DNA of 64,000 bases from contig NZ_JAIVKX010000021.1 of assembly GCF_020524285.1 (NCBI RefSeq), positions 1 through 64,000 on the forward strand, in the 5' to 3' direction. The position numbers were made by a program, and so were the translations under genes. Below the pieces are notes generated by a model that saw only the letters and a program-made list of their open reading frames with translations, did not search any database and had not been told where the DNA came from. This DNA is from Alloyangia pacifica (lineage in GTDB: Bacteria > Pseudomonadota > Alphaproteobacteria > Rhodobacterales > Rhodobacteraceae). Every line of letters starts with the position of its first letter. Position 1 is the first letter of the stretch. Below, in pieces: positions 1 to 64,000 of this stretch.

Positions 1-210
1 CGTCTGGCGCAGCTCGACGGCATCAAGGCCGACAAGACCGGCGCCTCGCTCGACGCCGTGCAGGAGGCCAGCCGCAAGACCATCCCCGCCGGCCGCTACG
101 GCGCGCCGGAGGAGTTCGGCGCCATGGTCACATTCCTGTGCTCGACCCAGGCCGCCTATGTCACCGGCTCGATGATCCGCGTCGACGGCGGGATGATCCG
201 GGGGCTGTGA
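1..210 (+). CDS. SDR-family oxidoreductase, C-terminal fragment
   Basis: The reading frame is open from base 1 and ends at the TGA at 208-210, so only about 69 C-terminal residues are present. The tail reads GRYGAPEEFG, then AAYVTGSMIRVDGG, the classic end of short-chain dehydrogenases/reductases: a 'G-x-P-E-E' helix followed by the 'TG-x-x-x-x-VDGG' strand. The NAD(P)-binding Rossmann motif and the YxxxK catalytic site lie outside the window, so the substrate cannot be inferred. It is probably a 3-oxoacyl-ACP-reductase-like or sugar/alcohol dehydrogenase. Confidence 0.85.
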   Translation, partial: RLAQLDGIKADKTGASLDAVQEASRKTIPAGRYGAPEEFGAMVTFLCSTQAAYVTGSMIRVDGGMIRGL

Positions 211-384
211 CCCTCCCAAAGGCAGGACGCCCGGGCCGGTGATGGCCCGGGGGATCCGCCACCGCCCCCTCCAATCCTTCGGCCGGGGGTGTACGGCCAC
301 CCGTTCCACCGCACGGAAGGGATTGCAACCGGGCCGCCCCGCGTCGTACCCCGTGCCGACGTCGGATCGCAGAGGGAAACGCCG

Positions 385-1098
385 GTGCTGCAGCTCAGGA
401 ATGTCTCGGTGACGCTAGGCGGCGCGCAGGCGCTGCGGCAGATCTCGCTGAGCGCGGGGGAGCGGCGCATCGGCATCGTCGGGCGCAACGGCTCGGGCAA
501 GACCACGCTGGCGCGCGTGATCGCCGGGCTGCAGGCGCCCGACGCGGGCAGCGCCGAGATCGATGGCCGCGACATGGCGCGCGACCGCAAGGCGGCGCTG
601 CGCTCGGTCGGCATCCTGTTCCAGAACCCCGACCACCAGATCATCTTCCCCACCGTCGAGGAGGAGATCGCCTTCGGCCTGCTGCAGCTCGGCCGGAGCC
701 GCGCCGAAGCGGCAGGCGAGGTGCAGACCATCCTGGCGCATTTCGGCAAGACGCATTGGGCGTCGGCCCCGACCCACGGGCTCTCGCAGGGGCAGAAGCA
801 GCTTGTCTGCCTGATGGCGGTGCTGGCGATGCAGCCCGCGCTGATCGTGCTCGACGAGCCCTATTCCGGACTCGACATCCCCACCCGCATGCAGCTGATG
901 CGCTACGTCGACCAGGTCGAGGCGCGCATCCTGCACATCACCCACGACCCCGAGAGTGTGCGCCACTACGACCGGGTGATCTGGATCGACGAGGGCACGC
1001 TGCGCGCCGACGGTTCGCCGGGCGAGGTGCTGCCGCAGTTCGAGGCGCAGATGCGCCTCTGGGGAGGGCGCGATGATCTCTCTGACCTCGCCGGTTGA
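385..1098 (+). CDS. bioM: Biotin ECF transporter ATPase BioM
   Basis: ABC ATPase of about 237 aa, the energising subunit of the bioMNY energy-coupling-factor importer for biotin at the inner membrane. Walker A (GRNGSGKT) is at residues ~33-41, the Q-loop at Q80, the signature LSQGQ at ~133-137, Walker B (LIVLDEP) at ~153-159, and the switch histidine at ~187. The GTG at 385 is chosen because it follows an AGAGG ribosome site and starts exactly at the family N-terminus (MLQLRNVSVT). A GTG at 289 would add 32 unrelated residues. The end overlaps the bioN start by 26 bp, indicating coupled translation. Assignment as bioM rather than another ECF ATPase rests on the bioY gene downstream. Confidence 0.88.
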   Translation: MLQLRNVSVTLGGAQALRQISLSAGERRIGIVGRNGSGKTTLARVIAGLQAPDAGSAEIDGRDMARDRKAALRSVGILFQNPDHQIIFPTVEEEIAFGLLQLGRSRAEAAGEVQTILAHFGKTHWASAPTHGLSQGQKQLVCLMAVLAMQPALIVLDEPYSGLDIPTRMQLMRYVDQVEARILHITHDPESVRHYDRVIWIDEGTLRADGSPGEVLPQFEAQMRLWGGRDDLSDLAG

Positions 1099-1690
1099 GA
1101 CCTGGGCGCACCGGCTGCCGGCGGGTCTCAAGCTCGCGGCGCTGTCGCTGGCCACGGTCGGGCTCTTCGCGCTGCACGATCCCTGGCATCTTGCGCTCGC
1201 ACTCGCGGCGGTGGTGGCGCTGGTCCTCTCCGGGGGGCTGCGTTTCGCCGCCGGGGCCGCTCGCAGCCTGCGCATCCTGCTGCCCTTCCTCGGGCTGATC
1301 GCGGTCTGGCACCTGGTCACCGGGCAGCTGGCCGAGGGCCTCGCGGTCGCCCTGCGCCTGCTGGCCGCGCTGAGCCTCGCGAATTTCGTCACCATGACCA
1401 CGCGGCTGACCGACATGGTCGCCGTCGCCGCATGGCTGCTGGCCCCCTTTCGCCGCTTCGGCCTCTCGACCCGCGCGCTGGAGCTTTCGGTGGCGCTGGT
1501 GGTGCGCTTCACCCCGTCGATCGCCCGCAAGGGCGGGCTGCTGACCGAGGCCTGGCGCGCCCGCTCGGCCCGCCGCGCCGGCTGGCAGGTCGTGATGCCC
1601 CTTGCGGCGCTGGCCATTGATGATGCAGAACATGTCGCCGAGGCGCTGCGCGCCCGGGGCGGTCTCGAGCCGCCCGACACGACCGGATAG
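1073..1690 (+). CDS. bioN: Biotin ECF transporter transmembrane component BioN
   Basis: Polytopic membrane protein of 205 aa, the EcfT/CbiQ-type T-component that couples the BioM ATPase to the BioY substrate binder. Hydrophobic segments appear at roughly residues 18-60, 65-110 and 115-150. Two Ala-Arg-x coupling motifs typical of EcfT proteins are visible near the C-terminal half: ARS in the stretch EAWRARSARR, and ARG in AEALRARGG. The start overlaps bioM and the stop lies 12 bp before bioY, with an AGGAGG ribosome site over the stop. The order ATPase, T-unit, S-unit is the usual alphaproteobacterial bioMNY order. Confidence 0.87.
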   Translation: MISLTSPVETWAHRLPAGLKLAALSLATVGLFALHDPWHLALALAAVVALVLSGGLRFAAGAARSLRILLPFLGLIAVWHLVTGQLAEGLAVALRLLAALSLANFVTMTTRLTDMVAVAAWLLAPFRRFGLSTRALELSVALVVRFTPSIARKGGLLTEAWRARSARRAGWQVVMPLAALAIDDAEHVAEALRARGGLEPPDTTG

Positions 1691-1702
1691 GAGGATCCGC
1701 CC

Positions 1703-2245
1703 TTGGAACGCAATCTCACCCATGTCGCGCTTTTTGCCGCGCTCATCGCCGGGCTCGGGCTGATCCCGAAGTTCACCCTCGCCTTCGGCGTGCCGATCAC
1801 CGCGCAGACGCTGGGCGTGATGCTCGCCGGCACGGTGCTGGGCGCGAAACGTGGCGCGCTGGCCTGCCTGCTGTTCATCGCGCTGGTGGCGCTCGGCCTG
1901 CCGCTGCTGGCCGGCGGCCGCGGCGGTCTCGGCGTCTTCGCCTCGCCCACCGTGGGCTTCCTCGTCGGCTGGCCCGTCGCTGCCTTCGTCACCGGCTTCA
2001 TCGTCGAGCGCTGGCGCGGCAACCTGGCGCTGGTCTCTTTCATCGCCTCGGTGATCGGCGGCATCCTGGTGCTCTACGTCTTCGGCGTGGTCGGCATGTC
2101 GGTCACCCTCGGCAAGTCCCTCCCCGAGGCGACGCTGCTGGTCACCGCCTTCATCCCCGGCGACGTGATCAAGGCGGTTCTGGCGGGGCTCATCACCTCG
2201 GCGCTGGCCCGTTCGCGCCCCGCGAGCGTGCTGTCGCGCGGCTGA
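1703..2245 (+). CDS. bioY: Biotin transporter substrate-binding subunit BioY
   Basis: Six-helix S-component of 180 aa that binds biotin in the membrane. The N-terminal pattern LIPKFTLAFGVPITAQTLG, followed by GAKRGALAC and later GVFASPTVGFLVGWP, is diagnostic of the BioY family. The start is TTG at 1703, placed 8 bases after the AGGAGG at 1689-1694. No ATG in frame gives the family N-terminus. Together with bioM and bioN it forms a complete ECF importer, suggesting the host salvages biotin. No clear BioR or BirA operator could be read upstream of bioM. Confidence 0.92.
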   Translation: MERNLTHVALFAALIAGLGLIPKFTLAFGVPITAQTLGVMLAGTVLGAKRGALACLLFIALVALGLPLLAGGRGGLGVFASPTVGFLVGWPVAAFVTGFIVERWRGNLALVSFIASVIGGILVLYVFGVVGMSVTLGKSLPEATLLVTAFIPGDVIKAVLAGLITSALARSRPASVLSRG

Positions 2246-2252
2246 GCCCGGC

Positions 2253-2933
2253 ATGAGCCTCACGCCGGCGGAGTCGCAGCTCTTCGCGCGCCGCTCCGCC
2301 CGCGCCTTCCTGAAGGACCCCGTGCCGCGCGCCGATCTCGAGCGGATCCTGCGCGCGGCGCGCTCGGCGCCGAGCGGCGCCAACCTGCAGCCCGGCCGGT
2401 TCCATGCGCTGACGGGCGCGCCGCTGGCCGAGCTGAGCGCGGCGCTGGTCGGCGCGGTCGAGGACGGCCGCCCGCAGGTCGCAGAGTACTCCTACTTCCC
2501 GCAGCCCCTGCCTCCAGAGCTGAAGGCCAAACAGCGCGCCGCGGGCTATGCGCTCTACGCCGCGCTGGGGATCGAACGCCGCGACCTCGAGGGCCGCCGC
2601 GCCCAGTTCACCCGCAACTACGGCTTCTTTGGCGCCCCGGTCGGCATCGTCGTGACCATCCACCCGGAGATGGGCAAGGGCTGCTTCATGGACCTTGGCA
2701 TGGCGCTGATGGCGCTGATGGTCGCGGCGCAGGGCATGGGCTACGCCACCTGCGGCATTGGCGCGCTGGCGAACCATGCAGACGTCGCCCATGCGCATCT
2801 CGGGCTCGGCCCCGACGAGCTGGTGGTCTGCGGCATGGCGCTGGGACGGGCCGATCCCGAGGACCCGGCGAACAAGGTGGAGACCGCCCGCGATCCGCTC
2901 GAGTCTTACGCCAGCCTGCGCGGCTTCAGCTAG
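2253..2933 (+). CDS. Nitroreductase family protein
   Basis: FMN-dependent nitroreductase/oxidoreductase fold, 226 aa. The N-terminus carries the family signature RRSARAF...VPRADLERIL followed by AARSAPSGANLQPGRF, the FMN-phosphate-binding loop. The C-terminal part (MGYATCGIGAL, then VVCGMALGRAD) is the usual second half that contacts FMN. It probably reduces nitro or quinone-like electrophiles with NAD(P)H; the substrate is unknown. It starts 7 bp after bioY, so it is likely co-transcribed with bioMNY. Its stop overlaps the convergent thiolase gene tail-to-tail by 8 bp. Confidence 0.88.
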   Translation: MSLTPAESQLFARRSARAFLKDPVPRADLERILRAARSAPSGANLQPGRFHALTGAPLAELSAALVGAVEDGRPQVAEYSYFPQPLPPELKAKQRAAGYALYAALGIERRDLEGRRAQFTRNYGFFGAPVGIVVTIHPEMGKGCFMDLGMALMALMVAAQGMGYATCGIGALANHADVAHAHLGLGPDELVVCGMALGRADPEDPANKVETARDPLESYASLRGFS

Positions 2934-4026
2934 AGAGCAGCACCGCCGTCCCGAGCCCACCCGCCGCCGCGATGGTCGCGAGCCCCGTGCCGCCGCGCGT
3001 CTGCACCTCGTGGAACAGCCGCACCGCGTTGATCGCACCGGAGGCCCCCACGGGATGCCCGCGCGCCAGCCCGCCGCCGCCGGGGTTGACGATCTCCGGG
3101 TCGACCCCCGCGCCCTGCACGCAGGCGATGGCCTGCACGGCGTAGGCCTCCATCACCTCGGCGACGCTGAGATCCGCCGCGCGCAGCCGCTGCCGTTCGA
3201 GCACCGCTTGGATCGCCGCGACCGGTGCCAGGCCGGGACGCTCGGGACGCCCGCCCAGCGTCAGCCCGCCACGGTAGCGGACGCCCGGGCGCCCGAGCCG
3301 CGCCGCCACCCGCTCCGAGACCAGCACGCAGAGCGCCGCCCCATCCGCCGCCACGGCGGCATTGGCAGCGGTGATCGCGCCCGAGAGCACCGGCGCCCGC
3401 GCGACGAGCCGGGGCGAGAGCGCCCGGGAGAAGGCGTCCCGCGACAGCCCCGCCAGCGGCACGATCTCGCCCGAGAGATCCGCCGCGAGCGCCTTGCGGT
3501 GGCTCGCGATGGCCCAGTCGTCCTGCGCGGCGCGCGAGAGGTCACCCTCCTGCCCCAGCGCGTCGGCGGCCGCGTCCATCTCGGGGTCGCGCTCGGGCCA
3601 GGGCGTGAAGGGCGGGCGGTCGTAGGCCGTGGGCGCGCCGCCATCGGGATCGGTGCGCAGCCGCAGGGGCCGCCGAGAGTAGGTTTCCGCCCCGCCCGCC
3701 ACCACCACCTCGGCCTGCCCCGAGGCGATCATCGCCGCCGCGACCACCAGCGCGTCGAGCCCGCCGCAGCACTGCCGGTCAAGGGTCAGCCCGGCCACCC
3801 GCTCGGGCAGCCCCGCCGCCAGCGCCACCAGCCGCGCCGGGTTGCCGCCCGCACCGAGCGCATTGCCCAGCACCAGCTCGTCCACCTCGTCAGGCGCGAG
3901 CCCTGCCTCCGCCAGCGCCGCCTGCAGCACCGGCGCGGCCAGCTCATGGACCTCCAGCCTCGACAGCGCACCGCCGCGCGGCGCCACCGGGGTCCGCAGG
4001 GCCGCGATAATCCGCACGCCGCTCAC
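2926..4026 (-). CDS. Thiolase-like protein lacking the second catalytic cysteine
   Basis: Thiolase-superfamily protein of 366 aa. The nucleophile region DRQCCGGLDAL (Cys86) and the active-site histidine loop LARGHPVGASGA (His324) are present. The usual C-terminal motif GLATxCxGGGxG reads GLATIAAAGGLG, so the acid/base cysteine is Ala353. In biosynthetic and degradative thiolases both cysteines are needed for reversible Claisen chemistry, so the reaction here may differ (for example acyl transfer). It overlaps the upstream acyl-CoA ligase by 4 bp (ATGA) and is surely co-translated with it. Its place beside bioMNY recalls Bacillus yhfU-yhfT-yhfS, where a BioY protein, an acyl-CoA ligase and a thiolase share biotin regulation. 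That parallel is inference. Confidence 0.85.
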   Translation of the reverse strand: MSGVRIIAALRTPVAPRGGALSRLEVHELAAPVLQAALAEAGLAPDEVDELVLGNALGAGGNPARLVALAAGLPERVAGLTLDRQCCGGLDALVVAAAMIASGQAEVVVAGGAETYSRRPLRLRTDPDGGAPTAYDRPPFTPWPERDPEMDAAADALGQEGDLSRAAQDDWAIASHRKALAADLSGEIVPLAGLSRDAFSRALSPRLVARAPVLSGAITAANAAVAADGAALCVLVSERVAARLGRPGVRYRGGLTLGGRPERPGLAPVAAIQAVLERQRLRAADLSVAEVMEAYAVQAIACVQGAGVDPEIVNPGGGGLARGHPVGASGAINAVRLFHEVQTRGGTGLATIAAAGGLGTAVLLSS

Positions 4027-5177
4027 AGCCCGGCCTCCAGCCGCCGGGAGATCTCGCGCAGGTCGGGCTTGCCCGAGACGGTGAGCGGGAAGTCCTCGAG
4101 GCCGATCAGCCGCCGCGGCGCCGCCAGCGCGCCGAAGGCCGCGCGGCAGAGCGCCAGCAGCCGCCCGGAGGTCGCCGCGTCATCGGCCCCAGCGATCACC
4201 GCCACCAAATGCACACCCCGCCGCGGGTCCGGGCGCGGCACCACCGCGCAATGGCGCACCGAGGCATCGCCGAGCAGCAGCGCCTCGATGTCCTCGGGAA
4301 AGACGTTGCGGTCGGCGATGGTCACCATGCGGCTGCGCCGTCCGGCCACGGTCAGATGGCCGCCCGCATCGAGGCGCCCGATCTCGCCGACGCTCAGGAA
4401 ACCGTCCCGCCAGCCGGTGTCTGTGCTTGTCCCCTCGGCGTAGCCATCGAAGAGATAGGGGCTGCGCACCCAGATCTCGCCGAAGTCGCCCTCGGGCGCG
4501 TCGATGCGGATCTCCACACCGGGATAGGCCCGGCCCACCGCGCCCTCGGGCGTCTGCGCATCGCTCCAGGCGATGAAGCTGGTCTCCGCCGCGCCGTAGA
4601 ACTCCCGCAGCTCGGCCCTTGGGCAGAGCGCCGCGAGAGAGGCCCGCAGCCCCCCGGGCATTCGCCCGCCGCCGCAGAGGATGTGGCGCAGCGTGGGAAG
4701 CGCCTGCCCCGCCGCCACCAGCAGCCGAAGCTGCGTCGGCGTCGCGTAGAGGATCGTCGCCCCCGCCGCGCGCAGCGCCGCCGCCTGCCGGGCGGGGCGC
4801 AGTTCACCGAGGCACAGCAGGTCCGCCCCCAGCCAGGCCGCCTCGGCGATGGCGTAGAGCGCCAGCGAATGCACGGGCGCGCCGAGCACGCCGTAGACAT
4901 CCTCCGCCGCGATACCGAGCGCCGCGGCGTTCACCCGGAAGCTGGCGATCCACGAGCCATGCGTGCGGCGGATCGCCTTGGCCGCACCCGTGGTGCCCGA
5001 GGAACGGCTCTGCAGGATCCCGCGCGCCGCCTCCGGCAGCCGCTCTATCCCCTCCGGCCCGATGGTGAAGCCCGCGCCCTGCGCCAGCGCCTCCCGCAGG
5101 TCGCGCAGCACCGGACCCGGCGCTTCGGGCGCGCGCAGGTGGCACTCGGGATGCCAATGGAAGAGGGTATCGCTCAC
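4023..5177 (-). CDS. Short AMP-dependent acyl-CoA synthetase/ligase
   Basis: ANL-superfamily adenylating enzyme of about 384 aa, shorter than the usual ~500 because the N-terminal subdomain is reduced. Visible motifs are the phosphate loop SRSSGTTGAAKAI (near residue 60), the FYGAAETS motif, a TGWRDGFLSVGEIGR stretch containing the conserved adenylate Asp-Gly, the hinge and VFPEDIEALL, and the C-terminal lysine loop LTVSGKPDLREI. The start is GTG at 5177, preceded by GAGG. Upstream in-frame codons would add non-homologous arginine-rich sequence. It activates a carboxylic acid to its CoA ester, presumably handed to or received from the thiolase whose start overlaps its stop. The substrate is unknown. 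Confidence 0.83.
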   Translation of the reverse strand: MSDTLFHWHPECHLRAPEAPGPVLRDLREALAQGAGFTIGPEGIERLPEAARGILQSRSSGTTGAAKAIRRTHGSWIASFRVNAAALGIAAEDVYGVLGAPVHSLALYAIAEAAWLGADLLCLGELRPARQAAALRAAGATILYATPTQLRLLVAAGQALPTLRHILCGGGRMPGGLRASLAALCPRAELREFYGAAETSFIAWSDAQTPEGAVGRAYPGVEIRIDAPEGDFGEIWVRSPYLFDGYAEGTSTDTGWRDGFLSVGEIGRLDAGGHLTVAGRRSRMVTIADRNVFPEDIEALLLGDASVRHCAVVPRPDPRRGVHLVAVIAGADDAATSGRLLALCRAAFGALAAPRRLIGLEDFPLTVSGKPDLREISRRLEAGL

Positions 5178-5297
5178 GGGGAAGACCTCGGGCCGGCGTC
5201 GAACCCGGCCCTTTTCGCCCATGCCGCGCCGGGACGCAAAGCGCAACTTCGCGCGGCGTATGTGCCTGTAGTGGCGCGGGCGGATGCGACGGGACCG

Positions 5298-5410
5298 CCT
5301 CCGGCGGGCGTATTTGGAAAAGAGAAGAACAAGGGACGCGCCCTCCCCCGCTTCGTCTAGACCCAAATATCCCGGGGGCGCCGCGCAGCGGCGGGGGCGG
5401 AGCCCCCACT
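5298..5410. repeat. Composite intergenic inverted-repeat element
   Basis: The stretch between the divergent ligase and helicase genes (about 357 bp without a gene) holds a dyad. TATTTGG at 5311-5317, preceded by the stem CTCCGGCGGG, is mirrored by CCAAATA at 5363-5369, which leads into CCCGGGGGCGCC. Two further hairpins follow: GCCGC/GCGGC, and GGGGGC-GGA-GCCCCC at 5393-5407. GC-rich units ending in ATATTTGGG are, from memory, recurrent intergenic elements in Rhodobacterales genomes, like REP sequences. Only one copy is clear in this window, so the repeat status is inferred. Confidence 0.5.
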
Positions 5411-5534
5411 TCGCGCGCCGTGCCGCCGCCGCGCCGCAGCGTCTCCCCGAGATCCAAGTTCCCATTATGTTCCCGATCCGCTATGCTCGCCGCGATCAGA
5501 CCAAGCCGCAGGGCAGCGCAGGATCGGGCAGCAG

Positions 5535-7616
5535 ATGACACAGGTAGAGATCACGGCCGACAGGGCCGCGGGGCAGGCCGACCCGCTCGCGGCGCTGAAC
5601 GAGAACCAGCGCGCCGCCGCCACCTTCGGCGTGGGGCCGGGCGATGCCGCGCCGGCGGGGCCGCTGCTGGTCATCGCCGGGGCGGGCTCGGGCAAGACCT
5701 CCACGCTGGCGCACCGCGTGGCGCACCTTTTGATGAACGGCGCCGATCCGCAGCGCATCCTGCTGATGACCTTCTCGCGCCGCGCCGCCACCGAGCTGAC
5801 CCGCCGGGTCGAGGCGATCACCAGCCGCGCCATGGGCACCGGCATCGTCGCCGAGGCGCTCACATGGGCCGGCACCTTCCACGCCATCGGTGCGCGGCTG
5901 CTGCGCGAGCACGCGCCCGCCATCGGGCTGAACCCCGAGTTCTCGATCCACGACCGCGAGGACAGCGCCGACCTGATGAACCTGTGCCGCAACGGGCTGG
6001 GGTTCTCGGCCAGCGAGAAGCGCTTCCCGGCCAAGGGCACCTGCCTGTCGATCTACTCGCGCGCGGTGAACGCGGGCGAGCCGCTGGCCGAGGTGCTGCG
6101 CGACCATTTCCCCTGGTGCGCCATGTGGGAGGCGGAGCTGAAACAGCTCTTCGGCGCCTACGTGCGCGCCAAGCAGGAGCAGAACGTGCTCGACTACGAC
6201 GACCTGCTGCTGGCCTGGGCGCAGGTCATGTCGGATGCCGAGTTCGCCGCCCACATCGGCGGCGCCTGGGACCACGTGCTGATCGACGAGTACCAGGACA
6301 CCAACCGGCTGCAGGCGCGCATCCTGATGGCGCTGAAGCCGGACGGCCGCGGGCTGACCGTGGTGGGCGACGACGCGCAGTCGATCTACGCCTTCCGGGC
6401 CGCCACGGTGCGCAATATCCTCGACTTCCCCGCCGCCTTCACCCCGCCCGCCGATGTCATCACGCTCGACCGCAACTACCGCTCGACCGTGCCGATCCTC
6501 GAGGCCGCCAACGCGGTGATCGGCCAGGCCCGCGAGCGCTTTACCAAGAACCTCTGGACCACCCGCGCCTCGGCCGAGAAGCCGCGGCTGGTGACCGTCA
6601 ACACCGAGGCCGACCAGGCGCGCTACATGGTGGACCGCATCCTGCAGGAGCGCGAAACCGGCACCGCGCTGAAGCAGCAGGCGGTGCTGTTCCGCACCTC
6701 CAGCCACTCGGTGCAGCTCGAGGCCGAGCTGACCCGGCGCAACGTGCCCTACGTGAAATTCGGCGGGCTGAAGTTCCTCGACAGCGCGCATGTGAAGGAC
6801 CTGCTGTCGGTGCTGCGGCTGGCGCGCAACCCGCGCGACCGGGTGGCGGGCTTCCGGGTGCTGCAGCTCATTCCCGGCATCGGGCCGAAATCGGCGGCGA
6901 ATATCCTCGAGGCGCTCGATCTCTCCCCGGAGCCCATCGCGGCGCTGCAGGACGTGGCGCCCCCGGCGAAGGCCGAGGCCGACTGGCCCGGCTTTGTCGC
7001 CGCGATGACCACGCGCGCCCCCTGGCCCGCCGCCATCGGCCTTGCCCGCGCTTGGTACGAGCCGCATCTGACCCGCATCCACGAGGATGCCGACACCCGC
7101 CGCGACGACCTGCTGCAGCTCGAGCAGATCGCCATGGGCTACCCCTCGGCCGAGGCTTTCCTGACCGAGCTGACGCTCGATCCGCCCGACGCCACCTCGG
7201 ACCGCTCGGGGGTGCCGTTGAAGGACGAGGACTATCTCATCCTGTCGACCATCCATTCCGCCAAGGGCCAGGAGTGGAAATCGGTCTACCTGCTGAACGC
7301 CGTCGACGGCTGCATCCCCTCGGATCTCGGCACCGGCTCGACGCCGGAGCTCGAGGAGGAGCGGCGCCTGCTCTACGTCGCCATGACCCGCGCCAAGGAC
7401 CGGCTGACGCTGGGCTTGCCGCTGCGCTTCTACGTGACCCAGCAGAGCCGTGGCGGCGACCGCCATGTCTATGCCACGCGCACCCGCTTCATCCCGCGCG
7501 AGTTGCTGGACCATTTCGAGAGCGAGCACTGGTCGCCCACGCCGCAGGGCAGCACCCCCGCCCCGGCGCCGGGGCGGATCGATATCGCCGCGCAGATGCG
7601 CGACATGTGGGGCTGA
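5535..7616 (+). CDS. UvrD/Rep-type ATP-dependent DNA helicase
   Basis: Superfamily 1A 3'-5' DNA helicase, 693 aa, the usual size of UvrD/PcrA/Rep. Motif I is VIAGAGSGKTSTLAHR (~47-62), motif II LIDEYQDTN (~249-257), motif III VVGDDAQSIYAFR, motif IV TLDRNYRSTVPIL, motif V STIHSAKGQEWKSVYL, and motif VI EEERRLLYVAMTRAKDRL. All catalytic residues (Lys of motif I, Asp-Glu of motif II, Arg of motifs IV and VI) are present. It presumably unwinds DNA in repair or replication restart. It stands alone with its own leader, and the start follows AGGATCGGGCAGCAG. It could be the main UvrD or a plasmid-borne paralogue; this cannot be told from the sequence. Confidence 0.93.
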   Translation: MTQVEITADRAAGQADPLAALNENQRAAATFGVGPGDAAPAGPLLVIAGAGSGKTSTLAHRVAHLLMNGADPQRILLMTFSRRAATELTRRVEAITSRAMGTGIVAEALTWAGTFHAIGARLLREHAPAIGLNPEFSIHDREDSADLMNLCRNGLGFSASEKRFPAKGTCLSIYSRAVNAGEPLAEVLRDHFPWCAMWEAELKQLFGAYVRAKQEQNVLDYDDLLLAWAQVMSDAEFAAHIGGAWDHVLIDEYQDTNRLQARILMALKPDGRGLTVVGDDAQSIYAFRAATVRNILDFPAAFTPPADVITLDRNYRSTVPILEAANAVIGQARERFTKNLWTTRASAEKPRLVTVNTEADQARYMVDRILQERETGTALKQQAVLFRTSSHSVQLEAELTRRNVPYVKFGGLKFLDSAHVKDLLSVLRLARNPRDRVAGFRVLQLIPGIGPKSAANILEALDLSPEPIAALQDVAPPAKAEADWPGFVAAMTTRAPWPAAIGLARAWYEPHLTRIHEDADTRRDDLLQLEQIAMGYPSAEAFLTELTLDPPDATSDRSGVPLKDEDYLILSTIHSAKGQEWKSVYLLNAVDGCIPSDLGTGSTPELEEERRLLYVAMTRAKDRLTLGLPLRFYVTQQSRGGDRHVYATRTRFIPRELLDHFESEHWSPTPQGSTPAPAPGRIDIAAQMRDMWG

Positions 7617-7954
7617 GCGGGCCGGCAGTGCCGGAAGGCGGCGACGGGAACGGCGGCGCGCCCGTGAATCAGCCGCCCCAGAGCGCGCGACGGAAGAGGT
7701 TTGCCGCCCGAATGCCCCGCTTGCGCCCTACCGGCCTGCCGCCGGTTTCGCCCGCCGCGGCCGGAAGACTGCACAAACAACAGGCAAAGCAGGCATGCAC
7801 GCATAGCGGGAACCCCGGTACGGCGCGGCCTGCAAGCTGCCTCAGGGGCAAGCTGCGCCGGGAGAGGATTTTCAGATTAATCTCATAAAAACCGCAGGTT
7901 GATCTCCGGACCGCCGAAATCTGGGTTGGTCAGGTGTCTGCAGCGCCCGACACA

Positions 7955-7995
7955 TATATAATCCAGACTTATAATTATACTCTAATTATAATCCT
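7955..7995 (+). promoter_or_regulatory. AT-rich operator/promoter island upstream of the hydantoin operon
   Basis: Within a 476-bp gene-free stretch (7617-8092), an abrupt AT island contains a perfect inverted repeat: TTATAATTA at 7969-7977 and TAATTATAA at 7983-7991, separated by TACTC. It overlaps three TATAAT hexamers (7957, 7970, 7987) and a direct repeat TATAATCC(A/T)GA. This is the only plausible promoter/operator for the operon that starts at 8093. A LysR-type regulator is encoded at the operon's end and is the natural candidate to bind here. The rest of the stretch shows no gene. Confidence 0.6.
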
Positions 7996-8092
7996 GATTT
8001 GTATTGTTCCGCGCCGCGCCGGGCGGCTTTTAGAAGCCACGTCTCGCATCCGCCGATGCCAAGAAAACAGACCCAACAACACGGAGCCCACC

Positions 8093-8929
8093 ATGACATC
8101 CAAGAGCCTCTTCCTCTCTGCCGCGCTCACCGCGCTCGCCGCCATTCCCGCCCAGGCCGAAGGCTACAAGGTCGCGCTCGACGGCACCTTCGCCCCCCAC
8201 GCCATGCCCAGCCTCTCCGGCGGCATCGAGGGCTTCAACGTCGATCTCGCCGCCGCCATCGGCGAGAAGCTCGGCGTCGAGATGGAGGTGATCGCCGCGC
8301 AGTTCTCCGGCCTCATCCCGGCGCTGCAGGCGGGCACCTACGACTTCCTCGTCGCCCCCACCACCGTCACCGAGGAGCGCTCCGCCAACCTGCTCTTCTC
8401 CGAGGGCTTCATGGACACCAACTTCGCCTTCACCGTCCCGACCGGCACCGAGGCGATGGAGGGGCTCGACGCCTTCAAGGGCAAGACCATCGCGGTCAAC
8501 AAGGGCTCGGTCTACGAGGCCTTCCTGACCGAAAAGGCCGAGGAATACGGCTGGGAAGTGGTCGCCTACGGCACCAACACCGACGCCGTCGAGGCGGTGG
8601 TGACCGGCCGCGCCGATGCCAACCTCGCCGGCGCCACGGCCTCGGCCTGGGCCGCCAAGCAGAACCCGCGCATCGACCTGAGCTACGAATACCCCACCGG
8701 CCTCGTCTGGGCCTTCCCCTTCCGCAAGGACGACGTCGAGACCCGCAACAAGATCGACACCGTGCTGGAATGCCTGAAGACCGACGGCACGATGGCCGCC
8801 CTGTCCGAGAAGTGGTTCGCCGTGACCCCGACCGAGGGCACCACCATCGTCACCCCGACCCCCGGCTACGGCACCCCCGGTTTCGATGGCTACGACGAGA
8901 CCGAACACGAGGTTTCCTGCGACTTCTGA
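8093..8929 (+). CDS. Polar amino-acid/hydantoin-type ABC transporter periplasmic binding protein
   Basis: Family-3 extracellular solute-binding protein, 278 aa. A Sec signal peptide occupies residues 1-23 (hydrophobic core FLSAALTALAAI, cleavage after AQA). The mature protein has the two-lobe pattern: EGFNVDLAAAIGEKLGVEMEV for lobe 1, and LDAFKGKTIAVNKGS at the hinge into lobe 2. The ATG at 8093 follows GGAG by 6 bases. Other in-frame starts lie in the AT-rich leader. It feeds the ATPase and two permeases immediately downstream. The linked carbamoylase, hydantoinase and racemase genes suggest the ligand is a hydantoin, N-carbamoyl amino acid or related ureide. The ligand is inferred, not seen. 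Confidence 0.88.
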   Translation: MTSKSLFLSAALTALAAIPAQAEGYKVALDGTFAPHAMPSLSGGIEGFNVDLAAAIGEKLGVEMEVIAAQFSGLIPALQAGTYDFLVAPTTVTEERSANLLFSEGFMDTNFAFTVPTGTEAMEGLDAFKGKTIAVNKGSVYEAFLTEKAEEYGWEVVAYGTNTDAVEAVVTGRADANLAGATASAWAAKQNPRIDLSYEYPTGLVWAFPFRKDDVETRNKIDTVLECLKTDGTMAALSEKWFAVTPTEGTTIVTPTPGYGTPGFDGYDETEHEVSCDF

Positions 8930-8957
8930 TCGCTGAACCTGCTCCCTGATACCCATG

Positions 8958-8980
8958 GGCGGGGCGCGCGACGCCCCGTC
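8958..8980 (+). promoter_or_regulatory. Intercistronic stem-loop after the binding-protein gene
   Basis: GGGGCG and CGCCCC (8961-8966/8972-8977), extended by outer pairs, form a hairpin in the 72-bp gap between the binding-protein and ATPase genes. There is no T-run. Such hairpins after binding-protein genes usually stabilise the upstream mRNA so that the binding protein is made in excess over the membrane parts. Confidence 0.5.
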
Positions 8981-9001
8981 CTCCCAGCCGAAAGACACCC
9001 C

Positions 9002-9787
9002 ATGCCCGCTCCCTCTCCCGCGTCCACCGCAAAGGTCCATCAAAGACCGATGCTCGAGATCAACCAGCTCGAGAAGAGTTTCGGCGACACCCAGGTGCTG
9101 ACCTCGATCGACCTCAGCGTGAAGCCGGGCGAGCTGGTCTTCGTCATCGGGCCCTCGGGCTCGGGCAAGTCGACCATGCTGCGCTGCTGCAACCGGCTCG
9201 AGGAGCCGACCTCGGGCAGCATCCTGCTCGACGGCGAACATGTCACCGCCTGCCACGGCGCCGCGCTCGACAAGATGCGGCTGAAGATCGGCATGGTGTT
9301 CCAAGGCTTCCACCTCTACCCGCACAAGTCGGTGCTGGCCAACGTCATGCTGGCGCAGGTCAAGGCGCTGAAACGCTCCAAGCCCGAGGCCAAGGCCCGC
9401 GCCATGGAGATGCTCGAACACGTCGGGCTGGCGCATAAGGCGGATGCCATGCCCTCCGAGCTGTCGGGCGGCCAGCAGCAGCGCGTCGCCATCGCCCGCG
9501 CGCTGGCGCTCGATCCCAAGGTCATGCTCTTCGACGAACCGACCTCGGCGCTCGATCCCGAGCTCGTCGGCTCGGTGCTCAAGGTGATGAAACAGCTCCG
9601 CGACGAGGGCATGACCATGGTCGTGGTCAGCCACGAGATGGACTTCGCCCGCGAGGCCGCCGACCGCGTCGTCTTCATGGACGGCGGCGTGGTGGTCGAG
9701 GCCGGCACCCCCGAAGAGATCTTCGGCAGCCCCAAGTCCGAGCGCCTGCGCGCCTTCCTCTCCCGCCTGCACCCGAGCGACGCATGA
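9002..9787 (+). CDS. Amino-acid-type ABC transporter ATP-binding protein
   Basis: GlnQ/HisP-type ATPase, 261 aa from the ATG at 9002. An alternative ATG at 9050 would start at [13 protein letters not shown], the usual family N-terminus, and cannot be excluded. Walker A (GPSGSGKST), Q-loop ([12 protein letters not shown]), signature ([15 protein letters not shown]), Walker B ([14 protein letters not shown]) and H-loop ([10 protein letters not shown]) are all intact. It energises the importer formed with the flanking binding protein and permeases. It ends in a 4-bp ATGA overlap with the first permease gene. Confidence 0.9.
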
Positions 9788-10452
9788 GATTCCTCGACAC
9801 ATTCTTCGACGGCGCGGTGATGGCGAAATACCTGCCGGACCTGCTGTCGGCCATCGTCACCACGCTCTGGCTCAGCGCGATCATCGTCGTCGGCGGGCTC
9901 GCCCTCGGTCTCGTTCTGGCTTGCCTCCGCACGCTCGGACGCTGGTACCTGACCCTGCCCATCGTCGCCTTCGCCGACATCGGCCGCGCCCTGCCGCCGC
10001 TGGTGGTCATCCTGATCTTCTACTTCGGCCTGCCCGGGCTCGGCATCAGCCTTTCGGGGCCGATGGTGCTGATCCTCGTGCTCGGCGGCGTGCTTGCCGC
10101 TTTCGCCGAGGAGATCTTCTGGGCCGGTCTCACCTCCGTCTCCAAGGGCCAATGGGAGGCGGGCCGCGCCACCGGCCTCAGCTTCGCGCAGACGCTCTTC
10201 GAGATCGCCCTGCCGCAGGCCATCCGCATGGGCATCCCGCCGCTGGTCAACCGCGCGCTGGCGATCACCAAGATGACCGCGCTCGGCTCGGTGATCGGGG
10301 TGAAGGAAATCCTTGCCGTCTCCTCCTCGGCGCAGAGCTTCTCGGGCTCCGCCACCCCGCTGACCATGGCGGCGCTCGCCTATCTGGCGATCTTCCTGCC
10401 GGTGGTCATCCTCTCGCGCCTGCTCGAGCGGCGCTACGCCTGGGCCGTGTAA
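9784..10452 (+). CDS. Amino-acid-type ABC transporter permease (first subunit)
   Basis: HisM/GlnP-family inner-membrane permease, 222 aa, with about five hydrophobic helices. The EAA coupling loop reads [24 protein letters not shown], where the conserved EAxxAxG pattern contacts the ATPase. It is translationally coupled to the ATPase gene by ATGA and followed 12 bp later by its partner permease. The two probably form a heterodimer channel. Confidence 0.89.
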
Positions 10453-10464
10453 GGAGCTGACCCC

Positions 10465-11133
10465 ATGAGCAACTTCATCGACCTCTTCTTCAACGTGGGC
10501 ATCATGGCGCAGGCCTGGCCGCTGCTGCTCAAGGGGCTGATCGTCACCCTCGAGCTCTGCGCGGTGGTCATCGGTCTCGGCCTGATCGGCGGCCTGTTCC
10601 TGGCGCTCGGCGCGCTGTCGCCAAGTAAGTGGCTGAAATGGCCGTCGGTCGGCTTCATCGACCTCTTCCGGGCGCTGCCGCCGCTGGTGCTGCTGGTCTT
10701 CGTCTTCTCGGGCCTGCCCTTCGCCGGGCTGGAGCTGAGCCCCTTCATGGCCGTGGTCATCGCCTTCTTCCTCAACAACTCGGCCTATTTCGCCGAGGTC
10801 TTCCGGGCCGGCATCCAGTCGGTGCCGAATGGCCAGACCGAGGCCGCCCGCGCCACCGGGCTGAGCAAGGCGCAGACCCTGACGCACGTGGTCCTGCCGC
10901 AGGCGGTGCGCAACGTGCTGCCCGACCTGCTGTCGAACACCGTCGAGGTGGTCAAGCTGACCTCGCTCGCCTCGGTCGTCTCCCTCTCCGAGCTGCTCTA
11001 CTCCGCCAACATGGCCCGCTCGGTGACCTACAACTCCTCGCCGCTGATCCTCGCGGCGCTGATCTACCTCGCGATCCTCTGGCCGCTCGTCCGTCTTATC
11101 TCGCGGTACCAGCGCGGGCTCGCGGTGCACTGA
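10465..11133 (+). CDS. Amino-acid-type ABC transporter permease (second subunit)
   Basis: Second HisM/GlnP-like permease, 222 aa, paralogous to the preceding one. The EAA loop is TEAARATGLSKAQTLTHVV, followed by LPQAVRNVLPDLLSNTVE, a strong family match. About five TM segments are visible. It starts 12 bp after the first permease with an AAGGAG ribosome site and completes the four-gene importer. The next gene is the carbamoylase, 22 bp away, tying transport to hydrolysis. Confidence 0.89.
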   Translation: MSNFIDLFFNVGIMAQAWPLLLKGLIVTLELCAVVIGLGLIGGLFLALGALSPSKWLKWPSVGFIDLFRALPPLVLLVFVFSGLPFAGLELSPFMAVVIAFFLNNSAYFAEVFRAGIQSVPNGQTEAARATGLSKAQTLTHVVLPQAVRNVLPDLLSNTVEVVKLTSLASVVSLSELLYSANMARSVTYNSSPLILAALIYLAILWPLVRLISRYQRGLAVH

Positions 11134-11155
11134 ACGTCCCTGAAAGGAAACTCCC

Positions 11156-12082
11156 ATGACGAAGATGATTATCGGCGGTGCCCAGATCGGCGGCATCCAG
11201 AAGGACGAGACCCGCGAAGAGGTCGTCGCCCGGATGATCGCGCTGATGGACCAGGCGCACGCCAAGGGCGTGAAGTTCCTGGTCTACCCCGAGATGACGC
11301 TGACCACCTTCTTCCCGCGCTTCTACGTCGAGGACCGCGCCGAGTTCGACCACTGGTTCGAGACCCAGATGCCGAACCCCGCCGTGCAGCCGCTCTTCGA
11401 CAAGGCGAAGGACTACGGCATGGGCTTCACCTTCGGCTATTGCGAGCTGACGCCGGAGGGGGACCATTTCAACACCTCGATCATCGTCTCGCCGGAGGGC
11501 GAGATCGTGCTGAAGTACCGCAAGACCCACCTGCCCGGCCACGCCGAGTTCGAGCCCGAGCGCACCCACCAGCACCTCGAGAAGCGCTACTTCCTGCCCG
11601 GCGACACCGGCTTCAACGTCGTGAAGAACCAGGACGTCATCATGGGCATGGCGATCTGCAACGACCGCCGCTGGCCGGAAAGCTGGCGCATGATGGGCCT
11701 GCAGGGCGTGCAACTGGTGACCATCGGCTATAACACCCCGTCGCAGAACAACCTGTCGGCGGAAGAGGGTCTCGAGCGCCGCATGTACCACCACGAGCTG
11801 TCGGTCTGCGCCGGCGCCTACCAGAACTCGACCTATGCCGTGGCCGTGGCCAAATGCGGCATGGAGGACGGCAACCACATGTTCGCCGGCTCGATCATCG
11901 TCGACCCCGACGGCTTCGTCGTGGCAAAAGCCGAGGGCGAGGGCGACGAGCTGATCGTGCACGAGGCGGATTTCGCCAAGTGCGACTTCGGCAAATCCAC
12001 CGTGTTCAACTTCGCGGCGCACCGCCGCATCGAGCACTACGGGCTGATCGCCAGCCAGACCGGCGTGAAGGTGCCGGAATAA
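11156..12082 (+). CDS. N-carbamoyl-D-amino-acid hydrolase
   Basis: Nitrilase-superfamily amidohydrolase, 308 aa, matching D-carbamoylases end to end in remembered landmarks (TTFFPR, HLPGH, QHLEKRYF, AICNDRRWPE, AHRRIEHYGL). The catalytic triad is visible as Glu46 (YPEMTLTT), Lys123 (KYRKTHLPG) and Cys168 (AICNDRRW). It converts N-carbamoyl-D-amino acids to D-amino acids, CO2 and ammonia in the cytoplasm, the second step after hydantoinase. RBS GGAAAC is at 5-bp spacing. Stereospecificity is inferred from resemblance to Agrobacterium D-carbamoylase; a beta-ureidopropionase role is less likely. Confidence 0.9.
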   Translation: MTKMIIGGAQIGGIQKDETREEVVARMIALMDQAHAKGVKFLVYPEMTLTTFFPRFYVEDRAEFDHWFETQMPNPAVQPLFDKAKDYGMGFTFGYCELTPEGDHFNTSIIVSPEGEIVLKYRKTHLPGHAEFEPERTHQHLEKRYFLPGDTGFNVVKNQDVIMGMAICNDRRWPESWRMMGLQGVQLVTIGYNTPSQNNLSAEEGLERRMYHHELSVCAGAYQNSTYAVAVAKCGMEDGNHMFAGSIIVDPDGFVVAKAEGEGDELIVHEADFAKCDFGKSTVFNFAAHRRIEHYGLIASQTGVKVPE

Positions 12083-12110
12083 GACCGGATAGACCCGGAC
12101 TGAAACAAGC

Positions 12111-12133
12111 GCGCCGGGGCCCAGCCCCGGCGC
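12111..12133 (+). promoter_or_regulatory. Perfect 10-bp intercistronic hairpin
   Basis: GCGCCGGGGC at 12111-12120 and GCCCCGGCGC at 12124-12133 pair perfectly around the loop CCA. It lies in the 109-bp gap between the carbamoylase and hydantoinase genes. There is no poly-T tail, so attenuation or mRNA stabilisation is more likely than full termination. Confidence 0.6.
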
Positions 12134-12134
12134 C

Positions 12135-12150
12135 CGTCCCCGCGGGGACA
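12135..12150. other. Isolated parS-like palindrome
   Basis: CGTCCCCGCGGGGACA matches the 16-bp palindrome of the replicon's partition locus (TGTCCCCGCGGGGACA) at 15 of 16 positions. It is identical to the variants seen upstream of repA at 29132 and 29213. It lies about 17 kb from that locus, directly after a hairpin and 42 bp upstream of the hydantoinase start. No other full copy was seen outside 29.0-32.4 kb. Confidence 0.65.
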
Positions 12151-12191
12151 GACGGATAGGCCGCCCGCGGCGGCACGGAAGGAGAGACGAG

Positions 12192-13646
12192 ATGCAGTTC
12201 GACACGGTGATCCACGGCGGCATGATCGCGACCGCCGATTACACGGCCAAGGGCAACATCGGCATCAAGGACGGGCGCATCGCCGCCGTGGCCGAAAAGC
12301 TCGAGGGCGGCGACCGCCGGATCGACGCGGGCGGGCGCATCATCGTGCCCGGCGGCATCGAGGCCCACGCCCATATCGCGCAGGAAAGCTCCTCGGGCGT
12401 GATGACCGCCGACGACTACCTCTCCGGTTCGATCTCGGCGGCCTACGGCGGCAACTCGTCGTTCATCCCCTTCGCGGCGCAGCAGCGCGGCCAGTCGGTC
12501 GATGACGTCATCGCCACCTACGACGCCCGCGCCGCCCGCTCGGTGATTGACTATTCGTACCACCTGATCATCTCCGACCCGAAGCCCGAGGTGCTCGAGG
12601 ACCAGCTGCCCCGCGCCTTCGCCCGCGGCATCACCTCGTTCAAGGTCTTCATGACCTACGACCTGATGAACCTCGGCGACGGCGGCATGCTCGACATCCT
12701 CACCGTCGCGCGCGAGCACGGCGCGATCACCATGGTCCATGCCGAGAACAACGACATGGTCAAATGGATGAACCGCAAGCTGGCGGCCAAGGGGCTCACG
12801 GCACCGAAATACCACGCCATCTCGCGCCCCGAGCTGGCCGAGGAAGAGGCGATCAACCGCGCCATCCAGCTCGCCAAGCTGGTGGATGCGCCGCTGTTCA
12901 TCGTGCACGTCTCGACCGAGGGCGGCGCCGAGATCGTCCGCCGCGAGAAGTTTGGCGGCGCCAAGCTCTTCGCCGAGACCTGCCCGCAATACCTCGCGCT
13001 CACCCGTGAAGACCTCGACCGCCCCGGCATGGAAGGCGCGAAATACATCTGCTCGCCGCCGCTGCGCGACAGCCGCACGCAGGATGCGCTCTGGCACCAC
13101 ATCGCGCAGGGCACCTTCGAGAGCGTCAGCTCGGACCACGCGCCCTACCGCTTCGACGAGACCGGCAAGTTCCTGAACGGCTCGGACATTCCCTACCCGA
13201 AGATCGCCAACGGCATGCCCGGCATCGCCGCGCGCCTGCCCTATCTCTTCTCCGAAGGCGTGGTGAAGGGCCGCATCACCCTCGAACAGTTCGTCGCCCT
13301 GTCCTCGACCAATGCCGCCAAGACCTTCGGCTGTGACAGCAAGGGCCGCATCGCCCCGGGCATGGATGCCGACATCGCCATCTGGAACCCCGAGGCGCGT
13401 GTCACCGTGACCGCCGCCGACCAGCACGACAACATGGATTACACGCCCTTCGAAGGCATGGAGATCACCGGCAAGCCCGAGATCGTGATGAACCGCGGTG
13501 CGGTGATCGTCGAGCACGGCGAGCTGAAGGCCAAGGAAGGCCAGGGCCGCTTCGTCGCCCGCCAGCCCGTCGATCTGCGCGGCAAGCCCGGCTTCACCGC
13601 CAAGGAGCTCGATCCGGCCCAGAACTTCGGCGCGGAGCTGCGCTGA
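12192..13646 (+). CDS. Hydantoinase / dihydropyrimidinase
   Basis: Binuclear-zinc cyclic amidohydrolase, 484 aa. Metal ligands are visible: His59 and His61 (EAHAH), carboxylated Lys151 (SFKVFMTY), His183 (VHAEN), His239 (IVHVS) and Asp315 (SSDHAPY). It opens the ring of 5-substituted hydantoins (or dihydropyrimidines) to N-carbamoyl amino acids, the substrate of the preceding gene. The standard 'GGID-x-HTH' entry motif is GGIEAHAH here, a mild variation. RBS GGAGAGACG sits before the ATG. Its stop overlaps the racemase start by one base (TGATG). Confidence 0.91.
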   Translation: MQFDTVIHGGMIATADYTAKGNIGIKDGRIAAVAEKLEGGDRRIDAGGRIIVPGGIEAHAHIAQESSSGVMTADDYLSGSISAAYGGNSSFIPFAAQQRGQSVDDVIATYDARAARSVIDYSYHLIISDPKPEVLEDQLPRAFARGITSFKVFMTYDLMNLGDGGMLDILTVAREHGAITMVHAENNDMVKWMNRKLAAKGLTAPKYHAISRPELAEEEAINRAIQLAKLVDAPLFIVHVSTEGGAEIVRREKFGGAKLFAETCPQYLALTREDLDRPGMEGAKYICSPPLRDSRTQDALWHHIAQGTFESVSSDHAPYRFDETGKFLNGSDIPYPKIANGMPGIAARLPYLFSEGVVKGRITLEQFVALSSTNAAKTFGCDSKGRIAPGMDADIAIWNPEARVTVTAADQHDNMDYTPFEGMEITGKPEIVMNRGAVIVEHGELKAKEGQGRFVARQPVDLRGKPGFTAKELDPAQNFGAELR

Positions 13647-14299
13647 TGGGTCCGATCCTCATCATCAACCCCAACTCCTCGGGATCGGTCACCCAGGGCA
13701 TCCGCGAGGCGATCGCGCATCTCGCCCCGGCGCAGGGCCCGGCCTTCGAGGTCACCGACCTGCCCGCCTCGCCGGCGACCATCGCGAGCGCCGAGGACGT
13801 GGCCCGCGCCGGGCTCGGCTTCGCCGAAGCGGCGCGGGCCCGGCCCGACGCCGCCGCCTATGTCTCGGCCTGCTTCTCCGATCCGGGCGTCGAGCTGACG
13901 CGGACGCTGGTCAAGCAGCCGGTGATCGGCGTGCAGGAGGCGGGCATCCTCACCGCCATGGCCCGCGCCGATCTCTTCGGGATCATCGCGCTGGCCCCCG
14001 GCTCGGTCGCCCGGCATCGGGTGAAGATCCGCGCCATGGGCGTCGAAAGCCGCCTCGCCGCCGAGCTTGCCCTGCCCGGGGTCTCCGCCGAGGCCTCGGG
14101 GCGCGACCCGGAGGTCTACGGCATGTGCGTCACGCTTGGCCGCGAGCTGGCCGGGAAAGGCGCCGGCGCGGTGGTGCTGGGCTGTGCCGGCATGGCGCCG
14201 ATCCGGGCCAGGCTCGAGCGCGACATCGGCATCGCGGTGATCGACCCGGTGCAGGCCGCTGCCGCCATGGCACTGGGCTTGGTTGGAGCCCCCGAATGA
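13646..14299 (+). CDS. Hydantoin racemase (Asp/Glu/hydantoin racemase family)
   Basis: Cofactor-independent racemase, 217 aa. The two catalytic cysteines are Cys76 (SACFSDPG) and Cys180 (LGCAGM), at the spacing of known hydantoin racemases. The N-terminal INPNSSGSVT is the family substrate loop. It interconverts D- and L-5-substituted hydantoins so that the stereospecific hydantoinase and carbamoylase can consume both forms. It starts on the stop of hydantoinase and ends in an ATGA overlap with the LysR gene, so the four genes are translated together. Confidence 0.9.
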   Translation: MGPILIINPNSSGSVTQGIREAIAHLAPAQGPAFEVTDLPASPATIASAEDVARAGLGFAEAARARPDAAAYVSACFSDPGVELTRTLVKQPVIGVQEAGILTAMARADLFGIIALAPGSVARHRVKIRAMGVESRLAAELALPGVSAEASGRDPEVYGMCVTLGRELAGKGAGAVVLGCAGMAPIRARLERDIGIAVIDPVQAAAAMALGLVGAPE

Positions 14300-15237
14300 C
14301 CACCGAGCCGGGCCTTCCGGACGTCTCGCTGCGGCTGCTCGAGATCTTCGCCGCGATGATGCGCTGCGCCACCACGGTCGAGGCCGCCGAGCAGCTGCGC
14401 ATCTCGCAGCCCGCGGTCTCGGCCGGGCTGCGGCAGCTCGAGACCCAGCTCGGCCTCACCCTCTTCGAACGCACCGGTCGGCGGCTGCAGCCCACCGCCG
14501 AGGCAAAGGCGCTCTACGAGGAGATCCGGCCCGTCTTCAGCCTGATGCGCGGCTTCTCGCAGCGCGCGCGTGACATGAAGCTCGGCATGGCCGGGCGGCT
14601 CAAGGTCATCGCCACCCCGCCGCTCGGCTACTCGGTCGCCCCGGTCGCGCTGCGCCGCTTCCTCGACAGCCGCCCCGATGTCTCGGTCGCCTTCGACGTG
14701 CGGCGGCTCGAGCAGGTCAGGGACGCGGTGCAGAGCGGCCAGGCCGACATCGGCCTCGCCATCGACCACGACCGGCAGGCGGCGGTGAACGTCGACGTCC
14801 TGCAGCGCGCCCACATGGTGGCGCTGGTGCCCAAGGACAGCCCGCTCGCCGCCAAGCCCCATCTCACCGCGCTCGACCTGCAGGCCGAGCCGCTGGTCGG
14901 GCTCGAGATGGCCTCGAACCTCGGACAGCTGGTGCGCAAGGCCTACGAGCAGGTCGGCGCCACCTACGCCCCGCGCATCGAGGTGCGCTACTGCGCCACC
15001 GCAACCGCGCTGGCGGCGCAGCATCTGGGTGTCACCGTGGTCGATCCCTATTCAGCCTCCACCCATGCCACCGAGGGGCTTGTCTGCAAGCCGTTCCTGC
15101 CCGCCTGCGAGGTGAAGGCAGTGATGTACACCCGCCGGGGCGTGCCCTACTCGGGGCTGCTGCACAGCTTCATGTCCGACCTGCGCGCCGCCTTTGCCGA
15201 CAGCGACCTGCTGATCGCCGAGCCGCAGCGCGGCTGA
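14296..15237 (+). CDS. LysR-family transcriptional regulator of the hydantoin operon
   Basis: LTTR of 313 aa. The winged helix is at residues ~10-70, with the pattern AAEQLRISQPAVSAGLRQLE, then LTLFERTGRRLQPT. The effector domain follows (GRLKVIATPPLGYSVAPVAL onward). The ATG at 14296 overlaps the racemase stop (ATGA), which fixes the start and makes the regulator the last gene of the operon it probably controls. The AT island at 7955-7995 is the likely target. The inducer is presumably a hydantoin or N-carbamoyl compound. Confidence 0.9.
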   Translation: MTTEPGLPDVSLRLLEIFAAMMRCATTVEAAEQLRISQPAVSAGLRQLETQLGLTLFERTGRRLQPTAEAKALYEEIRPVFSLMRGFSQRARDMKLGMAGRLKVIATPPLGYSVAPVALRRFLDSRPDVSVAFDVRRLEQVRDAVQSGQADIGLAIDHDRQAAVNVDVLQRAHMVALVPKDSPLAAKPHLTALDLQAEPLVGLEMASNLGQLVRKAYEQVGATYAPRIEVRYCATATALAAQHLGVTVVDPYSASTHATEGLVCKPFLPACEVKAVMYTRRGVPYSGLLHSFMSDLRAAFADSDLLIAEPQRG

Positions 15238-15261
15238 CCTTCCATCCCCGCAGATGCAAAA

Positions 15262-15287
15262 CACCCGGGCAGTGTCCCGCCCGGGTG
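15262..15287 (-). terminator. Terminator between LysR gene and peptide-transporter operon
   Basis: CACCCGGGC at 15262-15270 and GCCCGGGTG at 15279-15287 form a 9-bp stem with an 8-nt loop. Read on the minus strand the stem is followed by TTTTGC, giving a weak rho-independent terminator for the leftward ABC operon. It may also slow rightward transcripts from the LysR gene. Confidence 0.65.
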
Positions 15288-15314
15288 GTCCGATGTCCCG
15301 CAATCGTGCCGGCC

Positions 15315-16115
15315 CTAGCTCGCCGAACGCTGCGCCGCCTCCACGCCTTCGTGACCCGAAGAGCGCAGGGCGCTGTCGAGCAGGTGGCGGGTGTAGGGGT
15401 GCTCGGCCTGCAGCCTGCGCATCGCCTCGACCTCCAGCGTCTCGACGATCTCGCCGGTCTGCATGACGGCGACCCGGTCGCACATGTGGCCGATGACGCC
15501 GAGATCGTGGCTGACCATCAGGTAGGTCAGGCCGAACTCGGCGCGCAGGTCCGACAGCAGGTTGAGGATCTCGGCCTGCACCGACACGTCGAGCGCCGAG
15601 GTCGGCTCGTCAAGCAGCAGCACCTTCGGCTCGGGCGCCAGCGCCCGGGCGATGGCGACGCGCTGCCGCTGACCGCCCGAGAGCTGGTGCGGGTAGCGGA
15701 AGCGGAAACCGCCGCCCAGACCCACCTGCTCGAGCAGCCGGTCGATGCGCGCATCGACCCCGTCCTTGATGCCGTGCAGCGCCAGCGTCTCGCTCAGCAC
15801 CCGGTCGATGGTCTGGCGCGGGTGCAGCGAGGCATAGGGATCCTGAAACACCATCTGCACCCTGCGGTAGAACGCCTTCGAGCGCTTGGCGCCCGAGAGC
15901 GCCTCGCCGCCGACGTGCATGGCGCCGTGCCAGTCGGTGACCAGCCCCACCAGCGCGCGCAGCACGGTCGACTTGCCCGAGCCGGACTCGCCGACGAGCC
16001 CGTAGCTCTCGCCCTGCGCCACGCTCAGGTCGATTCCGTGCACCACGCGGTTCCGCTCGTGGCCCTCGCCGAAGAAGACCTCGAGCCCCTCGATCTGAAT
16101 TTCCGGCTGGCTCAT
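15315..16115 (-). CDS. Oligopeptide-type ABC transporter ATP-binding protein (DppF-like)
   Basis: ATPase of 266 aa from the dipeptide/oligopeptide/nickel group. Walker A is GESGSGKST, the Q-loop MVFQDPYASLHPRQTI, the signature [15 protein letters not shown] and Walker [15 protein letters not shown]. It is the last gene of a five-gene operon and overlaps the preceding ATPase gene by 4 bp. The C-terminal peptide-transporter extension (residues ~235-266) is short, like OppF. It pairs with the DppD-like ATPase to power the two permeases. Confidence 0.89.
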   Translation of the reverse strand: MSQPEIQIEGLEVFFGEGHERNRVVHGIDLSVAQGESYGLVGESGSGKSTVLRALVGLVTDWHGAMHVGGEALSGAKRSKAFYRRVQMVFQDPYASLHPRQTIDRVLSETLALHGIKDGVDARIDRLLEQVGLGGGFRFRYPHQLSGGQRQRVAIARALAPEPKVLLLDEPTSALDVSVQAEILNLLSDLRAEFGLTYLMVSHDLGVIGHMCDRVAVMQTGEIVETLEVEAMRRLQAEHPYTRHLLDSALRSSGHEGVEAAQRSAS

Positions 16116-16969
16116 AGCATCGCACTCACGGAGGGGGCCTCGCGCCAGGCCGGATCGCGCTGCAGCGCCTCCAGCCGCGGCCGCGGGCGTTCGAGATCGG
16201 GGACCGAGTTCAGCAGTCCCAGCGTGTAGGGGTGTTTTGCCTCGTGCAGCTTGCCCGCCTCGCAGACCTCGACGATCCGCCCGGCGTACATCACCGCCAC
16301 CCGGTCGCAGAAGCCCGCGACGAGGTTGAGGTCGTGGCTGATGAAGATCAGCCCCATGCCGCGCTCGCGCACCAGCTTGTCCATGATCTCCAGCACCTGA
16401 AGCTGCACCGACACGTCGAGCGCCGAGGTGGGCTCGTCGGCGATGAGGATCTCGGGGTTCGGGATCAGCATCATGGCGATCATGATGCGCTGGCCCATGC
16501 CGCCCGAGACCTCGTGCGGGTAGAGCTTCATCACCCGCTCAGGCTCGCGGATCGCCACGGCGCCGAGCATCTCCAGCGCGCGCTTGTACGCCTCGGGCTT
16601 GTTCACCTTCTCATGGGTGCGCAGCGCCTCGATGATCTGGTCGCCGACGGTCATCACCGGGTTCAGCGAGTATTTCGGATCCTGCATGATCATGGAGATA
16701 TGCTTGCCCCGGATCGCCCGCATGCGCTTCGGCGAGGCGTCCGTCAGGCTCTCGCCCTGCATCTCCAGCCGGTCTGCCGTCACCTCGCCCGGCTTGCGGA
16801 TGAGGCCGAGGATCGCCCGGCCGGTCATCGACTTGCCGGAGCCGGACTCGCCGACGATCCCCAGCCGCTCCTTGCCGAGCGAGAGCGAGATCCCCCGCAC
16901 CGCCTCGAAGGTCCCGGAGCGCGTGGGAAAGCGCACCGAGAGGTTCTCGATATCCAGAAGATTGCTCAT
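16112..16969 (-). CDS. Oligopeptide-type ABC transporter ATP-binding protein (DppD-like)
   Basis: ATPase of 285 aa. Walker A is GESGSGKSM, the Q-loop IMQDPKYSLNPVMTVGDQI, the signature VSGGMGQRIMIAMML (slightly divergent from LSGGQ) and Walker [15 protein letters not shown]. The C-terminal segment YTLGLLNSVPDLERPRPRL is the oligopeptide-transporter extension. Both ends overlap neighbours by 4 bp (ATGA), so the operon is translationally coupled. Confidence 0.89.
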   Translation of the reverse strand: MSNLLDIENLSVRFPTRSGTFEAVRGISLSLGKERLGIVGESGSGKSMTGRAILGLIRKPGEVTADRLEMQGESLTDASPKRMRAIRGKHISMIMQDPKYSLNPVMTVGDQIIEALRTHEKVNKPEAYKRALEMLGAVAIREPERVMKLYPHEVSGGMGQRIMIAMMLIPNPEILIADEPTSALDVSVQLQVLEIMDKLVRERGMGLIFISHDLNLVAGFCDRVAVMYAGRIVEVCEAGKLHEAKHPYTLGLLNSVPDLERPRPRLEALQRDPAWREAPSVSAML

Positions 16970-17898
16970 TTGCCGGCCTCCTTCGGATCGAGCACGTCGC
17001 GCAGACCGTCACCGATCAGGTTGAAGGCGAGCGAGATGGCGAAGATGGCGAGACCGGGGATGGTGGCCACCCACCAGTAGTCGAGGATGTACTTGCGGCC
17101 CTCCGAGATCATCGCGCCCCATTCCGGGCTCGGCGGCTGCGCCCCGAGGCCGAGGAAGCCGAGGCCCGCGGCGGTGAGGATGATCCCCGCCATGTCGAGC
17201 GTCACCCGGATGACCAGCGACGAGATGCACAGCGGCCAGACATGGCGCGTGATGATGCGCAGCGGCCCGGCGCCCTGCAGGCGGATGGCGTGGATGAAGT
17301 CCGAGTTGCGGATGGTCAGCGTCTCGGCCCGGGCGATCCGCGCGTAGGGCGGCCAGGCGGTCAGCGAGATCGCCAGCACCGCGTTCTCGATCCCGGCCCC
17401 AAGCGCCGCCACGAAGGCCAGCGCGAGGATCAGCCGCGGGAAGGCGAGGAAGATGTCGGTAACGCGCATCAGCACGGTGTCGACCCAGCCGCCGAAATAA
17501 CCCGCGGTGGTGCCGATGATCAGCCCCAGCAGCGGCGCCACCAGCGCCACCAGCAGCACGATGTAGATCGAGATCCGCGCGCCGTAGAGCAGCCGCGAAT
17601 AGATGTCGCGGCCAAGGCTGTCGGTGCCGAAGAAATGCCCCTCCCAGCCCGGCGGCTTGAGGCGCGCGCCGAGGTCCTGCACGAAGGGATCATTGGTCGC
17701 CAGCAGCGGCGCGAAGATCGCCGCCAGCACCAGCAGGGTCAGCACGATCAGGCCGAGCGAGGTCAGCTTGTTAGAGGTCAGTTTCAGCCAGCCCTGGTAC
17801 CAGGCGGCGGCGCGCGCCTGCCCGCGGGACTGCGGTGTGTCGCTCAGCAGCCAGGCCTTCAGGCCCGGCTTGGCGTCGGTATGTGTGTGCGAGGTCAT
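16966..17898 (-). CDS. Oligopeptide-type ABC transporter permease (DppC-like)
   Basis: Inner-membrane permease, 310 aa. There is a single TM near residues 40-60, then a periplasmic loop with the GTDSLGRDIYSRLLYGAR signature of OppC/DppC proteins, then five TMs and the EAA-type loop near HAIRLQGAGPLRII. The start at 17898 is preferred over an upstream codon because it gives the 4-bp overlap with the DppB-like gene, matching the rest of the operon. It pairs with the DppB-like permease. Confidence 0.89.
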   Translation of the reverse strand: MTSHTHTDAKPGLKAWLLSDTPQSRGQARAAAWYQGWLKLTSNKLTSLGLIVLTLLVLAAIFAPLLATNDPFVQDLGARLKPPGWEGHFFGTDSLGRDIYSRLLYGARISIYIVLLVALVAPLLGLIIGTTAGYFGGWVDTVLMRVTDIFLAFPRLILALAFVAALGAGIENAVLAISLTAWPPYARIARAETLTIRNSDFIHAIRLQGAGPLRIITRHVWPLCISSLVIRVTLDMAGIILTAAGLGFLGLGAQPPSPEWGAMISEGRKYILDYWWVATIPGLAIFAISLAFNLIGDGLRDVLDPKEAGK

Positions 17899-18959
17899 TT
17901 GGCCCTCGGATCGAAGAAGCGGTAGAGAAGGTCCGAGAAGATGTTGATGCACACGAAGATCGTCCCGATCACGACGGTGCCTCCAAGGACCGAGGCCATG
18001 TCATTGGCCAGCAGCGAGGTGGTGATGTAGCTGCCGATGCCGGGCCAGGCGAAGATGATCTCGGTCAGCACCGAGCCTTCGAGCAGGTTGGCATAGGCCA
18101 GCGCGATCACCGTGATGAGCTGGATGGCGATGTTGCGGAAGGCGTGGCGCCAGACCACGTGCCATTCGCTCAGCCCCTTCACCCGCGCGGTGATGACATA
18201 TTCCGAGTTCAGCTGCTCGAGCATGAAACTGCGGGTCATCCGGCTGATGTAGGCAAGGCTGAAATAGCCCAGCAGGCAGGCCGGCAGGATGATGTGCGAC
18301 AGCGCGTCCTTGAACACGTCCCAGTCGCCCGCGATGATCGAGTCGACCAGCAAGAGGCCCGTGCGCGTCGGCACCAGCCCCTCGTAGAAGACGCCGAGCC
18401 GCCCGGGCCCGGCCACCCATCCGAGGATGCCGTAGAAGATCAGCAGGCCCATCAGGCCGAGCCAGAAGATCGGCATCGAGTAGCCGACGAGGCCGATCAG
18501 ACGCGAGATCTGGTCGATCCAGCTGCCGCGGTAGACCGCGGCCACAACGCCGAGCGGAACGCCGAGGACGACGCCGAGAAGCGTGCCCAGCGTGGCGAGT
18601 TCCAGCGTGGCGGGAAATACGCGCGCAATGTCCTCGGCCACCGGCTTGCCGGTGCGGATCGAGGTGCCGAAGTCGCCCTGGAGCACGTCACCGACGTAGA
18701 TGCCGAACTGCACGATCAGCGGCTTGTCGAGACCCAGCTCCTGGAAGACCTGGTCGTATTGCGCCTGAGAGGCGCGCTCGCCGATGACCGCGAGCACGGG
18801 GTCGATCGGCATCACGCGGCCGATCATGAAGGTGACGAAGAGCAGGCCCAGCAGGGTGATCGCCACGGTGAAGGCAAGGCTGACGGTCTTCTTCAGCCAG
18901 TTCGGCGGAAAGGAGGACGCAGCGCGCCCTCCCCCGGTGTTGGTTGCAGATTGGCTCAC
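17895..18959 (-). CDS. Oligopeptide-type ABC transporter permease (DppB-like)
   Basis: Permease of 354 aa. TM1 is near residues 27-48, then a periplasmic domain with the GDFGTSIRTGKPVAEDI signature of OppB/DppB, then five more TMs and the coupling motif TARVKGLSEWHVVWRHAFRN. It begins 4 bp after the binding-protein stop. The N-terminal ~25 residues are polar and Ser/Gly-rich, longer than typical. Confidence 0.89.
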   Translation of the reverse strand: MSQSATNTGGGRAASSFPPNWLKKTVSLAFTVAITLLGLLFVTFMIGRVMPIDPVLAVIGERASQAQYDQVFQELGLDKPLIVQFGIYVGDVLQGDFGTSIRTGKPVAEDIARVFPATLELATLGTLLGVVLGVPLGVVAAVYRGSWIDQISRLIGLVGYSMPIFWLGLMGLLIFYGILGWVAGPGRLGVFYEGLVPTRTGLLLVDSIIAGDWDVFKDALSHIILPACLLGYFSLAYISRMTRSFMLEQLNSEYVITARVKGLSEWHVVWRHAFRNIAIQLITVIALAYANLLEGSVLTEIIFAWPGIGSYITTSLLANDMASVLGGTVVIGTIFVCINIFSDLLYRFFDPRAK

Positions 18960-18963
18960 GGGC

Positions 18964-20580
18964 TTACTTCGTCACGACCCAGTAGGACACTGCGGTGGTT
19001 GCGCCACCGGCCACGAAGTGCTCGACGCCGTCCTGCATTGCGTTCTGCTCGATCTGCTGGAACATGATGCCGAAGGGGCTGACCTTCATGTGCTCGCGCT
19101 GCAGCTCGCGGTACATCTCAGCACGCTTCTCGCTGTCCTGCTCGACCACAGCCGCGAGGGTCTCGTTGCTCATGTCGGGCAGCGCCCAGGCGTTGCGCCA
19201 GGCCAGCAGGCCGGTTGCGCCGGCTTCATCCGAGTTGTCGGGGTTGTAGGCGAAGGTGCCGGCGTTGGTGTTGGGGTCGGGATAGTCCGGGCCCCAGGCG
19301 CCGAGATAGATGTCGTGCTCGCGGGCACGGTAGGTATCGAGCGTCTGCGCGCCGGTGCCGACGATCATCTCGACGTTGATGCCGATCTGGCCCCAGGTGT
19401 TCTGCAGCGACTGGCCGATGTCGATCCGCTCCTGCGCGTCGCGGACGTTGATGGTGATGTCGAAGCCCTCGGGGTAGCCGGCTTCCTCGAGCAGCGCCTT
19501 GGCCTTCTCGATGTCGAAGCTGTAGGGCAGATCGTCGATCGCGCCCATGAAGGTCTTCGGCAGGAACGCCTGGTGGTTGATGTACTGACCCTTCAGGAAG
19601 CTGTCCTGCATGCCGGTGTAGTCGGTGGCGAACTTCATCGCCTCGAGCACCTTCGGGTTCGACAGCATCTCGTTCTTCTGGTTTGCCGACCAGTACATCA
19701 GGCGGCCGCGCAGCTCGTCGACGACCTTGACGCTGTCGACCTCTTCGAGACCGGCCACGTCCTCGGGCGAGAGGTTGCGGGCGATGTCCACGTCACCGCG
19801 CTCCAGCTGCAGGCGCTGGGTCGCGCTTTCCTGGATGTGCTGCACGATCACGCGCTTCATCGCGGGCGCATCGCCGGCGTACTCGGGGTTCAGGTCCAGC
19901 GTGTAGCTCTCGTCGGGCTTCCAGGACGCCAGCTTGTAGGGGCCCGAGCCGGCGGTGTTGTCACGCAGCCAGGCGTTGCCCATGTCGCCGTCGACCTCGT
20001 TGGCCATCACGGTTTCCATGTCGACGATGCCGCCGATGGTCGCCGCAAGGCAGTTCAGCACGAAGGATACAGCGTAGGCCTTGTCGAGCTTCAGCACGAG
20101 GGTCTTCTCGTCGGGCGCGACGATGGTCTCCTCGACGTTTTCCGGCGTGAAGCCGAACTGCGTCAGGATGAACGACGGGGTCTTGTTGAGCAGCACCGCG
20201 CGGCGCAGCGAGAACTCGGCGTCCTTCGCGGTCACCGGGTTGCCCGAGGCGAAGACGTGGCCGTCCGCCATGGTGAAGGTGATCTGGGTGCCGTCCTCGG
20301 AGACTTCCCAGCTTTCCGCCAGCGCGGGCTGGAAGCCCGCGTCGAGGTCCATCGGGTCGAAATCGACAAGGCTCTCGTAGACGTTGCGGCTGATGTCGGC
20401 GCCGGAGAACTCGAAGCTCTCGGCCGGGTCCATGGTCTTGATGTCGTCGATGCGCTGCGCGATCACCAGCATGTTCGGCGGGGTCTCCGCCTGCGCGGTC
20501 AGCGCGGTGCTGGACAGCAGCGCGGCGGTCAGCAGTGCTGCACCGATAAGCATGGTCCGCGACGGGGTGTGTCGGGTCAT
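18964..20580 (-). CDS. Family-5 periplasmic binding protein of a peptide-type ABC importer
   Basis: DppA/OppA-like solute-binding protein, 538 aa. The Sec signal peptide is in residues 1-32 (core LIGAALLTAALLSSTALTAQA). The mature start LVIAQRIDDIKTMDPAESFEF and the later NVYESLVDFDP are family-5 signatures. The ATG at 20580 follows GGGAGA by 5 bp. It is the first gene of the operon, so it determines the ligand. Location next to the hydantoin operon and a RidA protein suggests nitrogen compounds or peptides; specificity cannot be read. Confidence 0.9.
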   Translation of the reverse strand: MTRHTPSRTMLIGAALLTAALLSSTALTAQAETPPNMLVIAQRIDDIKTMDPAESFEFSGADISRNVYESLVDFDPMDLDAGFQPALAESWEVSEDGTQITFTMADGHVFASGNPVTAKDAEFSLRRAVLLNKTPSFILTQFGFTPENVEETIVAPDEKTLVLKLDKAYAVSFVLNCLAATIGGIVDMETVMANEVDGDMGNAWLRDNTAGSGPYKLASWKPDESYTLDLNPEYAGDAPAMKRVIVQHIQESATQRLQLERGDVDIARNLSPEDVAGLEEVDSVKVVDELRGRLMYWSANQKNEMLSNPKVLEAMKFATDYTGMQDSFLKGQYINHQAFLPKTFMGAIDDLPYSFDIEKAKALLEEAGYPEGFDITINVRDAQERIDIGQSLQNTWGQIGINVEMIVGTGAQTLDTYRAREHDIYLGAWGPDYPDPNTNAGTFAYNPDNSDEAGATGLLAWRNAWALPDMSNETLAAVVEQDSEKRAEMYRELQREHMKVSPFGIMFQQIEQNAMQDGVEHFVAGGATTAVSYWVVTK

Positions 20581-21046
20581 GGTCGTCTCCCTGAAGTTTC
20601 TTGGTCTCATTGCCGCGCGCTCCGCGCCGCTGCCGCCAATCTCCCCATCCCTCGGGCGGATCAAACAAGCGTCGCGACGTCACGGGGCGCGATTGCGGGA
20701 GGTTCCGACAGTTTTTCGGCCCTGTCGATCATTTTTTGATCAAATGGGAAAATCCTGCGGTGGTGTCGTCGCGTCATATTTCCACCTGGCAGAGAGTCCC
20801 GCGCCGGGCCTTCACGTGCGGCGTCGCCCTCTCGCGGGAATTTGCCATGGCGCGACTCGTCGCGCGGCTCCGGTCCGCCGCCGCTCCGCCGGTCTTGACC
20901 TGCCCGACGAGAGATCTTGCTGACGCGGCGTGACCCGGTCTATCTGGGGCCGATGGCGCGGGGCAGCTTCGCACCGCCCGCGCGCATCGGTGCCTGCGGC
21001 AGGCGCTCCTGAACCGGGCCCGCCGCCCCCCTCGAAAGGACCTTAC
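20581..21046. promoter_or_regulatory. Divergent intergenic region of the peptide-ABC and RidA genes
   Basis: 466 bp without a supported gene. It must hold the leftward promoter of the ABC operon and the rightward promoter of the RidA gene. The only clear structure is at 20727-20744: GATCA-TTTTT-TGATC, overlapping the perfect palindrome TTTGATCAAA (20735-20744). This is a candidate repressor or activator site. No sigma-70 hexamer pair stands out. Confidence 0.5.
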
Positions 21047-21391
21047 ATGACCATCACCCGCATCGAACCCGGCGCCCGCATGAGCCAGGCCGTCGTGCAC
21101 AACGGCATCGTCTACCTCGCCGGCCAGGTCGGCGAAGGCGCGGACATCACCGCGCAGTGCAAGGACGCGCTGGCCTCGGTCGACCGGCTGCTGGCGGAGG
21201 CCGGTTCGGACAAGTCGCACCTGCTGAGCACCACCATCTGGCTCGCCGACATGGCCGATTTTGCCGCGATGAACGCCGTCTGGGACAGCTGGGTCGACCC
21301 CGCCAACCCGCCGGCCCGCGCCACCGGCGAAGCCAAGCTCGCGACCCCCGACTACCTCGTCGAATTCATCATCACCGCCACCGTCGCCTGA
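21047..21391 (+). CDS. RidA/YjgF-family enamine/imine deaminase
   Basis: Small trimeric-type protein, 114 aa. Family landmarks are the N-terminal HNGIVYLAGQVG, the helix QCKDALASVDRLLAEAGSD, the central LLSTTIWLADMADFAAMNAVW, and the C-terminal arginine-containing PARATGEAKLATPDYLVEF. Chosen start ATG 21047 has GAAAGGA 6 bases upstream; a longer frame from 20930 has no family sequence. RidA proteins hydrolyse reactive enamines and imines released by PLP enzymes or amino-acid oxidases, which would suit a region that makes and imports amino acids. Physiological substrate unknown. Confidence 0.9.
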   Translation: MTITRIEPGARMSQAVVHNGIVYLAGQVGEGADITAQCKDALASVDRLLAEAGSDKSHLLSTTIWLADMADFAAMNAVWDSWVDPANPPARATGEAKLATPDYLVEFIITATVA

Positions 21392-21415
21392 GGCGGCCCG
21401 GCGTGAGACGACACT

Positions 21416-21446
21416 CCGCGCCCTTTCGGGCGCGGGGTTTCTTCCG
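21416..21446 (+). terminator. Rho-independent terminator after the RidA gene
   Basis: CCGCGCCC (21416-21423), tetraloop TTTC and GGGCGCGG (21428-21435) are followed by GGTTTCTTCC. This is a compact 8-bp stem with a broken T-tract, 25 bp after the stop codon. Confidence 0.75.
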
Positions 21447-22058
21447 GGGCGCGGATCCCGCACCCGGAAATTTTAACTAAATCGCAATGACTTTCGCAAA
21501 GGCTGCCCCTGTCCAGGCGCTGCGCGACCCATGTGCCCGGACGGTGTGTTTCCCAGGTCCGGCCCGTTGCGACAATGCCCTCTTCCACGCCCGTTGTTTT
21601 GACCGTGATCGCTCTCGGTCCTTTTCTATTTCCGCGCTCCGGCGGCATCAATGCGATGCTCAAGCCGCCAAGGTGAACTCGCAGGCCGGGATCATCGACA
21701 GACCAAGCTACTTGTCCGAACGGCAAGCTCGCCCAATATTAAAGAAGCGCGAAGTTCACCCCCGAAGCAACCTGTGCCTCGCCACCAGGACCTCGGTCGC
21801 GCTACCCTTCATCCCCTATGCCTATGGCAGCTGACACCCGACATTGCTGCCTTTCTGTGTCGGGCTGACTTTGCCCTGAGGTTCGCTGCGCACTGGTGCC
21901 ACGACGGACCGTGGCGCCCCGAAGGGCGGCGCACGTCTCGCCTGCCCCGCCGCGATTGCGGCTTGCGCCGCGCCGCCCCCGCGCCTACCAAGCGCGGGTT
22001 ACTTAGCGTCGTCGGTCCCGGACCATCGGCAACGCCCCCGTCTTCAGAGATCACGATC
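21447..22058. other. Long gene-poor leader before the MFS exporter
   Basis: About 610 bp with no convincing gene on either strand. Open frames here have arginine-rich or low-complexity translations and no ribosome sites. The stretch AAATTTTAACTAAATCGC near 21469 and the moderately AT-rich 21590-21760 could carry the exporter promoter, but no hexamer pair or operator could be identified. Confidence 0.4.
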
Positions 22059-23531
22059 ATGCAGAGCTCCCCCGTCCCCGCCGGTGGCCCGGACCCCGTT
22101 TCCGAGCCCGATCACGCCGCGCGCAACCGCCTCGTCATCCTTTTGCTGCTGGTCTCGGCCTTCACCGTGATCCTCAACGAGACGATCATGGGGGTCGCCC
22201 TGCCGCGGCTGATGAAGGACCTGAACGTCACCGCCAATGCCGCGCAATGGCTGACCACGGCCTTCCTGCTGACCATGGCGGTGGTGATCCCGATCACCGG
22301 CTTCCTGCTGCAGCGGCTGCACACGCGCACGGTCTTCACCATGGCGATGGGGCTGTTCAGCCTCGGCACGCTGATCTGCGCGCTCTCGCCGGGGCTCGGC
22401 ATGCTGATCTTCGGCCGGGTGGTGCAGGCCTGCGGCACGGCGATCATGATGCCGCTGCTGATGACCACGGTGATGTCGCTGGTGCCGCCCGAGAGCCGCG
22501 GCAAGACCATGGGCAATATCTCCATCGTCATCTCGGTCGCCCCGGCGATCGGGCCGACGATCTCGGGGATCATCCTCAACCTGCTGGACTGGCGCTGGAT
22601 GTTCTGGCTGGTGCTGCCCATCGGGCTCGGCGCGCTGGCGCTCGGCTACGCCCGGCTGCAGAACGTCACCGAGCCGCGCAAGGCGCCGCTGGACCTGGTC
22701 TCCGTGCCGCTCTCGGCGCTGGCCTTCGGCGGGCTGGTCTACGGGCTCTCGACGCTGGGCGAAGGCCATGGCAGCGGCGGCACCGTGCCGGTCTGGCTGC
22801 CGCTGGGGGTCGGCTTCGTGGCGCTGGCGCTCTTCGTGGCGCGGCAAATCCGCCTCGCGCCGCAGGGCCGGGCACTGCTCGACCTGCGCACCTTCCGGGT
22901 CAAGGTCTTCTCGGTCGCCGTGGTGATGATGGGCTTTTGCATGATGTCGCTCTTCGGGATGATCATCCTGCTGCCGATCTACATGCAGAACGTCCTGGGC
23001 ATGGAGCCTCTCGAGGCCGGGTTGCTGCTGCTGCCGGGCGGGCTTGCGATGGGGCTCATGGCGCCCTGGGTCGGGCGCACCTTCGACCGCGTCGGCGCGC
23101 GCAGGCTGGTGATCCCCGGCGCGGTGCTGGTCTGCCTCGGCCTCGGCTCGATGGCGCTGCTAGGCACCGGGAGCGCGATCTGGATGGTGCTCGCCTGCCA
23201 CATGCTGCTCAGCATCGGGCTGGCGCTGCTCTTCACCCCGCTCTTCACCTCCTCGCTCGGCTCGCTGCCCAAGGAGCTCTACTCTTACGGCTCGGCGGTG
23301 ATCGGCACGGTGCAGCAGGTGGCGGGCGCGGCGGGCATTGCGCTCTTCGTGTCGATCATGTCGATCCGCATCGGCGCCGAAACGGCCGCCGGGGCGGCGC
23401 TTGTCGACGCCACCGCCGCGGGCGTGCGCGCGGGCTTTTTCACCGGCGGGCTGATCTCGCTGCTGATGATCGGCGCGAGCTTCTTCGTGCGCCGCCCGCC
23501 GGCGGTGACGCCGAAAATGCCGGGCGCGTAA
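22059..23531 (+). CDS. DHA2-family MFS multidrug efflux transporter (EmrB/QacA-like)
   Basis: Major-facilitator exporter of 490 aa with about 14 hydrophobic segments. Motif D1-like NETIMGVALPRLMKDL in TM1, WLTTAFLLTMAVVIPITGF in TM2, and motif C near SVAPAIGPTISGIILNLLDWRWMF are characteristic of proton-driven drug exporters of the DHA2 group. The start is taken at ATG 22059, the family N-terminus; the ribosome site is weak (CAGAGA). It stands alone with no adjacent EmrA-type adaptor, so it probably works by itself in the inner membrane. Confidence 0.9.
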   Translation: MQSSPVPAGGPDPVSEPDHAARNRLVILLLLVSAFTVILNETIMGVALPRLMKDLNVTANAAQWLTTAFLLTMAVVIPITGFLLQRLHTRTVFTMAMGLFSLGTLICALSPGLGMLIFGRVVQACGTAIMMPLLMTTVMSLVPPESRGKTMGNISIVISVAPAIGPTISGIILNLLDWRWMFWLVLPIGLGALALGYARLQNVTEPRKAPLDLVSVPLSALAFGGLVYGLSTLGEGHGSGGTVPVWLPLGVGFVALALFVARQIRLAPQGRALLDLRTFRVKVFSVAVVMMGFCMMSLFGMIILLPIYMQNVLGMEPLEAGLLLLPGGLAMGLMAPWVGRTFDRVGARRLVIPGAVLVCLGLGSMALLGTGSAIWMVLACHMLLSIGLALLFTPLFTSSLGSLPKELYSYGSAVIGTVQQVAGAAGIALFVSIMSIRIGAETAAGAALVDATAAGVRAGFFTGGLISLLMIGASFFVRRPPAVTPKMPGA

Positions 23532-23646
23532 GCCCCGGCCTGCAGCGCCGCGCCACGCCAGGCAGTGCCCCCGCGTCATCGGCACAGGCCCGCCTGCGGC
23601 ACCAGAGCGGCTTTCGGGCCGGGGCCGGTCGTGGCATTCAGCCGCC

Positions 23647-23991
23647 ATGAGGACCCCGCGCGCCCTTTCCGCCCTCGCCTGCACATTGGCCCTTCTGCTG
23701 GCCCTGACAGGCGTCACCTCGGCCGGCATGATGGCGCCGGACCGGGCGGCGGCCGCGCGCGCCGCGATGGAGATCACGCATGGCATGTCGCCGGACGAGC
23801 TCTGCGGCAGCCACGCGGGTCACGCGCACAATTGCCCTTTCTGCCACGGCCTGCCCGGGGCCCCTGCCCTGTCCTGTGAAGGGCAGAGCGCACCGCTGAC
23901 CCTGCAGGACGGCTGGCGCCAGAGCGCCGACCGGCACCGCGCCGCGCAGGCCCGCGACGCAGGTCATTCCCCGAGAGCCCCGCCCGCGTGA
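23647..23991 (+). CDS. Small secreted Cys/His-rich protein (DUF2946-like)
   Basis: 114-aa protein with an N-terminal signal sequence (hydrophobic residues ~8-26, cleavage near TSAG). The mature part contains CGSHAGHAHNCPFCHG, a cluster of three cysteines and four histidines resembling a metal or haem ligand set (CxxCH is present). DUF2946-type proteins with CxxCH motifs commonly precede PepSY or TonB-receptor genes and are suspected in copper or iron handling. Here it precedes a PepSY membrane protein by 100 bp. Family assignment is by pattern only. Confidence 0.65.
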   Translation: MRTPRALSALACTLALLLALTGVTSAGMMAPDRAAAARAAMEITHGMSPDELCGSHAGHAHNCPFCHGLPGAPALSCEGQSAPLTLQDGWRQSADRHRAAQARDAGHSPRAPPA

Positions 23992-24091
23992 CGCCGACGG
24001 CGGCCCCGCGCCGCCCCGACCACGCATCCTGCAGGCCGCAGCGCCTGCGCCTCTCATGACCCGCCCCCGGCGGGCCTTTCGGACTGACTCA

Positions 24092-25438
24092 ATGACACAG
24101 AAATCCCGCGCGGCCTCGACCGCGCTCTACCGCGCCGTCTGGCGCTGGCATTTCATCTCCGGGCTGCTGGTGCTGCCCTTCATCCTGATCCTCGCCGTCA
24201 CCGGCGGCATCTACCTCTTCAAGGACGAGATCAACGACGCCGCCTATTCCCGGCTGCGCTTCGTCGAACCGGCGGGCGCGCAACTCGCGCCCTCGCAGAT
24301 CGCCGGCGCCGCGCTCGATGCGCATCCCGGCACGCTCAAGGCCTACAGCCCACCCGCCGCCGAAGGCCGCAGCGCCGAAGTCGACATCCTCGGCGCGGAC
24401 GGGCTGAAGAACACCATCTACGTGGATCCCTACAGCGGCGCGGTGCTCGGCAGCCTCTGGGACGCGGGCGCCGCCGGCAGCCCGGCGATGTACGTGGTGC
24501 GAAAGCTGCACTCGCTGGAATACGTCGGCTGGATCGGCAACCGGCTGATCGAGCTGGCGGCGGGCTGGATGGTGCTGCTGGTCGGCACCGGCCTCTACCT
24601 GTGGTGGCCGCGCGGGCGCAAGCTCGGCACGGTCTCGGTGAAGGCCACCCGCGGCCGCCCCTGGTGGCGCGACATGCATGCGGTGACCGGCTTCTACACC
24701 GCCGGCTTCATCGTCTTCCTGGCGATGACCGGCCTGCCCTGGTCCGGCGTCTGGGGCAGCAAGTTCTACGACACCGCCAATGCCCTCGGCCTCGGCATGC
24801 CCGAGGGCTACTGGTCCGGCCTGCCCGCCTCCACCGTGCCGCTCGCGGATGCGGTGGACCGCGCGCCCTGGATCATCGAGAAGCAGCCGGTGCCGCTCTC
24901 GGGCGCGGCCACGGGCGTGCCGCAGACGCTCGACCAGGTGGTCGGCACGGTGGAAGCGCGCGGTCTCGTGCCGGGCTACGCGGTGTCGATGCCAAAGGGG
25001 CCCGAAGGGGTCTTCACCGCCTCGGTCTACCCCGATGACATCACCTATGAGCGGGTCATCCACCTCGACCAGTACAGCGGCGAGGTGCTCTACGATGCCG
25101 GGCTGGCCGATCTCGGGACGCTGGGCCGCTGGGCCGAATGGGGCATCTCGGTGCACATGGGGCAGGAATGGGGTCTGATGAACCAGATCGTGCTGCTGCT
25201 CTCCTGCATCGCCATGGTCGGGCTCTGCGTCACCGGCGCGATGATGTGGTGGAAGCGCCGCCCCGCCGGCGGGATCGGCGTGCCGCAGCTTCCGAGCGAC
25301 GGGCGGATCCCGCGCGGCCTGCTGGTCATGGCGGTGGCGGCGGGGATCTTCTTCCCGCTGGTCGGCCTGTCGATGCTGTTGCTGGCGGCGCTGGAGCTGG
25401 CGCTGCACCTGCGCGCCCGCAGGCTGCACCCCGCCTGA
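24092..25438 (+). CDS. PepSY-domain membrane protein (PiuB-like)
   Basis: PepSY-associated TM protein, 448 aa. TM1 carries the typical RAVWRWHFISGLLVLPFILI with the WRWH haem-ligand-like motif. A periplasmic PepSY segment follows (IYVDPYSGAVLGSLW), then TM segments with KLHSLEYVG, GRPWWRDMHAVTGFY, a second PepSY (IHLDQYSGEVLYDAG) and C-terminal TMs. Repeated His/Trp motifs suggest a membrane ferric reductase or metal-uptake partner. The ATG at 24092 is preferred; a start at 24056 would place a GC-rich hairpin (24059-24075) in the coding sequence. Confidence 0.85.
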   Translation: MTQKSRAASTALYRAVWRWHFISGLLVLPFILILAVTGGIYLFKDEINDAAYSRLRFVEPAGAQLAPSQIAGAALDAHPGTLKAYSPPAAEGRSAEVDILGADGLKNTIYVDPYSGAVLGSLWDAGAAGSPAMYVVRKLHSLEYVGWIGNRLIELAAGWMVLLVGTGLYLWWPRGRKLGTVSVKATRGRPWWRDMHAVTGFYTAGFIVFLAMTGLPWSGVWGSKFYDTANALGLGMPEGYWSGLPASTVPLADAVDRAPWIIEKQPVPLSGAATGVPQTLDQVVGTVEARGLVPGYAVSMPKGPEGVFTASVYPDDITYERVIHLDQYSGEVLYDAGLADLGTLGRWAEWGISVHMGQEWGLMNQIVLLLSCIAMVGLCVTGAMMWWKRRPAGGIGVPQLPSDGRIPRGLLVMAVAAGIFFPLVGLSMLLLAALELALHLRARRLHPA

Positions 25439-25445
25439 GGCCCCC

Positions 25446-25475
25446 TGCCCTGCCGGATCGAGATCCGGCGGGGCA
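25446..25475. terminator. Long hairpin between convergent genes
   Basis: A near-perfect 14-bp stem (core GCCGGATC-GA-GATCCGGC at 25452-25469, extended outward to 25446/25475) sits 7 bp after the PepSY gene and 100 bp before the end of the convergent FG-GAP gene. There is no T-run on the plus strand (CAAAAGA follows). It probably acts as a processing or partial termination signal. Confidence 0.55.
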
Positions 25476-25575
25476 AAAGAATACCGGCCGCGCCATGGCG
25501 CGACCGGCTCCCGGGGGTGCGGTGCCCCCGTCCCCGCGTGGTCCCGGTTCCGCAACCGGGCCCCCGCATCTCGCG

Positions 25576-27708
25576 TCAGGCGATCGGCAGATTGCCGAAT
25601 TCGCCGGAATAGACCCCCGCCGACATGAAGGCGTATTCGTTCTCGATATCCGCCACACCGGCCGGCACGGCGGCGAAATGCGCCGCGCCGTCGTTGAACA
25701 GCACGTAGACCTCGCTGGAGACCCCGCGCGTGGTCAGGATCAGGTCGACATCGCCATCGCCTTCGAAATCGCCCTGCGCCGTGACCTGCCCGACGAGGCT
25801 CGGGTCGAGTTTGTCGACAACGATGTCGATCATCCCGTCCTCGACCGGGAATTCGAACACCCGCAGCCCGGGGTCGAGTCCCTCGGAGCTGTCGTCGATG
25901 CTGGCATTGACCATCTCCAGCGCCCCGTCCCCGTCGAAATCGGCGATCTGAAGCGCCCCGATGCCGTTCAACTCGCCATCGGGGAACCACGGCCCGTAGC
26001 CGGCGCTCGCCCCGGTACCGTCATTGACGTAGATGCTGATGCCTCCGCCGTCGCTGATCGCCACGTAGAGCACGTCGAGATCGCCGTCCCCGTCAAGGTC
26101 GGCGGGAATCTCGGTGCTGTTGCCGTCGTCGCTGCCGCCATAGCTACCGACCCAGTCGAAGCCGCCGGCACCGTCGTTGATCATCACCAGCGTCGAACTG
26201 GTCTCCCAGGCCACGCTGAGCAGCAGGTCGAGAAGCCCGTCGTCGTTCATGTCGGCGAGCCGGGTGTAATTGCCGCCCGGGCTGAGCTCGCCGAACGCCA
26301 GGTACTCCGTCGGGACCGGCACAACTGTCAGGCTGAAACTGTCGTCGCCGTTGTTGTCGAAGATCAGGAAGTCTCCGCCGATCAGGGAGGCCCCGACAAA
26401 ATCCACGTCCCCGTCGCCATCGATGTCACCGGCCTCGCCGACTTCCACGATATCCCGGGCGCGGTCGAGAGCTTGATAAGGGTAGCCGTCGCCTTCTGTG
26501 ACGTAGGGGACCGCGTCCGTCGTGGCGACGGTGAAACCGCCGCTGCCGTCGTTCTCATAGACCGTCGTTTCGACGACGAATTCGAAGTGATCTGTGGTCG
26601 TTGAGGGGTCGGGGAGCGGGAAAGGGTCGACCAGCTCGACCCGCAGAAAGTCGAAATCGCCGTCGCCGTCCATGTCCACCGCGCGCAGCGAGCCGCCGGT
26701 CTCCACACCGGTGTCGAGTTCGGTGAAGGCGCCGTCTCCGTCATTGAGCGCCACATAGACCTCGCCGTCCCGCGCGTACCAAAGATCAAGCGTCCCGGTT
26801 CCCGGCGGCGTGGGCCCGCTGGCGCCGCCCTCGACCGCGGTGAACTCCAGGTAGTCGGCGCGCAGCGGCTCGCCGCCGTCGCCCTGCCCGCGCAGCTCGA
26901 TCACGTCGCCGGCCTGCAGCTCGAGCGCCTCGATCACCTCGGTGGCGCGGCTGGCGGTGCTGGCGATCGCCGCGCCGCCGGTCGCATCCCAGGCCCAGTC
27001 CGCCACAACGGTGCCGTTGACCAGCACCTGCATCCAGGACGCGCCGTCGGTCTCGTCGAAATAGCCCAGCGTCAGATCGAAGGTGCCCGCCTGCTGCACG
27101 GTGTAGACCGCCCGCGCGGTGCCGCCGCCGGTGTGCTGCAGGTTCTGCCCGCCCGAGGCGGCGCCGTTGTTGCCGACGGTGAAGCCCGAGAGGATCTGCA
27201 GATCCTCGGCCTCGATCACGAAGCTCTCGCCGAGCGCCGGCGGCGGGCTGGCGAGGATCTCGACCGCATCGGTGCGCAGTGGCTCGCCGCCGTCCGACAT
27301 GCCGCGCAGCTCGATCACGTCGCCCGGCGCCAGCACCAGCCCCGAGATCAGGGTCTCGGCGGCAGAGGCCTTGGTGACGATGGCATCGCCACCGGTGGCG
27401 TCCCAGTCGAAGGCCGCAACCACCGCGCCATTCACCAGCACCTCCATGTAGGAGACGCCGTCGGTTTCGTCGAAATAGCTCACATTGATGTCGTAGAGCC
27501 CCACCGGCCCGTCAAAGACGCCGCCCGCTCGCGAGGTGGCCGCCGTGGCCTGCAGGTAACTCCCGCCCGAGGCATGAGGATTGGAAACGACCGAGAAGCC
27601 ACTGGCAATGCTCAGATCTTCCGCCTCGGTGAGACCGAGGGAGAGCGTGGCAGTGAAGGGGGTTTCGGGAAAGTCGAAAAGGGACGGCGCTGACTGTGAC
27701 GCGGGCAT
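25576..27708 (-). CDS. FG-GAP/VCBS calcium-binding repeat protein with two carbohydrate-binding-like domains
   Basis: 710-aa acidic protein. Residues ~25-150 and ~155-290 are two tandem copies of a beta-sandwich-like module. Each opens with EAEDL, then SGF and a SGG motif, and contains YFDETDG, VLVNG and WDATGG, resembling CBM6/malectin-like modules. The remaining ~410 residues are FG-GAP beta-propeller repeats with six calcium-loop motifs (for example DMDGDGDFDF, DIDGDGDVDF, DMNDDGLLDL, DLDGDGDLDV, DFDGDGALEM, DFEGDGDVDL). No Sec signal peptide, RTX C-terminus or anchor is visible, so the export route is unclear. GGAGG precedes the ATG. Likely a surface or matrix lectin-like protein. Confidence 0.75.
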   Translation of the reverse strand: MPASQSAPSLFDFPETPFTATLSLGLTEAEDLSIASGFSVVSNPHASGGSYLQATAATSRAGGVFDGPVGLYDINVSYFDETDGVSYMEVLVNGAVVAAFDWDATGGDAIVTKASAAETLISGLVLAPGDVIELRGMSDGGEPLRTDAVEILASPPPALGESFVIEAEDLQILSGFTVGNNGAASGGQNLQHTGGGTARAVYTVQQAGTFDLTLGYFDETDGASWMQVLVNGTVVADWAWDATGGAAIASTASRATEVIEALELQAGDVIELRGQGDGGEPLRADYLEFTAVEGGASGPTPPGTGTLDLWYARDGEVYVALNDGDGAFTELDTGVETGGSLRAVDMDGDGDFDFLRVELVDPFPLPDPSTTTDHFEFVVETTVYENDGSGGFTVATTDAVPYVTEGDGYPYQALDRARDIVEVGEAGDIDGDGDVDFVGASLIGGDFLIFDNNGDDSFSLTVVPVPTEYLAFGELSPGGNYTRLADMNDDGLLDLLLSVAWETSSTLVMINDGAGGFDWVGSYGGSDDGNSTEIPADLDGDGDLDVLYVAISDGGGISIYVNDGTGASAGYGPWFPDGELNGIGALQIADFDGDGALEMVNASIDDSSEGLDPGLRVFEFPVEDGMIDIVVDKLDPSLVGQVTAQGDFEGDGDVDLILTTRGVSSEVYVLFNDGAAHFAAVPAGVADIENEYAFMSAGVYSGEFGNLPIA

Positions 27709-27872
27709 ACACCTGCCTCCGGAATAGAGAAAATAGAAATGCGTAATTCAAATACGGATCCAGAGTGCGCTGACCAAGGGTAAGCGTCAACTCCGGCCTA
27801 GGAGTCGGCGAAACTTTGCGCAGCTTCCGGGGCCTTGCTCAGAGGGGTCCGACGAGGCCCCGGCGCGGCTTT

Positions 27873-28553
27873 TCAGGCGATGACCTGCACCTCGTCGATG
27901 CCCGCATCGACACCCCGGCAGGCGCTCAGCAGACGCGCCCCGAGATGGCTGGCCACGTAGCTCGCGTGAAAGCGCGTCGGCGCGCCCAGCACCAGCCGCC
28001 CCCCTGCCCTCTCGCGCCGGTCAAGCGCCGCGAACCAGGCGGCATAGAGCGCCGGATCCTCTTCGTGCAGGATCGCCTTCGCCAGCCCCCAGTCGGAGTC
28101 ATCCGCCAGGTCCGGCGCGGGAATTTTTCCCTTGATCGGGAGGGGCACGACTTTCTCGTCCGGCTCGCTGCCCGAGAGCCGTTGTTCGAAGTCCGGCCCC
28201 ACGTCGCCCCAGCGCCCGCGGCTGTCCTCGAGGATGCGCTCGATGGCGAGGGAGTATTCGCTGACCCGGCCGCGCGCGCCCTGGCGCTTGACCCGCAGCC
28301 AGCCCATGGCGCGCAGCTTCGCCATCTCGCGTTTCACCGTGCGCTCGTCGACCATCCAGAGCCGGGCGATCTCGCGCTGGCCCACCGCCAGCTCATCGCG
28401 CGCCCAGTTGTAGCGCGCGGTGACCAGGGTCATCAGTCGCAGCACCAGCACCTGGCGGCCCTTCTCCTGCGCCAGCGCGAAGGCCCCCATCACCGTGAGC
28501 AAATCGTATTTCAGGGCCGAGGCATTGCGCCCGACCGCCTTCGTGGCAAGCAT
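27873..28553 (-). CDS. DnaA-like plasmid replication initiator
   Basis: 226-aa protein that presumably opens the plasmid origin. The N-terminal ~110 residues look like a winged-helix domain (REIARLWMVDERTVKREMAKLRAMG). The C-terminal ~65 residues (DWGLAKAILHEEDPALYAAWFAALD..., then RFHASYVASHLGARLL) resemble domain I of chromosomal DnaA. This architecture is the hallmark of the DnaA-like replicon class of Rhodobacterales plasmids. No AAA+ domain is present. The ATG at 28553 follows GAGGGG. It is divergent from repAB, with a 684-bp origin-like region between them. Confidence 0.82.
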   Translation of the reverse strand: MLATKAVGRNASALKYDLLTVMGAFALAQEKGRQVLVLRLMTLVTARYNWARDELAVGQREIARLWMVDERTVKREMAKLRAMGWLRVKRQGARGRVSEYSLAIERILEDSRGRWGDVGPDFEQRLSGSEPDEKVVPLPIKGKIPAPDLADDSDWGLAKAILHEEDPALYAAWFAALDRRERAGGRLVLGAPTRFHASYVASHLGARLLSACRGVDAGIDEVQVIA

Positions 28554-28737
28554 GGTGCTGCCCCTCGCGTCTCTCCGCCTGTCTGCGGTGCCTCGGTGTC
28601 TGCGGGCTCTGGCGGCCCGTTGCATCTTTGCAGGGGAGAGCGAGGTGCCATTTGGTGGAAACCCAACGCTCTTTCCCGAGCTTGAGCTATTTGCGTCCGG
28701 TTTCTCGATTCTGTCAAGCGGTGGCCGTCAGCGGGTC

Positions 28738-28863
28738 TGTCCCCCAACCCATTTCCGAATGGAAAAATGGGTATTCTGGTATTGGGGGACACGCTGAATG
28801 TCCCCTATTGAGGCAAAAATGTCCCCCAATATGTAGCGGGAGCCCGAAAACTGTCCCCCATTA
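28738..28863. other. Candidate replication origin with five iterons
   Basis: Five copies close to TGTCCCCCAATA lie in 126 bp: at 28738 (TGTCCCCCAACC), 28780-28791 (minus strand), 28799 (TGTCCCCTATTG), 28820 (TGTCCCCCAATA) and 28852 (TGTCCCCCATTA). The first two copies face each other around a second dyad, ACCCATTTCC (28747-28756) and GGAAAAATGGGT. Directly repeated short units next to an initiator gene are typical iterons. The flanking 28864-29060 is AT-richer, as expected for a DNA unwinding element. No DnaA box (TTATNCACA) was seen. The rest of the 684-bp region holds no gene. Confidence 0.65.
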
Positions 28864-29075
28864 TTCGGTCCCATCCGGCAAGCGCCTGGTCTGATTCTTC
28901 GAATCGAATCGGACCTTTGCGACTCGGTCTTGGGCCAGCCTGCGTGGGCGATGGGCGCGGAAGACACGCAAATCGGCGGATCCCGCGTTTCGAGACTATT
29001 AGCTTTTGCCATGAATGCAAATTCAGCGTAAATTCCAGCCCATCGGAAATTAGCGTCCCGCAGTTTCGCAAAGCC

Positions 29076-29228
29076 TGTCCCCGCGGGGACAGGACGACAG
29101 GACAGCGTCCCGGCCGGGACTGCACGCAGACCGTCCCCGCGGGGACAGAAACCATAGAGTGTCCCCGCGGGGACAGATCCAAAAGCGCCCGCAGCGGCGC
29201 GACGGACACAAGCGTCCCCGCGGGGACA
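29076..29228. repeat. Cluster of five partition-type palindromes in the repA leader
   Basis: Copies of TGTCCCCGCGGGGACA lie at 29076-29091 (perfect), 29132-29147 (15/16), 29160-29175 (perfect) and 29213-29228 (15/16), plus a decayed copy GTCCCGGCCGGGAC at 29107-29120. The last copy abuts the AGGAGG ribosome site of repA. They probably bind the ParB-type RepB, giving both partition and autoregulation of repAB. Confidence 0.75.
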
Positions 29229-29237
29229 GGAGGCAGG

Positions 29238-30542
29238 ATGTTTACACATGAAGACCTGGCGCGGCTGCAGGCGCAGTCGCTGAAGATGCAGGGATGGATC
29301 CGGCAGCAGACCTTCTCGCCAGAGATGGAGAAGACCCTGCGCCGCTTCTCGAGCTGGGAGGTGGCCGAGCTGATCCTGCAGGTGAACCAGTCGACCCTGC
29401 GGGGACGCATGGCCGCCGACCCGCATCTGCCGCAGGGGCTGGTCGAGGAGGACGGCCGCCAGCGCTGGTACTCGCTGGAAGAGATCAACGAGATCCGCCG
29501 CAAGCTGAAGGTCAACCGCAAGAGCCTGATGCCCTACCGGCCGGCGAACAAGCGCGCCTTCCGCGTCGCCATCTCCAACTTCAAGGGCGGCGCCGGCAAG
29601 TCCACCGTGGCGCTGCACTTCGCCCATGCCGCGGCGCTCGACGGCTACCGGGTGCTCTGCGTCGACTTCGACCCGCAGGCGACGCTCAGCCACTCGATGG
29701 GCCTGTCGGACATCACCGAGGAATACACCGTCTGGGGCATCATGGCCCGTGACCTGATCCGCGAGACCGAGCGGATGAACGCCGCCACCCGCGGCGCCGA
29801 GAGCGGCTCCGCCCTGCCCCAGCGCAAGCTGCCCGAGGCGATCACCTCCATGGGGCTGCGCGATCTGCGCGCCGCCGACTTCATCAAGCCGACCTCCTGG
29901 CCGACGATCGACGTGATCCCCAGCTGCGCCAACGCGGCCTTCGTCGAGTTCGCCTCGGCCCAGTACCGACACCTGAACCCCGAGTGGTCTTTCTTCGCCG
30001 CAGTGAGCCGCTACCTCGACAGCCTGCCGCCCGACGCCTACGACCTGGTGATCTTCGACTGCCCGCCGGCGATCGGCTACCAGAGCATGAACGCGGTCTT
30101 CGCCGCCGACATGCTCTACATCCCCTCGGGGCCGGGTTACTGGGAGTACGATTCCACCACCTCCTTCATCGGGCAGCTCTCCGAGGCGCTCGGCGATTTG
30201 TCGGGCTTCGAGGGGGTTGTCCCCGCGGGGACACTCACCCTGCCGAAGGCCTTCCTCGACATCCGCTTCCTGCTGACCCGTTATGAAAGCGGTAACGAAT
30301 TGCACCGCGCGATGCGGCAAGCCTTCCAAAAGGTCTGGGATGAGAGAATGACCGAGCACCCGATCGAGATGACCCGCGCGGTCGAACAGTCCGGGCGCTT
30401 CTTGAGCTCGATCTACGAGATCGACTACCGCGAGATGACGCGGGAAACCTGGCGCCGGGCGCGCGCCTCCTTCGACCGCGCCTACGAGGAGTTCCGCAGC
30501 CACGTGCAGGTGGCCTGGGACAAGCTGGAGGATGAGGCATGA
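29238..30542 (+). CDS. repA: RepA, ParA-type plasmid partition ATPase
   Basis: 434-aa ParA-family ATPase that moves or positions the plasmid. An N-terminal extension with a helix-turn-helix region (WEVAELILQVNQSTLRGRM; residues ~35-60) precedes the deviant Walker A loop SNFKGGAGKSTVALHF (~115-130). The Walker A' region is VLCVDFDPQATLS and Walker B DLVIFDCPPAIGY. Length and extension match RepA proteins of alphaproteobacterial plasmids. The ATG at 29238 follows AGGAGG. A perfect palindrome (30218-30233) lies inside the gene at codons ~327-332 and encodes VPAGT. The stop overlaps repB by 4 bp. Confidence 0.92.
   Translation: MFTHEDLARLQAQSLKMQGWIRQQTFSPEMEKTLRRFSSWEVAELILQVNQSTLRGRMAADPHLPQGLVEEDGRQRWYSLEEINEIRRKLKVNRKSLMPYRPANKRAFRVAISNFKGGAGKSTVALHFAHAAALDGYRVLCVDFDPQATLSHSMGLSDITEEYTVWGIMARDLIRETERMNAATRGAESGSALPQRKLPEAITSMGLRDLRAADFIKPTSWPTIDVIPSCANAAFVEFASAQYRHLNPEWSFFAAVSRYLDSLPPDAYDLVIFDCPPAIGYQSMNAVFAADMLYIPSGPGYWEYDSTTSFIGQLSEALGDLSGFEGVVPAGTLTLPKAFLDIRFLLTRYESGNELHRAMRQAFQKVWDERMTEHPIEMTRAVEQSGRFLSSIYEIDYREMTRETWRRARASFDRAYEEFRSHVQVAWDKLEDEA
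30218..30233. repeat. Partition palindrome inside repA
   Basis: A perfect TGTCCCCGCGGGGACA embedded in the repA coding sequence, read as V-P-A-G-T. It shows that the site family extends through the coding region rather than being confined to leaders. Confidence 0.8.
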
Positions 30543-31654
30543 GCAAGCGACGCGGTTTCGACATCGACTTCCCCGCGGGGACGGAAACGCCCGAGCAGGA
30601 GGAGTTCCCGCGCGGCCCCGTGGGCTATTACACCGGCGGCGGACGGGCCAAGCCGGGCGCGTCCCGGCGGGGACCGATGGCGGCGGCCATCTCGGAGAAC
30701 GCCGATGCGCTGCGCGACCGGGCCGAGGCCGAGCGCGCCATCCGCGAAGAGAACGACCGGCTGGCGCATGATTACGTACGGCTGAAGCGGGCAGGGTTGA
30801 TCACCGACCTGGTGCCGATCGACGCGGTGTTGACCACCAAGCTGACCCGCGACCGCGCCGCCGGGCCGGACCCGGAGATCGAAGAACTGAAGGCCTCGAT
30901 CCGCGAGGTCGGCCTGTCGAACCCGATCCGCGTCGAGCCGGTGGACGATCACTTCGAGCTGGTGCAGGGCTTCCGGCGCCTTTCGGCCTACCGCGAGCTC
31001 TACGCCGAGACCGGCGACGAGGCCTATGCCCGCATCCCCGCGGGGCTGGTCGCCTCGGGCGAGGCGCTGGTCGGTCTCTACCGCAAGATGGTCGACGAGA
31101 ACCTGGTGCGCCGCGGCATCTCCTTTGCCGAGATGGCGCAGCTCGCGCTGGCCTTCGCCCGCGATCCCAATACCGAGACCACCGACACCGACGAGGCGAT
31201 CGCGCTGCTCTACGCCTCGGCTGGTCGGCAGAAGCGCAGCTACATCCGCCATTTCGCCACGCTGCTCGAGGAGCTGGGCGACGATCTGAACCATGCCGAG
31301 GCGATCCCGCGCAAGCTCGGGCTCGACCTGGTCAAGCGCATGGGCGACGAGGAGGGCTTCACCGAGGGGCTGCGCGAGATGCTCTCGGGGCAGGGCGAGG
31401 TGTCGTCCGACTACGAGGTGGCGCGGCTTGCCGACGCGCTGAAGACCGCCCCCAAGGCCGGTCCGAAACCCAAGGGCACCAGTGCAAATGCCGCCGCCAA
31501 GACCACGCTGCGCTGCACTGTCCCCGCGGGGACAGTCCGCTGCGCGGCGCGCGACGGCAAGGTCGAGCTGGCCATGGAGCGCGACTTCTCGAGCATCGAC
31601 CGCCATCGTCTCGAGGCTGCTGTCGCCGCCTTCATGGCGGCGCTCGACGAGTAG
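30539..31654 (+). CDS. repB: RepB, ParB-type centromere-binding partition protein
   Basis: 371-aa ParB-family protein. The N-terminal ParB/Sulfiredoxin (CTP-binding) fold is visible as VPIDAVLTTKLTRDR...IEELKASIREVGLSNPIRV, then FELVQGFRRLSAYREL. The box-II arginines of canonical ParB (GERRxR) are represented by GFRRLSA. A HTH-like central region follows (RRGISFAEMAQLALAFA). It is translationally coupled to repA (ATGA). The gene contains a perfect palindrome at 31519-31534 and partial ones at 30569-30582, 30661-30674 and 31034-31047. It is expected to bind the palindromes throughout the locus. Confidence 0.91.
   Translation: MSKRRGFDIDFPAGTETPEQEEFPRGPVGYYTGGGRAKPGASRRGPMAAAISENADALRDRAEAERAIREENDRLAHDYVRLKRAGLITDLVPIDAVLTTKLTRDRAAGPDPEIEELKASIREVGLSNPIRVEPVDDHFELVQGFRRLSAYRELYAETGDEAYARIPAGLVASGEALVGLYRKMVDENLVRRGISFAEMAQLALAFARDPNTETTDTDEAIALLYASAGRQKRSYIRHFATLLEELGDDLNHAEAIPRKLGLDLVKRMGDEEGFTEGLREMLSGQGEVSSDYEVARLADALKTAPKAGPKPKGTSANAAAKTTLRCTVPAGTVRCAARDGKVELAMERDFSSIDRHRLEAAVAAFMAALDE
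31519..31534. repeat. Partition palindrome inside repB
   Basis: A perfect TGTCCCCGCGGGGACA inside the repB 3' portion, read as V-P-A-G-T in the protein (residues ~327-332). Confidence 0.8.
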
Positions 31655-31693
31655 GCCCCGCAAAGCCACCAAGGCAAATCGCCAGCAGGGATC

Positions 31694-31726
31694 AGCCCCT
31701 GTCCCCGCGGGGACAGGGGCTTTTTA
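31694..31726 (+). terminator. Extended palindrome acting as repB terminator and partition site
   Basis: The 16-bp palindrome at 31700-31715 is extended by AGCCCC on the left and GGGGCT on the right to a perfect 28-bp inverted repeat (31694-31721), followed by TTTTAG. A stem of this strength with a T-run 40 bp after repB has the form of a rho-independent terminator, so one sequence may serve both DNA segregation and transcription stop. Confidence 0.7.
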
Positions 31727-32348
31727 GTGCCCGCCATGTCCCGGGACGCGCTGCCTGTTTGTCCTGTCCCCGCGGGGACAGGGGCTGATTGCGGCGCGGT
31801 GTCTTTGGTCTGTCCCCGCGGGGACAGACCGCGCGGCGGCAGCGCGCACGGTCGCTTCGGGGGAGGTGGCCCCGCGGGGACAGACGGCGCAGTGCTGCAG
31901 CGCCTAGACCGAACGCCCGGTGTCCCCGCGGGGACATAGGGGACCCGGAGCCGCCCGGACGCCTGTCCCCGCGGGGACAGAATGCCGGGGCGGTGGCGGC
32001 AGGGCGTGAAAGGCGGGTGTCCCCGGGGGACAGCACCCGAGCCGAGCTGTCCGTTTGCCTGTCCCCGCGGGGACAAGACCCGAGCGACTGTCCACCCGAG
32101 ACCCGTCCGTCCCCGCGGGGACGGGGGCTGCCGCGGTGCCGCGGAGCCTTCATATCCGGGGGTGTCCCCGCGGGGACAGCGCCCCCGGCGCTCTTCGCCT
32201 GGATCGAAATATCCCGGAAGGAGCCTACCGCAGGCCGGCGGGGGCAGAGCCGCCGATGGCTCCTGTCGAAGCGCACACGGCAGTTCGACCCGCGCGGAAT
32301 GACGCCTGCCTCGAAGACGCGCGCGATTTGCTTGTCCCCGCGGGGACA
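31700..32348. repeat. Partition palindrome array downstream of repB
   Basis: Eleven copies related to TGTCCCCGCGGGGACA lie in 650 bp with no gene. Perfect copies are at 31700, 31765, 31811, 31921, 31964, 32060, 32163 and 32333. Near-perfect copies are at 31867 (TGG start) and 32108 (C/G outer bases). A 15-nt version lacking the central C is at 32018. Spacing is 42-65 bp except the last (170 bp). The spacers share no evident sequence. This is best explained as a centromere (parS) array for RepB. The whole 31655-32517 stretch has no supported gene. Confidence 0.8.
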
Positions 32349-32517
32349 GCCAAGACATCCTCAGGAGATGAAAGTATTATGTTAATAAACTGGCAGGAGA
32401 GGCCCTCGATCTTGTCGGCAAGCCGCCGCTCGCAAAAGGAGAGCGCTCTGCAAATCTTTCCCGCCAGAGCGAAATCCGCGCTATTCTCGAAGGATTCCTT
32501 TTCTTTGCAGGCCTTTG

Positions 32518-34035
32518 ATGTCCAGAGTAGCCAGATACCCCGCCGGATTGCCCTCGCTCTTTCTTGTCGAGATGTGGGAACGCTTCAGCTTCTACGGCAT
32601 GCGCGCGATCCTCGTGCTCTACCTCGTCGACGCGGTGGAGACCGGGGGGATGGGGCTCGAGACCGCAGAGGCGGTGGCGATCTACGGCATCTACTCGGCG
32701 GCGGTCTACATCCTCGCATTGCCCGGCGGCTGGGTGGCCGACCGCTTCTGGGGCGCGCGCAAGGCGATCATCGCCGGCGGCGCGGTGATCATCCTCGGGC
32801 ACATCCTGCTGGCGATCTCGGGCGCGACGGCCTGGATCTTCCTTGCAGGGCTCTGTTGCATCGCGCTGGGGACGGGGCTGCTGAAGCCGAATATCTCGAC
32901 CATGGTCGGCGAGCTCTACCCCAAGGACGACGTCGGCGGGCGCGACGCGGGCTTCTCCTTCTTCTACATGGGGATCAACGTCGGGGCGATCCTCGGCGGA
33001 TTCGTCGCCGGCTATCTGGGCGAGGTCTGGGGCTGGCACTGGGGCTTCGGCGCGGCGGCGGTGGCCATGGCGCTGGGGCTGATTAATTTCCTTTGCGCCG
33101 GGCAGCGCTCGCTGCGCGGCAAGGGCGAGCGACCGCCGCCGAAGGTGGTGGACCCGGCGACGAAGTGGCGCGACAGCATGGTGAGCCTCGGGATCACCGG
33201 CGCGGTGGTGGTGCTTCTCGCGCTGCTGATCGGCACCGGGGTGATCGAGGTGACCAGCGCCGCGGGCGTGGCACAGGCGACCGGCGTGCTGATCGTCACC
33301 GTGGCGATCGGGTTCTTCCTCAACATCTACATCGCCGGGGACCTGTCGCGGGACGAGAAGAAGCGGATGATCGTGCTTGCCGTGCTCTTCGTCGCCGCGG
33401 CGGTCTTCTGGTCGCGCTTCGAGCAGGCGGGCTCCTCGCTGTCGATCTTCGCCGCCGAGCTGACCCGGCGCGACCTTCTGGGCTTCGAGGTGCCGGCCTC
33501 GTGGTTCCAGAACCTCAACCCGGCGTTCATCATCCTGCTGACGCCGCTCTTCGCCTGGTTCTGGACCCGGGCCCAGGACCGGGGCTGGGAGATCTCTGTC
33601 TTCGTCAAGTTCGGGCTGGCGCTGGTGCTGGTCGGCTTCGGCTTCTGGATCCTCGTGCCCGCGGCGCAGATCGCGATGACCGGGGCGAAGGTCTCGGCGC
33701 TGTTCCTGATCGGCACCTTCTTCATCCACACCTGCGCTGAGTTGCTGCTCAGCCCGGTGGGGCTGTCGACCTTCTCGCGGCTGGCGCCGGAGCGCTTCGT
33801 CAGCCAGATGATGGGCTTCTGGTTCCTCGCGGCCTCGCTGGGCAACCTGCTGGCCGGGCTGCTCGCGGCGGGCATGGACACCGAAACGCCCTCGGCGCTG
33901 CCGGGGCTGTTCAACCAGCTCTTCTTCGGCAGCGCGATCGCGGGGCTGGTGCTGATCGGCCTGTCGTGGCCGCTGACCCGCTGGGCGCTGTTGGGCAAGG
34001 CGGCGATCGAGGAAGAACAGCGGACGGGCCACTAG
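32518..34035 (+). CDS. POT-family proton-dependent oligopeptide transporter
   Basis: PTR2/POT symporter of about 505 aa with 14 or so TM segments. The N-terminal signature LVEMWERFSFYGMRAILVLYL carries the ExxER proton-coupling motif (E-x-W-E-R). PTR2 motifs GTGLLKPNISTMVGELYP and DAGFSFFYMGINVGAILGG are clear. It imports di/tripeptides with protons. An in-frame TTG one codon upstream (32515) is an alternative start; the ribosome site is weak. It lies directly downstream of the partition array. Confidence 0.92.
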   Translation: MSRVARYPAGLPSLFLVEMWERFSFYGMRAILVLYLVDAVETGGMGLETAEAVAIYGIYSAAVYILALPGGWVADRFWGARKAIIAGGAVIILGHILLAISGATAWIFLAGLCCIALGTGLLKPNISTMVGELYPKDDVGGRDAGFSFFYMGINVGAILGGFVAGYLGEVWGWHWGFGAAAVAMALGLINFLCAGQRSLRGKGERPPPKVVDPATKWRDSMVSLGITGAVVVLLALLIGTGVIEVTSAAGVAQATGVLIVTVAIGFFLNIYIAGDLSRDEKKRMIVLAVLFVAAAVFWSRFEQAGSSLSIFAAELTRRDLLGFEVPASWFQNLNPAFIILLTPLFAWFWTRAQDRGWEISVFVKFGLALVLVGFGFWILVPAAQIAMTGAKVSALFLIGTFFIHTCAELLLSPVGLSTFSRLAPERFVSQMMGFWFLAASLGNLLAGLLAAGMDTETPSALPGLFNQLFFGSAIAGLVLIGLSWPLTRWALLGKAAIEEEQRTGH

Positions 34036-34458
34036 GGCGGCGAGCAGATATTTTGTTCGCGGAATGCGATGTTCGCTTAACGTACTATCAGTATTTGACA
34101 AATCATGGCGCGCGCTCGGTGATAAAATGTTCGAAGGGGAGACATTTGCAGCTTGTGGTTGCCTCTCCACGTGACGCGGGGCGAAATTCGCGGTAGCTTA
34201 AGCTGCAACGCAGCACGCCATGTGCAGCGGGCCGGGGCATAGTGCCTCGGGACGTTGCCTAGCCTCGCGGCCAATTTGAACGACCTGTTTAATTTTATGG
34301 AATTTCTTGAGCGCCTCGGCGCCAGCATCGGGATGGATGCGTTGGCAGATGTCCCCGAAGCCTCGGCGCCGCAAAAGGTCTGACCCGGAGTTTTCGCCGG
34401 CGGGCAGGGGCGCAGACGGCCGCATGCAGGCCCGACAGATTTTGAGTGGAGTTATTTT
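34036..34458. other. AT-richer intergenic region
   Basis: 423 bp without a gene, visibly lower in GC than its surroundings. TTGACA at 34095-34100 is followed 19 bases later by TGATAA, a weak sigma-70-like pair. The sequence TTTAATTTTATGG near 34288 and a purine-rich stretch before 34459 may be the leader of the TetR-fusion gene. No operator dyad was identified. Confidence 0.4.
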
Positions 34459-36120
34459 ATGGAGGACAAAAGCGTGACGAATTCGGATTCGGAGTCCAGC
34501 GGCAACGGTGCCGCGCGGCGTCATTGGAAACAGAATCCGGAAGCGGTGCGTGCCAATATTCTCGAGGTCGCCCGCCGGGCCTTTGTCACACACGGTCTGA
34601 CCGGGGCGAAAATCGATGACATCGCGGCGGGCACCGAGACCTCGAAGCGGATGATCTACTACTACTTCGGCGACAAGGAGGGGCTCTACAGGGCGGTGAT
34701 GGAGGATGCCTATGCGCGGGTCCGCGCCGCCGAGGACGAGCTCGAGCTGGCCAGCCTGCACCCGGTCGAGGCGTTGCGCCGGCTGGCGGAGTTCACCTTC
34801 GACCACCACGCCGAGCACGCGGACTTCGTGCGTCTGGTGATGGTCGAGAACCTGCACAATGCGCGGCACATGGAAAAGGCCGGCGACCTGTCGGGGCAGA
34901 ACATCTCGGCGATCCGGCTGCTCGATGCGATCTACCAGCGCGGCTGCGCCGAGGGGCTGTTCCGCCGCGGGCTGAGCGCGCTCGAGCTGCACTGGCATAT
35001 CTCGGCGCTGGCGATCTTCAACGTGGCCAACCGGGCGACCTTCTCCAGCCTGTTCGGCGACAGCCTGTTCGAGCCCAAGGGGCAGCAGCAGCTGCGCCGC
35101 CACGTCGGCGACATGCTGCTGCGCTTCGTCATGCGTCCGGGCCTGTCGGTGGAGGAAGCCTCGGTGCGGCCGATCGCCGAGACCCGCGCCATCCATCCCG
35201 ACATCTACCGCTTCCGCGAGACCTGGGACGCCACCTGGGCGACCTTGCCGACCGAGGGCGACGCGGCGACCCGGCGGCTGCATTTCGAATCCGTCTCGCG
35301 CTCGCTGCGCCTGCCCAGCCCCGAGGGAGTGGAAACCGACGAGGAGCATTGGATCGACACCGATTGCGGCCCCGTGCGGGTGCGGCTGTTCCGCCCGCCC
35401 GGCACCGAGCCGCTGCCGGCGCTGATCTACCTGCACGGCGGTGCCTGGCGGCAGGGCAGCCCCGAGACCCATTGGAACATCACCTCGCGGCTCGCCGCCT
35501 GGTCGGGCCACCTGGTGATCTCGGTGGACTACGCGCTGGCGCCGGAGCATCCCTATCCCGAGGCGCTGCAGCAGATGCCGGCGGTGATCGCCTGGGCGCG
35601 GGAGCAGGCCGCGACGCTGGGGCTCGACCCGGCGCGGCTGTCGATCGGCGGCGACGGGGCTGGCGGCAATCTCGCTGCGGCGGCGACGCTGATCTGCCGC
35701 GATGCCGGGGTGCCGCTGGCGGCGCAGCTGCTGATCTACCCGGTCTGCGATTTCGACACGTCGCGGCCCTCCTGCTCGGAGTATTCCGAGGGGCCGCTCT
35801 GGACGCTGGCGCAGCTTCTGTCGGCGCATGCGCAATATTGCCCGGACATGACGTTGCGCGAGCGCGACCCGCTGGTGGCGCCGTTGCTGGCGGCGGATCA
35901 CTCCGGGTTGCCGCGGGCCTATCTGGCGCTGGCCGAGCACGACCCGCTGCGCGACAGCGGCCTGGCCTATGCCGGGGCGCTGGAGGCGGCGGGTGTTCCT
36001 GCGGAGGTCGATCCCGGCAAGGGGCTGGTGCGCGACTACCTGCATGCCATCGGCTTCGGCAGCGCCGCCGAGGACCGGCTGCGCGACATGAGCGCCTGGC
36101 TGAAGCGGACGGTGGGGTAG
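34459..36120 (+). CDS. TetR DNA-binding domain fused to an esterase-like alpha/beta hydrolase domain with Ser-to-Gly nucleophile
   Basis: 553-aa fusion. Residues ~30-75 form a TetR/AcrR HTH (ILEVARRAFVTHGLTGAKIDDIA, then TETSKRMIYYYFGDKEGLY). Residues ~80-230 form a helical TetR-type core. Residues ~285-553 form a hormone-sensitive-lipase-type hydrolase domain with the oxyanion motif YLHGGAW (HGG 326-328), ALAPEHPYPEAL, the acid Asp495 (EHDPLRD) and His529. The nucleophile elbow, normally GDSAGG, reads GDGAGG, with codon GGG at 35656, so the catalytic serine is Gly400. The domain may bind an ester- or lactone-like ligand without cutting it. It follows the peptide transporter on the same strand; its target is unknown. 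Confidence 0.85.
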   Translation: MEDKSVTNSDSESSGNGAARRHWKQNPEAVRANILEVARRAFVTHGLTGAKIDDIAAGTETSKRMIYYYFGDKEGLYRAVMEDAYARVRAAEDELELASLHPVEALRRLAEFTFDHHAEHADFVRLVMVENLHNARHMEKAGDLSGQNISAIRLLDAIYQRGCAEGLFRRGLSALELHWHISALAIFNVANRATFSSLFGDSLFEPKGQQQLRRHVGDMLLRFVMRPGLSVEEASVRPIAETRAIHPDIYRFRETWDATWATLPTEGDAATRRLHFESVSRSLRLPSPEGVETDEEHWIDTDCGPVRVRLFRPPGTEPLPALIYLHGGAWRQGSPETHWNITSRLAAWSGHLVISVDYALAPEHPYPEALQQMPAVIAWAREQAATLGLDPARLSIGGDGAGGNLAAAATLICRDAGVPLAAQLLIYPVCDFDTSRPSCSEYSEGPLWTLAQLLSAHAQYCPDMTLRERDPLVAPLLAADHSGLPRAYLALAEHDPLRDSGLAYAGALEAAGVPAEVDPGKGLVRDYLHAIGFGSAAEDRLRDMSAWLKRTVG

Positions 36121-36239
36121 GGGGCACTGCCCCTGAGGGCTCTTGTCGCGCGCGGTCGGTCTGGGCGCGACAGCCGTGGTCGCTGCGGACCCCGGTGGAG
36201 AGGCATTACGGCACCACCGGGGCGGCGCAGGGCCCCCTG

Positions 36240-37517
36240 TCAGAAGGCGCTGGTCAGCCCCGCGCCGATCCGCAGGTCACGGTAGCTGTAGGCGTCGAAG
36301 GTGCTGTCGCGCCGGGCCGTCTCGATCTGCAGGTAGGGGGTGAAGCGCCCGAAGACGAAGGTATCTGTCTTGTCGACGCGCAGCTCGAGACCGTATTCGG
36401 TCTCGTAGCGGGCCTTGCCGAGCCCCGGCGTGGCGCCGAACTGGTCGTAGGCCGCGGCATAGACAGACGGTTCCAGCAGGAAGCCGCCGCCCACCTCGAC
36501 CCGGCCGGCGAGCCGCAGTTCGGCGTAGTCGTAGGTCAGGTCGTCGCGCTCGGCTTGCTGGTGCTGCAGTGACAGGCTGCCGCCGATCTGCGCGCGGCCG
36601 CGCAGCGGGCGGATCACCGAGAGCCGGGCGCTGGCGCGCTGCACATCGACGCCGGGATAGCGCCCGAGGCTGACATCGTGCCATTCCGCCTCGAGCGTGG
36701 TGGTCAGGCCGAGCGCGTTGCGCCAGCTGACCCCGGCGCCGAGGCCGAGCCGCTCCTCGACCATCTCGCCGCCGAAATAATCGGTGCCGGCGATGGCCTC
36801 GGCCCAGGCGGTGGTCTGCGGCCAGGTGAGCTGCAGCCCGGCGCTGAGATCGGCGCCGAGCTCGTCCCAGTCGGTGCCGGAGGTCTGGTAGAGATCACCC
36901 TCGGCCTGCAGGTAGCCGGTCAGCGTGGCGCCGCCCTGGCGGGCGCGCAGCGGGAACTGCTTGCGGATCGCCCCGGCGAGTTCGAGGCCGGTCAGGGGCG
37001 CGTCGTCGTCGCGGTTCATCTTCAGCACCAGCGGCCCGGTGCCGAGGTCGGCCGCGATCTCGTCGCTGTCATAGGCGCGCCCGGCGCCCTCGGGGGCGCG
37101 CAGCGAGAATGAGAAGCGGGTGCGCAGACCCTGGCGTTCGTCGATGGCGCGCAGGAAGCGCAGCACGTTGGCCCGCACGCTCGGCGGCAGGTCGGGGCTC
37201 GACAGCACGATGCGGAACTGTTCGCGCGACTGCGCGTATTCCCCGGCCTCGAAGAGCGCGCGCGCCAGTTCGAGTCGCACGCGCAGCAGCCCGGGATCGG
37301 TGGCGAGCAGCCCGCGCAGCAGCCGCACGGCGGTTTGCGGCCGGCCCTGGGCGAGGGCGGCGAGCGCTTGCCGGAAGCTGGCGTCCATCTGGGCCGGGGC
37401 AGGGGGGGCGGCAGCCGGTGCGGCGGCCTGCTGCGCCTGCGCCCCGGGCGCCCCGGCCACCGGGAGCATCGCGGCGAGCGCGAGCGCGGTGGCCAGGGCC
37501 GTCCACTTGGGTCGCAT
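36240..37517 (-). CDS. Slam-type surface lipoprotein assembly modifier (DUF560 family)
   Basis: 425-aa outer-membrane protein. A signal peptide occupies residues 1-28 (ALATALALAAMLPVAGAPGAQA). Then comes a TPR-like periplasmic part (residues ~45-125; FRQALAALAQGRPQTAVRLLRGLL, LRVRLELARALFEAGEYAQSREQF). A C-terminal ~290-residue beta-barrel with alternating strands ends in a terminal Phe (AGLTSAF), the BAM signal. This TPR-plus-barrel layout is that of Slam proteins, which move lipoproteins to the cell surface. It starts 2 bp after the stop of a TbpB-like lipoprotein gene, its probable client. Confidence 0.8.
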   Translation of the reverse strand: MRPKWTALATALALAAMLPVAGAPGAQAQQAAAPAAAPPAPAQMDASFRQALAALAQGRPQTAVRLLRGLLATDPGLLRVRLELARALFEAGEYAQSREQFRIVLSSPDLPPSVRANVLRFLRAIDERQGLRTRFSFSLRAPEGAGRAYDSDEIAADLGTGPLVLKMNRDDDAPLTGLELAGAIRKQFPLRARQGGATLTGYLQAEGDLYQTSGTDWDELGADLSAGLQLTWPQTTAWAEAIAGTDYFGGEMVEERLGLGAGVSWRNALGLTTTLEAEWHDVSLGRYPGVDVQRASARLSVIRPLRGRAQIGGSLSLQHQQAERDDLTYDYAELRLAGRVEVGGGFLLEPSVYAAAYDQFGATPGLGKARYETEYGLELRVDKTDTFVFGRFTPYLQIETARRDSTFDAYSYRDLRIGAGLTSAF

Positions 37518-37519
37518 GG

Positions 37520-38413
37520 TCAGCGGCTGTCGTCGACCGCGCCGAAGGCGCCGATATAGGTGCTGTCGGCGGTGGTGCCCGAGAAGGTGCCGCCGACCTC
37601 CTGCGCATTGTCGCCGTAGAACTGCCCGTCGAGCGAGCCGCTCAGATCGTCGGTGACGATATCGGCGGCAAAGCCGGTGCCGCTGACCGATCCCGCGGTG
37701 TAGAAATCGAGGTCGGGGCGGTCGCCGGTGATCTCGCCGGTCGCCGGATCGGCGGTGATCGTGTCGCTGCTGTAGATCTCGACGGTATCGAAGTCGGTGT
37801 CCACCGCGATGTAGGAGGTGGTGACGGAAAGCTGCCCGTCGGTGACCACCTGCCCGAGGCTGTCGCCGTAGTAGCTGGCGGTGCCGGTGGTGGGCATCTG
37901 GCTCTCGGAGGTGCGCACGCCGAGCGAGCCCGCGCCGGCGACGCGGCTGCTGCCGGTGAGGCCGGTCTGCCAGGCGCCGAAGGTCTGGTAGCTGTAGCCC
38001 TGCTGCTCGGGATCGGCGACCACGAGCATGACGTCGCCATCGGCGCTGGTGGCGACAAAGCCGCCCTCCACCGTGGTGAGGTCAAAGCTGTCGCCAGCGG
38101 CGGTGGACAGGGTGAAGCTGCCCGTGCTGGTGGTCAGCGTGGCGGCGATCAGATCGCCGTCCTCGTAGGTGAGATCCGCGGTGATGTCGCCCTCGGTCTC
38201 GGGGGTGCCGAAGGCAAGGACATTGCCCTCTGCATCGGTGGTGTAGCCCGAGGAGACCGCCATGCCGTTGGCACGGTAGGTGCCATCGGTCGGCGGGGCA
38301 AAGGAGCTGAGCGGGGTGGGGGTGGCAGAGGAGCCGCTGCGGGCGCTTCTGCTACCGTCGCCGCAGGCTGCAACAAGCGCAAGCGCGGCGGCACTGATCA
38401 AAACGTACTTCAT
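37520..38413 (-). CDS. TbpB-like surface lipoprotein, probable Slam client
   Basis: 297-aa lipoprotein. The signal ends in the lipobox LVAAC with acylated Cys at ~17. A Ser/Thr-rich linker follows, then a beta-rich body. The C-terminus LDGQFYGDNAQEVGGTFSG is the hallmark of the transferrin-binding-protein B-like beta-barrel (G-x-FYG-x-x-A-x-E-x-GG-x-F). GAGGAA precedes the ATG. Co-transcription with the Slam-like gene strongly suggests display on the outer surface. The ligand could be iron, haem-carrier or host/environmental protein; nothing in the sequence decides it. Confidence 0.8.
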   Translation of the reverse strand: MKYVLISAAALALVAACGDGSRSARSGSSATPTPLSSFAPPTDGTYRANGMAVSSGYTTDAEGNVLAFGTPETEGDITADLTYEDGDLIAATLTTSTGSFTLSTAAGDSFDLTTVEGGFVATSADGDVMLVVADPEQQGYSYQTFGAWQTGLTGSSRVAGAGSLGVRTSESQMPTTGTASYYGDSLGQVVTDGQLSVTTSYIAVDTDFDTVEIYSSDTITADPATGEITGDRPDLDFYTAGSVSGTGFAADIVTDDLSGSLDGQFYGDNAQEVGGTFSGTTADSTYIGAFGAVDDSR

Positions 38414-38624
38414 AATTCCTCACGATCAAAAAAGCGCGACTGGTAAGATTTCTTTTGTACTGGGTGCGGCTCTGAGATGGCCGGTGCCTGGGTCTAAAGC
38501 GGGGTATTGTACGGGTCCGCGGGACGCGGGAGAGGGAAAAATCGGGTGTTCAAAATCGAAGGCGACTCATGGACTCGCCTCGTAAGGGAACCACAGCAGT
38601 TAATAATTTGCAAAGATTTCCGGT

Positions 38625-39107
38625 TCAGGCGCTGTCGGCGAGCGCCGCCATCCGGTGGCGCAGCAGCGAGGATTGCCGGTAGCTCTTGTCGAAGGTCACC
38701 TCGGTGCCGAGCCATGGCGGGCGGGTGAAGTCGGCGGCTTCCGAGGCCAGTTCGATCTCGGCGATCACGATGCCGGAGAGCACGCCGCGGTATTCGTCGA
38801 CGGTCCAGCGCTGCTCCGCGTGCATCACGTGGTGGCGGGTCTTGCAGATCGTCGGGCCGCCGAAATGCGCCGCCAGCATTGCCTGGCCGTCCTCGTAGGG
38901 AATGGGGTATTCGAACTCGTCGCGGGACATGCCCGTCCGCGGGCCCTTGAGGCTGAGGGTGACCTTGCTGTCATCGTAGAAGCGCAGGCGCACCTTCCGC
39001 CCGTCGCCAAGAGCGATGATGCCGTCGCAGAGCTCGGTCCGGTGCTGGACGGCCGCGCGCCAGTCTTCCGAAGCGAGAAGGAACTTGCGTTCTATTTCGC
39101 GTGCCAT
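38625..39107 (-). CDS. CYTH-domain phosphohydrolase
   Basis: 160-aa single-domain CYTH protein. The N-terminal signature EIERKFLL (E4, E6, K8 form the ExExK motif) and later basic/acidic tunnel residues (KVRLRFYDDSKVTLSLKG, FEYPIPYEDG, IVIAEIELASE, VTFDKSYR) fit stand-alone triphosphate tunnel metalloenzymes. These hydrolyse tripolyphosphate or ppp-nucleotides; an adenylate-cyclase role is less likely. A monocistronic unit. The 185 bp upstream hold only small GC hairpins. Confidence 0.88.
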   Translation of the reverse strand: MAREIERKFLLASEDWRAAVQHRTELCDGIIALGDGRKVRLRFYDDSKVTLSLKGPRTGMSRDEFEYPIPYEDGQAMLAAHFGGPTICKTRHHVMHAEQRWTVDEYRGVLSGIVIAEIELASEAADFTRPPWLGTEVTFDKSYRQSSLLRHRMAALADSA

Positions 39108-39292
39108 GGCACCTCGCCATTGCTGACCCGGGAAGTCTTACCCCGGCATCGGGGAATCGCAAGGGGGCGCAGGGCCCCGCCCGGACTTGCGGGCGAGGGC
39201 AGGGCCGGCTGCCGGATTTCTTGGCGGTCGTCCCGCAAAGGCATCGGTGTCGTCCCGCGGGCGCAGGCCGAGGCGGCCATGGGTCAGGCCGG

Positions 39293-39712
39293 TCAGCCCG
39301 GGATTCGCAGCACCTGCCCGGGGTAGATCTTGTCGGGATCGCTGAGCATCGGCTTGTTGGCCTCGAAGATCTCGGTGTAGCGCGCGCCGTCGCCCAGCGT
39401 GGCCTCGGCGATCTTCCACAGGTTCTCGCCCTCCTTCACCTCGTGGAAAACCGGGGCAGGGCCCTCGGCCTCGTCCTCGACCTCCGACACGCCCTCGATA
39501 TTGCCGACCGCGAGGATCATCTTCTCGCGGGTCTCCTGGTCCTTCGGCTGGCCCTTGATCTTCACCTTGGAGCTTTCGGGGTCGACCTCGATCTCGACGC
39601 CGCTCTTGTCGAGCCCGAGCGTGTCCAGTTCCGCCTCGAGATCGGCCTTGGCCGGGGTCGGCTCGGTGCCGAGCTTCTTGCCCTTGCCCTTGAGGAAGCT
39701 GAAAAGTCCCAT
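39293..39712 (-). CDS. BON-LysM domain protein (Kbp/YgaU-like)
   Basis: 139-aa soluble protein. The BON domain spans residues ~25-78 (GVEIEVDPESSKVKIKG, REKMILAVGNIEGVSEVED). The LysM domain spans ~88-139 (FHEVKEGENLWKIAEATLGDGARYTEIFEANKPML, IYPGQVLRIPG). This domain order and size match E. coli Kbp, a cytoplasmic K+-binding protein. There is no signal peptide, consistent with that role rather than cell-wall binding. The start has an AGGAGA site upstream. Confidence 0.88.
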   Translation of the reverse strand: MGLFSFLKGKGKKLGTEPTPAKADLEAELDTLGLDKSGVEIEVDPESSKVKIKGQPKDQETREKMILAVGNIEGVSEVEDEAEGPAPVFHEVKEGENLWKIAEATLGDGARYTEIFEANKPMLSDPDKIYPGQVLRIPG

Positions 39713-39975
39713 GCGGAAATCTCCTGTGAAATGCGTTGTGTTGAATGCCGGCAGTGTCGCTCAGCCGACGCGTGCCAGCCACAGGAAAGATTCCGGGTGG
39801 CGGGACTTGGCCTGCCGGGGGAGGGGACCTATCCCTTCGGCGAGCGCGGCACCCATCCGCCACCCTTTCCCATCCCGGCGCGGGTCTGGGCGGTCGCAGG
39901 CCTTGCGGGCTAATCTGAGACCACGCCACGGAGATCACCCGATCCCGCAGAGGCAGGTCGCAAGGAGAAATGAAA

Positions 39976-40146
39976 ATGGTCAATGGACTCCTGAAGATGG
40001 CTGGTTACCGCGTCGAGTACGTCTGTGACTGGGGCACTTACGACCGCCGCTACGGTGACATGGAGTATTATCTCAACACGCCGATCACCCGCGAGATGAA
40101 GGTCGCGCCGCCCTGGGCGGAGAAGCGTATCGTCCGCGGCCGCTGA
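39976..40146 (+). CDS. Small uncharacterised protein (56 aa)
   Basis: A short ORF beginning MVNGLLKMAGYRVEYVC and ending PPWAEKRIVRGR. AGGAG at 39963-39967 sits 8 bases before the ATG at 39976. An ATG at 39970 would be too close to it. The protein is basic and aromatic-rich (Tyr x6, Trp x2) with one cysteine and no TM or signal. I do not recognise a family. The good ribosome site, codon usage like that of the neighbours and lack of overlap make it likely to be real. Function unknown. Confidence 0.6.
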   Translation: MVNGLLKMAGYRVEYVCDWGTYDRRYGDMEYYLNTPITREMKVAPPWAEKRIVRGR

Positions 40147-40347
40147 GCCCCCAGACGCACCGGCGGTCCGGGCCTTCGGGCCCGCCGCCTGATCGGCCCC
40201 GCGGCAGCGGCGCTAACCGGACAGTTCCCCGACCCGATCTGCGCCGCCCGGCGCTGCGGGCTGGACCTCGGCAGGGCGCATCCGTCATATGTCCCGAGGC
40301 GCTCCGGAGCGGGCGCGGACGGACAGGCACAGGACGCGACCGAGGAC

Positions 40348-40830
40348 ATGACAGCACCCACAGACCAGACCGGCACCGCCGCGCCGCGGACGCTCTATCT
40401 CGAGGACGTTGCGGTGGGCGACCGCTTCGTCAGCGGCACCCACGCGATGGACGCGGCGCAGATCAAGGATTTTGCACGGCAGTTCGACCCGCAGCCCTTC
40501 CATCTCGACGAGGCGGCGGCGGAGGACAGCCTGTTCGGCGGGCTTGCTGCCAGCGGCTGGCACACGGCGGCGATCACCATGAAGCTCTTCGTCTCCTCGC
40601 TGCCGATGGCCGACGGGCTGGTCGGCGCCGGGGTCGAGGTGACCTGGCCGAAGCCGACGCGGGCCGACGACATCCTGCACGTGGAAAGCACGATCACCGA
40701 GATCAAACCGTCGCGCTCGCGCCCCGGCCGGGCGATGGTCACCGTCGAGACGTTGACGCTGAACCAAGAGGGCGAGCCGCGGCAGCGCCTGGTGTCGCGC
40801 GTCGTGATGTTCTCGCGCACGCAGGGCTGA
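40348..40830 (+). CDS. MaoC-like (R)-hydratase family protein
   Basis: 160-aa hot-dog-fold protein. The hydratase-2 motif with catalytic Asp and His is visible as FDPQPFHLDE near residue 47-56, followed by FGGLAASGWHTAAI, the substrate-side helix. It probably hydrates enoyl-CoA esters or acts on related thioesters. It stands alone; the 201-bp region upstream has no gene, only GC-rich sequence. Confidence 0.88.
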   Translation: MTAPTDQTGTAAPRTLYLEDVAVGDRFVSGTHAMDAAQIKDFARQFDPQPFHLDEAAAEDSLFGGLAASGWHTAAITMKLFVSSLPMADGLVGAGVEVTWPKPTRADDILHVESTITEIKPSRSRPGRAMVTVETLTLNQEGEPRQRLVSRVVMFSRTQG

Positions 40831-40906
40831 GGAGGGCAGGGGGGCTTTGCCGGTCCCTGCCGAGGGCGCCGGGCCCGGCGCGGTCCTCACCGCCGGCCCG
40901 AGACAG

Positions 40907-40943
40907 GAAAAGACCCGCCGGAAGTTTTCCGGCGGGTCTTTTT
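40907..40943. terminator. Strong bidirectional terminator
   Basis: GACCCGCCGGAA (40912-40923), loop GTT and TTCCGGCGGGTC (40927-40938) form a perfect 12-bp stem, flanked by AAAA on the left and TTTTT on the right. It separates the MaoC gene from the convergent M20 hydrolase gene and can stop both. Confidence 0.92.
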
Positions 40944-40950
40944 CATCGTC

Positions 40951-42144
40951 TCAGCCCTGCTGATCCATCAAGCTTAGCATGGCGTGGCTCAGCGACCGCA
41001 CCGCGGTGGGGATGCAGGCTTCGTCGAGATCGAAGTCGCTGCGGTGGAGCATGGTCTTGTGATGCTCGAGCTGCGAGCCGATGCGCAGGTGCGCGGCGGG
41101 CTTGCGGCTCGAGAACTCGGCGAAGTCCTCGCTGCCCATGGAGCCCTGCGGTAGTTCGATCACCTTCTCAGCGCCGATGATCTGGCGGGTGGCGTCGAGC
41201 ACCGGGTCGAGGATCTCGCGGTTGTTGACCACCGGCGGCACGCCGGTGTGGAAGACGGGGCTGACCTCGACGCCGAACTGCGCGGCGATGCCGGCGCATT
41301 GGGCCTCGATCGCCGCGCGGACCTGCGCGCGCACCGCCGAATCCTGGCTGCGGGTGGTGCCTTCGAGCCGCACTGTGTCGGGGATCTGGTTGCGCGCGGT
41401 GCCGCCTTCGATCTTGCCGATCGACAGTACGGCGGCGGAGAGCGGCGCGACCTGGCGGCTGACGATGGTCTGCAAGCCGCTGACCAGCGCGGCGCTCGCG
41501 ACGATGGGATCCTTGGCCAGATGCGGGTGCGCGCCGTGGCCGGACTTGCCGGTGATCTCGATGTCGAAGGGGTCGGTCGAGGCGAACGCCGTGGCCGGGT
41601 GCCAGCCGATGGTGCCGCCGGGGATCAGCGGCCAGTTGTGATAGCCCAGCACGATGTCGGGGTCGCAATGCTCGAACAGCCCGTCCTCGAGCATCGCCCG
41701 CGCGCCGCCAAGCCCTTCCTCGGCGGGCTGGAAGATGAACATCGCCTTGCCCGGCAGGCTGCCGAGCCGCGCCAGCACGCGCACCACGCCAAGCAGGATG
41801 GCGGTATGTGCGTCATGGCCGCAGGCGTGCATCTTGCCGGGGGTCTTCGAGACATACTCTGGGGTGCCGGTCTCGTGGATCGGCAGCGCGTCGAAGTCAC
41901 CGCGCAGGGCGATCACGGGGCCGGAGCCGTCGCCGATGGTGGCGCAGAGGCCGGTCTTGCCGAAGCCACCCGTCCAGGAGATGCCGATCTTGTCGAGCTC
42001 GTCCTTGATCATCGCCGAGGTCTTGACCTCTTCGAAGGCGAGTTCGGGGTTTTCGTGCATCCAGCGGCGGATGCGGATCAGGTCCTCGGTGATCTCAGCG
42101 GTGATCGCGTCGATCTCGGAGACGAGGTTGGTGGCTTGCGACAT
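40951..42144 (-). CDS. M20-family amidohydrolase (hippurate/N-acyl amino acid hydrolase type)
   Basis: 397-aa metallo-amidohydrolase. Motifs are RWMHENPELAFEE, then ALRGDFDALPI, then the metal cluster MHACGHDAHTAILLG (Cys/His/Asp ligands), QPAEEGLGGA (Glu-Glu) and GKSGHGAHPHLAKDPI (dimerisation histidine). Such enzymes split N-acyl amino acids, hippurate or IAA conjugates. The start ATG 42144 follows GAGGAA. It is the last gene of the TRAP operon, so it probably acts on the imported compound or on the product of the creatininase-family enzyme. Confidence 0.9.
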   Translation of the reverse strand: MSQATNLVSEIDAITAEITEDLIRIRRWMHENPELAFEEVKTSAMIKDELDKIGISWTGGFGKTGLCATIGDGSGPVIALRGDFDALPIHETGTPEYVSKTPGKMHACGHDAHTAILLGVVRVLARLGSLPGKAMFIFQPAEEGLGGARAMLEDGLFEHCDPDIVLGYHNWPLIPGGTIGWHPATAFASTDPFDIEITGKSGHGAHPHLAKDPIVASAALVSGLQTIVSRQVAPLSAAVLSIGKIEGGTARNQIPDTVRLEGTTRSQDSAVRAQVRAAIEAQCAGIAAQFGVEVSPVFHTGVPPVVNNREILDPVLDATRQIIGAEKVIELPQGSMGSEDFAEFSSRKPAAHLRIGSQLEHHKTMLHRSDFDLDEACIPTAVRSLSHAMLSLMDQQG

Positions 42145-42226
42145 GGTATTCCTCGGACAAAGGGGAACCACCCCTCCCGCGCGGGCCGGAGGGAGGGTCC
42201 GTTTTCAGGATTGAAGAGGGAAGGGC

Positions 42227-43177
42227 TTAGTTCTGGCCGATCTCGGCGATCTGCTTGTAGACCTCCTCGCCCCAGACCTCGGTGCCGAGCTCGTCGCGCA
42301 CCGATTGGGTCGCCTCGATGAAGGGCGCCTTTTCGGGGTAGGTCACGGTGACGCCGGCAGCTTCCATCTCGGCGAGAATCTTTTCCTGCTCCTGCGGGAG
42401 CATCTCTTCGATCACCTTGGTGGATTCCTCGTTGGCGCGGACCATCAGCGCCTTGTCCTCGTCGGACAGGTCCTGCCAGAAGCTTTCCGAGATGGTCACA
42501 TAGGCGGGCTTCACGATGTAATCGATCATCGCGACGCCCTCCTGCACCTCGTGGAATTTCTGCGCGTAGATCGTCTCGATCGGGTTTTCCTGGCCGTCGA
42601 CGATTCCGGTCTGCAGCGCGGTGTAGACCTCGGCGAAGGCCATCGGGGTCGGGTTCGCGCCGAGCGCCGAGAGCGACTTGACGTAGTAGTCACGCTCGGG
42701 TGCCCGCAGCTTCAGGCCGCTCAGGTCGTCGATGGTGTTGATCACCTTGTTGGCGCTGATCTGACGCGGGCTGCGCGGCATGAAGCCGAGGATGCGGACC
42801 ATGCGCTCGTCGACGAGGCGCTGGTTCCACTCCTGGCCGAAGTCGGTATCGAGCACCTCGGCATAGTCGCCCATGTCGCTCATCAGGTAGGGCAGGGCGA
42901 GATACTCGATCTCCTTCAGGCCCGGATCGCCCGAGGCGAGGATCTGCGTCGAGCCGAGCGCCATCTGCGAATAGACTTCCTTGGGCTTGCCGAGCTGGTC
43001 GCCGGGGAAGATCGTCACGGTGTGTTCCGAGTTCGCCTCGACCACTTCCTTGAACTTCTCGGCACCTGCGTAGGGGGCTTCGCCGGGCTGGGCCCAGGTC
43101 GCGTAGCGAATCTCGTCGGCCTGTGCGGCGAGCGTGGTGCTCGCCAGCAGGGCGGCGGCAATGGTGAACTTATTCAT
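42227..43177 (-). CDS. TRAP transporter periplasmic binding protein DctP
   Basis: 316-aa DctP-family protein. The signal peptide is residues 1-20 (IAAALLASTTLAAQA). The family signature at the hinge is TIDDLSGLKLRAPERDYYVKSLSALGANPTPMAFAEVYTALQTGIVDGQENP, with the conserved arginine (LKLRAP) that binds a substrate carboxylate. It delivers a carboxylated solute to the DctQM membrane pair upstream in the same operon. It lies 5 bp after the creatininase gene, an unusual order because DctP is normally beside DctQ. Confidence 0.9.
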   Translation of the reverse strand: MNKFTIAAALLASTTLAAQADEIRYATWAQPGEAPYAGAEKFKEVVEANSEHTVTIFPGDQLGKPKEVYSQMALGSTQILASGDPGLKEIEYLALPYLMSDMGDYAEVLDTDFGQEWNQRLVDERMVRILGFMPRSPRQISANKVINTIDDLSGLKLRAPERDYYVKSLSALGANPTPMAFAEVYTALQTGIVDGQENPIETIYAQKFHEVQEGVAMIDYIVKPAYVTISESFWQDLSDEDKALMVRANEESTKVIEEMLPQEQEKILAEMEAAGVTVTYPEKAPFIEATQSVRDELGTEVWGEEVYKQIAEIGQN

Positions 43178-43182
43178 GTCTT

Positions 43183-44013
43183 TTACTTCCCTGTTTTCTG
43201 CATGGCCGGAACTTTCGGGTCGCTCGCGCGGAAATGGGCGATGAAGTCGCTGCAGAAGGCCACGAGGTGCTCTGCAATCTTCTTGCCCTTGTCCGCGGAC
43301 GAGCGGGCGGGATCGCCGGCCACGATCCCGTCGGGGCAGCGGTCGTCAACGTTGACCGGCATGCCGATTTCGATGTCCTGGAATTTCACCCCGGCGAGCC
43401 CCGCCACCGGCAGATCCGCGAGCGTGCCCGGCGTTTCCGGCAGCTTTGCGCGGTCTGCGTGGGTCAGCTGCGGGAAGTAGTGCATGTAGACCGAGGTCAC
43501 CGGGTCGCCGCCATGGGAGAAGGCCTTCTTGCCGAAGTCGCCGTGCAGCTCGGTCCAGAGCGCATCGGGGATCGAGCGCCACAGGTTGATGCAGGGCACC
43601 AGCAGCCCGTGCTTCTTGCGCGCGTTGCGGATCACCTGGTCGACCAGCGGGTAGTTGCCGCTGTGGCCGTTGAGAATGACGATCCGGGTGAAACCGTGGT
43701 CGAGGAAATTGTCGAGAATGTCGGTCAGCGTGGCGCGGAAGGCGTCGGCCGAGAGCGCGATGCCGCCAGGCACGGTGCGGAAGTACTCGGCATAGCCGAA
43801 GGGCAGGGTCGGGGCGGCGATGGCGCCCGAGGCCAGCGCCACCCCGGCCGCGACCTCGCGGGTCAGCATGAAGTCCCCCATCGGAACCATCGGCCCCTGG
43901 ATTTCCTGCGATCCCAGCGGGATCAGGATGACCGGCTTTTCCTCGGCCCTGGACCAGGCGTCGAATTGCTCGAAGGTCATGTTTTCCAGAAGATTTTGGT
44001 GGTCAGCAGTCAT
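43183..44013 (-). CDS. Creatininase-family amidohydrolase
   Basis: 276-aa protein of the creatininase/MftE superfamily. PLGSQEIQGPMVPMGD replaces the usual E-x-H-G-P-H-L-P motif, so the first histidine ligand is Gln. The second motif ILNGHSGNYPL (His) is intact and a third, SHGGDPVTS, is recognisable. Metal binding may be altered. The ATG at 44013 has GGAGA 6 bp upstream; a TTG 7 codons earlier is possible. It sits between the TRAP permease and binding-protein genes, so it probably hydrolyses the transported amide or lactam. The substrate is unknown. Confidence 0.82.
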   Translation of the reverse strand: MTADHQNLLENMTFEQFDAWSRAEEKPVILIPLGSQEIQGPMVPMGDFMLTREVAAGVALASGAIAAPTLPFGYAEYFRTVPGGIALSADAFRATLTDILDNFLDHGFTRIVILNGHSGNYPLVDQVIRNARKKHGLLVPCINLWRSIPDALWTELHGDFGKKAFSHGGDPVTSVYMHYFPQLTHADRAKLPETPGTLADLPVAGLAGVKFQDIEIGMPVNVDDRCPDGIVAGDPARSSADKGKKIAEHLVAFCSDFIAHFRASDPKVPAMQKTGK

Positions 44014-44030
44014 AGTGGTCTCCGTTCGGC

Positions 44031-45308
44031 TCAATCGCCGAAGACGAGGTTGGGAAGGAAGAGGCTGATCTGCGGGAAGCAGACCAGGAGGATGATCGCC
44101 AGCACCAGCGGTACGTAGAAGGGCAGCATGGCGCGCACCATCTGCAGGTGGCTGATCTTGGCGATGTCCTGGGCGATGAACAGCAGCACGCCGACCGGCG
44201 GGGTGGCGCCGCCGATGATCAGCACGAAGACCATCAGCACGCCGAAATGCACCGGGTCGATGCCGAACTGTAGGATCACCGGCACGAGGATCGGGGTCAG
44301 CACGATCTCGGCCGAGGAGGCGACCATCAGCAGGCCGACGCCGAGCAGCATGAGCACGATCAGGAAGAGCGCGATCAGCGGGTCTTCGGAGATCGAGGAG
44401 ATCGAGTTGGCGATCGCCAGAGGCACGCCCTCGCGGACCATGATCCAGGAGAAGGCCGAGGCGACGGCGATGATCGACAGGATGCGTGCGGTGCCGAGCG
44501 CGGTGGTGGTCACCGCGACGAGCATGTCGCGCAGGCTGACGTTCTTGTAGATGAAGCCTAGGCAGAGCGCGTAGAGCACGGCGACGGCGGCGGCCTCGGT
44601 CGGCGAGAAGATCCCCAGCAGGATGCCAGACACGATGATCACCGGGAACATCAGAGCGGCGAAGCCCTGGGCAAAGGCGGTGCGGACCTCGGGGAAGGAG
44701 GCGCGCTCATAGCGCGGCAGCTTGGCGTAGCGCGCGTAGAAATATGTGAAGGCCATCTGCGTGCTGATGATCACCAGCCCCGGCAGGATGCCGGCGAGCA
44801 GCAGCCGTCCGACCGAGACGTTGGCCAGCGTGCCGTAGATCACCAGCGAGACCGAGGGCGGCACCATCGGGCCGACCATCGAGGAGGCCACGGTGACCGC
44901 CGCCGAGAAGGGGGCCGGGTAGCCCTCGCGCTTCATCGCCGGGATCAGCACCGAGCCGAGCGCGGTGGTGTCGGCGGTGGGCGAGCCGGACATGCCCGAG
45001 AAGATCAGTGAGGCGAAGATGTTCACCTGCGCCAGCCCGCCGTGGATGTGGCCGACGCAGACCTTCGCGAGGTTGATGATCCGGTCGGTCAGCTTGCAGG
45101 CGTTCATCAGCTCGCCGGCGAGAAAGAAGAACGGGATCGCCAGGATCAGGAAAGAGTCGACCGAGGAGGTCATGCGCTGGGTCAGCAGCGCGAGGTTGAT
45201 GTCGGAGAAGTAGAAATAGGTCAGCGAGGCGGTGCCGATCGCGAAGACCAGGGGCAGTCCGGTGAACAGCAGCACCAGCAGCAGCAGGATAATCAGGGTC
45301 GTCAGCAT
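44031..45308 (-). CDS. TRAP transporter large permease DctM
   Basis: 425-aa polytopic protein with ~12 TM segments. DctM signatures are SSVDSFLILAIPFFFLAGELMN, then LIFSGMSGSPTADTTALGSVLIPAMKREGYP, and in the second half FGVLMVFVLIIGGATPPVGV. It carries sodium-driven uptake with DctQ and DctP. It starts 9 bp after dctQ. Confidence 0.92.
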   Translation of the reverse strand: MLTTLIILLLLVLLFTGLPLVFAIGTASLTYFYFSDINLALLTQRMTSSVDSFLILAIPFFFLAGELMNACKLTDRIINLAKVCVGHIHGGLAQVNIFASLIFSGMSGSPTADTTALGSVLIPAMKREGYPAPFSAAVTVASSMVGPMVPPSVSLVIYGTLANVSVGRLLLAGILPGLVIISTQMAFTYFYARYAKLPRYERASFPEVRTAFAQGFAALMFPVIIVSGILLGIFSPTEAAAVAVLYALCLGFIYKNVSLRDMLVAVTTTALGTARILSIIAVASAFSWIMVREGVPLAIANSISSISEDPLIALFLIVLMLLGVGLLMVASSAEIVLTPILVPVILQFGIDPVHFGVLMVFVLIIGGATPPVGVLLFIAQDIAKISHLQMVRAMLPFYVPLVLAIILLVCFPQISLFLPNLVFGD

Positions 45309-45317
45309 GGTCTGGCC

Positions 45318-45824
45318 TTACATCGCGTCGTTTTCGACATGCGCCGGGTCGATCCGGCTCAGCCCGGGGCGGCGGTAGAAGATCCGGGCGAGGATCGCGA
45401 TCACCATCAGCGCGCAGCCGACCGTGGCGGCGAGGCGGATGTGGCCGATCTTCAGCGGCAGGGCGGACATGTCCTGCATCATCTCGATCTTCACCAGCGT
45501 GATGGAGTGCCAGCCGAGCACCGCGAGAAAGAACAGCGAGACCACCGCGTTGAACACCCGCATGGCGGCGCGCAGCCGCGGCGGCGCGGCCTTGAGGAAG
45601 ACTTCGACGTTAAGGTGGCGGCCATCGTAGCAGACCGCGGAGGCGCCGATGAAGGTGATCCAGACGATCAGCAAGCGCACGAATTCCTCGCTCCAGATCA
45701 GCGGGGCATTGAAGGCGTAGCGCATGATGATCTGCAGCAAGGTCGTGGCGACCACGACGATGAGCATGATCGTGACGATCCATCGGACCGGTCGAAAGAG
45801 GTCGAGAGGTTCTTGGCGAGTCAT
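45318..45824 (-). CDS. TRAP transporter small permease DctQ
   Basis: 168-aa membrane protein with four TM helices, including the conserved RYAFNAPLIWSEEFVRLLIVWITFIGAS. It is the first gene of the operon dctQ-dctM-creatininase-dctP-M20, transcribed leftward from the divergent region shared with a LysR gene. Confidence 0.9.
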   Translation of the reverse strand: MTRQEPLDLFRPVRWIVTIMLIVVVATTLLQIIMRYAFNAPLIWSEEFVRLLIVWITFIGASAVCYDGRHLNVEVFLKAAPPRLRAAMRVFNAVVSLFFLAVLGWHSITLVKIEMMQDMSALPLKIGHIRLAATVGCALMVIAILARIFYRRPGLSRIDPAHVENDAM

Positions 45825-45874
45825 ATGGGTGTCCTGTTGGTTGATGCAGACCAGCAGCCTTGCGTCTTCAAGTC

Positions 45875-45897
45875 CAATATATGAATAGTATGTATTG
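45875..45897. promoter_or_regulatory. Candidate LysR operator between the TRAP operon and its regulator
   Basis: CAATA (45875-45879) and TATTG (45893-45897) are the outer arms of a 23-bp dyad, CAATAyAT...ATrTATTG, containing T-N11-A type spacing. It lies centrally in the 95-bp gap between the divergent dctQ and LysR genes, in a local AT-rich patch, as expected for an LTTR binding site controlling both. Confidence 0.6.
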
Positions 45898-45919
45898 TTC
45901 TGTTTTGGGGAATAATTGG

Positions 45920-46825
45920 ATGAAAGGCGTTGAGATCCGCCACTTGCGCTACTTCATGCGTGTCGCACAGGAACTGCACTTTGGCCGCGCTGCCGAGATA
46001 TTGGGCGTCAGCCAGGCACCGCTGTCGCAGCAGATCCGCCAGCTCGAAGAGCGCATCGGCGTGCGGCTCTTCGACCGGACCACCCGTACGGTGACCCTCA
46101 CCCCGGCGGGGCGTGCGCTTTTCGAAAAGTCGGGCGAGGCGCTGCTGAGCTTCCAGGACGCCATCGACGAGGCGCGGACGGTGGGCGGGCTGAAGGCCGG
46201 GCGGCTGCGGATCGGCGCCATGTCCTCGGCGATCTACTCGGTGCTGCCGAGCGCGCTGCACGCGCTTTCGGACCAGGCCCCGGCGGTGCAGTTCGACATG
46301 AGTTTCCACACCACCGAGGAACAGTTGCCGCTGCTAGCGGAGCGCAAGATCGACGTGGCCTTCATCCGCCCGCCGCGCAGCATGAGCGGGCTGCAGACGT
46401 TCGAGGTGCACCGCGAGGGATTTGCCGCCGTGCTGCCCAGCAGCTCGCCGTTGGCGGCGCGCAAGGCGCTGCGGGTCGAGGATCTGAGGGACGAGAATTT
46501 CATCGGCTTCAGCGACATCCGCGGCATCTCCTACCAGGAAATCGTGTTCCAGCATTGCCGCGCCGCCGGCTTCTCGCCGAACATCGTGCAACGGGTCAGC
46601 CATACCAAGGCGGTGGTGGTGCTGGTGGCCGCGGGGCTTGGCGTGGGCGTGGTGCCGCGCTGGGTCGAGCACGAGCCGATGGAGGGTCTGGTGGTGCGCC
46701 CGCTCGACGAGTTGCCCGAGGCGATCTCGCTGGTCGCGGCCTGGCGGGCGGACGGGTTCAACCCTTTCGTCGAGCTCTTCGTGCAGTGCCTGAAGGACGT
46801 CGTGCGGTCGAAGGCGGCGAAATAG
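45920..46825 (+). CDS. LysR-family regulator of the TRAP operon
   Basis: 301-aa LTTR. The N-terminal HTH is VEIRHLRYFMRVAQELHFGRAAEILGVSQAPLSQQIRQLEERIG. The effector domain follows from GRLRIGAMSSAIYSVLPSAL and resembles BenM/CatM-type regulators of aromatic or carboxylate catabolism. The ATG at 45920 follows GGGGAA by 7 bp and gives the family N-terminus. Divergent from dctQ. Confidence 0.92.
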   Translation: MKGVEIRHLRYFMRVAQELHFGRAAEILGVSQAPLSQQIRQLEERIGVRLFDRTTRTVTLTPAGRALFEKSGEALLSFQDAIDEARTVGGLKAGRLRIGAMSSAIYSVLPSALHALSDQAPAVQFDMSFHTTEEQLPLLAERKIDVAFIRPPRSMSGLQTFEVHREGFAAVLPSSSPLAARKALRVEDLRDENFIGFSDIRGISYQEIVFQHCRAAGFSPNIVQRVSHTKAVVVLVAAGLGVGVVPRWVEHEPMEGLVVRPLDELPEAISLVAAWRADGFNPFVELFVQCLKDVVRSKAAK

Positions 46826-46849
46826 CCGGGTGCGGGTCGCGCGCCCGGC
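46825..46849. terminator. Hairpin between convergent LysR and MT-A70-like genes
   Basis: GCCGGG (46825-46830) and CCCGGC (46844-46849), with inner pairs GCG/CGC, form a stem overlapping the LysR stop codon and abutting the end of the convergent gene. There is no T-run, so termination would be weak or factor-dependent. Confidence 0.4.
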
Positions 46850-46852
46850 CGG

Positions 46853-47407
46853 TCAGCGCGCCGGGTCTTGCCCGTCCCAGGAGGTCCAGCCGTCACGGGC
46901 GTCCGGCGCGAAGAGCTCGAGGAACGGCCCCCAGCTGCAGCGCTCGATGATCTGGTACTGCTGCTCGGGCTTCTGCGCTGCCTCCGGGGTGGCCTCGTCG
47001 CCGGGCTGGATGAAGTTCACCGTGCTGCGTGCGGGGGCGAGCGTCCGGACGTTCTTGCCGCGGATACCGAACAGCAGGATCTCGGTCATGTCGACGAAGC
47101 TGTCGGTCTCGGTTTCGGGACCGGTGCTGAGCGACTTCTGCCAGATGATGTTGCTGGTGTACTTGAAGCCCCAGGACTTCAGCACCTTCATGCCCTCCGG
47201 CAGCAGGCTGTTGGGCACCCAGAGGTAGCAGTGCGACCGGTCGTCCATGTGGTCGGCCACCGGCAGCGCGCAGATCTCCTCGAGCGAGAGGTTTGCCCCG
47301 TCTCCCTTGCCGCGGGCGCCGAAGGGGTCCGCCAGCACGCATCCGAAAGTCTGGCCGTCGAGAAAGGCGTTCAGCCGGGTCGCTGTGCTCGCTGAGTTGT
47401 CCATCAT
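46853..47407 (-). CDS. MT-A70-family protein with altered catalytic motif
   Basis: 184-aa protein matching MT-A70 adenine methyltransferases in order: LSLEEICALPV, then CYLWVPNSLLPEGMKVLKSWGFKYTSNIIWQK, then EILLFGIRGK, then KPEQQYQIIERCSWGPFLELFA and GWTSWDG. The catalytic DPPW that should precede LSLEEI reads DPFG (residues 27-30), so base flipping/methyl transfer may be lost or changed. The start is ATG 47407 with AAGGA 7 bp upstream. It could be a degenerate DNA/RNA N6-adenine methyltransferase or a non-catalytic partner. A stand-alone gene. Confidence 0.8.
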   Translation of the reverse strand: MMDNSASTATRLNAFLDGQTFGCVLADPFGARGKGDGANLSLEEICALPVADHMDDRSHCYLWVPNSLLPEGMKVLKSWGFKYTSNIIWQKSLSTGPETETDSFVDMTEILLFGIRGKNVRTLAPARSTVNFIQPGDEATPEAAQKPEQQYQIIERCSWGPFLELFAPDARDGWTSWDGQDPAR

Positions 47408-47836
47408 CTGTATCCTTGCTTCGCGTCCCGGATATCCGAGGAATGGGCGCAAAAGTCGACCCTTCTTCCGCAGGATCCTCGCGTCCGGCGCCGCGGGTTG
47501 CGGCGGGGCACCTTTTGGCTGCGACCATCGGGGATCTGCGCGGCAAGGGGCGGCGCCAGGCCTGCAGCTTCGGCGTGCCGCGGTTTCCGGGATGAGTGTC
47601 GGGGCACCATAGGAACGCGCCCCTGGCGCAGTGGAGGTTTGTGTTGACAGACCCGGCCCGATGTTGCTGCAATCCAGGAGTGTTTTAGCGATATTTCAAT
47701 TCACCCAAAAAATGCGAGCTGTCGTTCTCGGTCATTGAGACTTTGCGACGTTCCAATTGTTTCTTTCGGCAGGCGCGTGATATAAATGCGCAGCTTTTCC
47801 CATTCAACCCAGGGGTCGGTCTATGAGATTTAGCAT
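47408..47836. other. Intergenic region before the LuxR-type gene
   Basis: 429 bp without a supported gene, shifting from GC-rich (to ~47640) to clearly AT-richer near 47690-47836. TTGACA at 47644-47649 has no convincing -10 at the right distance. No dyad stands out. It probably contains the promoter of the LuxR-type regulator. Confidence 0.4.
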
Positions 47837-48544
47837 ATGTTCGAGAACCTATATTCAAAAAGTCATGCGAGCGGCGAAAATCAGGAGACAGCATACGTTT
47901 GTGGAGAAAAACTGGTCGGACTGTTCGATAGAAGCGCAGCCATGTGCTCGGCCCTTGCGACGCAATTGAACGAGGAAGGGGATTTCGACTGCCGGGGGTT
48001 CATTCTGGGGAATGTCGATATTCTCGAAATGGCGCTGAGTTACAGGCCAAGTGTCCTAATTGTCGATCCGTTGGAATTTGGCTCGCCAGATATATCAAGA
48101 TGGTCCAGCGTTGTGGATCAAATTAGAAGCGTCAGTCCGGAGACAAAGCTCCTCGGATATACACTCAGGGTGGATGGTGACACGCTGCGTGTCGCGATCG
48201 AGGCGCAGTTGCACGGCTGCGTTGGACGGAATGCGAACCTGCAGCAGCTGAAGGTCGCGATCGCGGCGATCCTGTCTGGTGGCGTGTACTTCGATCCCGG
48301 GTTCGTGCCGCTGCTGTCGCGGATCCTCGGCAAGCGCAGCGCCGGTGCCGATGGGCTGAGCGAGCGGGAGCGGCAGGTCGTGGCACGGGTTGCGAAGGGC
48401 CAGAACGCCAAGGAGATCGGCAGCGCGCTGTCGATCAGCGCCAAGACGGTCGAGACCTACAAGGCGCGGGCGCAGACCAAGCTCGGGCTGCGCAGCCGCG
48501 CCGAGCTCGTGGACTACGCGCTGTCGCAGGGTCTGTGGACCTGA
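47837..48544 (+). CDS. LuxR/FixJ-type response regulator-like transcription factor
   Basis: 235-aa protein. The N-terminal ~140 residues look like a receiver-type fold (VLIVDPLEFG, with Asp ~77 where the phospho-acceptor strand ends; LLGYTLRVDGDTLRVAIEAQLHGCVGR). The C-terminal GerE/LuxR HTH is LSERERQVVARVAKGQNAKEIGSALSISAKTVETYKARAQTKLGLRSRAELVDYAL. The first half is less GC-rich than the HTH half. It is encoded just upstream of, and on the same strand as, the alginate-type operon, and is the obvious candidate regulator. Confidence 0.85.
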   Translation: MFENLYSKSHASGENQETAYVCGEKLVGLFDRSAAMCSALATQLNEEGDFDCRGFILGNVDILEMALSYRPSVLIVDPLEFGSPDISRWSSVVDQIRSVSPETKLLGYTLRVDGDTLRVAIEAQLHGCVGRNANLQQLKVAIAAILSGGVYFDPGFVPLLSRILGKRSAGADGLSERERQVVARVAKGQNAKEIGSALSISAKTVETYKARAQTKLGLRSRAELVDYALSQGLWT

Positions 48545-48732
48545 GCCCCGCCGGGTGCCGTCTTCGGTGCCTGCGCGGCGCCCGCCCCGCGGCGAAACAT
48601 GCCGCCGACGCCGGCACTGCATCCTGAGAACTCGCAATTTCGCAGCCGCGCCGTCGCCCTCCGGCGCGGGCGTGCTCGTCTGGCGTTCTCGGATGGCGCG
48701 GCCGACCGTCCGGCGGAGATGACGGGAGTTTG

Positions 48733-48764
48733 CCTACAGCTGTAGGGATTTTTCCGACTATATC
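48733..48764 (+). promoter_or_regulatory. Palindrome and -10 element of the algD operon promoter
   Basis: CCTACAGCTGTAGG at 48733-48746 is a perfect 14-bp palindrome. TATATC at 48759-48764 is a plausible -10, placing the palindrome over the -35 position, a class-II activator geometry. No good -35 hexamer is present, as expected for an activator-dependent promoter. It lies 80-93 bp before the algD start. LuxR-type dimers bind palindromes of this length. Confidence 0.6.
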
Positions 48765-48825
48765 GCGCCTTCGCCCTTCTGCAGGCTGCAAGAAATCGGC
48801 TTCCAACGCAGTCCATGAGGTAGAG

Positions 48826-50145
48826 ATGGCCAGGATCAGTGTGTTCGGGATTGGCTACGTCGGTGTTGTCGCGGCGGCCTGTCTTGCCAAGGCGGGGCAC
48901 CGGGTCACGGCGGTCGATGTCGACCAGGGCAAGATCGACGCGGTCAATGCCGGGACGTCCCCGATCGTGGAGAAGGGCCTTGGCGCGCTGGTGGCCGAAA
49001 CCGTGGGCGCGGGCCTACTGTCGGCGACCGCGTCGGTCGCCGAAGCGATTTCCGGCAGCGATGCGTCTTTCGTCTGCGTCGGCACGCCCTCGGGCCCGGA
49101 CGGGGCGGTCGGGCTGACCCATGTCGCGGAGGTCTGCAAGGCGATCGGCGGCGCCCTGGCGGCGAAGGATAGCTTCCACTCGGTTGTCCTGCGCTCGACC
49201 ATCGTGCCCGGAACCTGCGAGGGCACATGTATTCCGCTGCTCGAGCAAAACTCCGGCAAGACGGCGGGCGAGGCATTCGGCGTCGGCTACTACCCCGAGT
49301 TTCTGCGCGAAGGCACGGCCATTGAGGATTATCACGATCCCGGTCTGGTTGTATTCGGGTCTCTGGACCCGGTCACCGAAACGCTGCTTCGCGAGATCAA
49401 TTCCGACATGGATTGCGCCGTCCACGCGGTGGATTTGCGCACCGCGGAGATGGTGAAATACACCTCCAATTCATGGCGGGCGGTGAAGGTTTCCTTTGCA
49501 AACGAGATTGGAAATATTTCCAAGTCCTGCGGTCTTGACGGCCAGACGGTGATGGAAATTCTCTGCTCGGACCACAAGGTCGCGATTTCTCCCTACTTCA
49601 TGCGGCCGGGATTTGCCTTTGGCGGGTCTTGCTTGCCCAAGGATATCCGGGCCCTGCGCCATCTCGCGGCGCGAAAGGGCGTGACCACGCCGTTGCTTGG
49701 CGCGGTGGAGGCCGCGAACGCCGAGCAGATCGACCGCGCCGAGACGCTGGTCGCCGAGGCCAGGGCGCGCCGGGTCGGCCTGATCGGGGTCAGTTTCAAG
49801 GCAGGTACCGATGATTTGCGCGAAAGTCCGCTTGCTGAACTCGCCTCTAGATTGATCCGTTCGGGCATCTCGGTCGAGATCTACGACCCCTTCGTCTTCG
49901 AGGCTTTCGCCGCCGGGCATGCCACTGCCGGGCGCGGCAATGCCGCGGTGCCCGATCTCGAGACCCGCCTCGTCGGCAATCTCGACACGTTGCTCGAGCG
50001 GTCCGACGCCATCGTGGTCGGGAACCTCTACACGGATGCGCTGCCGTCGCTTGCGAGGGCCGCGGCGCGGACGCCGATGATCGATCTGACACGGCTCGAC
50101 CGCAGCCTCGTCTCGGGCGGCGGCTATGCCGGCATCTGCTGGTAG
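48826..50145 (+). CDS. algD: GDP-mannose 6-dehydrogenase
   Basis: 439-aa UDP/GDP-sugar dehydrogenase making GDP-mannuronate, the alginate precursor. The Rossmann loop GIGYVGVVAAACLAKAGH is at residues 8-25, VCVGTPSGPDG follows, GYYPEFLREGTAIEDYHDP is the central signature, and the catalytic cysteine is Cys269 in FAFGGSCLPKD, one residue from its position in Pseudomonas AlgD. The ATG at 48826 follows GAGG. It is first in the operon. UDP-glucose dehydrogenase is the alternative, but the alg8/alg44/algI/algX/algF neighbours favour GDP-mannose. Confidence 0.9.
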   Translation: MARISVFGIGYVGVVAAACLAKAGHRVTAVDVDQGKIDAVNAGTSPIVEKGLGALVAETVGAGLLSATASVAEAISGSDASFVCVGTPSGPDGAVGLTHVAEVCKAIGGALAAKDSFHSVVLRSTIVPGTCEGTCIPLLEQNSGKTAGEAFGVGYYPEFLREGTAIEDYHDPGLVVFGSLDPVTETLLREINSDMDCAVHAVDLRTAEMVKYTSNSWRAVKVSFANEIGNISKSCGLDGQTVMEILCSDHKVAISPYFMRPGFAFGGSCLPKDIRALRHLAARKGVTTPLLGAVEAANAEQIDRAETLVAEARARRVGLIGVSFKAGTDDLRESPLAELASRLIRSGISVEIYDPFVFEAFAAGHATAGRGNAAVPDLETRLVGNLDTLLERSDAIVVGNLYTDALPSLARAAARTPMIDLTRLDRSLVSGGGYAGICW

Positions 50146-50151
50146 GGCGCG

Positions 50152-51621
50152 ATGCTGGGACACCTTGCCTACCTGTCGGTCATCGTGATCCTCGGCAGTG
50201 CCGTGACCAGCGACATGCTGGGCCGGGCCGGGGCCCCGGCGCTTGTCGTGGGCGTGCTCGGCATGTGGCGCTACTCCTGGGCCGCGCTGAATTTCCTGCG
50301 CGCGATCTGGTTCCGCCGCATCGTGCATCCCCGCCGCAAGGCACGGGCGCAGGCGCGCTTTGCGCGGCAGCGGCAGCCGGTGCATGCCTTCTTCCTCGTC
50401 ACCTCCTACGGCATCGATCCCGAGGTCACGATCCAGGTCTACCGCTCGATCTTCCGGGCCGCCGCGCGGGCGCGCGACGGGGCGACGGTCGTCGCCTCCG
50501 TGGTCGAGGGGGCCGATGCGCGGCTGATCCGGCAGCTCTTCGACCAGGTGATCGGCCCCGAGGACGAAAGCGGAGCGGATGGCGTGCGGCTGATCGTCGA
50601 CCGTATCCGCGGCACCGGCAAGCGCGATGCGCTGGCGCGGTCGCTGCGGATCATCTCGCGGCAATGCCCCTCGTCGCATGACATCGTGATCTTCGTGGAC
50701 GGCGATTCCTGCGTGCCCGAGACGCTGGTCGCCGAGGCGGCGCCGGTGTTCACCGATCGCGGGGTCGGGGCGCTGACCACCGACGAGGCGGTCGACATTG
50801 CGCAGCCTGGCCTGTTCCGCGACTGGTTCCGCCTGCGCTTCGACCAGCGACAGGTGATGATGTGCTCGATGGGCCTGTCGAAACGGGTTCTGACCCTGAC
50901 CGGGCGCATGTCGGTGTTCCGCGCCGACCTGGCCACCGATCCGGGCTTCATCGAGATGGTGCAATCCGACTTCATCGACCATTGGCGGCTGGGGCGGGTC
51001 AACTTCCTCACCGGCGACGACAAGTCGACCTGGTTCTGGCTGCTGCGCCAGGGCTACGAGATGGTCTACCTGCCGGACCTGCGTTCGACCTCCGCCGAGA
51101 GCCAGCCGCGGCCGGGGTTCATCGCATCGGCGACGGTGCTGATGGTGCGCTGGTTCGGCAACATGCTGCGGACCAACGGCCGGGCGCTGAAGCTGCCGCC
51201 GTCGCGGATCGGCGCGTTCACCTGGTGGTCGATCCTCGATCAGCGGGTGTCGATCTGGACCACGCTGTCGGGGCCGATCCTCGCGCTGACCGCCGCGCTT
51301 GTCTTCGAGATGGCGGTGCTTCCGGCCTATCTCGCCTGGGTCATGCTGACCCGCTACATCTTTTGCTGGGCGATCGCGGGCTTCCGCGGCCGTCTCGGAT
51401 TTCCCATCAGCTATGCTTTTCTTCTCTACTTCAACCAGCTCTTCGGCGCGCTGGTGAAGAGCTACGTCTTCTTCCGCCTCGATCGGCAGAAATGGACCCG
51501 CCAGTCCTCGGCCCGCGCCGGCGGGACGGGCGGGCTCGCGGCGGCGGGATCGCTGCACGTCCATGCGCTGACCATGGGCTGGCTCCTGGTGGGGCTGTTC
51601 TGGTTCGCAGGGCTGTTCTGA
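50152..51621 (+). CDS. alg8: Alginate polymerase glycosyltransferase Alg8
   Basis: 489-aa membrane GT2. N-terminal TM helices (residues ~5-55) precede a cytosolic catalytic domain with DGDS (183-186), TGDD (287-290) as the catalytic base region and a (Q/R)xxRW-like DQRVSIW near 360. Further TM helices follow at ~370-440 and at the C-terminus (~470-488). It polymerises GDP-mannuronate and starts secretion together with Alg44. It starts 6 bp after algD. Confidence 0.88.
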   Translation: MLGHLAYLSVIVILGSAVTSDMLGRAGAPALVVGVLGMWRYSWAALNFLRAIWFRRIVHPRRKARAQARFARQRQPVHAFFLVTSYGIDPEVTIQVYRSIFRAAARARDGATVVASVVEGADARLIRQLFDQVIGPEDESGADGVRLIVDRIRGTGKRDALARSLRIISRQCPSSHDIVIFVDGDSCVPETLVAEAAPVFTDRGVGALTTDEAVDIAQPGLFRDWFRLRFDQRQVMMCSMGLSKRVLTLTGRMSVFRADLATDPGFIEMVQSDFIDHWRLGRVNFLTGDDKSTWFWLLRQGYEMVYLPDLRSTSAESQPRPGFIASATVLMVRWFGNMLRTNGRALKLPPSRIGAFTWWSILDQRVSIWTTLSGPILALTAALVFEMAVLPAYLAWVMLTRYIFCWAIAGFRGRLGFPISYAFLLYFNQLFGALVKSYVFFRLDRQKWTRQSSARAGGTGGLAAAGSLHVHALTMGWLLVGLFWFAGLF

Positions 51622-51750
51622 GAGCGGACCCGCGGGCCGACGGGCCTGGCGCGGAGCGATGCGCCGACCCGAGCCGAACGAGCTGCGCCGCGAGCGGCGC
51701 GGAAAGCGAACCACGGAAGGCCCAACCCAACGACGAACAAGGACCGACCC

Positions 51751-52863
51751 ATGGCCACGAGCGAACAGACACACTCCCTTCCGACCGGGTTCGCCCATGA
51801 CGGCGAGCACCCGCTGGTGCAGATGCCGTTCACGGTGCTGATCGGCACGCGGCAGCTGAAGGGCGAGAGCCTGTCGCTGACCCGGGCCCATGCCAGCGGC
51901 CTGATGCCGCGCACCCCCGAGGAGCGCGCCACGCCGGTGAGCCTGCGGTTCGATCTCGAGGGCTTCTCGGTCAGCCTCTACCTGGAGGCCCGGATCTCCA
52001 CGGCGGACCCTTCGGAGGACGGGCGGGTGGTGCTGCATTTCACCGACCCGACCGGCGCGCATCTGCCGCCGCTGCGGTACCTGCTCAACAGCTATATCGC
52101 GGGCGACGTGGTCTCGGTCGGCGGGCTTCTGGGCTATACCGGCCCGGTCTCGGTCAAGGCGCAGCCCGCCGCCGCGGCGCGCCCGGTGCTTCACCGGCTC
52201 GGCGGGATCGCGCGCCGTGGGCTGGTGCTGGGGCTGACCGCAGCGCTGGTCGTGGTCGCGGCGGGCATCGTGCATGAGCGGCTGGTCTATGCCTACGAGC
52301 CGCGGCCGGTGATCCTGACCGAGGGCGGCCAGACCATGCGCGCCACGGCGGCGGGACAGCTGTCCTACGTCGACCCCGGGGCGCGGGCGGGCGACGTGGT
52401 CTATGCGATCCTCGCCAATTCCGGCGACCTTCTGAGCGTGAAGATGCCCTGCGACTGCCGCATCGCGCCGCTCGACGCCTTTGCCAGCGGTGCGACGGTG
52501 CTGCCGGGCACGCCGCTGCTGGAACTCTTGCAATCGCAGGGCACGCTCTCCGCGGTCACCGAGATCACCTTCGAGGGCAGTGCCCGCGCGCTTGCCGGCG
52601 ATGCGGCGCAGCTTGTGCTCGACGAGGGCAGGGTGGTGCCGGTCACGCTGGAGCTGTTGCCCGCGGCGGCGACCGGGGCGGCGCTGCAGCCGGTCCGGCT
52701 CACCCTGCCGCAGGCGCTCGATCTGCAGAGCGGCAGCTCCGCCCGCCTGCGCTTCGAGCGCCAACTGCTGCCCGCGCCGGTTGCGGCCGGGCTGGCGGCG
52801 CTCGGGCATGGCCTGTCGCGGCTTCGCGGGACACCGGCGGAGGAGAGCGGCGATGCGACCTGA
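51751..52863 (+). CDS. alg44: Alg44-like polymerase co-factor with degenerate PilZ domain
   Basis: 370-aa protein. The N-terminal ~110 residues align with a PilZ domain, one TM helix lies at ~150-172 (LVLGLTAALVVVAAGIV), and the periplasmic part resembles membrane-fusion/HlyD-type barrels (TMRATAAGQLSYVDPGARAGDVV). In Pseudomonas Alg44 the RxxxR and DxSxxG motifs bind c-di-GMP. Here the equivalent places read EHPLVQMP (about residue 19) and TRAHASG (44-50), so both arginines and the aspartate are missing. RBS AAGGA. A 129-bp gap separates it from alg8. Confidence 0.8.
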   Translation: MATSEQTHSLPTGFAHDGEHPLVQMPFTVLIGTRQLKGESLSLTRAHASGLMPRTPEERATPVSLRFDLEGFSVSLYLEARISTADPSEDGRVVLHFTDPTGAHLPPLRYLLNSYIAGDVVSVGGLLGYTGPVSVKAQPAAAARPVLHRLGGIARRGLVLGLTAALVVVAAGIVHERLVYAYEPRPVILTEGGQTMRATAAGQLSYVDPGARAGDVVYAILANSGDLLSVKMPCDCRIAPLDAFASGATVLPGTPLLELLQSQGTLSAVTEITFEGSARALAGDAAQLVLDEGRVVPVTLELLPAAATGAALQPVRLTLPQALDLQSGSSARLRFERQLLPAPVAAGLAALGHGLSRLRGTPAEESGDAT

Positions 52864-52924
52864 GCCACCGACGCCAGCCACTCGCCCGCTTCGCGCCGGG
52901 CGCACGACAGGAAGGGAGTAAGAC

Positions 52925-54328
52925 ATGTCAGGAATCGTTCCCGTCATACTCTGCGGAGGCATCGGCGCGCGGCTCTGGCCCATGTCCCGCAGCCAGAGCC
53001 CCAAGCAGTTCCACCCCGTCGCCAGCGCGGACTCGCTGACCTTCTTCCAGAGCACGGTGCAGCGGCACCGGACCGGCGGCTACGCCGACCCGATGGTGGT
53101 GACCGCGGCGGCGCATGTGCAGACCGTCCAGCGCCAGCTTACCGGGCTGCAATGCGAGGGACAGCTCATCGTCGAGCCCTTCGCGCGCAACACCGGCCCG
53201 GCGGTCCTGGCGGCGGCGCTGGCGATCGCCGCGGAGGATCCCGACAGGCTGATGCTCGTGCTGCCCTCCGACCATGTGATCTCGGGCGATTTCGACCGCA
53301 TCGTCTCGGGCGCGCGCAGGGCGGCGGAGGACGGGCGGATCGTGCTCTTCGGCATCACACCGGCCTACCCGGAAACCGGCTACGGCTACATCGTCGATGG
53401 CGGCACCTTCCGGCATGACGCGGCGCTCCGGCGCGTCGCCTCGTTTATCGAGAAGCCGCCGCGCGAGCAGGCCGAGGCGCTCATCGCCTCGGGCAGCGCC
53501 TATTGGGCGTCGGGCATCTCGCTGTTCGCGGCGCGCACGATCATCGACGAGTTCCGCAGGATCGACCCCAAGACCTTCGCGGCGGTCAGCCTCGCCTTCG
53601 AAACCGGCGAGCGCCGGGCCGGCGAGGTGCATCTCGCCGGGGAGGCCTTCCGCCATGCCCGCGCCGAGCCGACCGAGCGCATCGTCTTCGAGCACTCGCC
53701 GCATGTGGTCCTGGCGCCGGCCGACATCCGATGGAGCGACGTCGGCTCCTGGACCTCGGTGCACGGGGTGGGGCAGCCGGACGACAAGGGCAACGTATTT
53801 CATGGCGACGTGATCGCCACCGACACCGAGAACGCGCTGGTGCGCGCCGGGGACCGGCTGGTGGCCCTGGTCGGCGTGCCCGAGGTGATCGTGATCGACA
53901 CGCCCGACGCGCTGCTGGTCACCCGCCGGGGCCGCTGCCAGGACGTGCAGAAGGTCGTCGAGATGCTGCGCCGGAGCCAGCGACTCGAGGCCAGCCGCCA
54001 CAGGCGGCGCGAGCACGCCTGGGGCCGCAGCATGATCCTGATGCGCTCGGGCGGGCTGGACATGGTGATGCTGTCGATCAACTCGGGCACCACGATCACG
54101 CTCGACCCCGAGGCGGGACGGCGACTGATCGTCACGCGCGGCACGATCGAGATGTTCGACGGTCCCTGGCGGCGCTGCGTGGGCCCGGGCGAGCAGGTCG
54201 CGCTGGACAGCCTGCAGCCCTGCCGCCTGGTCAATGTCGGCGCGCAGGAGGCGGAGGCCCTGCTGATGACCCTGCGCCCGACGCTGGTGCCGGCGCAGCA
54301 ACACGGCAGGTCGCAGCATGTTTCCTGA
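52925..54328 (+). CDS. algA: Mannose-1-phosphate guanylyltransferase with decayed isomerase domain (AlgA-like)
   Basis: 467-aa protein. The N-terminal GDP-mannose pyrophosphorylase is complete: CGGIGARLWPMSRSQSPKQF at ~10-29, LVLPSDHVI, FIEKPP, and SDVGSWTSV. The C-terminal ~115 residues occupy the place of the phosphomannose isomerase cupin (HAWGRSMILM...). The zinc-ligand motif QxHxHRAEHW is absent, with TITLDPEAGRRLIVTRGTIEMF in its position. It probably makes GDP-mannose only. RBS GGAAGGGAG. The stop overlaps the next gene by 11 bp. Confidence 0.85.
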   Translation: MSGIVPVILCGGIGARLWPMSRSQSPKQFHPVASADSLTFFQSTVQRHRTGGYADPMVVTAAAHVQTVQRQLTGLQCEGQLIVEPFARNTGPAVLAAALAIAAEDPDRLMLVLPSDHVISGDFDRIVSGARRAAEDGRIVLFGITPAYPETGYGYIVDGGTFRHDAALRRVASFIEKPPREQAEALIASGSAYWASGISLFAARTIIDEFRRIDPKTFAAVSLAFETGERRAGEVHLAGEAFRHARAEPTERIVFEHSPHVVLAPADIRWSDVGSWTSVHGVGQPDDKGNVFHGDVIATDTENALVRAGDRLVALVGVPEVIVIDTPDALLVTRRGRCQDVQKVVEMLRRSQRLEASRHRRREHAWGRSMILMRSGGLDMVMLSINSGTTITLDPEAGRRLIVTRGTIEMFDGPWRRCVGPGEQVALDSLQPCRLVNVGAQEAEALLMTLRPTLVPAQQHGRSQHVS

Positions 54329-55781
54329 GTGCTCCTCCGCGCTCGCGCGCCTGCTGGCCTTGTGCCTGCTGCTGGCAGCGGCCGCGCGTGCCGAGGTGCC
54401 TGGGGGCGTGGAGTCGCAGCTCGAGGCGCGCTACGTGGCGTTGCAGGGCGAACTGCGGGATCTGCAGCGCCCGCGCGACCTGCTGGACCGCGTCGATCTG
54501 GACCCTGCCCCGCCGACACCTGCGCCAAGGGCCACGGTCGAGCTGTTCGACCTGCGGCTGGCGCTGGCGCAGATGGCGCTGGTGGTCGGCACCAACGACC
54601 AGCTGACCGTGCTGCGGGCACAGCCGGGGGGGCGGCTCCTGGCGGTTTCGCTGCGCGACGGCAGCATCGACGCGGCGGAGCTGCTTGCGGAGGCCCGGCG
54701 GCTCGATCCGGCGGCGGTGGCAGGAGGGGCGATGGCCTACCCGGTGCTGGTGCAGCAGGGCGCGACGCTGCGCATCGACGGCGGCGCCATGCTCGCGCTC
54801 GACCGCGCCGAGGGCGCTTTCGTGGTGAACCTCGGGCGGCTCGAGCTGGCGGCGGGCGGCATCGTCGCAAGTGGCGGGGCCAACACCGCCGCGCCGGACT
54901 TCGCGCCCTTCGTGGTGACCGCGGGAACCGGGGTGCTGCAGGCCGAGGCGGCGCTGTTCTCGGGGCTGGGTTTCGGGCGGACGCCGAGTTTTTCGGGCCT
55001 CGCGGTGATCGTCAGCGGCCTCTACCGCCCGAGCGAGCCCTCGGTGCTGCGCGCCTCGCTCCTGCGCGACCTCAACGCCGTTCGCTTCGTCGGGACGCAG
55101 GGCAGCACCCTCGCGGACAATCTCTTCACCGGTGCCCGCAGCACCGCGCTCGAGCTGCGCGGCACCTCGGGCGCCCGGCTCCTGGGCAATCGCTTCGTCG
55201 ATGGCGCCGGTGACGCGATCCGGCTCAGCGACGGCGCGCGCGGCACATGGATCGACGGCACCGAGATCTTCCGGCCCGCGCTCAATGGCATCCGCCTGCG
55301 CGGCGCAGGCCACGGCACGGAGGTGCGCGACACGCTGGTCTGGCAGGCGGGCAAGAGCGCGCTGTCCGTCAGCCGCTCGGACTGCACCACGGTCCAGGGG
55401 CTCCGCGCCGTCGGCTCGGGGCAGAAGGGGCTGGCGCTGCGGCAGGCGCGCGCCTCGCGCATCGCGGGCAGCGCGATCTCCGGATCCGGCAGTGCGGGGC
55501 TCTACGTCTCGCAGCAGCCAGAGGGCACGGTGCTGGAGCTCGAAGGCAACCGGTTTGCCGCCAACCGGGTCGGGATCGACACCGCCGCCCCGGCACGGCT
55601 GCGGCTGAGCGCGAATGATTTTTCGGACCAGTTCCCGCGCTTTCTGGACGGAGACGTGCAGGACGGCAGCGCCGCGCTGATCGCCGATCTGTCGGGGCGG
55701 CAGCCGCTGGTTCTGTCGGCGGGCGGCACAGACGCCCGTTTCCTGCCGCCGCCCGATTGCTCGGCGCCGGACGAGGGGTGA
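54318..55781 (+). CDS. AlgG-like beta-helix protein lacking the epimerase DPHD motif
   Basis: 487-aa periplasmic right-handed beta-helix protein. The signal peptide is at residues ~9-25 (LARLLALCLLLAAAARA). A segment GAFVVNLGRLELAAGGIVASG parallels AlgG's FVVNSGRL region. NosD/CASH-type helix repeats follow (TLADNLFTGARSTALELRG, ARLLGNRFVDGAGDAIRLSDG, and others). In AlgG the catalytic DPHD sits where this protein has ELRG (279-282). C5-epimerisation is therefore doubtful; a chaperone/scaffold role guarding the polymer is possible. It lies between the algA-like gene and algI. Confidence 0.75.
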   Translation: MFPECSSALARLLALCLLLAAAARAEVPGGVESQLEARYVALQGELRDLQRPRDLLDRVDLDPAPPTPAPRATVELFDLRLALAQMALVVGTNDQLTVLRAQPGGRLLAVSLRDGSIDAAELLAEARRLDPAAVAGGAMAYPVLVQQGATLRIDGGAMLALDRAEGAFVVNLGRLELAAGGIVASGGANTAAPDFAPFVVTAGTGVLQAEAALFSGLGFGRTPSFSGLAVIVSGLYRPSEPSVLRASLLRDLNAVRFVGTQGSTLADNLFTGARSTALELRGTSGARLLGNRFVDGAGDAIRLSDGARGTWIDGTEIFRPALNGIRLRGAGHGTEVRDTLVWQAGKSALSVSRSDCTTVQGLRAVGSGQKGLALRQARASRIAGSAISGSGSAGLYVSQQPEGTVLELEGNRFAANRVGIDTAAPARLRLSANDFSDQFPRFLDGDVQDGSAALIADLSGRQPLVLSAGGTDARFLPPPDCSAPDEG

Positions 55782-55787
55782 GCGGCC

Positions 55788-57245
55788 ATGGTGTTTTCGT
55801 CCGAGACCTTCCTGTTCCTCTTTCTGCCGCTCTTTCTCGCGGCCTATTTCGCCGTGCCCTGGCGCTGCAAGTCTTGGGTGATCCTCGCCGGCTCCTACCT
55901 CTTCTACGCCTGGTGGCGGGTGGATTTCCTCGGGCTGCTCTTTGCCACCACGGTCTTTGCCTATCTCGTCGGGCAGCGGATCGCGCGGCATCGCGGCACC
56001 GCGCGCGGGCGGCTCTGGCTCGCGATAGGGGTGAGCGGCTGCCTCGGCGTGCTGGGGGTGTTCAAGTATCTCAACTTCTTCGTCGACAGCCTCGCCGCGC
56101 TGCTTGGCACCGACGCCGCGGACCTGGGGGTGCATTGGCGCCTGATCCTGCCGATCGGCATTTCCTTCTATATCTTCCAGGCGCTCAGCTACCTGATCGA
56201 CGTGTGGCGGGGCGATGCGCGGGCGGAGGCGAAATTCGTCGATTTCGCCGCCTTCATCGCGCTTTTTCCGCAGCTCATCGCCGGGCCGATCCTGCGCTAC
56301 AAGGATCTCGAGGACCAGTTCCGCAGCCGGACCCATTCGCTCGACCTCTTTTCCGAGGGCATGGCGCGCTTCCTGATCGGGCTGGGCAAGAAGGTGCTGC
56401 TGGCGGATGCGGTGGCGCCGCTCGCCGACCTTGCCTTCGAGGGCAGCGGCGAGGTCGGCCTGCTGCTCGCCTGGGCCGGGGCGGCGGCCTACATGCTGCA
56501 GCTCTATTTCGACTTCTCGGGCTATTCCGACATGGCGATCGGGCTCGGCAAGATGATGGGGTTCCACTTCCCCGAGAACTTCCGCTTCCCCTATATCAGC
56601 CGTTCGATCACCGAGTTCTGGCGGCGCTGGCACATCTCGCTGTCGACCTGGTTGCGCGACTATCTCTACATCTCCCTGGGCGGAAATCGCCGGGGCCGGG
56701 CGCGGACCTATGCCAACCTGATGACGGTGATGGTCCTCGGCGGGCTCTGGCATGGCGCGAACTGGACCTTCGTGCTCTGGGGCCTCTGGCATGGCGGCCT
56801 GCTGGCGCTGGAACGCGCCACTGGTCACGACCGCCGCGCGCCCGGTGTTTTCTGGGCGCTGCCGGTCACGCTGCTGCTGGTGCTGCTCGGCTGGGTGATG
56901 TTCCGGGCGGGCAGCGTGGGTCAGGGGCTCGAGGTCTACGCCGCGATGCTGGGGGCCAACGGCCTCTGGGGCGATGCGGCGCTTTGGCACGCGCTGACCC
57001 GCGAGAGCCTTGTCCTCACCGCCATCGCCGGGCTTGTCGCCTGGGCCGAGCCGCGGCTTGCCGCGCGCCGCGACGGGCAGGCCCCCATGCGCGGCCGGCC
57101 CGCGCCGCCGGGCCGGGGCACGCGGATCCTCGACGGGGTCGCGGCGCAGGCCCTGACCGCGACCCTGCTGCTCGGCCTCGGCGTGCTCACCGTGCTGAAG
57201 CTGTCCGAGCAGAGCTTCTCGCCCTTCCTCTACTTCCAGTTCTGA
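55788..57245 (+). CDS. algI: Alginate O-acetyltransferase AlgI (MBOAT)
   Basis: 485-aa MBOAT membrane protein with ~10-11 TM helices. The strong signature YFDFSGYSDMAIGLGKMMGF, then FPENFRFPYISRSITEFWRRWHISLSTWLRDYLYISLGGN, then VLGGLWHGANWTF, gives catalytic His322, the same position as in Pseudomonas AlgI. It passes acetyl groups across the membrane to the periplasmic transferases AlgJ/AlgX. RBS GAGGGG. It starts 6 bp after the AlgG-like gene. Confidence 0.93.
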   Translation: MVFSSETFLFLFLPLFLAAYFAVPWRCKSWVILAGSYLFYAWWRVDFLGLLFATTVFAYLVGQRIARHRGTARGRLWLAIGVSGCLGVLGVFKYLNFFVDSLAALLGTDAADLGVHWRLILPIGISFYIFQALSYLIDVWRGDARAEAKFVDFAAFIALFPQLIAGPILRYKDLEDQFRSRTHSLDLFSEGMARFLIGLGKKVLLADAVAPLADLAFEGSGEVGLLLAWAGAAAYMLQLYFDFSGYSDMAIGLGKMMGFHFPENFRFPYISRSITEFWRRWHISLSTWLRDYLYISLGGNRRGRARTYANLMTVMVLGGLWHGANWTFVLWGLWHGGLLALERATGHDRRAPGVFWALPVTLLLVLLGWVMFRAGSVGQGLEVYAAMLGANGLWGDAALWHALTRESLVLTAIAGLVAWAEPRLAARRDGQAPMRGRPAPPGRGTRILDGVAAQALTATLLLGLGVLTVLKLSEQSFSPFLYFQF

Positions 57246-57253
57246 GGCCCGCC

Positions 57254-58351
57254 ATGACACATCATCTCGCGCTGAAACTGGTCCTGCCCACGGCCTTCTT
57301 CGGCTATGCGGCGGCGGCCAACATGGCGCTGGTGCTGGGGCCGACCGCGGCCCTGCCGAGATTCGCCGGGATGGGGCAGCAGGCCGTCACGCAGGAAATC
57401 GACACGCTCTACCGCGAGAACCTGCCGCACCGGGACCTGGCGATCCGGCTCATCGGCGCGGCGCGCTACGCATTGCTGAACGAGGGCCGGCCCGGGGTCG
57501 CGGTCGGGACCGGCGGGGTGCTCTTCACCGACGAGGAAATGCGCCAGCCGACGCAGGCCCCCTATGCGGCCGCGCTGGCCGAGATCACCCGCACCGCCGA
57601 GACGCTGCGCACCGGCGGCGCGGAGCTGATCGTCGCGCCGCTCCCGGCCAAGCTCGACCTGATGGCGGCGCAGAGCCCCGACCGGGCGCTCTCGGAAGAG
57701 CTTCGCGACGTCTACGACCGGCTGCGCGCCGATCTGGCCGGCCGCGGCATCGCGGTGATCGACACCCGCGCTGCGCTGGCGGCTCTGCAGCAGCCCTTCC
57801 TCGCGACCGACACCCATTGGACTCCCGAGGGCGCGCGGGCGGTCGCGGCGCTCATCGCCGCGCGACCGGGGCTCGGCGGCTCCGACGAGTTCGAGGCGGC
57901 GCCGGGCAGCGAGGTCCGCTTCGCCGGCGACCTGGTGTCCTACATCACCTCCGAGGAGTTTGCGCCGCTGGTCGGTCTCACCGCGGAACGGGTGATCCGC
58001 TACGAGGCGCGCCCCGTGGGCTCGGGGCAGGCGGCGGTGCTCGATCTCTTCGGCGATGCGGGGGCGGGCGAGAGCCTCGATCTTGTCGGCACCTCCTATT
58101 CCGCAAATCCCAACTGGAGCTTTGCCGAGGCGCTGAAGCTCGAACTCCACCGCGACGTGATCAACCACGCGGCCGAGGGGCAGGGGCCCTTCGTGCCCAT
58201 GCGCGACTACCTGCAGGCGCGCGCGCCGGAAGAGGGGGCGGCCACGGTGCTCTGGGAAATCCCGGTGCGCTACCTGATCGACCCCGACCTGCCCGGGGCG
58301 CTGGTCGCGGCGGGCGACGGCGCTCACGTGCCGGAGGAGGGCGGGAGATGA
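57254..58351 (+). CDS. algJ: Alginate O-acetyltransferase AlgJ
   Basis: 365-aa SGNH-like periplasmic protein with an uncleaved N-terminal TM anchor (residues ~6-30). Catalytic residues are Asp186 and His188 (ATDTHWT) and nucleophile Ser281 (LVGTSYS), at spacings close to Pseudomonas AlgJ (190/192/288). It accepts acetyl from AlgI for polymer acetylation. The start at ATG 57254 follows GAGG, 8 bp after algI. Its stop overlaps the next start (ATGA). Confidence 0.88.
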   Translation: MTHHLALKLVLPTAFFGYAAAANMALVLGPTAALPRFAGMGQQAVTQEIDTLYRENLPHRDLAIRLIGAARYALLNEGRPGVAVGTGGVLFTDEEMRQPTQAPYAAALAEITRTAETLRTGGAELIVAPLPAKLDLMAAQSPDRALSEELRDVYDRLRADLAGRGIAVIDTRAALAALQQPFLATDTHWTPEGARAVAALIAARPGLGGSDEFEAAPGSEVRFAGDLVSYITSEEFAPLVGLTAERVIRYEARPVGSGQAAVLDLFGDAGAGESLDLVGTSYSANPNWSFAEALKLELHRDVINHAAEGQGPFVPMRDYLQARAPEEGAATVLWEIPVRYLIDPDLPGALVAAGDGAHVPEEGGR

Positions 58352-59166
58352 GAACACCTCGCCGTACCCCGGGCCTGCTTGCCCGTCTCGCCGGGCTCGT
58401 GCTGCTGCCAGTGGCCGCGGCGCAGGCGCAGGAGGGCAATCTGAACACCGGCGTGGCGGTCTACCGCGGCGCGGCGGCACAGCATGTGGACGTGACCGTG
58501 GTGCACGGTATCACCCGCTCGGACCAGCTTCCGCCGCGCCTCCTGGCGGTGCGCAAGCGGCTGTCGCGCGGGGCCCGCGTGCGTTTTGACCAGCTCCGCG
58601 ACCTGGCGGATCATCGCGACGGCAATGCGGCCTTCCAGCTCGCCAACCGGCTCGATCTGCAGGCGCGCCCGGATCTCGCCGCGGACATTGCCCACTACTA
58701 CGGCATCGCCGCGGTGACCGGCAGCGGCGGCGCCATCTTCGGCTTCGTCGAGGCGCTGGACCGGGTCGATCCCGAGCGGACCTCTGCGGGCCGGCTCGAG
58801 GTGCTGAAGAACGCGCTGCTCGCCTATGCCACCGCCGGCAGTTCCGCCGCGACCGAGGCGCTGATCCGTCATCACGTCAGCGGCACGCCCTTTGGCCCGA
58901 TGCAGGCCGAGCTCGAGGCGCTGGCCGCGCGCGAGGGCGCGCAGGGCGCCGAGGCCGCCGCCCTGCAGCTGGCCAGCGAGATCCTGCAGGACGGCGCCGC
59001 GGCTCCGGAGGATCTGCGCCGTGCCCGCGGCTATCTCGAGGCCGCCGGGCGGGGCCACAGCCTGCGGCATCAGTTGATCGTGCAGAACCTGCAGCCGGTG
59101 GTCGATCTGCGCCTCGCCGAGGCGGTCGCCCTGGCAGCGCTGACGCGCCGGGAGGGACCACGATGA
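58348..59166 (+). CDS. Uncharacterised secreted helical protein in the alginate operon
   Basis: 272 aa from ATG 58348 (ATGA overlap with algJ). A signal peptide is at residues ~8-28 (LLARLAGLVLLPVAAAQAQ). The rest is largely alpha-helical, with Ala/Leu-rich stretches like Sel1/TPR solenoids (GNAAFQLANRLDLQARPDLAADIAHYYGIAAV; EAAALQLASEILQ; LRRARGYLEAAGRG). No cysteine or lipobox. It has no clear counterpart in the Pseudomonas operon but occupies the gap between the AlgJ and AlgX genes and ends in an ATGA overlap with algX. It may be a periplasmic scaffold related to AlgK. Confidence 0.7.
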   Translation: MRTPRRTPGLLARLAGLVLLPVAAAQAQEGNLNTGVAVYRGAAAQHVDVTVVHGITRSDQLPPRLLAVRKRLSRGARVRFDQLRDLADHRDGNAAFQLANRLDLQARPDLAADIAHYYGIAAVTGSGGAIFGFVEALDRVDPERTSAGRLEVLKNALLAYATAGSSAATEALIRHHVSGTPFGPMQAELEALAAREGAQGAEAAALQLASEILQDGAAAPEDLRRARGYLEAAGRGHSLRHQLIVQNLQPVVDLRLAEAVALAALTRREGPR

Positions 59167-60512
59167 GCCCGCGAAGCCTGGCGATACGCGGTGCGGCGCT
59201 GCTGCTTGCGGCCCTCGCGACCGCCGCGCCTGCCGCCGAAAGCGCCTATGGCTGCTCGGGGCTCGAGCGCAACCGCGACCTGCCCAGCCTCGAGGGGCGG
59301 GATGGGGTGTTCTTCCGCATCAACGCCGATCTGCGCATGTATCACCCCTTCTCGGCGGGCGTGGTCGACGGGCTGGCCGAGCTTTCGCGGGCGCTGGAGC
59401 GGCGGGGGACCACGCTGATCTTCGTGCCGATCCCGACGAAGAGCGTGTCGATGCCGGACCACCTGCCCGACGAGGCGGCGCTCTACGGCTTCGATCTCGA
59501 CGTGGCCACCGAGGTGCACCTGGACATCCAACGCCGGCTCGCGGCGGCGGGCGTGGTCACGGCGGACATCCGGGCGGCACTGCTCGACGCGGAGCCGGGC
59601 CGGCTGCCCTTCTTCGGCGCGGATTTCCACTGGTCCGCCTATGGTGCCGATCTCGGCGCTCGGGCGATCGCCGAGGTGATCCGCGTGCAGCCTGCCTACG
59701 CGGCCCTGGCCAAGACCGACCATGTCACCGTCGAAACCGGGCAGGAGACCTCCTTCTCCGGCATGCGGCGGATCCTGCAGGGGCTCTGCACCGAAACCCT
59801 TCCCGAGCCGGAAACCGAGACCTACGAGACACGCGTGGCGCAGCTCGACCTCGTGCCCGAGGAAGACCTGAGCGGCGGGCTCGATCTCTTCGGCGACGCG
59901 CAGGAAAGCGTCGATATCGCGCTGGTCGGCACCTCCTTCTCGGATTCGCCGATCAACAATTTCCCGGGGTTCATCGCACAGCACAGCGCGCTCGAAGTGA
60001 TCAACTACGCGATCACCGGCGGCAACCAGTTCGGCGCGATCACCTCCTACCTCACCTCCGAGGATTTCCAGGAGGCGCCGCCGGTGTTCCTGGTCTGGGA
60101 GAACCCGATCTACAACAATCTCGCGCAATACGGAGACCAGCCCATGCGCGAGCTGATCGCGGCAGCCCGTGGACCGTGCACGGCGCGGATCGTTGCGGAC
60201 GTTTCGGAGGATCGCAGGTTGCTGCGCGCCGATCTCGGCGGGCTGGGACTCGGGGCAGAAGACACGCTGTTCCTCGACACCGGCGGCTCGACGGCGCTGG
60301 AGCTGGAGTTCCGGTTCCTTTCGGCGACCGGATCAGAGCGCACCCGGGTCCTGCACCGCAGCGAGCGCATGCGCCGCACGGGCCGGTTCTACATGCCGCT
60401 CTCCGGGCTTTGGCCCGAGGGCGCCGAGAGGCTTGAAATCGCGCTGTCCGCGCCGCTCGGCAGCGATCCCGCACTCTATACTTGCACGCCCCCTTCGGAG
60501 GACAAATCATGA
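59163..60512 (+). CDS. algX: Alginate O-acetyltransferase AlgX
   Basis: 449-aa periplasmic two-domain enzyme. The signal peptide is at residues 1-25. The mature start CSGLERNRDLPSLEGRDGVFFRINADLRMY closely follows the AlgX pattern. The SGNH-like domain has Asp154 and His156 (GADFHWS) and Ser258 (GTSFS), and a C-terminal carbohydrate-binding module (~350-449) ends in APLGSDPALYTC. It acetylates mannuronate directly. Both ends overlap neighbours by 4 bp. Confidence 0.9.
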   Translation: MSPRSLAIRGAALLLAALATAAPAAESAYGCSGLERNRDLPSLEGRDGVFFRINADLRMYHPFSAGVVDGLAELSRALERRGTTLIFVPIPTKSVSMPDHLPDEAALYGFDLDVATEVHLDIQRRLAAAGVVTADIRAALLDAEPGRLPFFGADFHWSAYGADLGARAIAEVIRVQPAYAALAKTDHVTVETGQETSFSGMRRILQGLCTETLPEPETETYETRVAQLDLVPEEDLSGGLDLFGDAQESVDIALVGTSFSDSPINNFPGFIAQHSALEVINYAITGGNQFGAITSYLTSEDFQEAPPVFLVWENPIYNNLAQYGDQPMRELIAAARGPCTARIVADVSEDRRLLRADLGGLGLGAEDTLFLDTGGSTALELEFRFLSATGSERTRVLHRSERMRRTGRFYMPLSGLWPEGAERLEIALSAPLGSDPALYTCTPPSEDKS

Positions 60513-61159
60513 CCACGCGACGCCTGTTTCTTGCCGGGGGCACCGCCTCGGCGCTCTTCGCGCCTTTCGTCACCTTCGGCCCCGGCGCCGCGCGGGCGGG
60601 GGACGAGGGGCTCTACCGCGACGTCTTCGACCCGGAGTCGAGCTTCATCCGCATCCTCGCACCGGGCGAGAGCTTCGCGGCGGTGGACGGCACGACGGTC
60701 CGGGATTTCACCTCGGGGCTCTCGGGCTACGTGAACGTCATGCCGGGCGCGATCAACGTGTCGTTCTCGGCCAGCTCGATCGAGTTCGAGGTCGCGCCCA
60801 GCTCCCACTACACGGTGGTGGTCCCCGAACAGGGCGCGCCGCTGGTCACGCAGGACACGCTCGAGATGAGCCCGGCGAAATGCGACGTCACCGTCTTCAA
60901 CCTGACGCCGCAGCCGGCGCTGAGCCTCTACGTGCCGCTGGCCAAGGCGGTGGCGATCGACGGGCTCGAACCGGCGCAATCCCGCTCGGTTGCGCTGAAG
61001 GCACCGCTGACGCTCGACTTCGAGCTGCGCGACGGCACCGAGGCGCTTGCCACGGTCTCGGCGGTCGAACTCAAGCGCAAGACCGGGGTGACCATCGTGC
61101 TCACCGAACTGGACGGCGCCTATTCCGCCGCCGCCGTACCCAACATCTACATCCGCTGA
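60509..61159 (+). CDS. algF: Alginate O-acetylation adaptor AlgF
   Basis: 216-aa protein matching AlgF in length and layout: a signal peptide with an RR start (MTTRRLFLAGGTASALFAPF, Tat-like), then EGLYRDVFDPESSFIRIL, as in AlgF's 'LYxPxxPxxSAFVRV'. Two beta domains follow (SFSASSIEFEVAPSSHYTVV; LSLYVPLAKAVAIDGL). The ATG at 60509 overlaps the algX stop (ATGA) and has CGGAGGA upstream. It bridges the AlgI/J/X acetylation complex. Confidence 0.88.
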   Translation: MTTRRLFLAGGTASALFAPFVTFGPGAARAGDEGLYRDVFDPESSFIRILAPGESFAAVDGTTVRDFTSGLSGYVNVMPGAINVSFSASSIEFEVAPSSHYTVVVPEQGAPLVTQDTLEMSPAKCDVTVFNLTPQPALSLYVPLAKAVAIDGLEPAQSRSVALKAPLTLDFELRDGTEALATVSAVELKRKTGVTIVLTELDGAYSAAAVPNIYIR

Positions 61160-61174
61160 GCGAGGGACCGAGCG

Positions 61175-63952
61175 ATGCCCCGGACGAAGACCGCCACCAT
61201 CTGGATCCGATGCCTTGCGCTGGTGCTCGGCATGGCGCCGGCGGTGGTCGGCGGGCCATCCTGGGGCAGGACGCTCGACCTGGAATTCCGCCCGCCGGAT
61301 CTCGACATCGACCCGATCTGCGTCGCCCGCCCGCCGGACGAGGAGACCACGGCCTTCTGGGCCGCATGGGATGCCGAAGCGCTGCCGGACTGGGAAACCG
61401 CGATGGTGCGCCGAGATCTCTCGCGGCTGATGCATCTCGACCCGGCGCGCTGGTTTGACACGGCGATGGCGATGATCGAGCGGCTCGAGGAGCGGGACCC
61501 GCGCTTTCTCGGGCAGAACGCGCTGCTGGCGCGGATCGCGGTGATGGAGGCGGCGGGCCGGTTCGAGGCGCTGATGCGGAGCCGCATGGTGCCGCAGCTT
61601 GCGGATTACGGCGACACGCTCTCGGCCGGAAGCCGCACCGCACTGGCGCGCTTCTACCGCGATGGCATCGGCGTGCCGCGGGACGTGGACGAGGCGGATG
61701 CGCTGCTGATCTCGGCGGGTTTCGCGGGCAATGCCGACGCGCTGCTGACGCTGTCGTCGATGGCGCTTGCAGGAGAGGCCCCCGCGGCCTGGGACGTGCC
61801 GCTCGAACTGGCGGTGACCATGGCCTTCGGGGCGCTGGTCGGCGAGCTCAATACCACGATCTGCGACCGCACTGCCCGCATCGCGCGCGAGTATCACTCG
61901 GGCGAGATCGTCACCAAGTCGCCGCAGCTCGCGCATGACTGGTTCCGCTTCACCGCCGATCTCGGCGATGCCCACGCCGCCTGGAAGGTGGTCGAGTACC
62001 ATCTGGAGGCGGAGGGCTTTCGGAAGTCGAACGACCTGCTGCTGAAATACCTGACGCAAGCCGCCGACGCGGGGCTGCCCTACGCCGAAATCGAACTGGG
62101 CCGACAGTACGAAAGCGGCGCCCTGCTGCCGCGCGATCTCGACCGCGCGCTCGAGCTCTACGAGCGCGCCGCCGCCGATGGGGCGCGGGCAGGGCTGACG
62201 CGGGTGGCGCTGTTTCTGGAGCTGCACGCGGCGGAGTTTCCCGACAAGCGGCCGCGGCGGCTGGAGGCATTGCGTGCGCTGGTCAGCCTCGCGGATGCGC
62301 CCGGCTGGGCCTTCACCCGGCTTGCCGCGGCGGTGATCGAGGACAAGGGCCGATGGGCGGGCGCTGCCGAGGCGCGTGCCCTGCTCGAAGAGGCCGTGGC
62401 GCGCGAGGATCTCGACGGCACGGTGAGCCTTGCCGAGCTGCTTCTGGCGCAGCCGGGCGACCCCAGCGACTTCGACCGGGCCGTGGACCTGCTGTCGCGG
62501 GCGGTCTCGGTCAGCGGCGGGGTGACGCCGCTCAAGGTGCTGTCCTCGGCCTTTGCCTGCCGGGCACAGGATGCGCCGCGACTGCAGGAGGCCGCTTACT
62601 GGGCAGGGTTGGAACGCGAGACGGACACCGCGAACCTGGACCTGCCCGGCGAGAGGTTGGTCTCGCTCTCGCCGCGCCGCGAGCCGCTGGTCTATGCGGT
62701 GCTGCAGTCCCACGCGCTCTACGGCCGCCCGTCTGCGCTGGCCGGCTGGCTGCGGCTTCTGCAACGAGATCCCGCGGCAAGCGACGAGATGCGCAGCTTT
62801 TGGCTGGAACACTCCAAGCGCTACGGCCTGGTGAGCGACGCGCTGATGAAGACGCAGGCCGAGCTGGGCGGTCGGCGCGACGAGAGGTTGCAAGAGGCGC
62901 GGCGCCTGCGCGCGCGCTACGCGAAATCGGGCCCCTCGACGGCGCTGAAGCTCGCCGAGATGCTGCTCGACAGCCCGCCCGGCGACACGCCCCTGCGGCG
63001 CATGGAGGAGCAGGCCGAGGCGCTGGCACTGCTCGAGGCGCCGGCCGCGGAGGGCATGGGGCGGGCGATGCAGCTCATGGCCGACCATGCCCGCTCCGCG
63101 GTGGAGCGCCGGGACATCTTCGAGCGCTACCGCGAGGTGATCGCCGCCGACGGAGACTTCGAGGCGCTTCTCTTCGCGGTGCCCTTCCTTGCGCCGGGGG
63201 AGCAGCGGGCACGCTACCTGGCACGGGCCAAGGGGATCATGACCTGCGACTACAAGAGCGCGATCTCGATGGCCAACGTGTCCATCCTGATCGGCGAGCG
63301 CACCATCGCCGAGCACTGGATCGAGGTCTCGAGGCATCTGCTTGACGACAACGCCTGGGCGATGACCGACCTTGCCAAGACCGTGCTGGCGCTTGGCAGG
63401 CCGGGGGCGCGGCCGGAGGCGGTCGAGCTGCTGACCCGGGCGCGGGCGATGGGGGATGAGACCGCCAGCCGGACCCTCTTCGATCTGGCGATCGCCAGCG
63501 GCACCGACAGCTACGATCCGCAGCAGGCCGCGGCGATGCTCACCGAGGCCTCGGCACAGGCCGAGTACGCACTTCTGACCAGCTTCCTGTCGCGGCTGCG
63601 GCGCGCGGACGAGCGGGTCCGCGTGCCCATCGCGCAATTGCTCGATATGGCCGACCTCTATCGCCGCGCCGCCGAAAGTGGCGATCTGATCTCGATGCGC
63701 AGCTACGGGCTCTTCCTGCAGGACACCGCCGCCTCACCGGCGCAGCTGTCCGAGGCGAGCGATTGGCTGCGCCGCGCCGCCGAGGGCGGCGACACGGCGG
63801 CGATGTCCGAATACGGCGAGGCGCTGGCCTTCGGGATCGGCGTCACACCCGATCCGGAGCGGGCGATCCACTGGCTCGAACGCGCCGCGGCGCAGGGCAA
63901 CCAGCGCGCCGCGGGGATCACCCGCCTCGTGCGGATGAGCGGGGGAGGCTGA
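61175..63952 (+). CDS. Large Sel1/TPR-repeat periplasmic protein, AlgK-like
   Basis: 925-aa helical-repeat protein, about twice AlgK's ~475 aa. The signal sequence is in residues ~8-30 with no lipobox cysteine, whereas Pseudomonas AlgK is a lipoprotein. Many Sel1-like repeats are visible (for example LARFYRDGIGVPRDVDEADALLISAGFAGNADALLTLS; AEIELGRQYESGALLPRDLDRALELYERAAADGARAG; and near the end SEYGEALAFGIGVTPDPERAIHWLERAAAQGNQRAA). AlgK holds the secretion machine together between Alg44, AlgX and the outer-membrane AlgE. An equivalent role fits here. Confidence 0.78.
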   Translation: MPRTKTATIWIRCLALVLGMAPAVVGGPSWGRTLDLEFRPPDLDIDPICVARPPDEETTAFWAAWDAEALPDWETAMVRRDLSRLMHLDPARWFDTAMAMIERLEERDPRFLGQNALLARIAVMEAAGRFEALMRSRMVPQLADYGDTLSAGSRTALARFYRDGIGVPRDVDEADALLISAGFAGNADALLTLSSMALAGEAPAAWDVPLELAVTMAFGALVGELNTTICDRTARIAREYHSGEIVTKSPQLAHDWFRFTADLGDAHAAWKVVEYHLEAEGFRKSNDLLLKYLTQAADAGLPYAEIELGRQYESGALLPRDLDRALELYERAAADGARAGLTRVALFLELHAAEFPDKRPRRLEALRALVSLADAPGWAFTRLAAAVIEDKGRWAGAAEARALLEEAVAREDLDGTVSLAELLLAQPGDPSDFDRAVDLLSRAVSVSGGVTPLKVLSSAFACRAQDAPRLQEAAYWAGLERETDTANLDLPGERLVSLSPRREPLVYAVLQSHALYGRPSALAGWLRLLQRDPAASDEMRSFWLEHSKRYGLVSDALMKTQAELGGRRDERLQEARRLRARYAKSGPSTALKLAEMLLDSPPGDTPLRRMEEQAEALALLEAPAAEGMGRAMQLMADHARSAVERRDIFERYREVIAADGDFEALLFAVPFLAPGEQRARYLARAKGIMTCDYKSAISMANVSILIGERTIAEHWIEVSRHLLDDNAWAMTDLAKTVLALGRPGARPEAVELLTRARAMGDETASRTLFDLAIASGTDSYDPQQAAAMLTEASAQAEYALLTSFLSRLRRADERVRVPIAQLLDMADLYRRAAESGDLISMRSYGLFLQDTAASPAQLSEASDWLRRAAEGGDTAAMSEYGEALAFGIGVTPDPERAIHWLERAAAQGNQRAAGITRLVRMSGGG

Positions 63953-63954
63953 GG

Positions 63955-64000
63955 ATGCGGCACCTGTCGACACTGCCGCTTTCCGCCGCGCTGCTGCTCG
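63955..64000 (+). CDS. Start of next alginate-operon gene, cut by the window edge
   Basis: ATG at 63955, two bases after the preceding stop (TGAGG-ATG). The 15 visible residues (MRHLSTLPLSAALLL) form the beginning of a signal peptide. In other alginate operons the remaining expected secreted proteins are the porin AlgE and the lyase AlgL; which one this is cannot be said. Confidence 0.65.
   Translation, partial: MRHLSTLPLSAALLL

Follow-up and report, generated by a model that had tools for sequence, protein, structure and literature searches.

A gene in the window (the whole 64,000-nucleotide stretch of DNA analysed here) encodes a TetR-type regulator and an HSL-type hydrolase in a single chain, and the hydrolase half has lost both the nucleophilic serine and the catalytic histidine of its triad. 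The protein is probably an autoregulated TetR-type repressor in which the former esterase serves as a ligand pocket, the ligand being bound but left uncut.

Results

A TetR regulator and an HSL-type hydrolase share one reading frame

One uninterrupted open reading frame on the forward strand specifies a chain of 553 residues with TetR_N, TetR_C_29 and an HSL-type hydrolase domain, and the Pfam matches all lie above their cut-offs (Table 1). This bears out the first-pass annotation of this DNA, which had described a TetR helix-turn-helix (HTH) and an HSL-type hydrolase in a single 553-aa protein. TetR_N, TetR_C_29 as the C-terminal ligand/dimer domain, and an operator-like site close to the gene that relatives have too, place the protein in the TetR family. 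The other half has the alpha/beta-hydrolase fold with cap, the HGG motif and the triad aspartate (Asp495) of HSL family IV, and lacks the GxSxG nucleophile and the triad histidine of that family, the two positions being taken by Gly400 and Arg525. Among the NCBIfam models, the best TetR match was RutR at 40.5 bits, far under its cut-off of 368, and the nearest hydrolase model was LipP1 at 233.9 bits (cut-off 350).

Table 1. Features of the fusion gene and its surroundings, in window positions.
Feature	Position	Strand	Remarks
POT/PTR2 oligopeptide:H+ symporter	32515..34035	+	upstream, codirectional; 8/8 genus loci
Putative TetR operator TGAACGACCTGTTTAAT	34277..34293	+	182 bp before the start codon; conserved block in a diverged leader
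TetR-HSL fusion gene	34459..36120	+	553 aa; ORF and Pfam
TetR_N DNA-binding domain	34558..34698	+	residues 34-80; Pfam 44.8 bits, cut-off 24
TetR_C_29 domain	34762..35115	+	residues 102-219; Pfam 140.2 bits, cut-off 26.2
First cap helices of the hydrolase	35197..35313	+	residues ~247-285; 4/39 positions vary among 7 genus members
Abhydrolase_3 (HSL family) match	35422..36033	+	residues 322-525; Pfam 194.7 bits, cut-off 25
Oxyanion-hole motif HGG, kept	35434..35442	+	residues 326-328
Gly400 (GGG), position of the nucleophilic Ser	35656..35658	+	codon and alignment
Asp495, triad Asp, kept	35941..35943	+	sequence and alignment
Arg525 (CGC), position of the catalytic His	36031..36033	+	alignment with relatives and EST2
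His529, non-triad position	36043..36045	+	Arg in 53/53 Ser-type rows; Gln in one genus member
Slam-like protein	36240..37517	-	convergent neighbour; 8/8 genus loci
TbpB-like barrel protein	37520..38413	-	8/8 genus loci

Two triad residues are missing from the hydrolase half

Full-length fusions filled 40 rows of our alignment, 9 of which were removed as identical apart from their ends. The remaining 31 distinct fusions comprise 21 with Ser-Asp-His, 8 with Gly and Arg525, all from the window's genus (named records: Alloyangia and Salipiger), and 2 from Martelella with Gly and the histidine kept. A further 32 rows, hydrolase-only (29 different, 3 duplicates), retain Ser and His and make up, with the 21 fusions, the 53 Ser-type rows referred to below.

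In the window protein the nucleophile motif reads IGGDGAGGN, and codon reading upheld the glycine that had been noted at codon 400 (GGG at 35656). We rejected a sequencing or assembly error as the source of this glycine: it is found in 10 of the 31 distinct fusions, from different assemblies, and no support for an error was found. HGG, Asp495 and His529 had likewise been listed as kept, which is correct for the first two but not for the histidine. In all 53 Ser-type rows H-G-Y-(L/M)-R aligns with R-D-Y-L-H (525-529) of the window protein and, since every one of them places the H of this motif in that column, the position of the triad histidine is occupied by Arg525. The HMMER alignment with EST2 (2hm7, 1evq) gives the same register, the His of 'LIHGF', which we take to be the catalytic His of EST2, falling on the Arg of 'LVRDY'. 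Position 529 is moreover Gln in one of the eight genus members, and on these three grounds we rejected His529 as the triad histidine. With Gly400 and Arg525 the window fusion has therefore lost two triad residues, not one; judged by its sequence, the domain lies outside the catalytic HSL esterases, both residues tested, Ser and His, being missing.

A rewired enzyme, with some other nucleophile or with His529 serving as base, is a very unlikely reading. His and Arg do look swapped between 525 and 529 (H-G-Y-L-R to R-D-Y-L-H), and HGG and the aspartate remain, yet the Gln at 529 in one genus member speaks against a catalytic role for this position, and the nucleophile motif, GDGAGG or GDGAGA, offers no nucleophilic residue where the serine was.

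The Gly forms make up one clade

The ten Gly forms fall into a single clade, with support of 99/98 in the hydrolase tree (63 rows, 60 of them different), 99/97 in the fusion tree (31 rows) and 98/96 when columns 400, 401, 525, 526 and 529 are omitted. The window protein lies inside the fusion clade of the hydrolase tree, in common descent with fusions from quinate/shikimate clusters, on a long branch to its genus (0.57 and 0.56 changes per column). The simplest order of events would begin with the loss of Ser, that of His following on the lineage that leads to the window's genus. Whether glycine is conserved among the fusions, a question put by the first-pass annotation, has a divided answer: it is constant in one 10-member clade, whereas 21 of the 31 distinct fusions keep Ser. 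Serine-keeping homologues, named there, if active as esterases, as evidence against a pseudo-enzyme, thus do exist, though all of them outside the Gly clade.

Within the genus, 7 of 20 genomes searched have the fusion. A draw of 394 genomes from the family gave 37 with any match at E<=1e-60 and matches over at least ~530 query residues in G000, G061, G110, G210, G240 (two places), G257 and G247, the last at 47% identity and with one internal stop codon; in a draw of 385 genomes from the class, 11 had any match and just G000 and G517 had long ones (in both draws mostly 3 candidates were scored per genome). The two long TetR-hydrolase matches in G240, L114 and G240:C93:57740-59347, are of 52% and 50% identity. 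In the hydrolase tree L114 branches apart from the main fusion clade and is possibly an independent fusion event; the hydrolase-only row L116 (G086) lies inside that clade and is possibly a secondary split of a fusion.

Ser-type fusions lie beside quinate/shikimate genes

Using representative neighbours as tblastn queries, we found at least one of three markers, namely a shikimate/quinate dehydrogenase, a QuiC-like 3-dehydroshikimate dehydratase and a type II dehydroquinase, in all 21 Ser-fusion loci tested (dehydrogenase 19/21, QuiC 13/21, dehydroquinase 4/21), all 22 two-gene TetR + hydrolase loci tested and both Martelella Gly loci. The Ser-fusion loci are those of 20 distinct fusions plus L175 (probably from the same genome as L024); L114, which is the 21st distinct fusion, and the short loci L104, L115-L122 and L126 of further relatives were left out. 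Mechanical greedy ORF maps missed some of these neighbours, showing the dehydrogenase in 13 of 20 Ser loci. On the locus maps, the quinate/shikimate genes are mostly divergent from the TetR gene and accompanied by TRAP transporter genes. In L016 the QuiC-like protein scores 682 bits with the NCBIfam QuiC model, under the cut-off of 1200, and has a TIM-barrel plus HPPD make-up, an arrangement described for QuiC1 and QsuB (PMC7442255). Six of the 22 two-gene loci (L035, L036, L038, L042, L047 and L055) show a 4-base overlap between the mechanically called TetR and hydrolase ORFs, so that a fusion would be an easy step.

In the window's genus, by contrast with these loci, the same marker genes were found in none of the eight loci searched (the window, L009, L010, L011, L087, L088, L168 and L169), and the fusion gene has the neighbours given in Table 1. 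The genome of the window does have a separate quinate cluster, on contig C9, whose standalone TetR shares 55% identity with the TetR half of the fusion.

A 16-bp palindrome, TGTCCCCGCGGGGACA, forms an array at 29076-32348 of the window (and 12135), with 17 copies at up to 2 mismatches against a mean of 0.07 in shuffles. It lies in and around the genes at 28917-30542 and 30539-31654, whose relatives are annotated as AAA ATPase and ParB, and stops right before the POT gene; L011 has 13 copies, L087 17, L088 18, L169 20 and L089 only 2. From its sequence context, the array is perhaps a partition centromere.

An operator-like site precedes the fusion and its relatives

The stretch TSKRMIYYYF in TetR_N is identical in all 31 distinct fusions. 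Upstream of the coding region, the leaders of Ser fusions have a common block of the type TGTTCnnnncGGTTAATT, often in two copies, and the genus leaders keep TTTGAACGAnCtGTTTAATT among their conserved blocks, the remainder having diverged. Leader blocks of the types AATGTTCG and GTGACG...TATAC, picked out by eye from the alignment, may be a candidate half-site and promoter. No consensus sigma-70 promoter was found in the fusion leader, the sole promoter-like match within 32200-36300 being at 32352-32380, before the POT gene.

The pattern TGWWCnnnnnGKTTAA, which was drawn by eye from leaders of the same set in which it was later counted, has an exact match upstream of 8 of the 10 Gly fusions, two of these eight being near-copies, and of 19 of the 21 Ser fusions. 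It is likewise matched before 16 of the 28 TetR genes that share their locus with a hydrolase, and before 43 of the 59 TetR-only genes. For this count ~330 bases before residue 18 were scanned in 118 of 127 leaders, 9 duplicates having been dropped. The reversed pattern had no exact match in any of the four leader sets. With up to one mismatch the numbers were 9, 20, 26 and 55, respectively, against 1 per set in the control; G016 (L098, a genus member) and the Ser fusion L029 had no recognisable site even at one mismatch. As the recognition helix and the operator-like site are both kept, these data support retained DNA binding and autoregulation, short of demonstrating either.

In the 5.7-Mb genome of the window, a 17-mer pattern has 2 matches, one in the fusion leader (C21:34277) and one at C11:148363. 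Across the 20 genus genomes it has 7 places, with five in front of the fusion and another, in G001, in front of a standalone TetR, while the backward controls have 0; the G008 leader, which differs by one base in the leader alignment, was missed. The 16-mer has a third exact match in the window's genome, at the divergent quinate promoter on C9. When one mismatch was allowed, it gave 102 matches vs 58 for the control in this genome, which makes such matches uninformative and leaves only exact ones with much meaning. Scanning G016 and G018 (L168, L169) for an operator before the POT gene returned a sole exact match, the fusion-leader site of G018.

The match at C11:148363 (TGTTCAATTCGGTTAAT, L143 7364-7380) is exact and lies ~310 bp before an ORF of 1203 aa; the same pattern has no match there in other genus members, and we took it as chance or private to this genome and rejected it as a shared target. 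Tandem sites of the type TGAACnnnnnGGTTAA, mostly 29-30 bp apart, are present in L142 (C9) at 7440-7485 and in L170-L174, at the divergent quinate/shikimate promoters of the genus beside a standalone TetR. By sequence, they are a candidate quinate regulon of this family of TetR proteins.

The fusion might also have kept a role in quinate/shikimate metabolism and act in trans on the quinate cluster found elsewhere in its own genome. Such action overlaps the reading that we prefer, so that the probabilities we attach to the various readings exceed a sum of one; we regard it as unlikely. The C9 cluster has related sites (TGAACCCGGCGGTTAA and TGAACTCGTGGGTTAA), and QuiC is present in all 7 genus genomes that carry the fusion vs 7 of the 13 that lack it, a weak association. 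However, that cluster has a TetR of its own, with a slightly different recognition helix (TSKRMIFYYFQDK), and in G018, where the fusion is present, the quinate cluster has no site even at one mismatch.

The hydrolase half is still constrained and is predicted to fold

We compared selection on the parts of the protein by dN/dS (own Nei-Gojobori script), using 7 of the 8 genus sequences (L088, a near-copy of L096, was omitted), 10 of the 21 Ser fusions and the 2 Martelella sequences; pairs with dS of 2 or more were dropped, and 44 of 45 pairs were retained in one cell. In the genus the values were 0.06 for the HTH, 0.17 for TetR_C and 0.27 for the hydrolase, in the Ser fusions 0.07, 0.17 and 0.15, and in the one Martelella pair 0.01, 0.09 and 0.16. 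Because the hydrolase stands at 0.27 vs 0.15 while TetR_C is 0.17 in both groups, its constraint is on average relaxed in the genus, a comparison that the difference in dS (0.43 in the genus vs 0.86 in the Ser fusions) may bias. The genus thus remains under purifying selection, which looks weaker than in the Ser fusions.

Among the 7 genus members, variable positions amount to 6/46 in the catalytic loops, 4/39 in the first cap, 17/41 in the second cap and 81/181 in the rest of the hydrolase, and among the 10 Ser fusions to 8/46, 15/39, 14/41 and 80/181. Compared with the rest of the domain, the catalytic loops (Fisher p 7e-5) and the first cap (p 4e-5) of the genus vary less; between genus and Ser fusions the first cap differs (p 0.007) and the second cap does not (p 0.65), all of these tests being post hoc, with hand-set borders and with relatedness ignored. 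These counts therefore indicate that the genus holds its catalytic loops about as firmly as the Ser fusions do, and its first cap more firmly, although buried catalytic loops may be conserved for folding alone. Out of 113 hydrolase columns that are at least 90% uniform in the Ser-type rows, 19 are no longer uniform in the genus or have a different majority letter there. Seven of these lie around the former His, six within 524-531 and one at 534.

An AlphaFold2 model (62 sequences) had a mean pLDDT of 87.9, with values above 90 for most blocks beyond residue 280 and of 70-87 for residues 241-280; at a pTM of 0.60, the predicted placing of the TetR and hydrolase halves relative to each other is unsure. 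The 50 PDB chains listed as structure matches to the model are all HSL-type esterases or lipases (TM to target 0.80-0.93), and none of these 50 covers both halves together (TM to query at most 0.52).

The chief rival to a ligand-binding role is that the hydrolase half is a relic that adds bulk or aids dimerisation, the TetR_C_29 pocket alone sensing the ligand. The higher dN/dS of the genus hydrolase would fit such a relic, as would the exact sites before most TetR genes without a hydrolase in the DNA examined, since these TetR-only genes imply that the TetR part can work alone. On the other hand, the hydrolase has stayed open and full-length in eight genus sequences, less variation is seen in its catalytic loops and first cap than elsewhere in the domain, and the first cap is tighter in the genus than in the Ser fusions, with no such difference in the second cap; on balance we consider a relic rather improbable. 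The pseudo-enzyme proposed by the first-pass annotation gains support instead, because the Gly forms are one clade, the histidine too is lost in the genus, the predicted fold is intact and the defunct catalytic loops remain constrained.

Discussion

We infer a protein whose TetR half would bind the TGWWCnnnnnGKTTAA-type operator in its own leader and most likely repress transcription of the fusion itself, perhaps with another promoter under its control too. Its C-terminal half would be a former HSL-family esterase that would have given up hydrolysis through the changes of Ser to Gly400 and of His to Arg525. Keeping the fold, the oxyanion motif, the aspartate and a constrained pocket region, this half would most likely act as the pocket for a ligand and relay the signal to the TetR half. 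The fusion may sense an ester, a lactone or an acyl compound; for its ancestors, the descent from quinate/shikimate clusters points to an ester of the quinate or shikimate type.

As to ancestry, a TetR gene and an esterase gene, neighbours in quinate/shikimate clusters, would have fused with the triad intact; Ser would then have been lost in a form such as that of Martelella, which keeps its His, and finally, in the window's genus, His was presumably lost and the cluster left behind. It is quite conceivable, though we stop short of calling it probable, that these forms trace a stepwise transition from enzyme to receptor, parallel to the origin of GID1: separate genes, an active fusion that maybe hydrolysed its own inducer, a form without Ser that had not yet left the quinate cluster, and a pure sensor lacking both Ser and His at a new address.

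We found no description of a TetR-HSL fusion, nor of a TetR regulator for such a quinate cluster, in the open literature, as judged mostly on titles and the openings of abstracts. The passages of PMC11878206 that we examined describe no TetR-hydrolase fusion, one match there being LytTR, and the quinate passages of PMC8102297 concern Gluconobacter enzymes. A by-product of this work is a candidate TetR-operator pair for alphaproteobacterial quinate/shikimate clusters.

Receptors derived from hydrolases, such as GID1 and DAD2/KAI2, pose the question of how an enzyme turns into a sensor. Here each stage seems to be represented by living relatives, in bacterial single chains with a DNA-binding output of their own, and what each lost residue does to signalling could therefore be measured. 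The Ser-type fusions (e.g. L016 from Marivita lacus, L020 from Pseudooceanicola antarcticus, and L090), in which the triad is intact and which lie beside quinate/shikimate genes where tested, would represent transcription factors with the possible ability to hydrolyse their own signal, an inducer ester.

With TetR one-component regulators (PF00440 with TetR_C_29, PF17938) the window fusion shares the HTH, the TetR C-terminal domain and a short imperfect inverted repeat in its own leader, and it differs from them by its full-length C-terminal HSL-type hydrolase domain. With the bacterial HSL (family IV) esterases, e.g. EST2 and Est8, it has in common the Abhydrolase_3 fold, HGG and the triad Asp, but it lacks the nucleophilic Ser and the catalytic His and is joined to a TetR regulator. 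The alphaproteobacterial quinate/shikimate TetR + esterase pairs (e.g. L027, L031, L036 and L041) have homologous TetR and hydrolase proteins and the same operator type, but as two genes and with an intact triad. GID1, which the first-pass annotation had invoked, is akin to the fusion in logic only, as an HSL-derived domain that would serve as a receptor without enzyme activity; the pattern of losses differs, since GID1 has lost His and keeps Ser and Asp (PMC3531792), whereas the fusion has lost Ser and His. Whereas GID1 signals through partner proteins, the window fusion has its DNA-binding part in the same chain.
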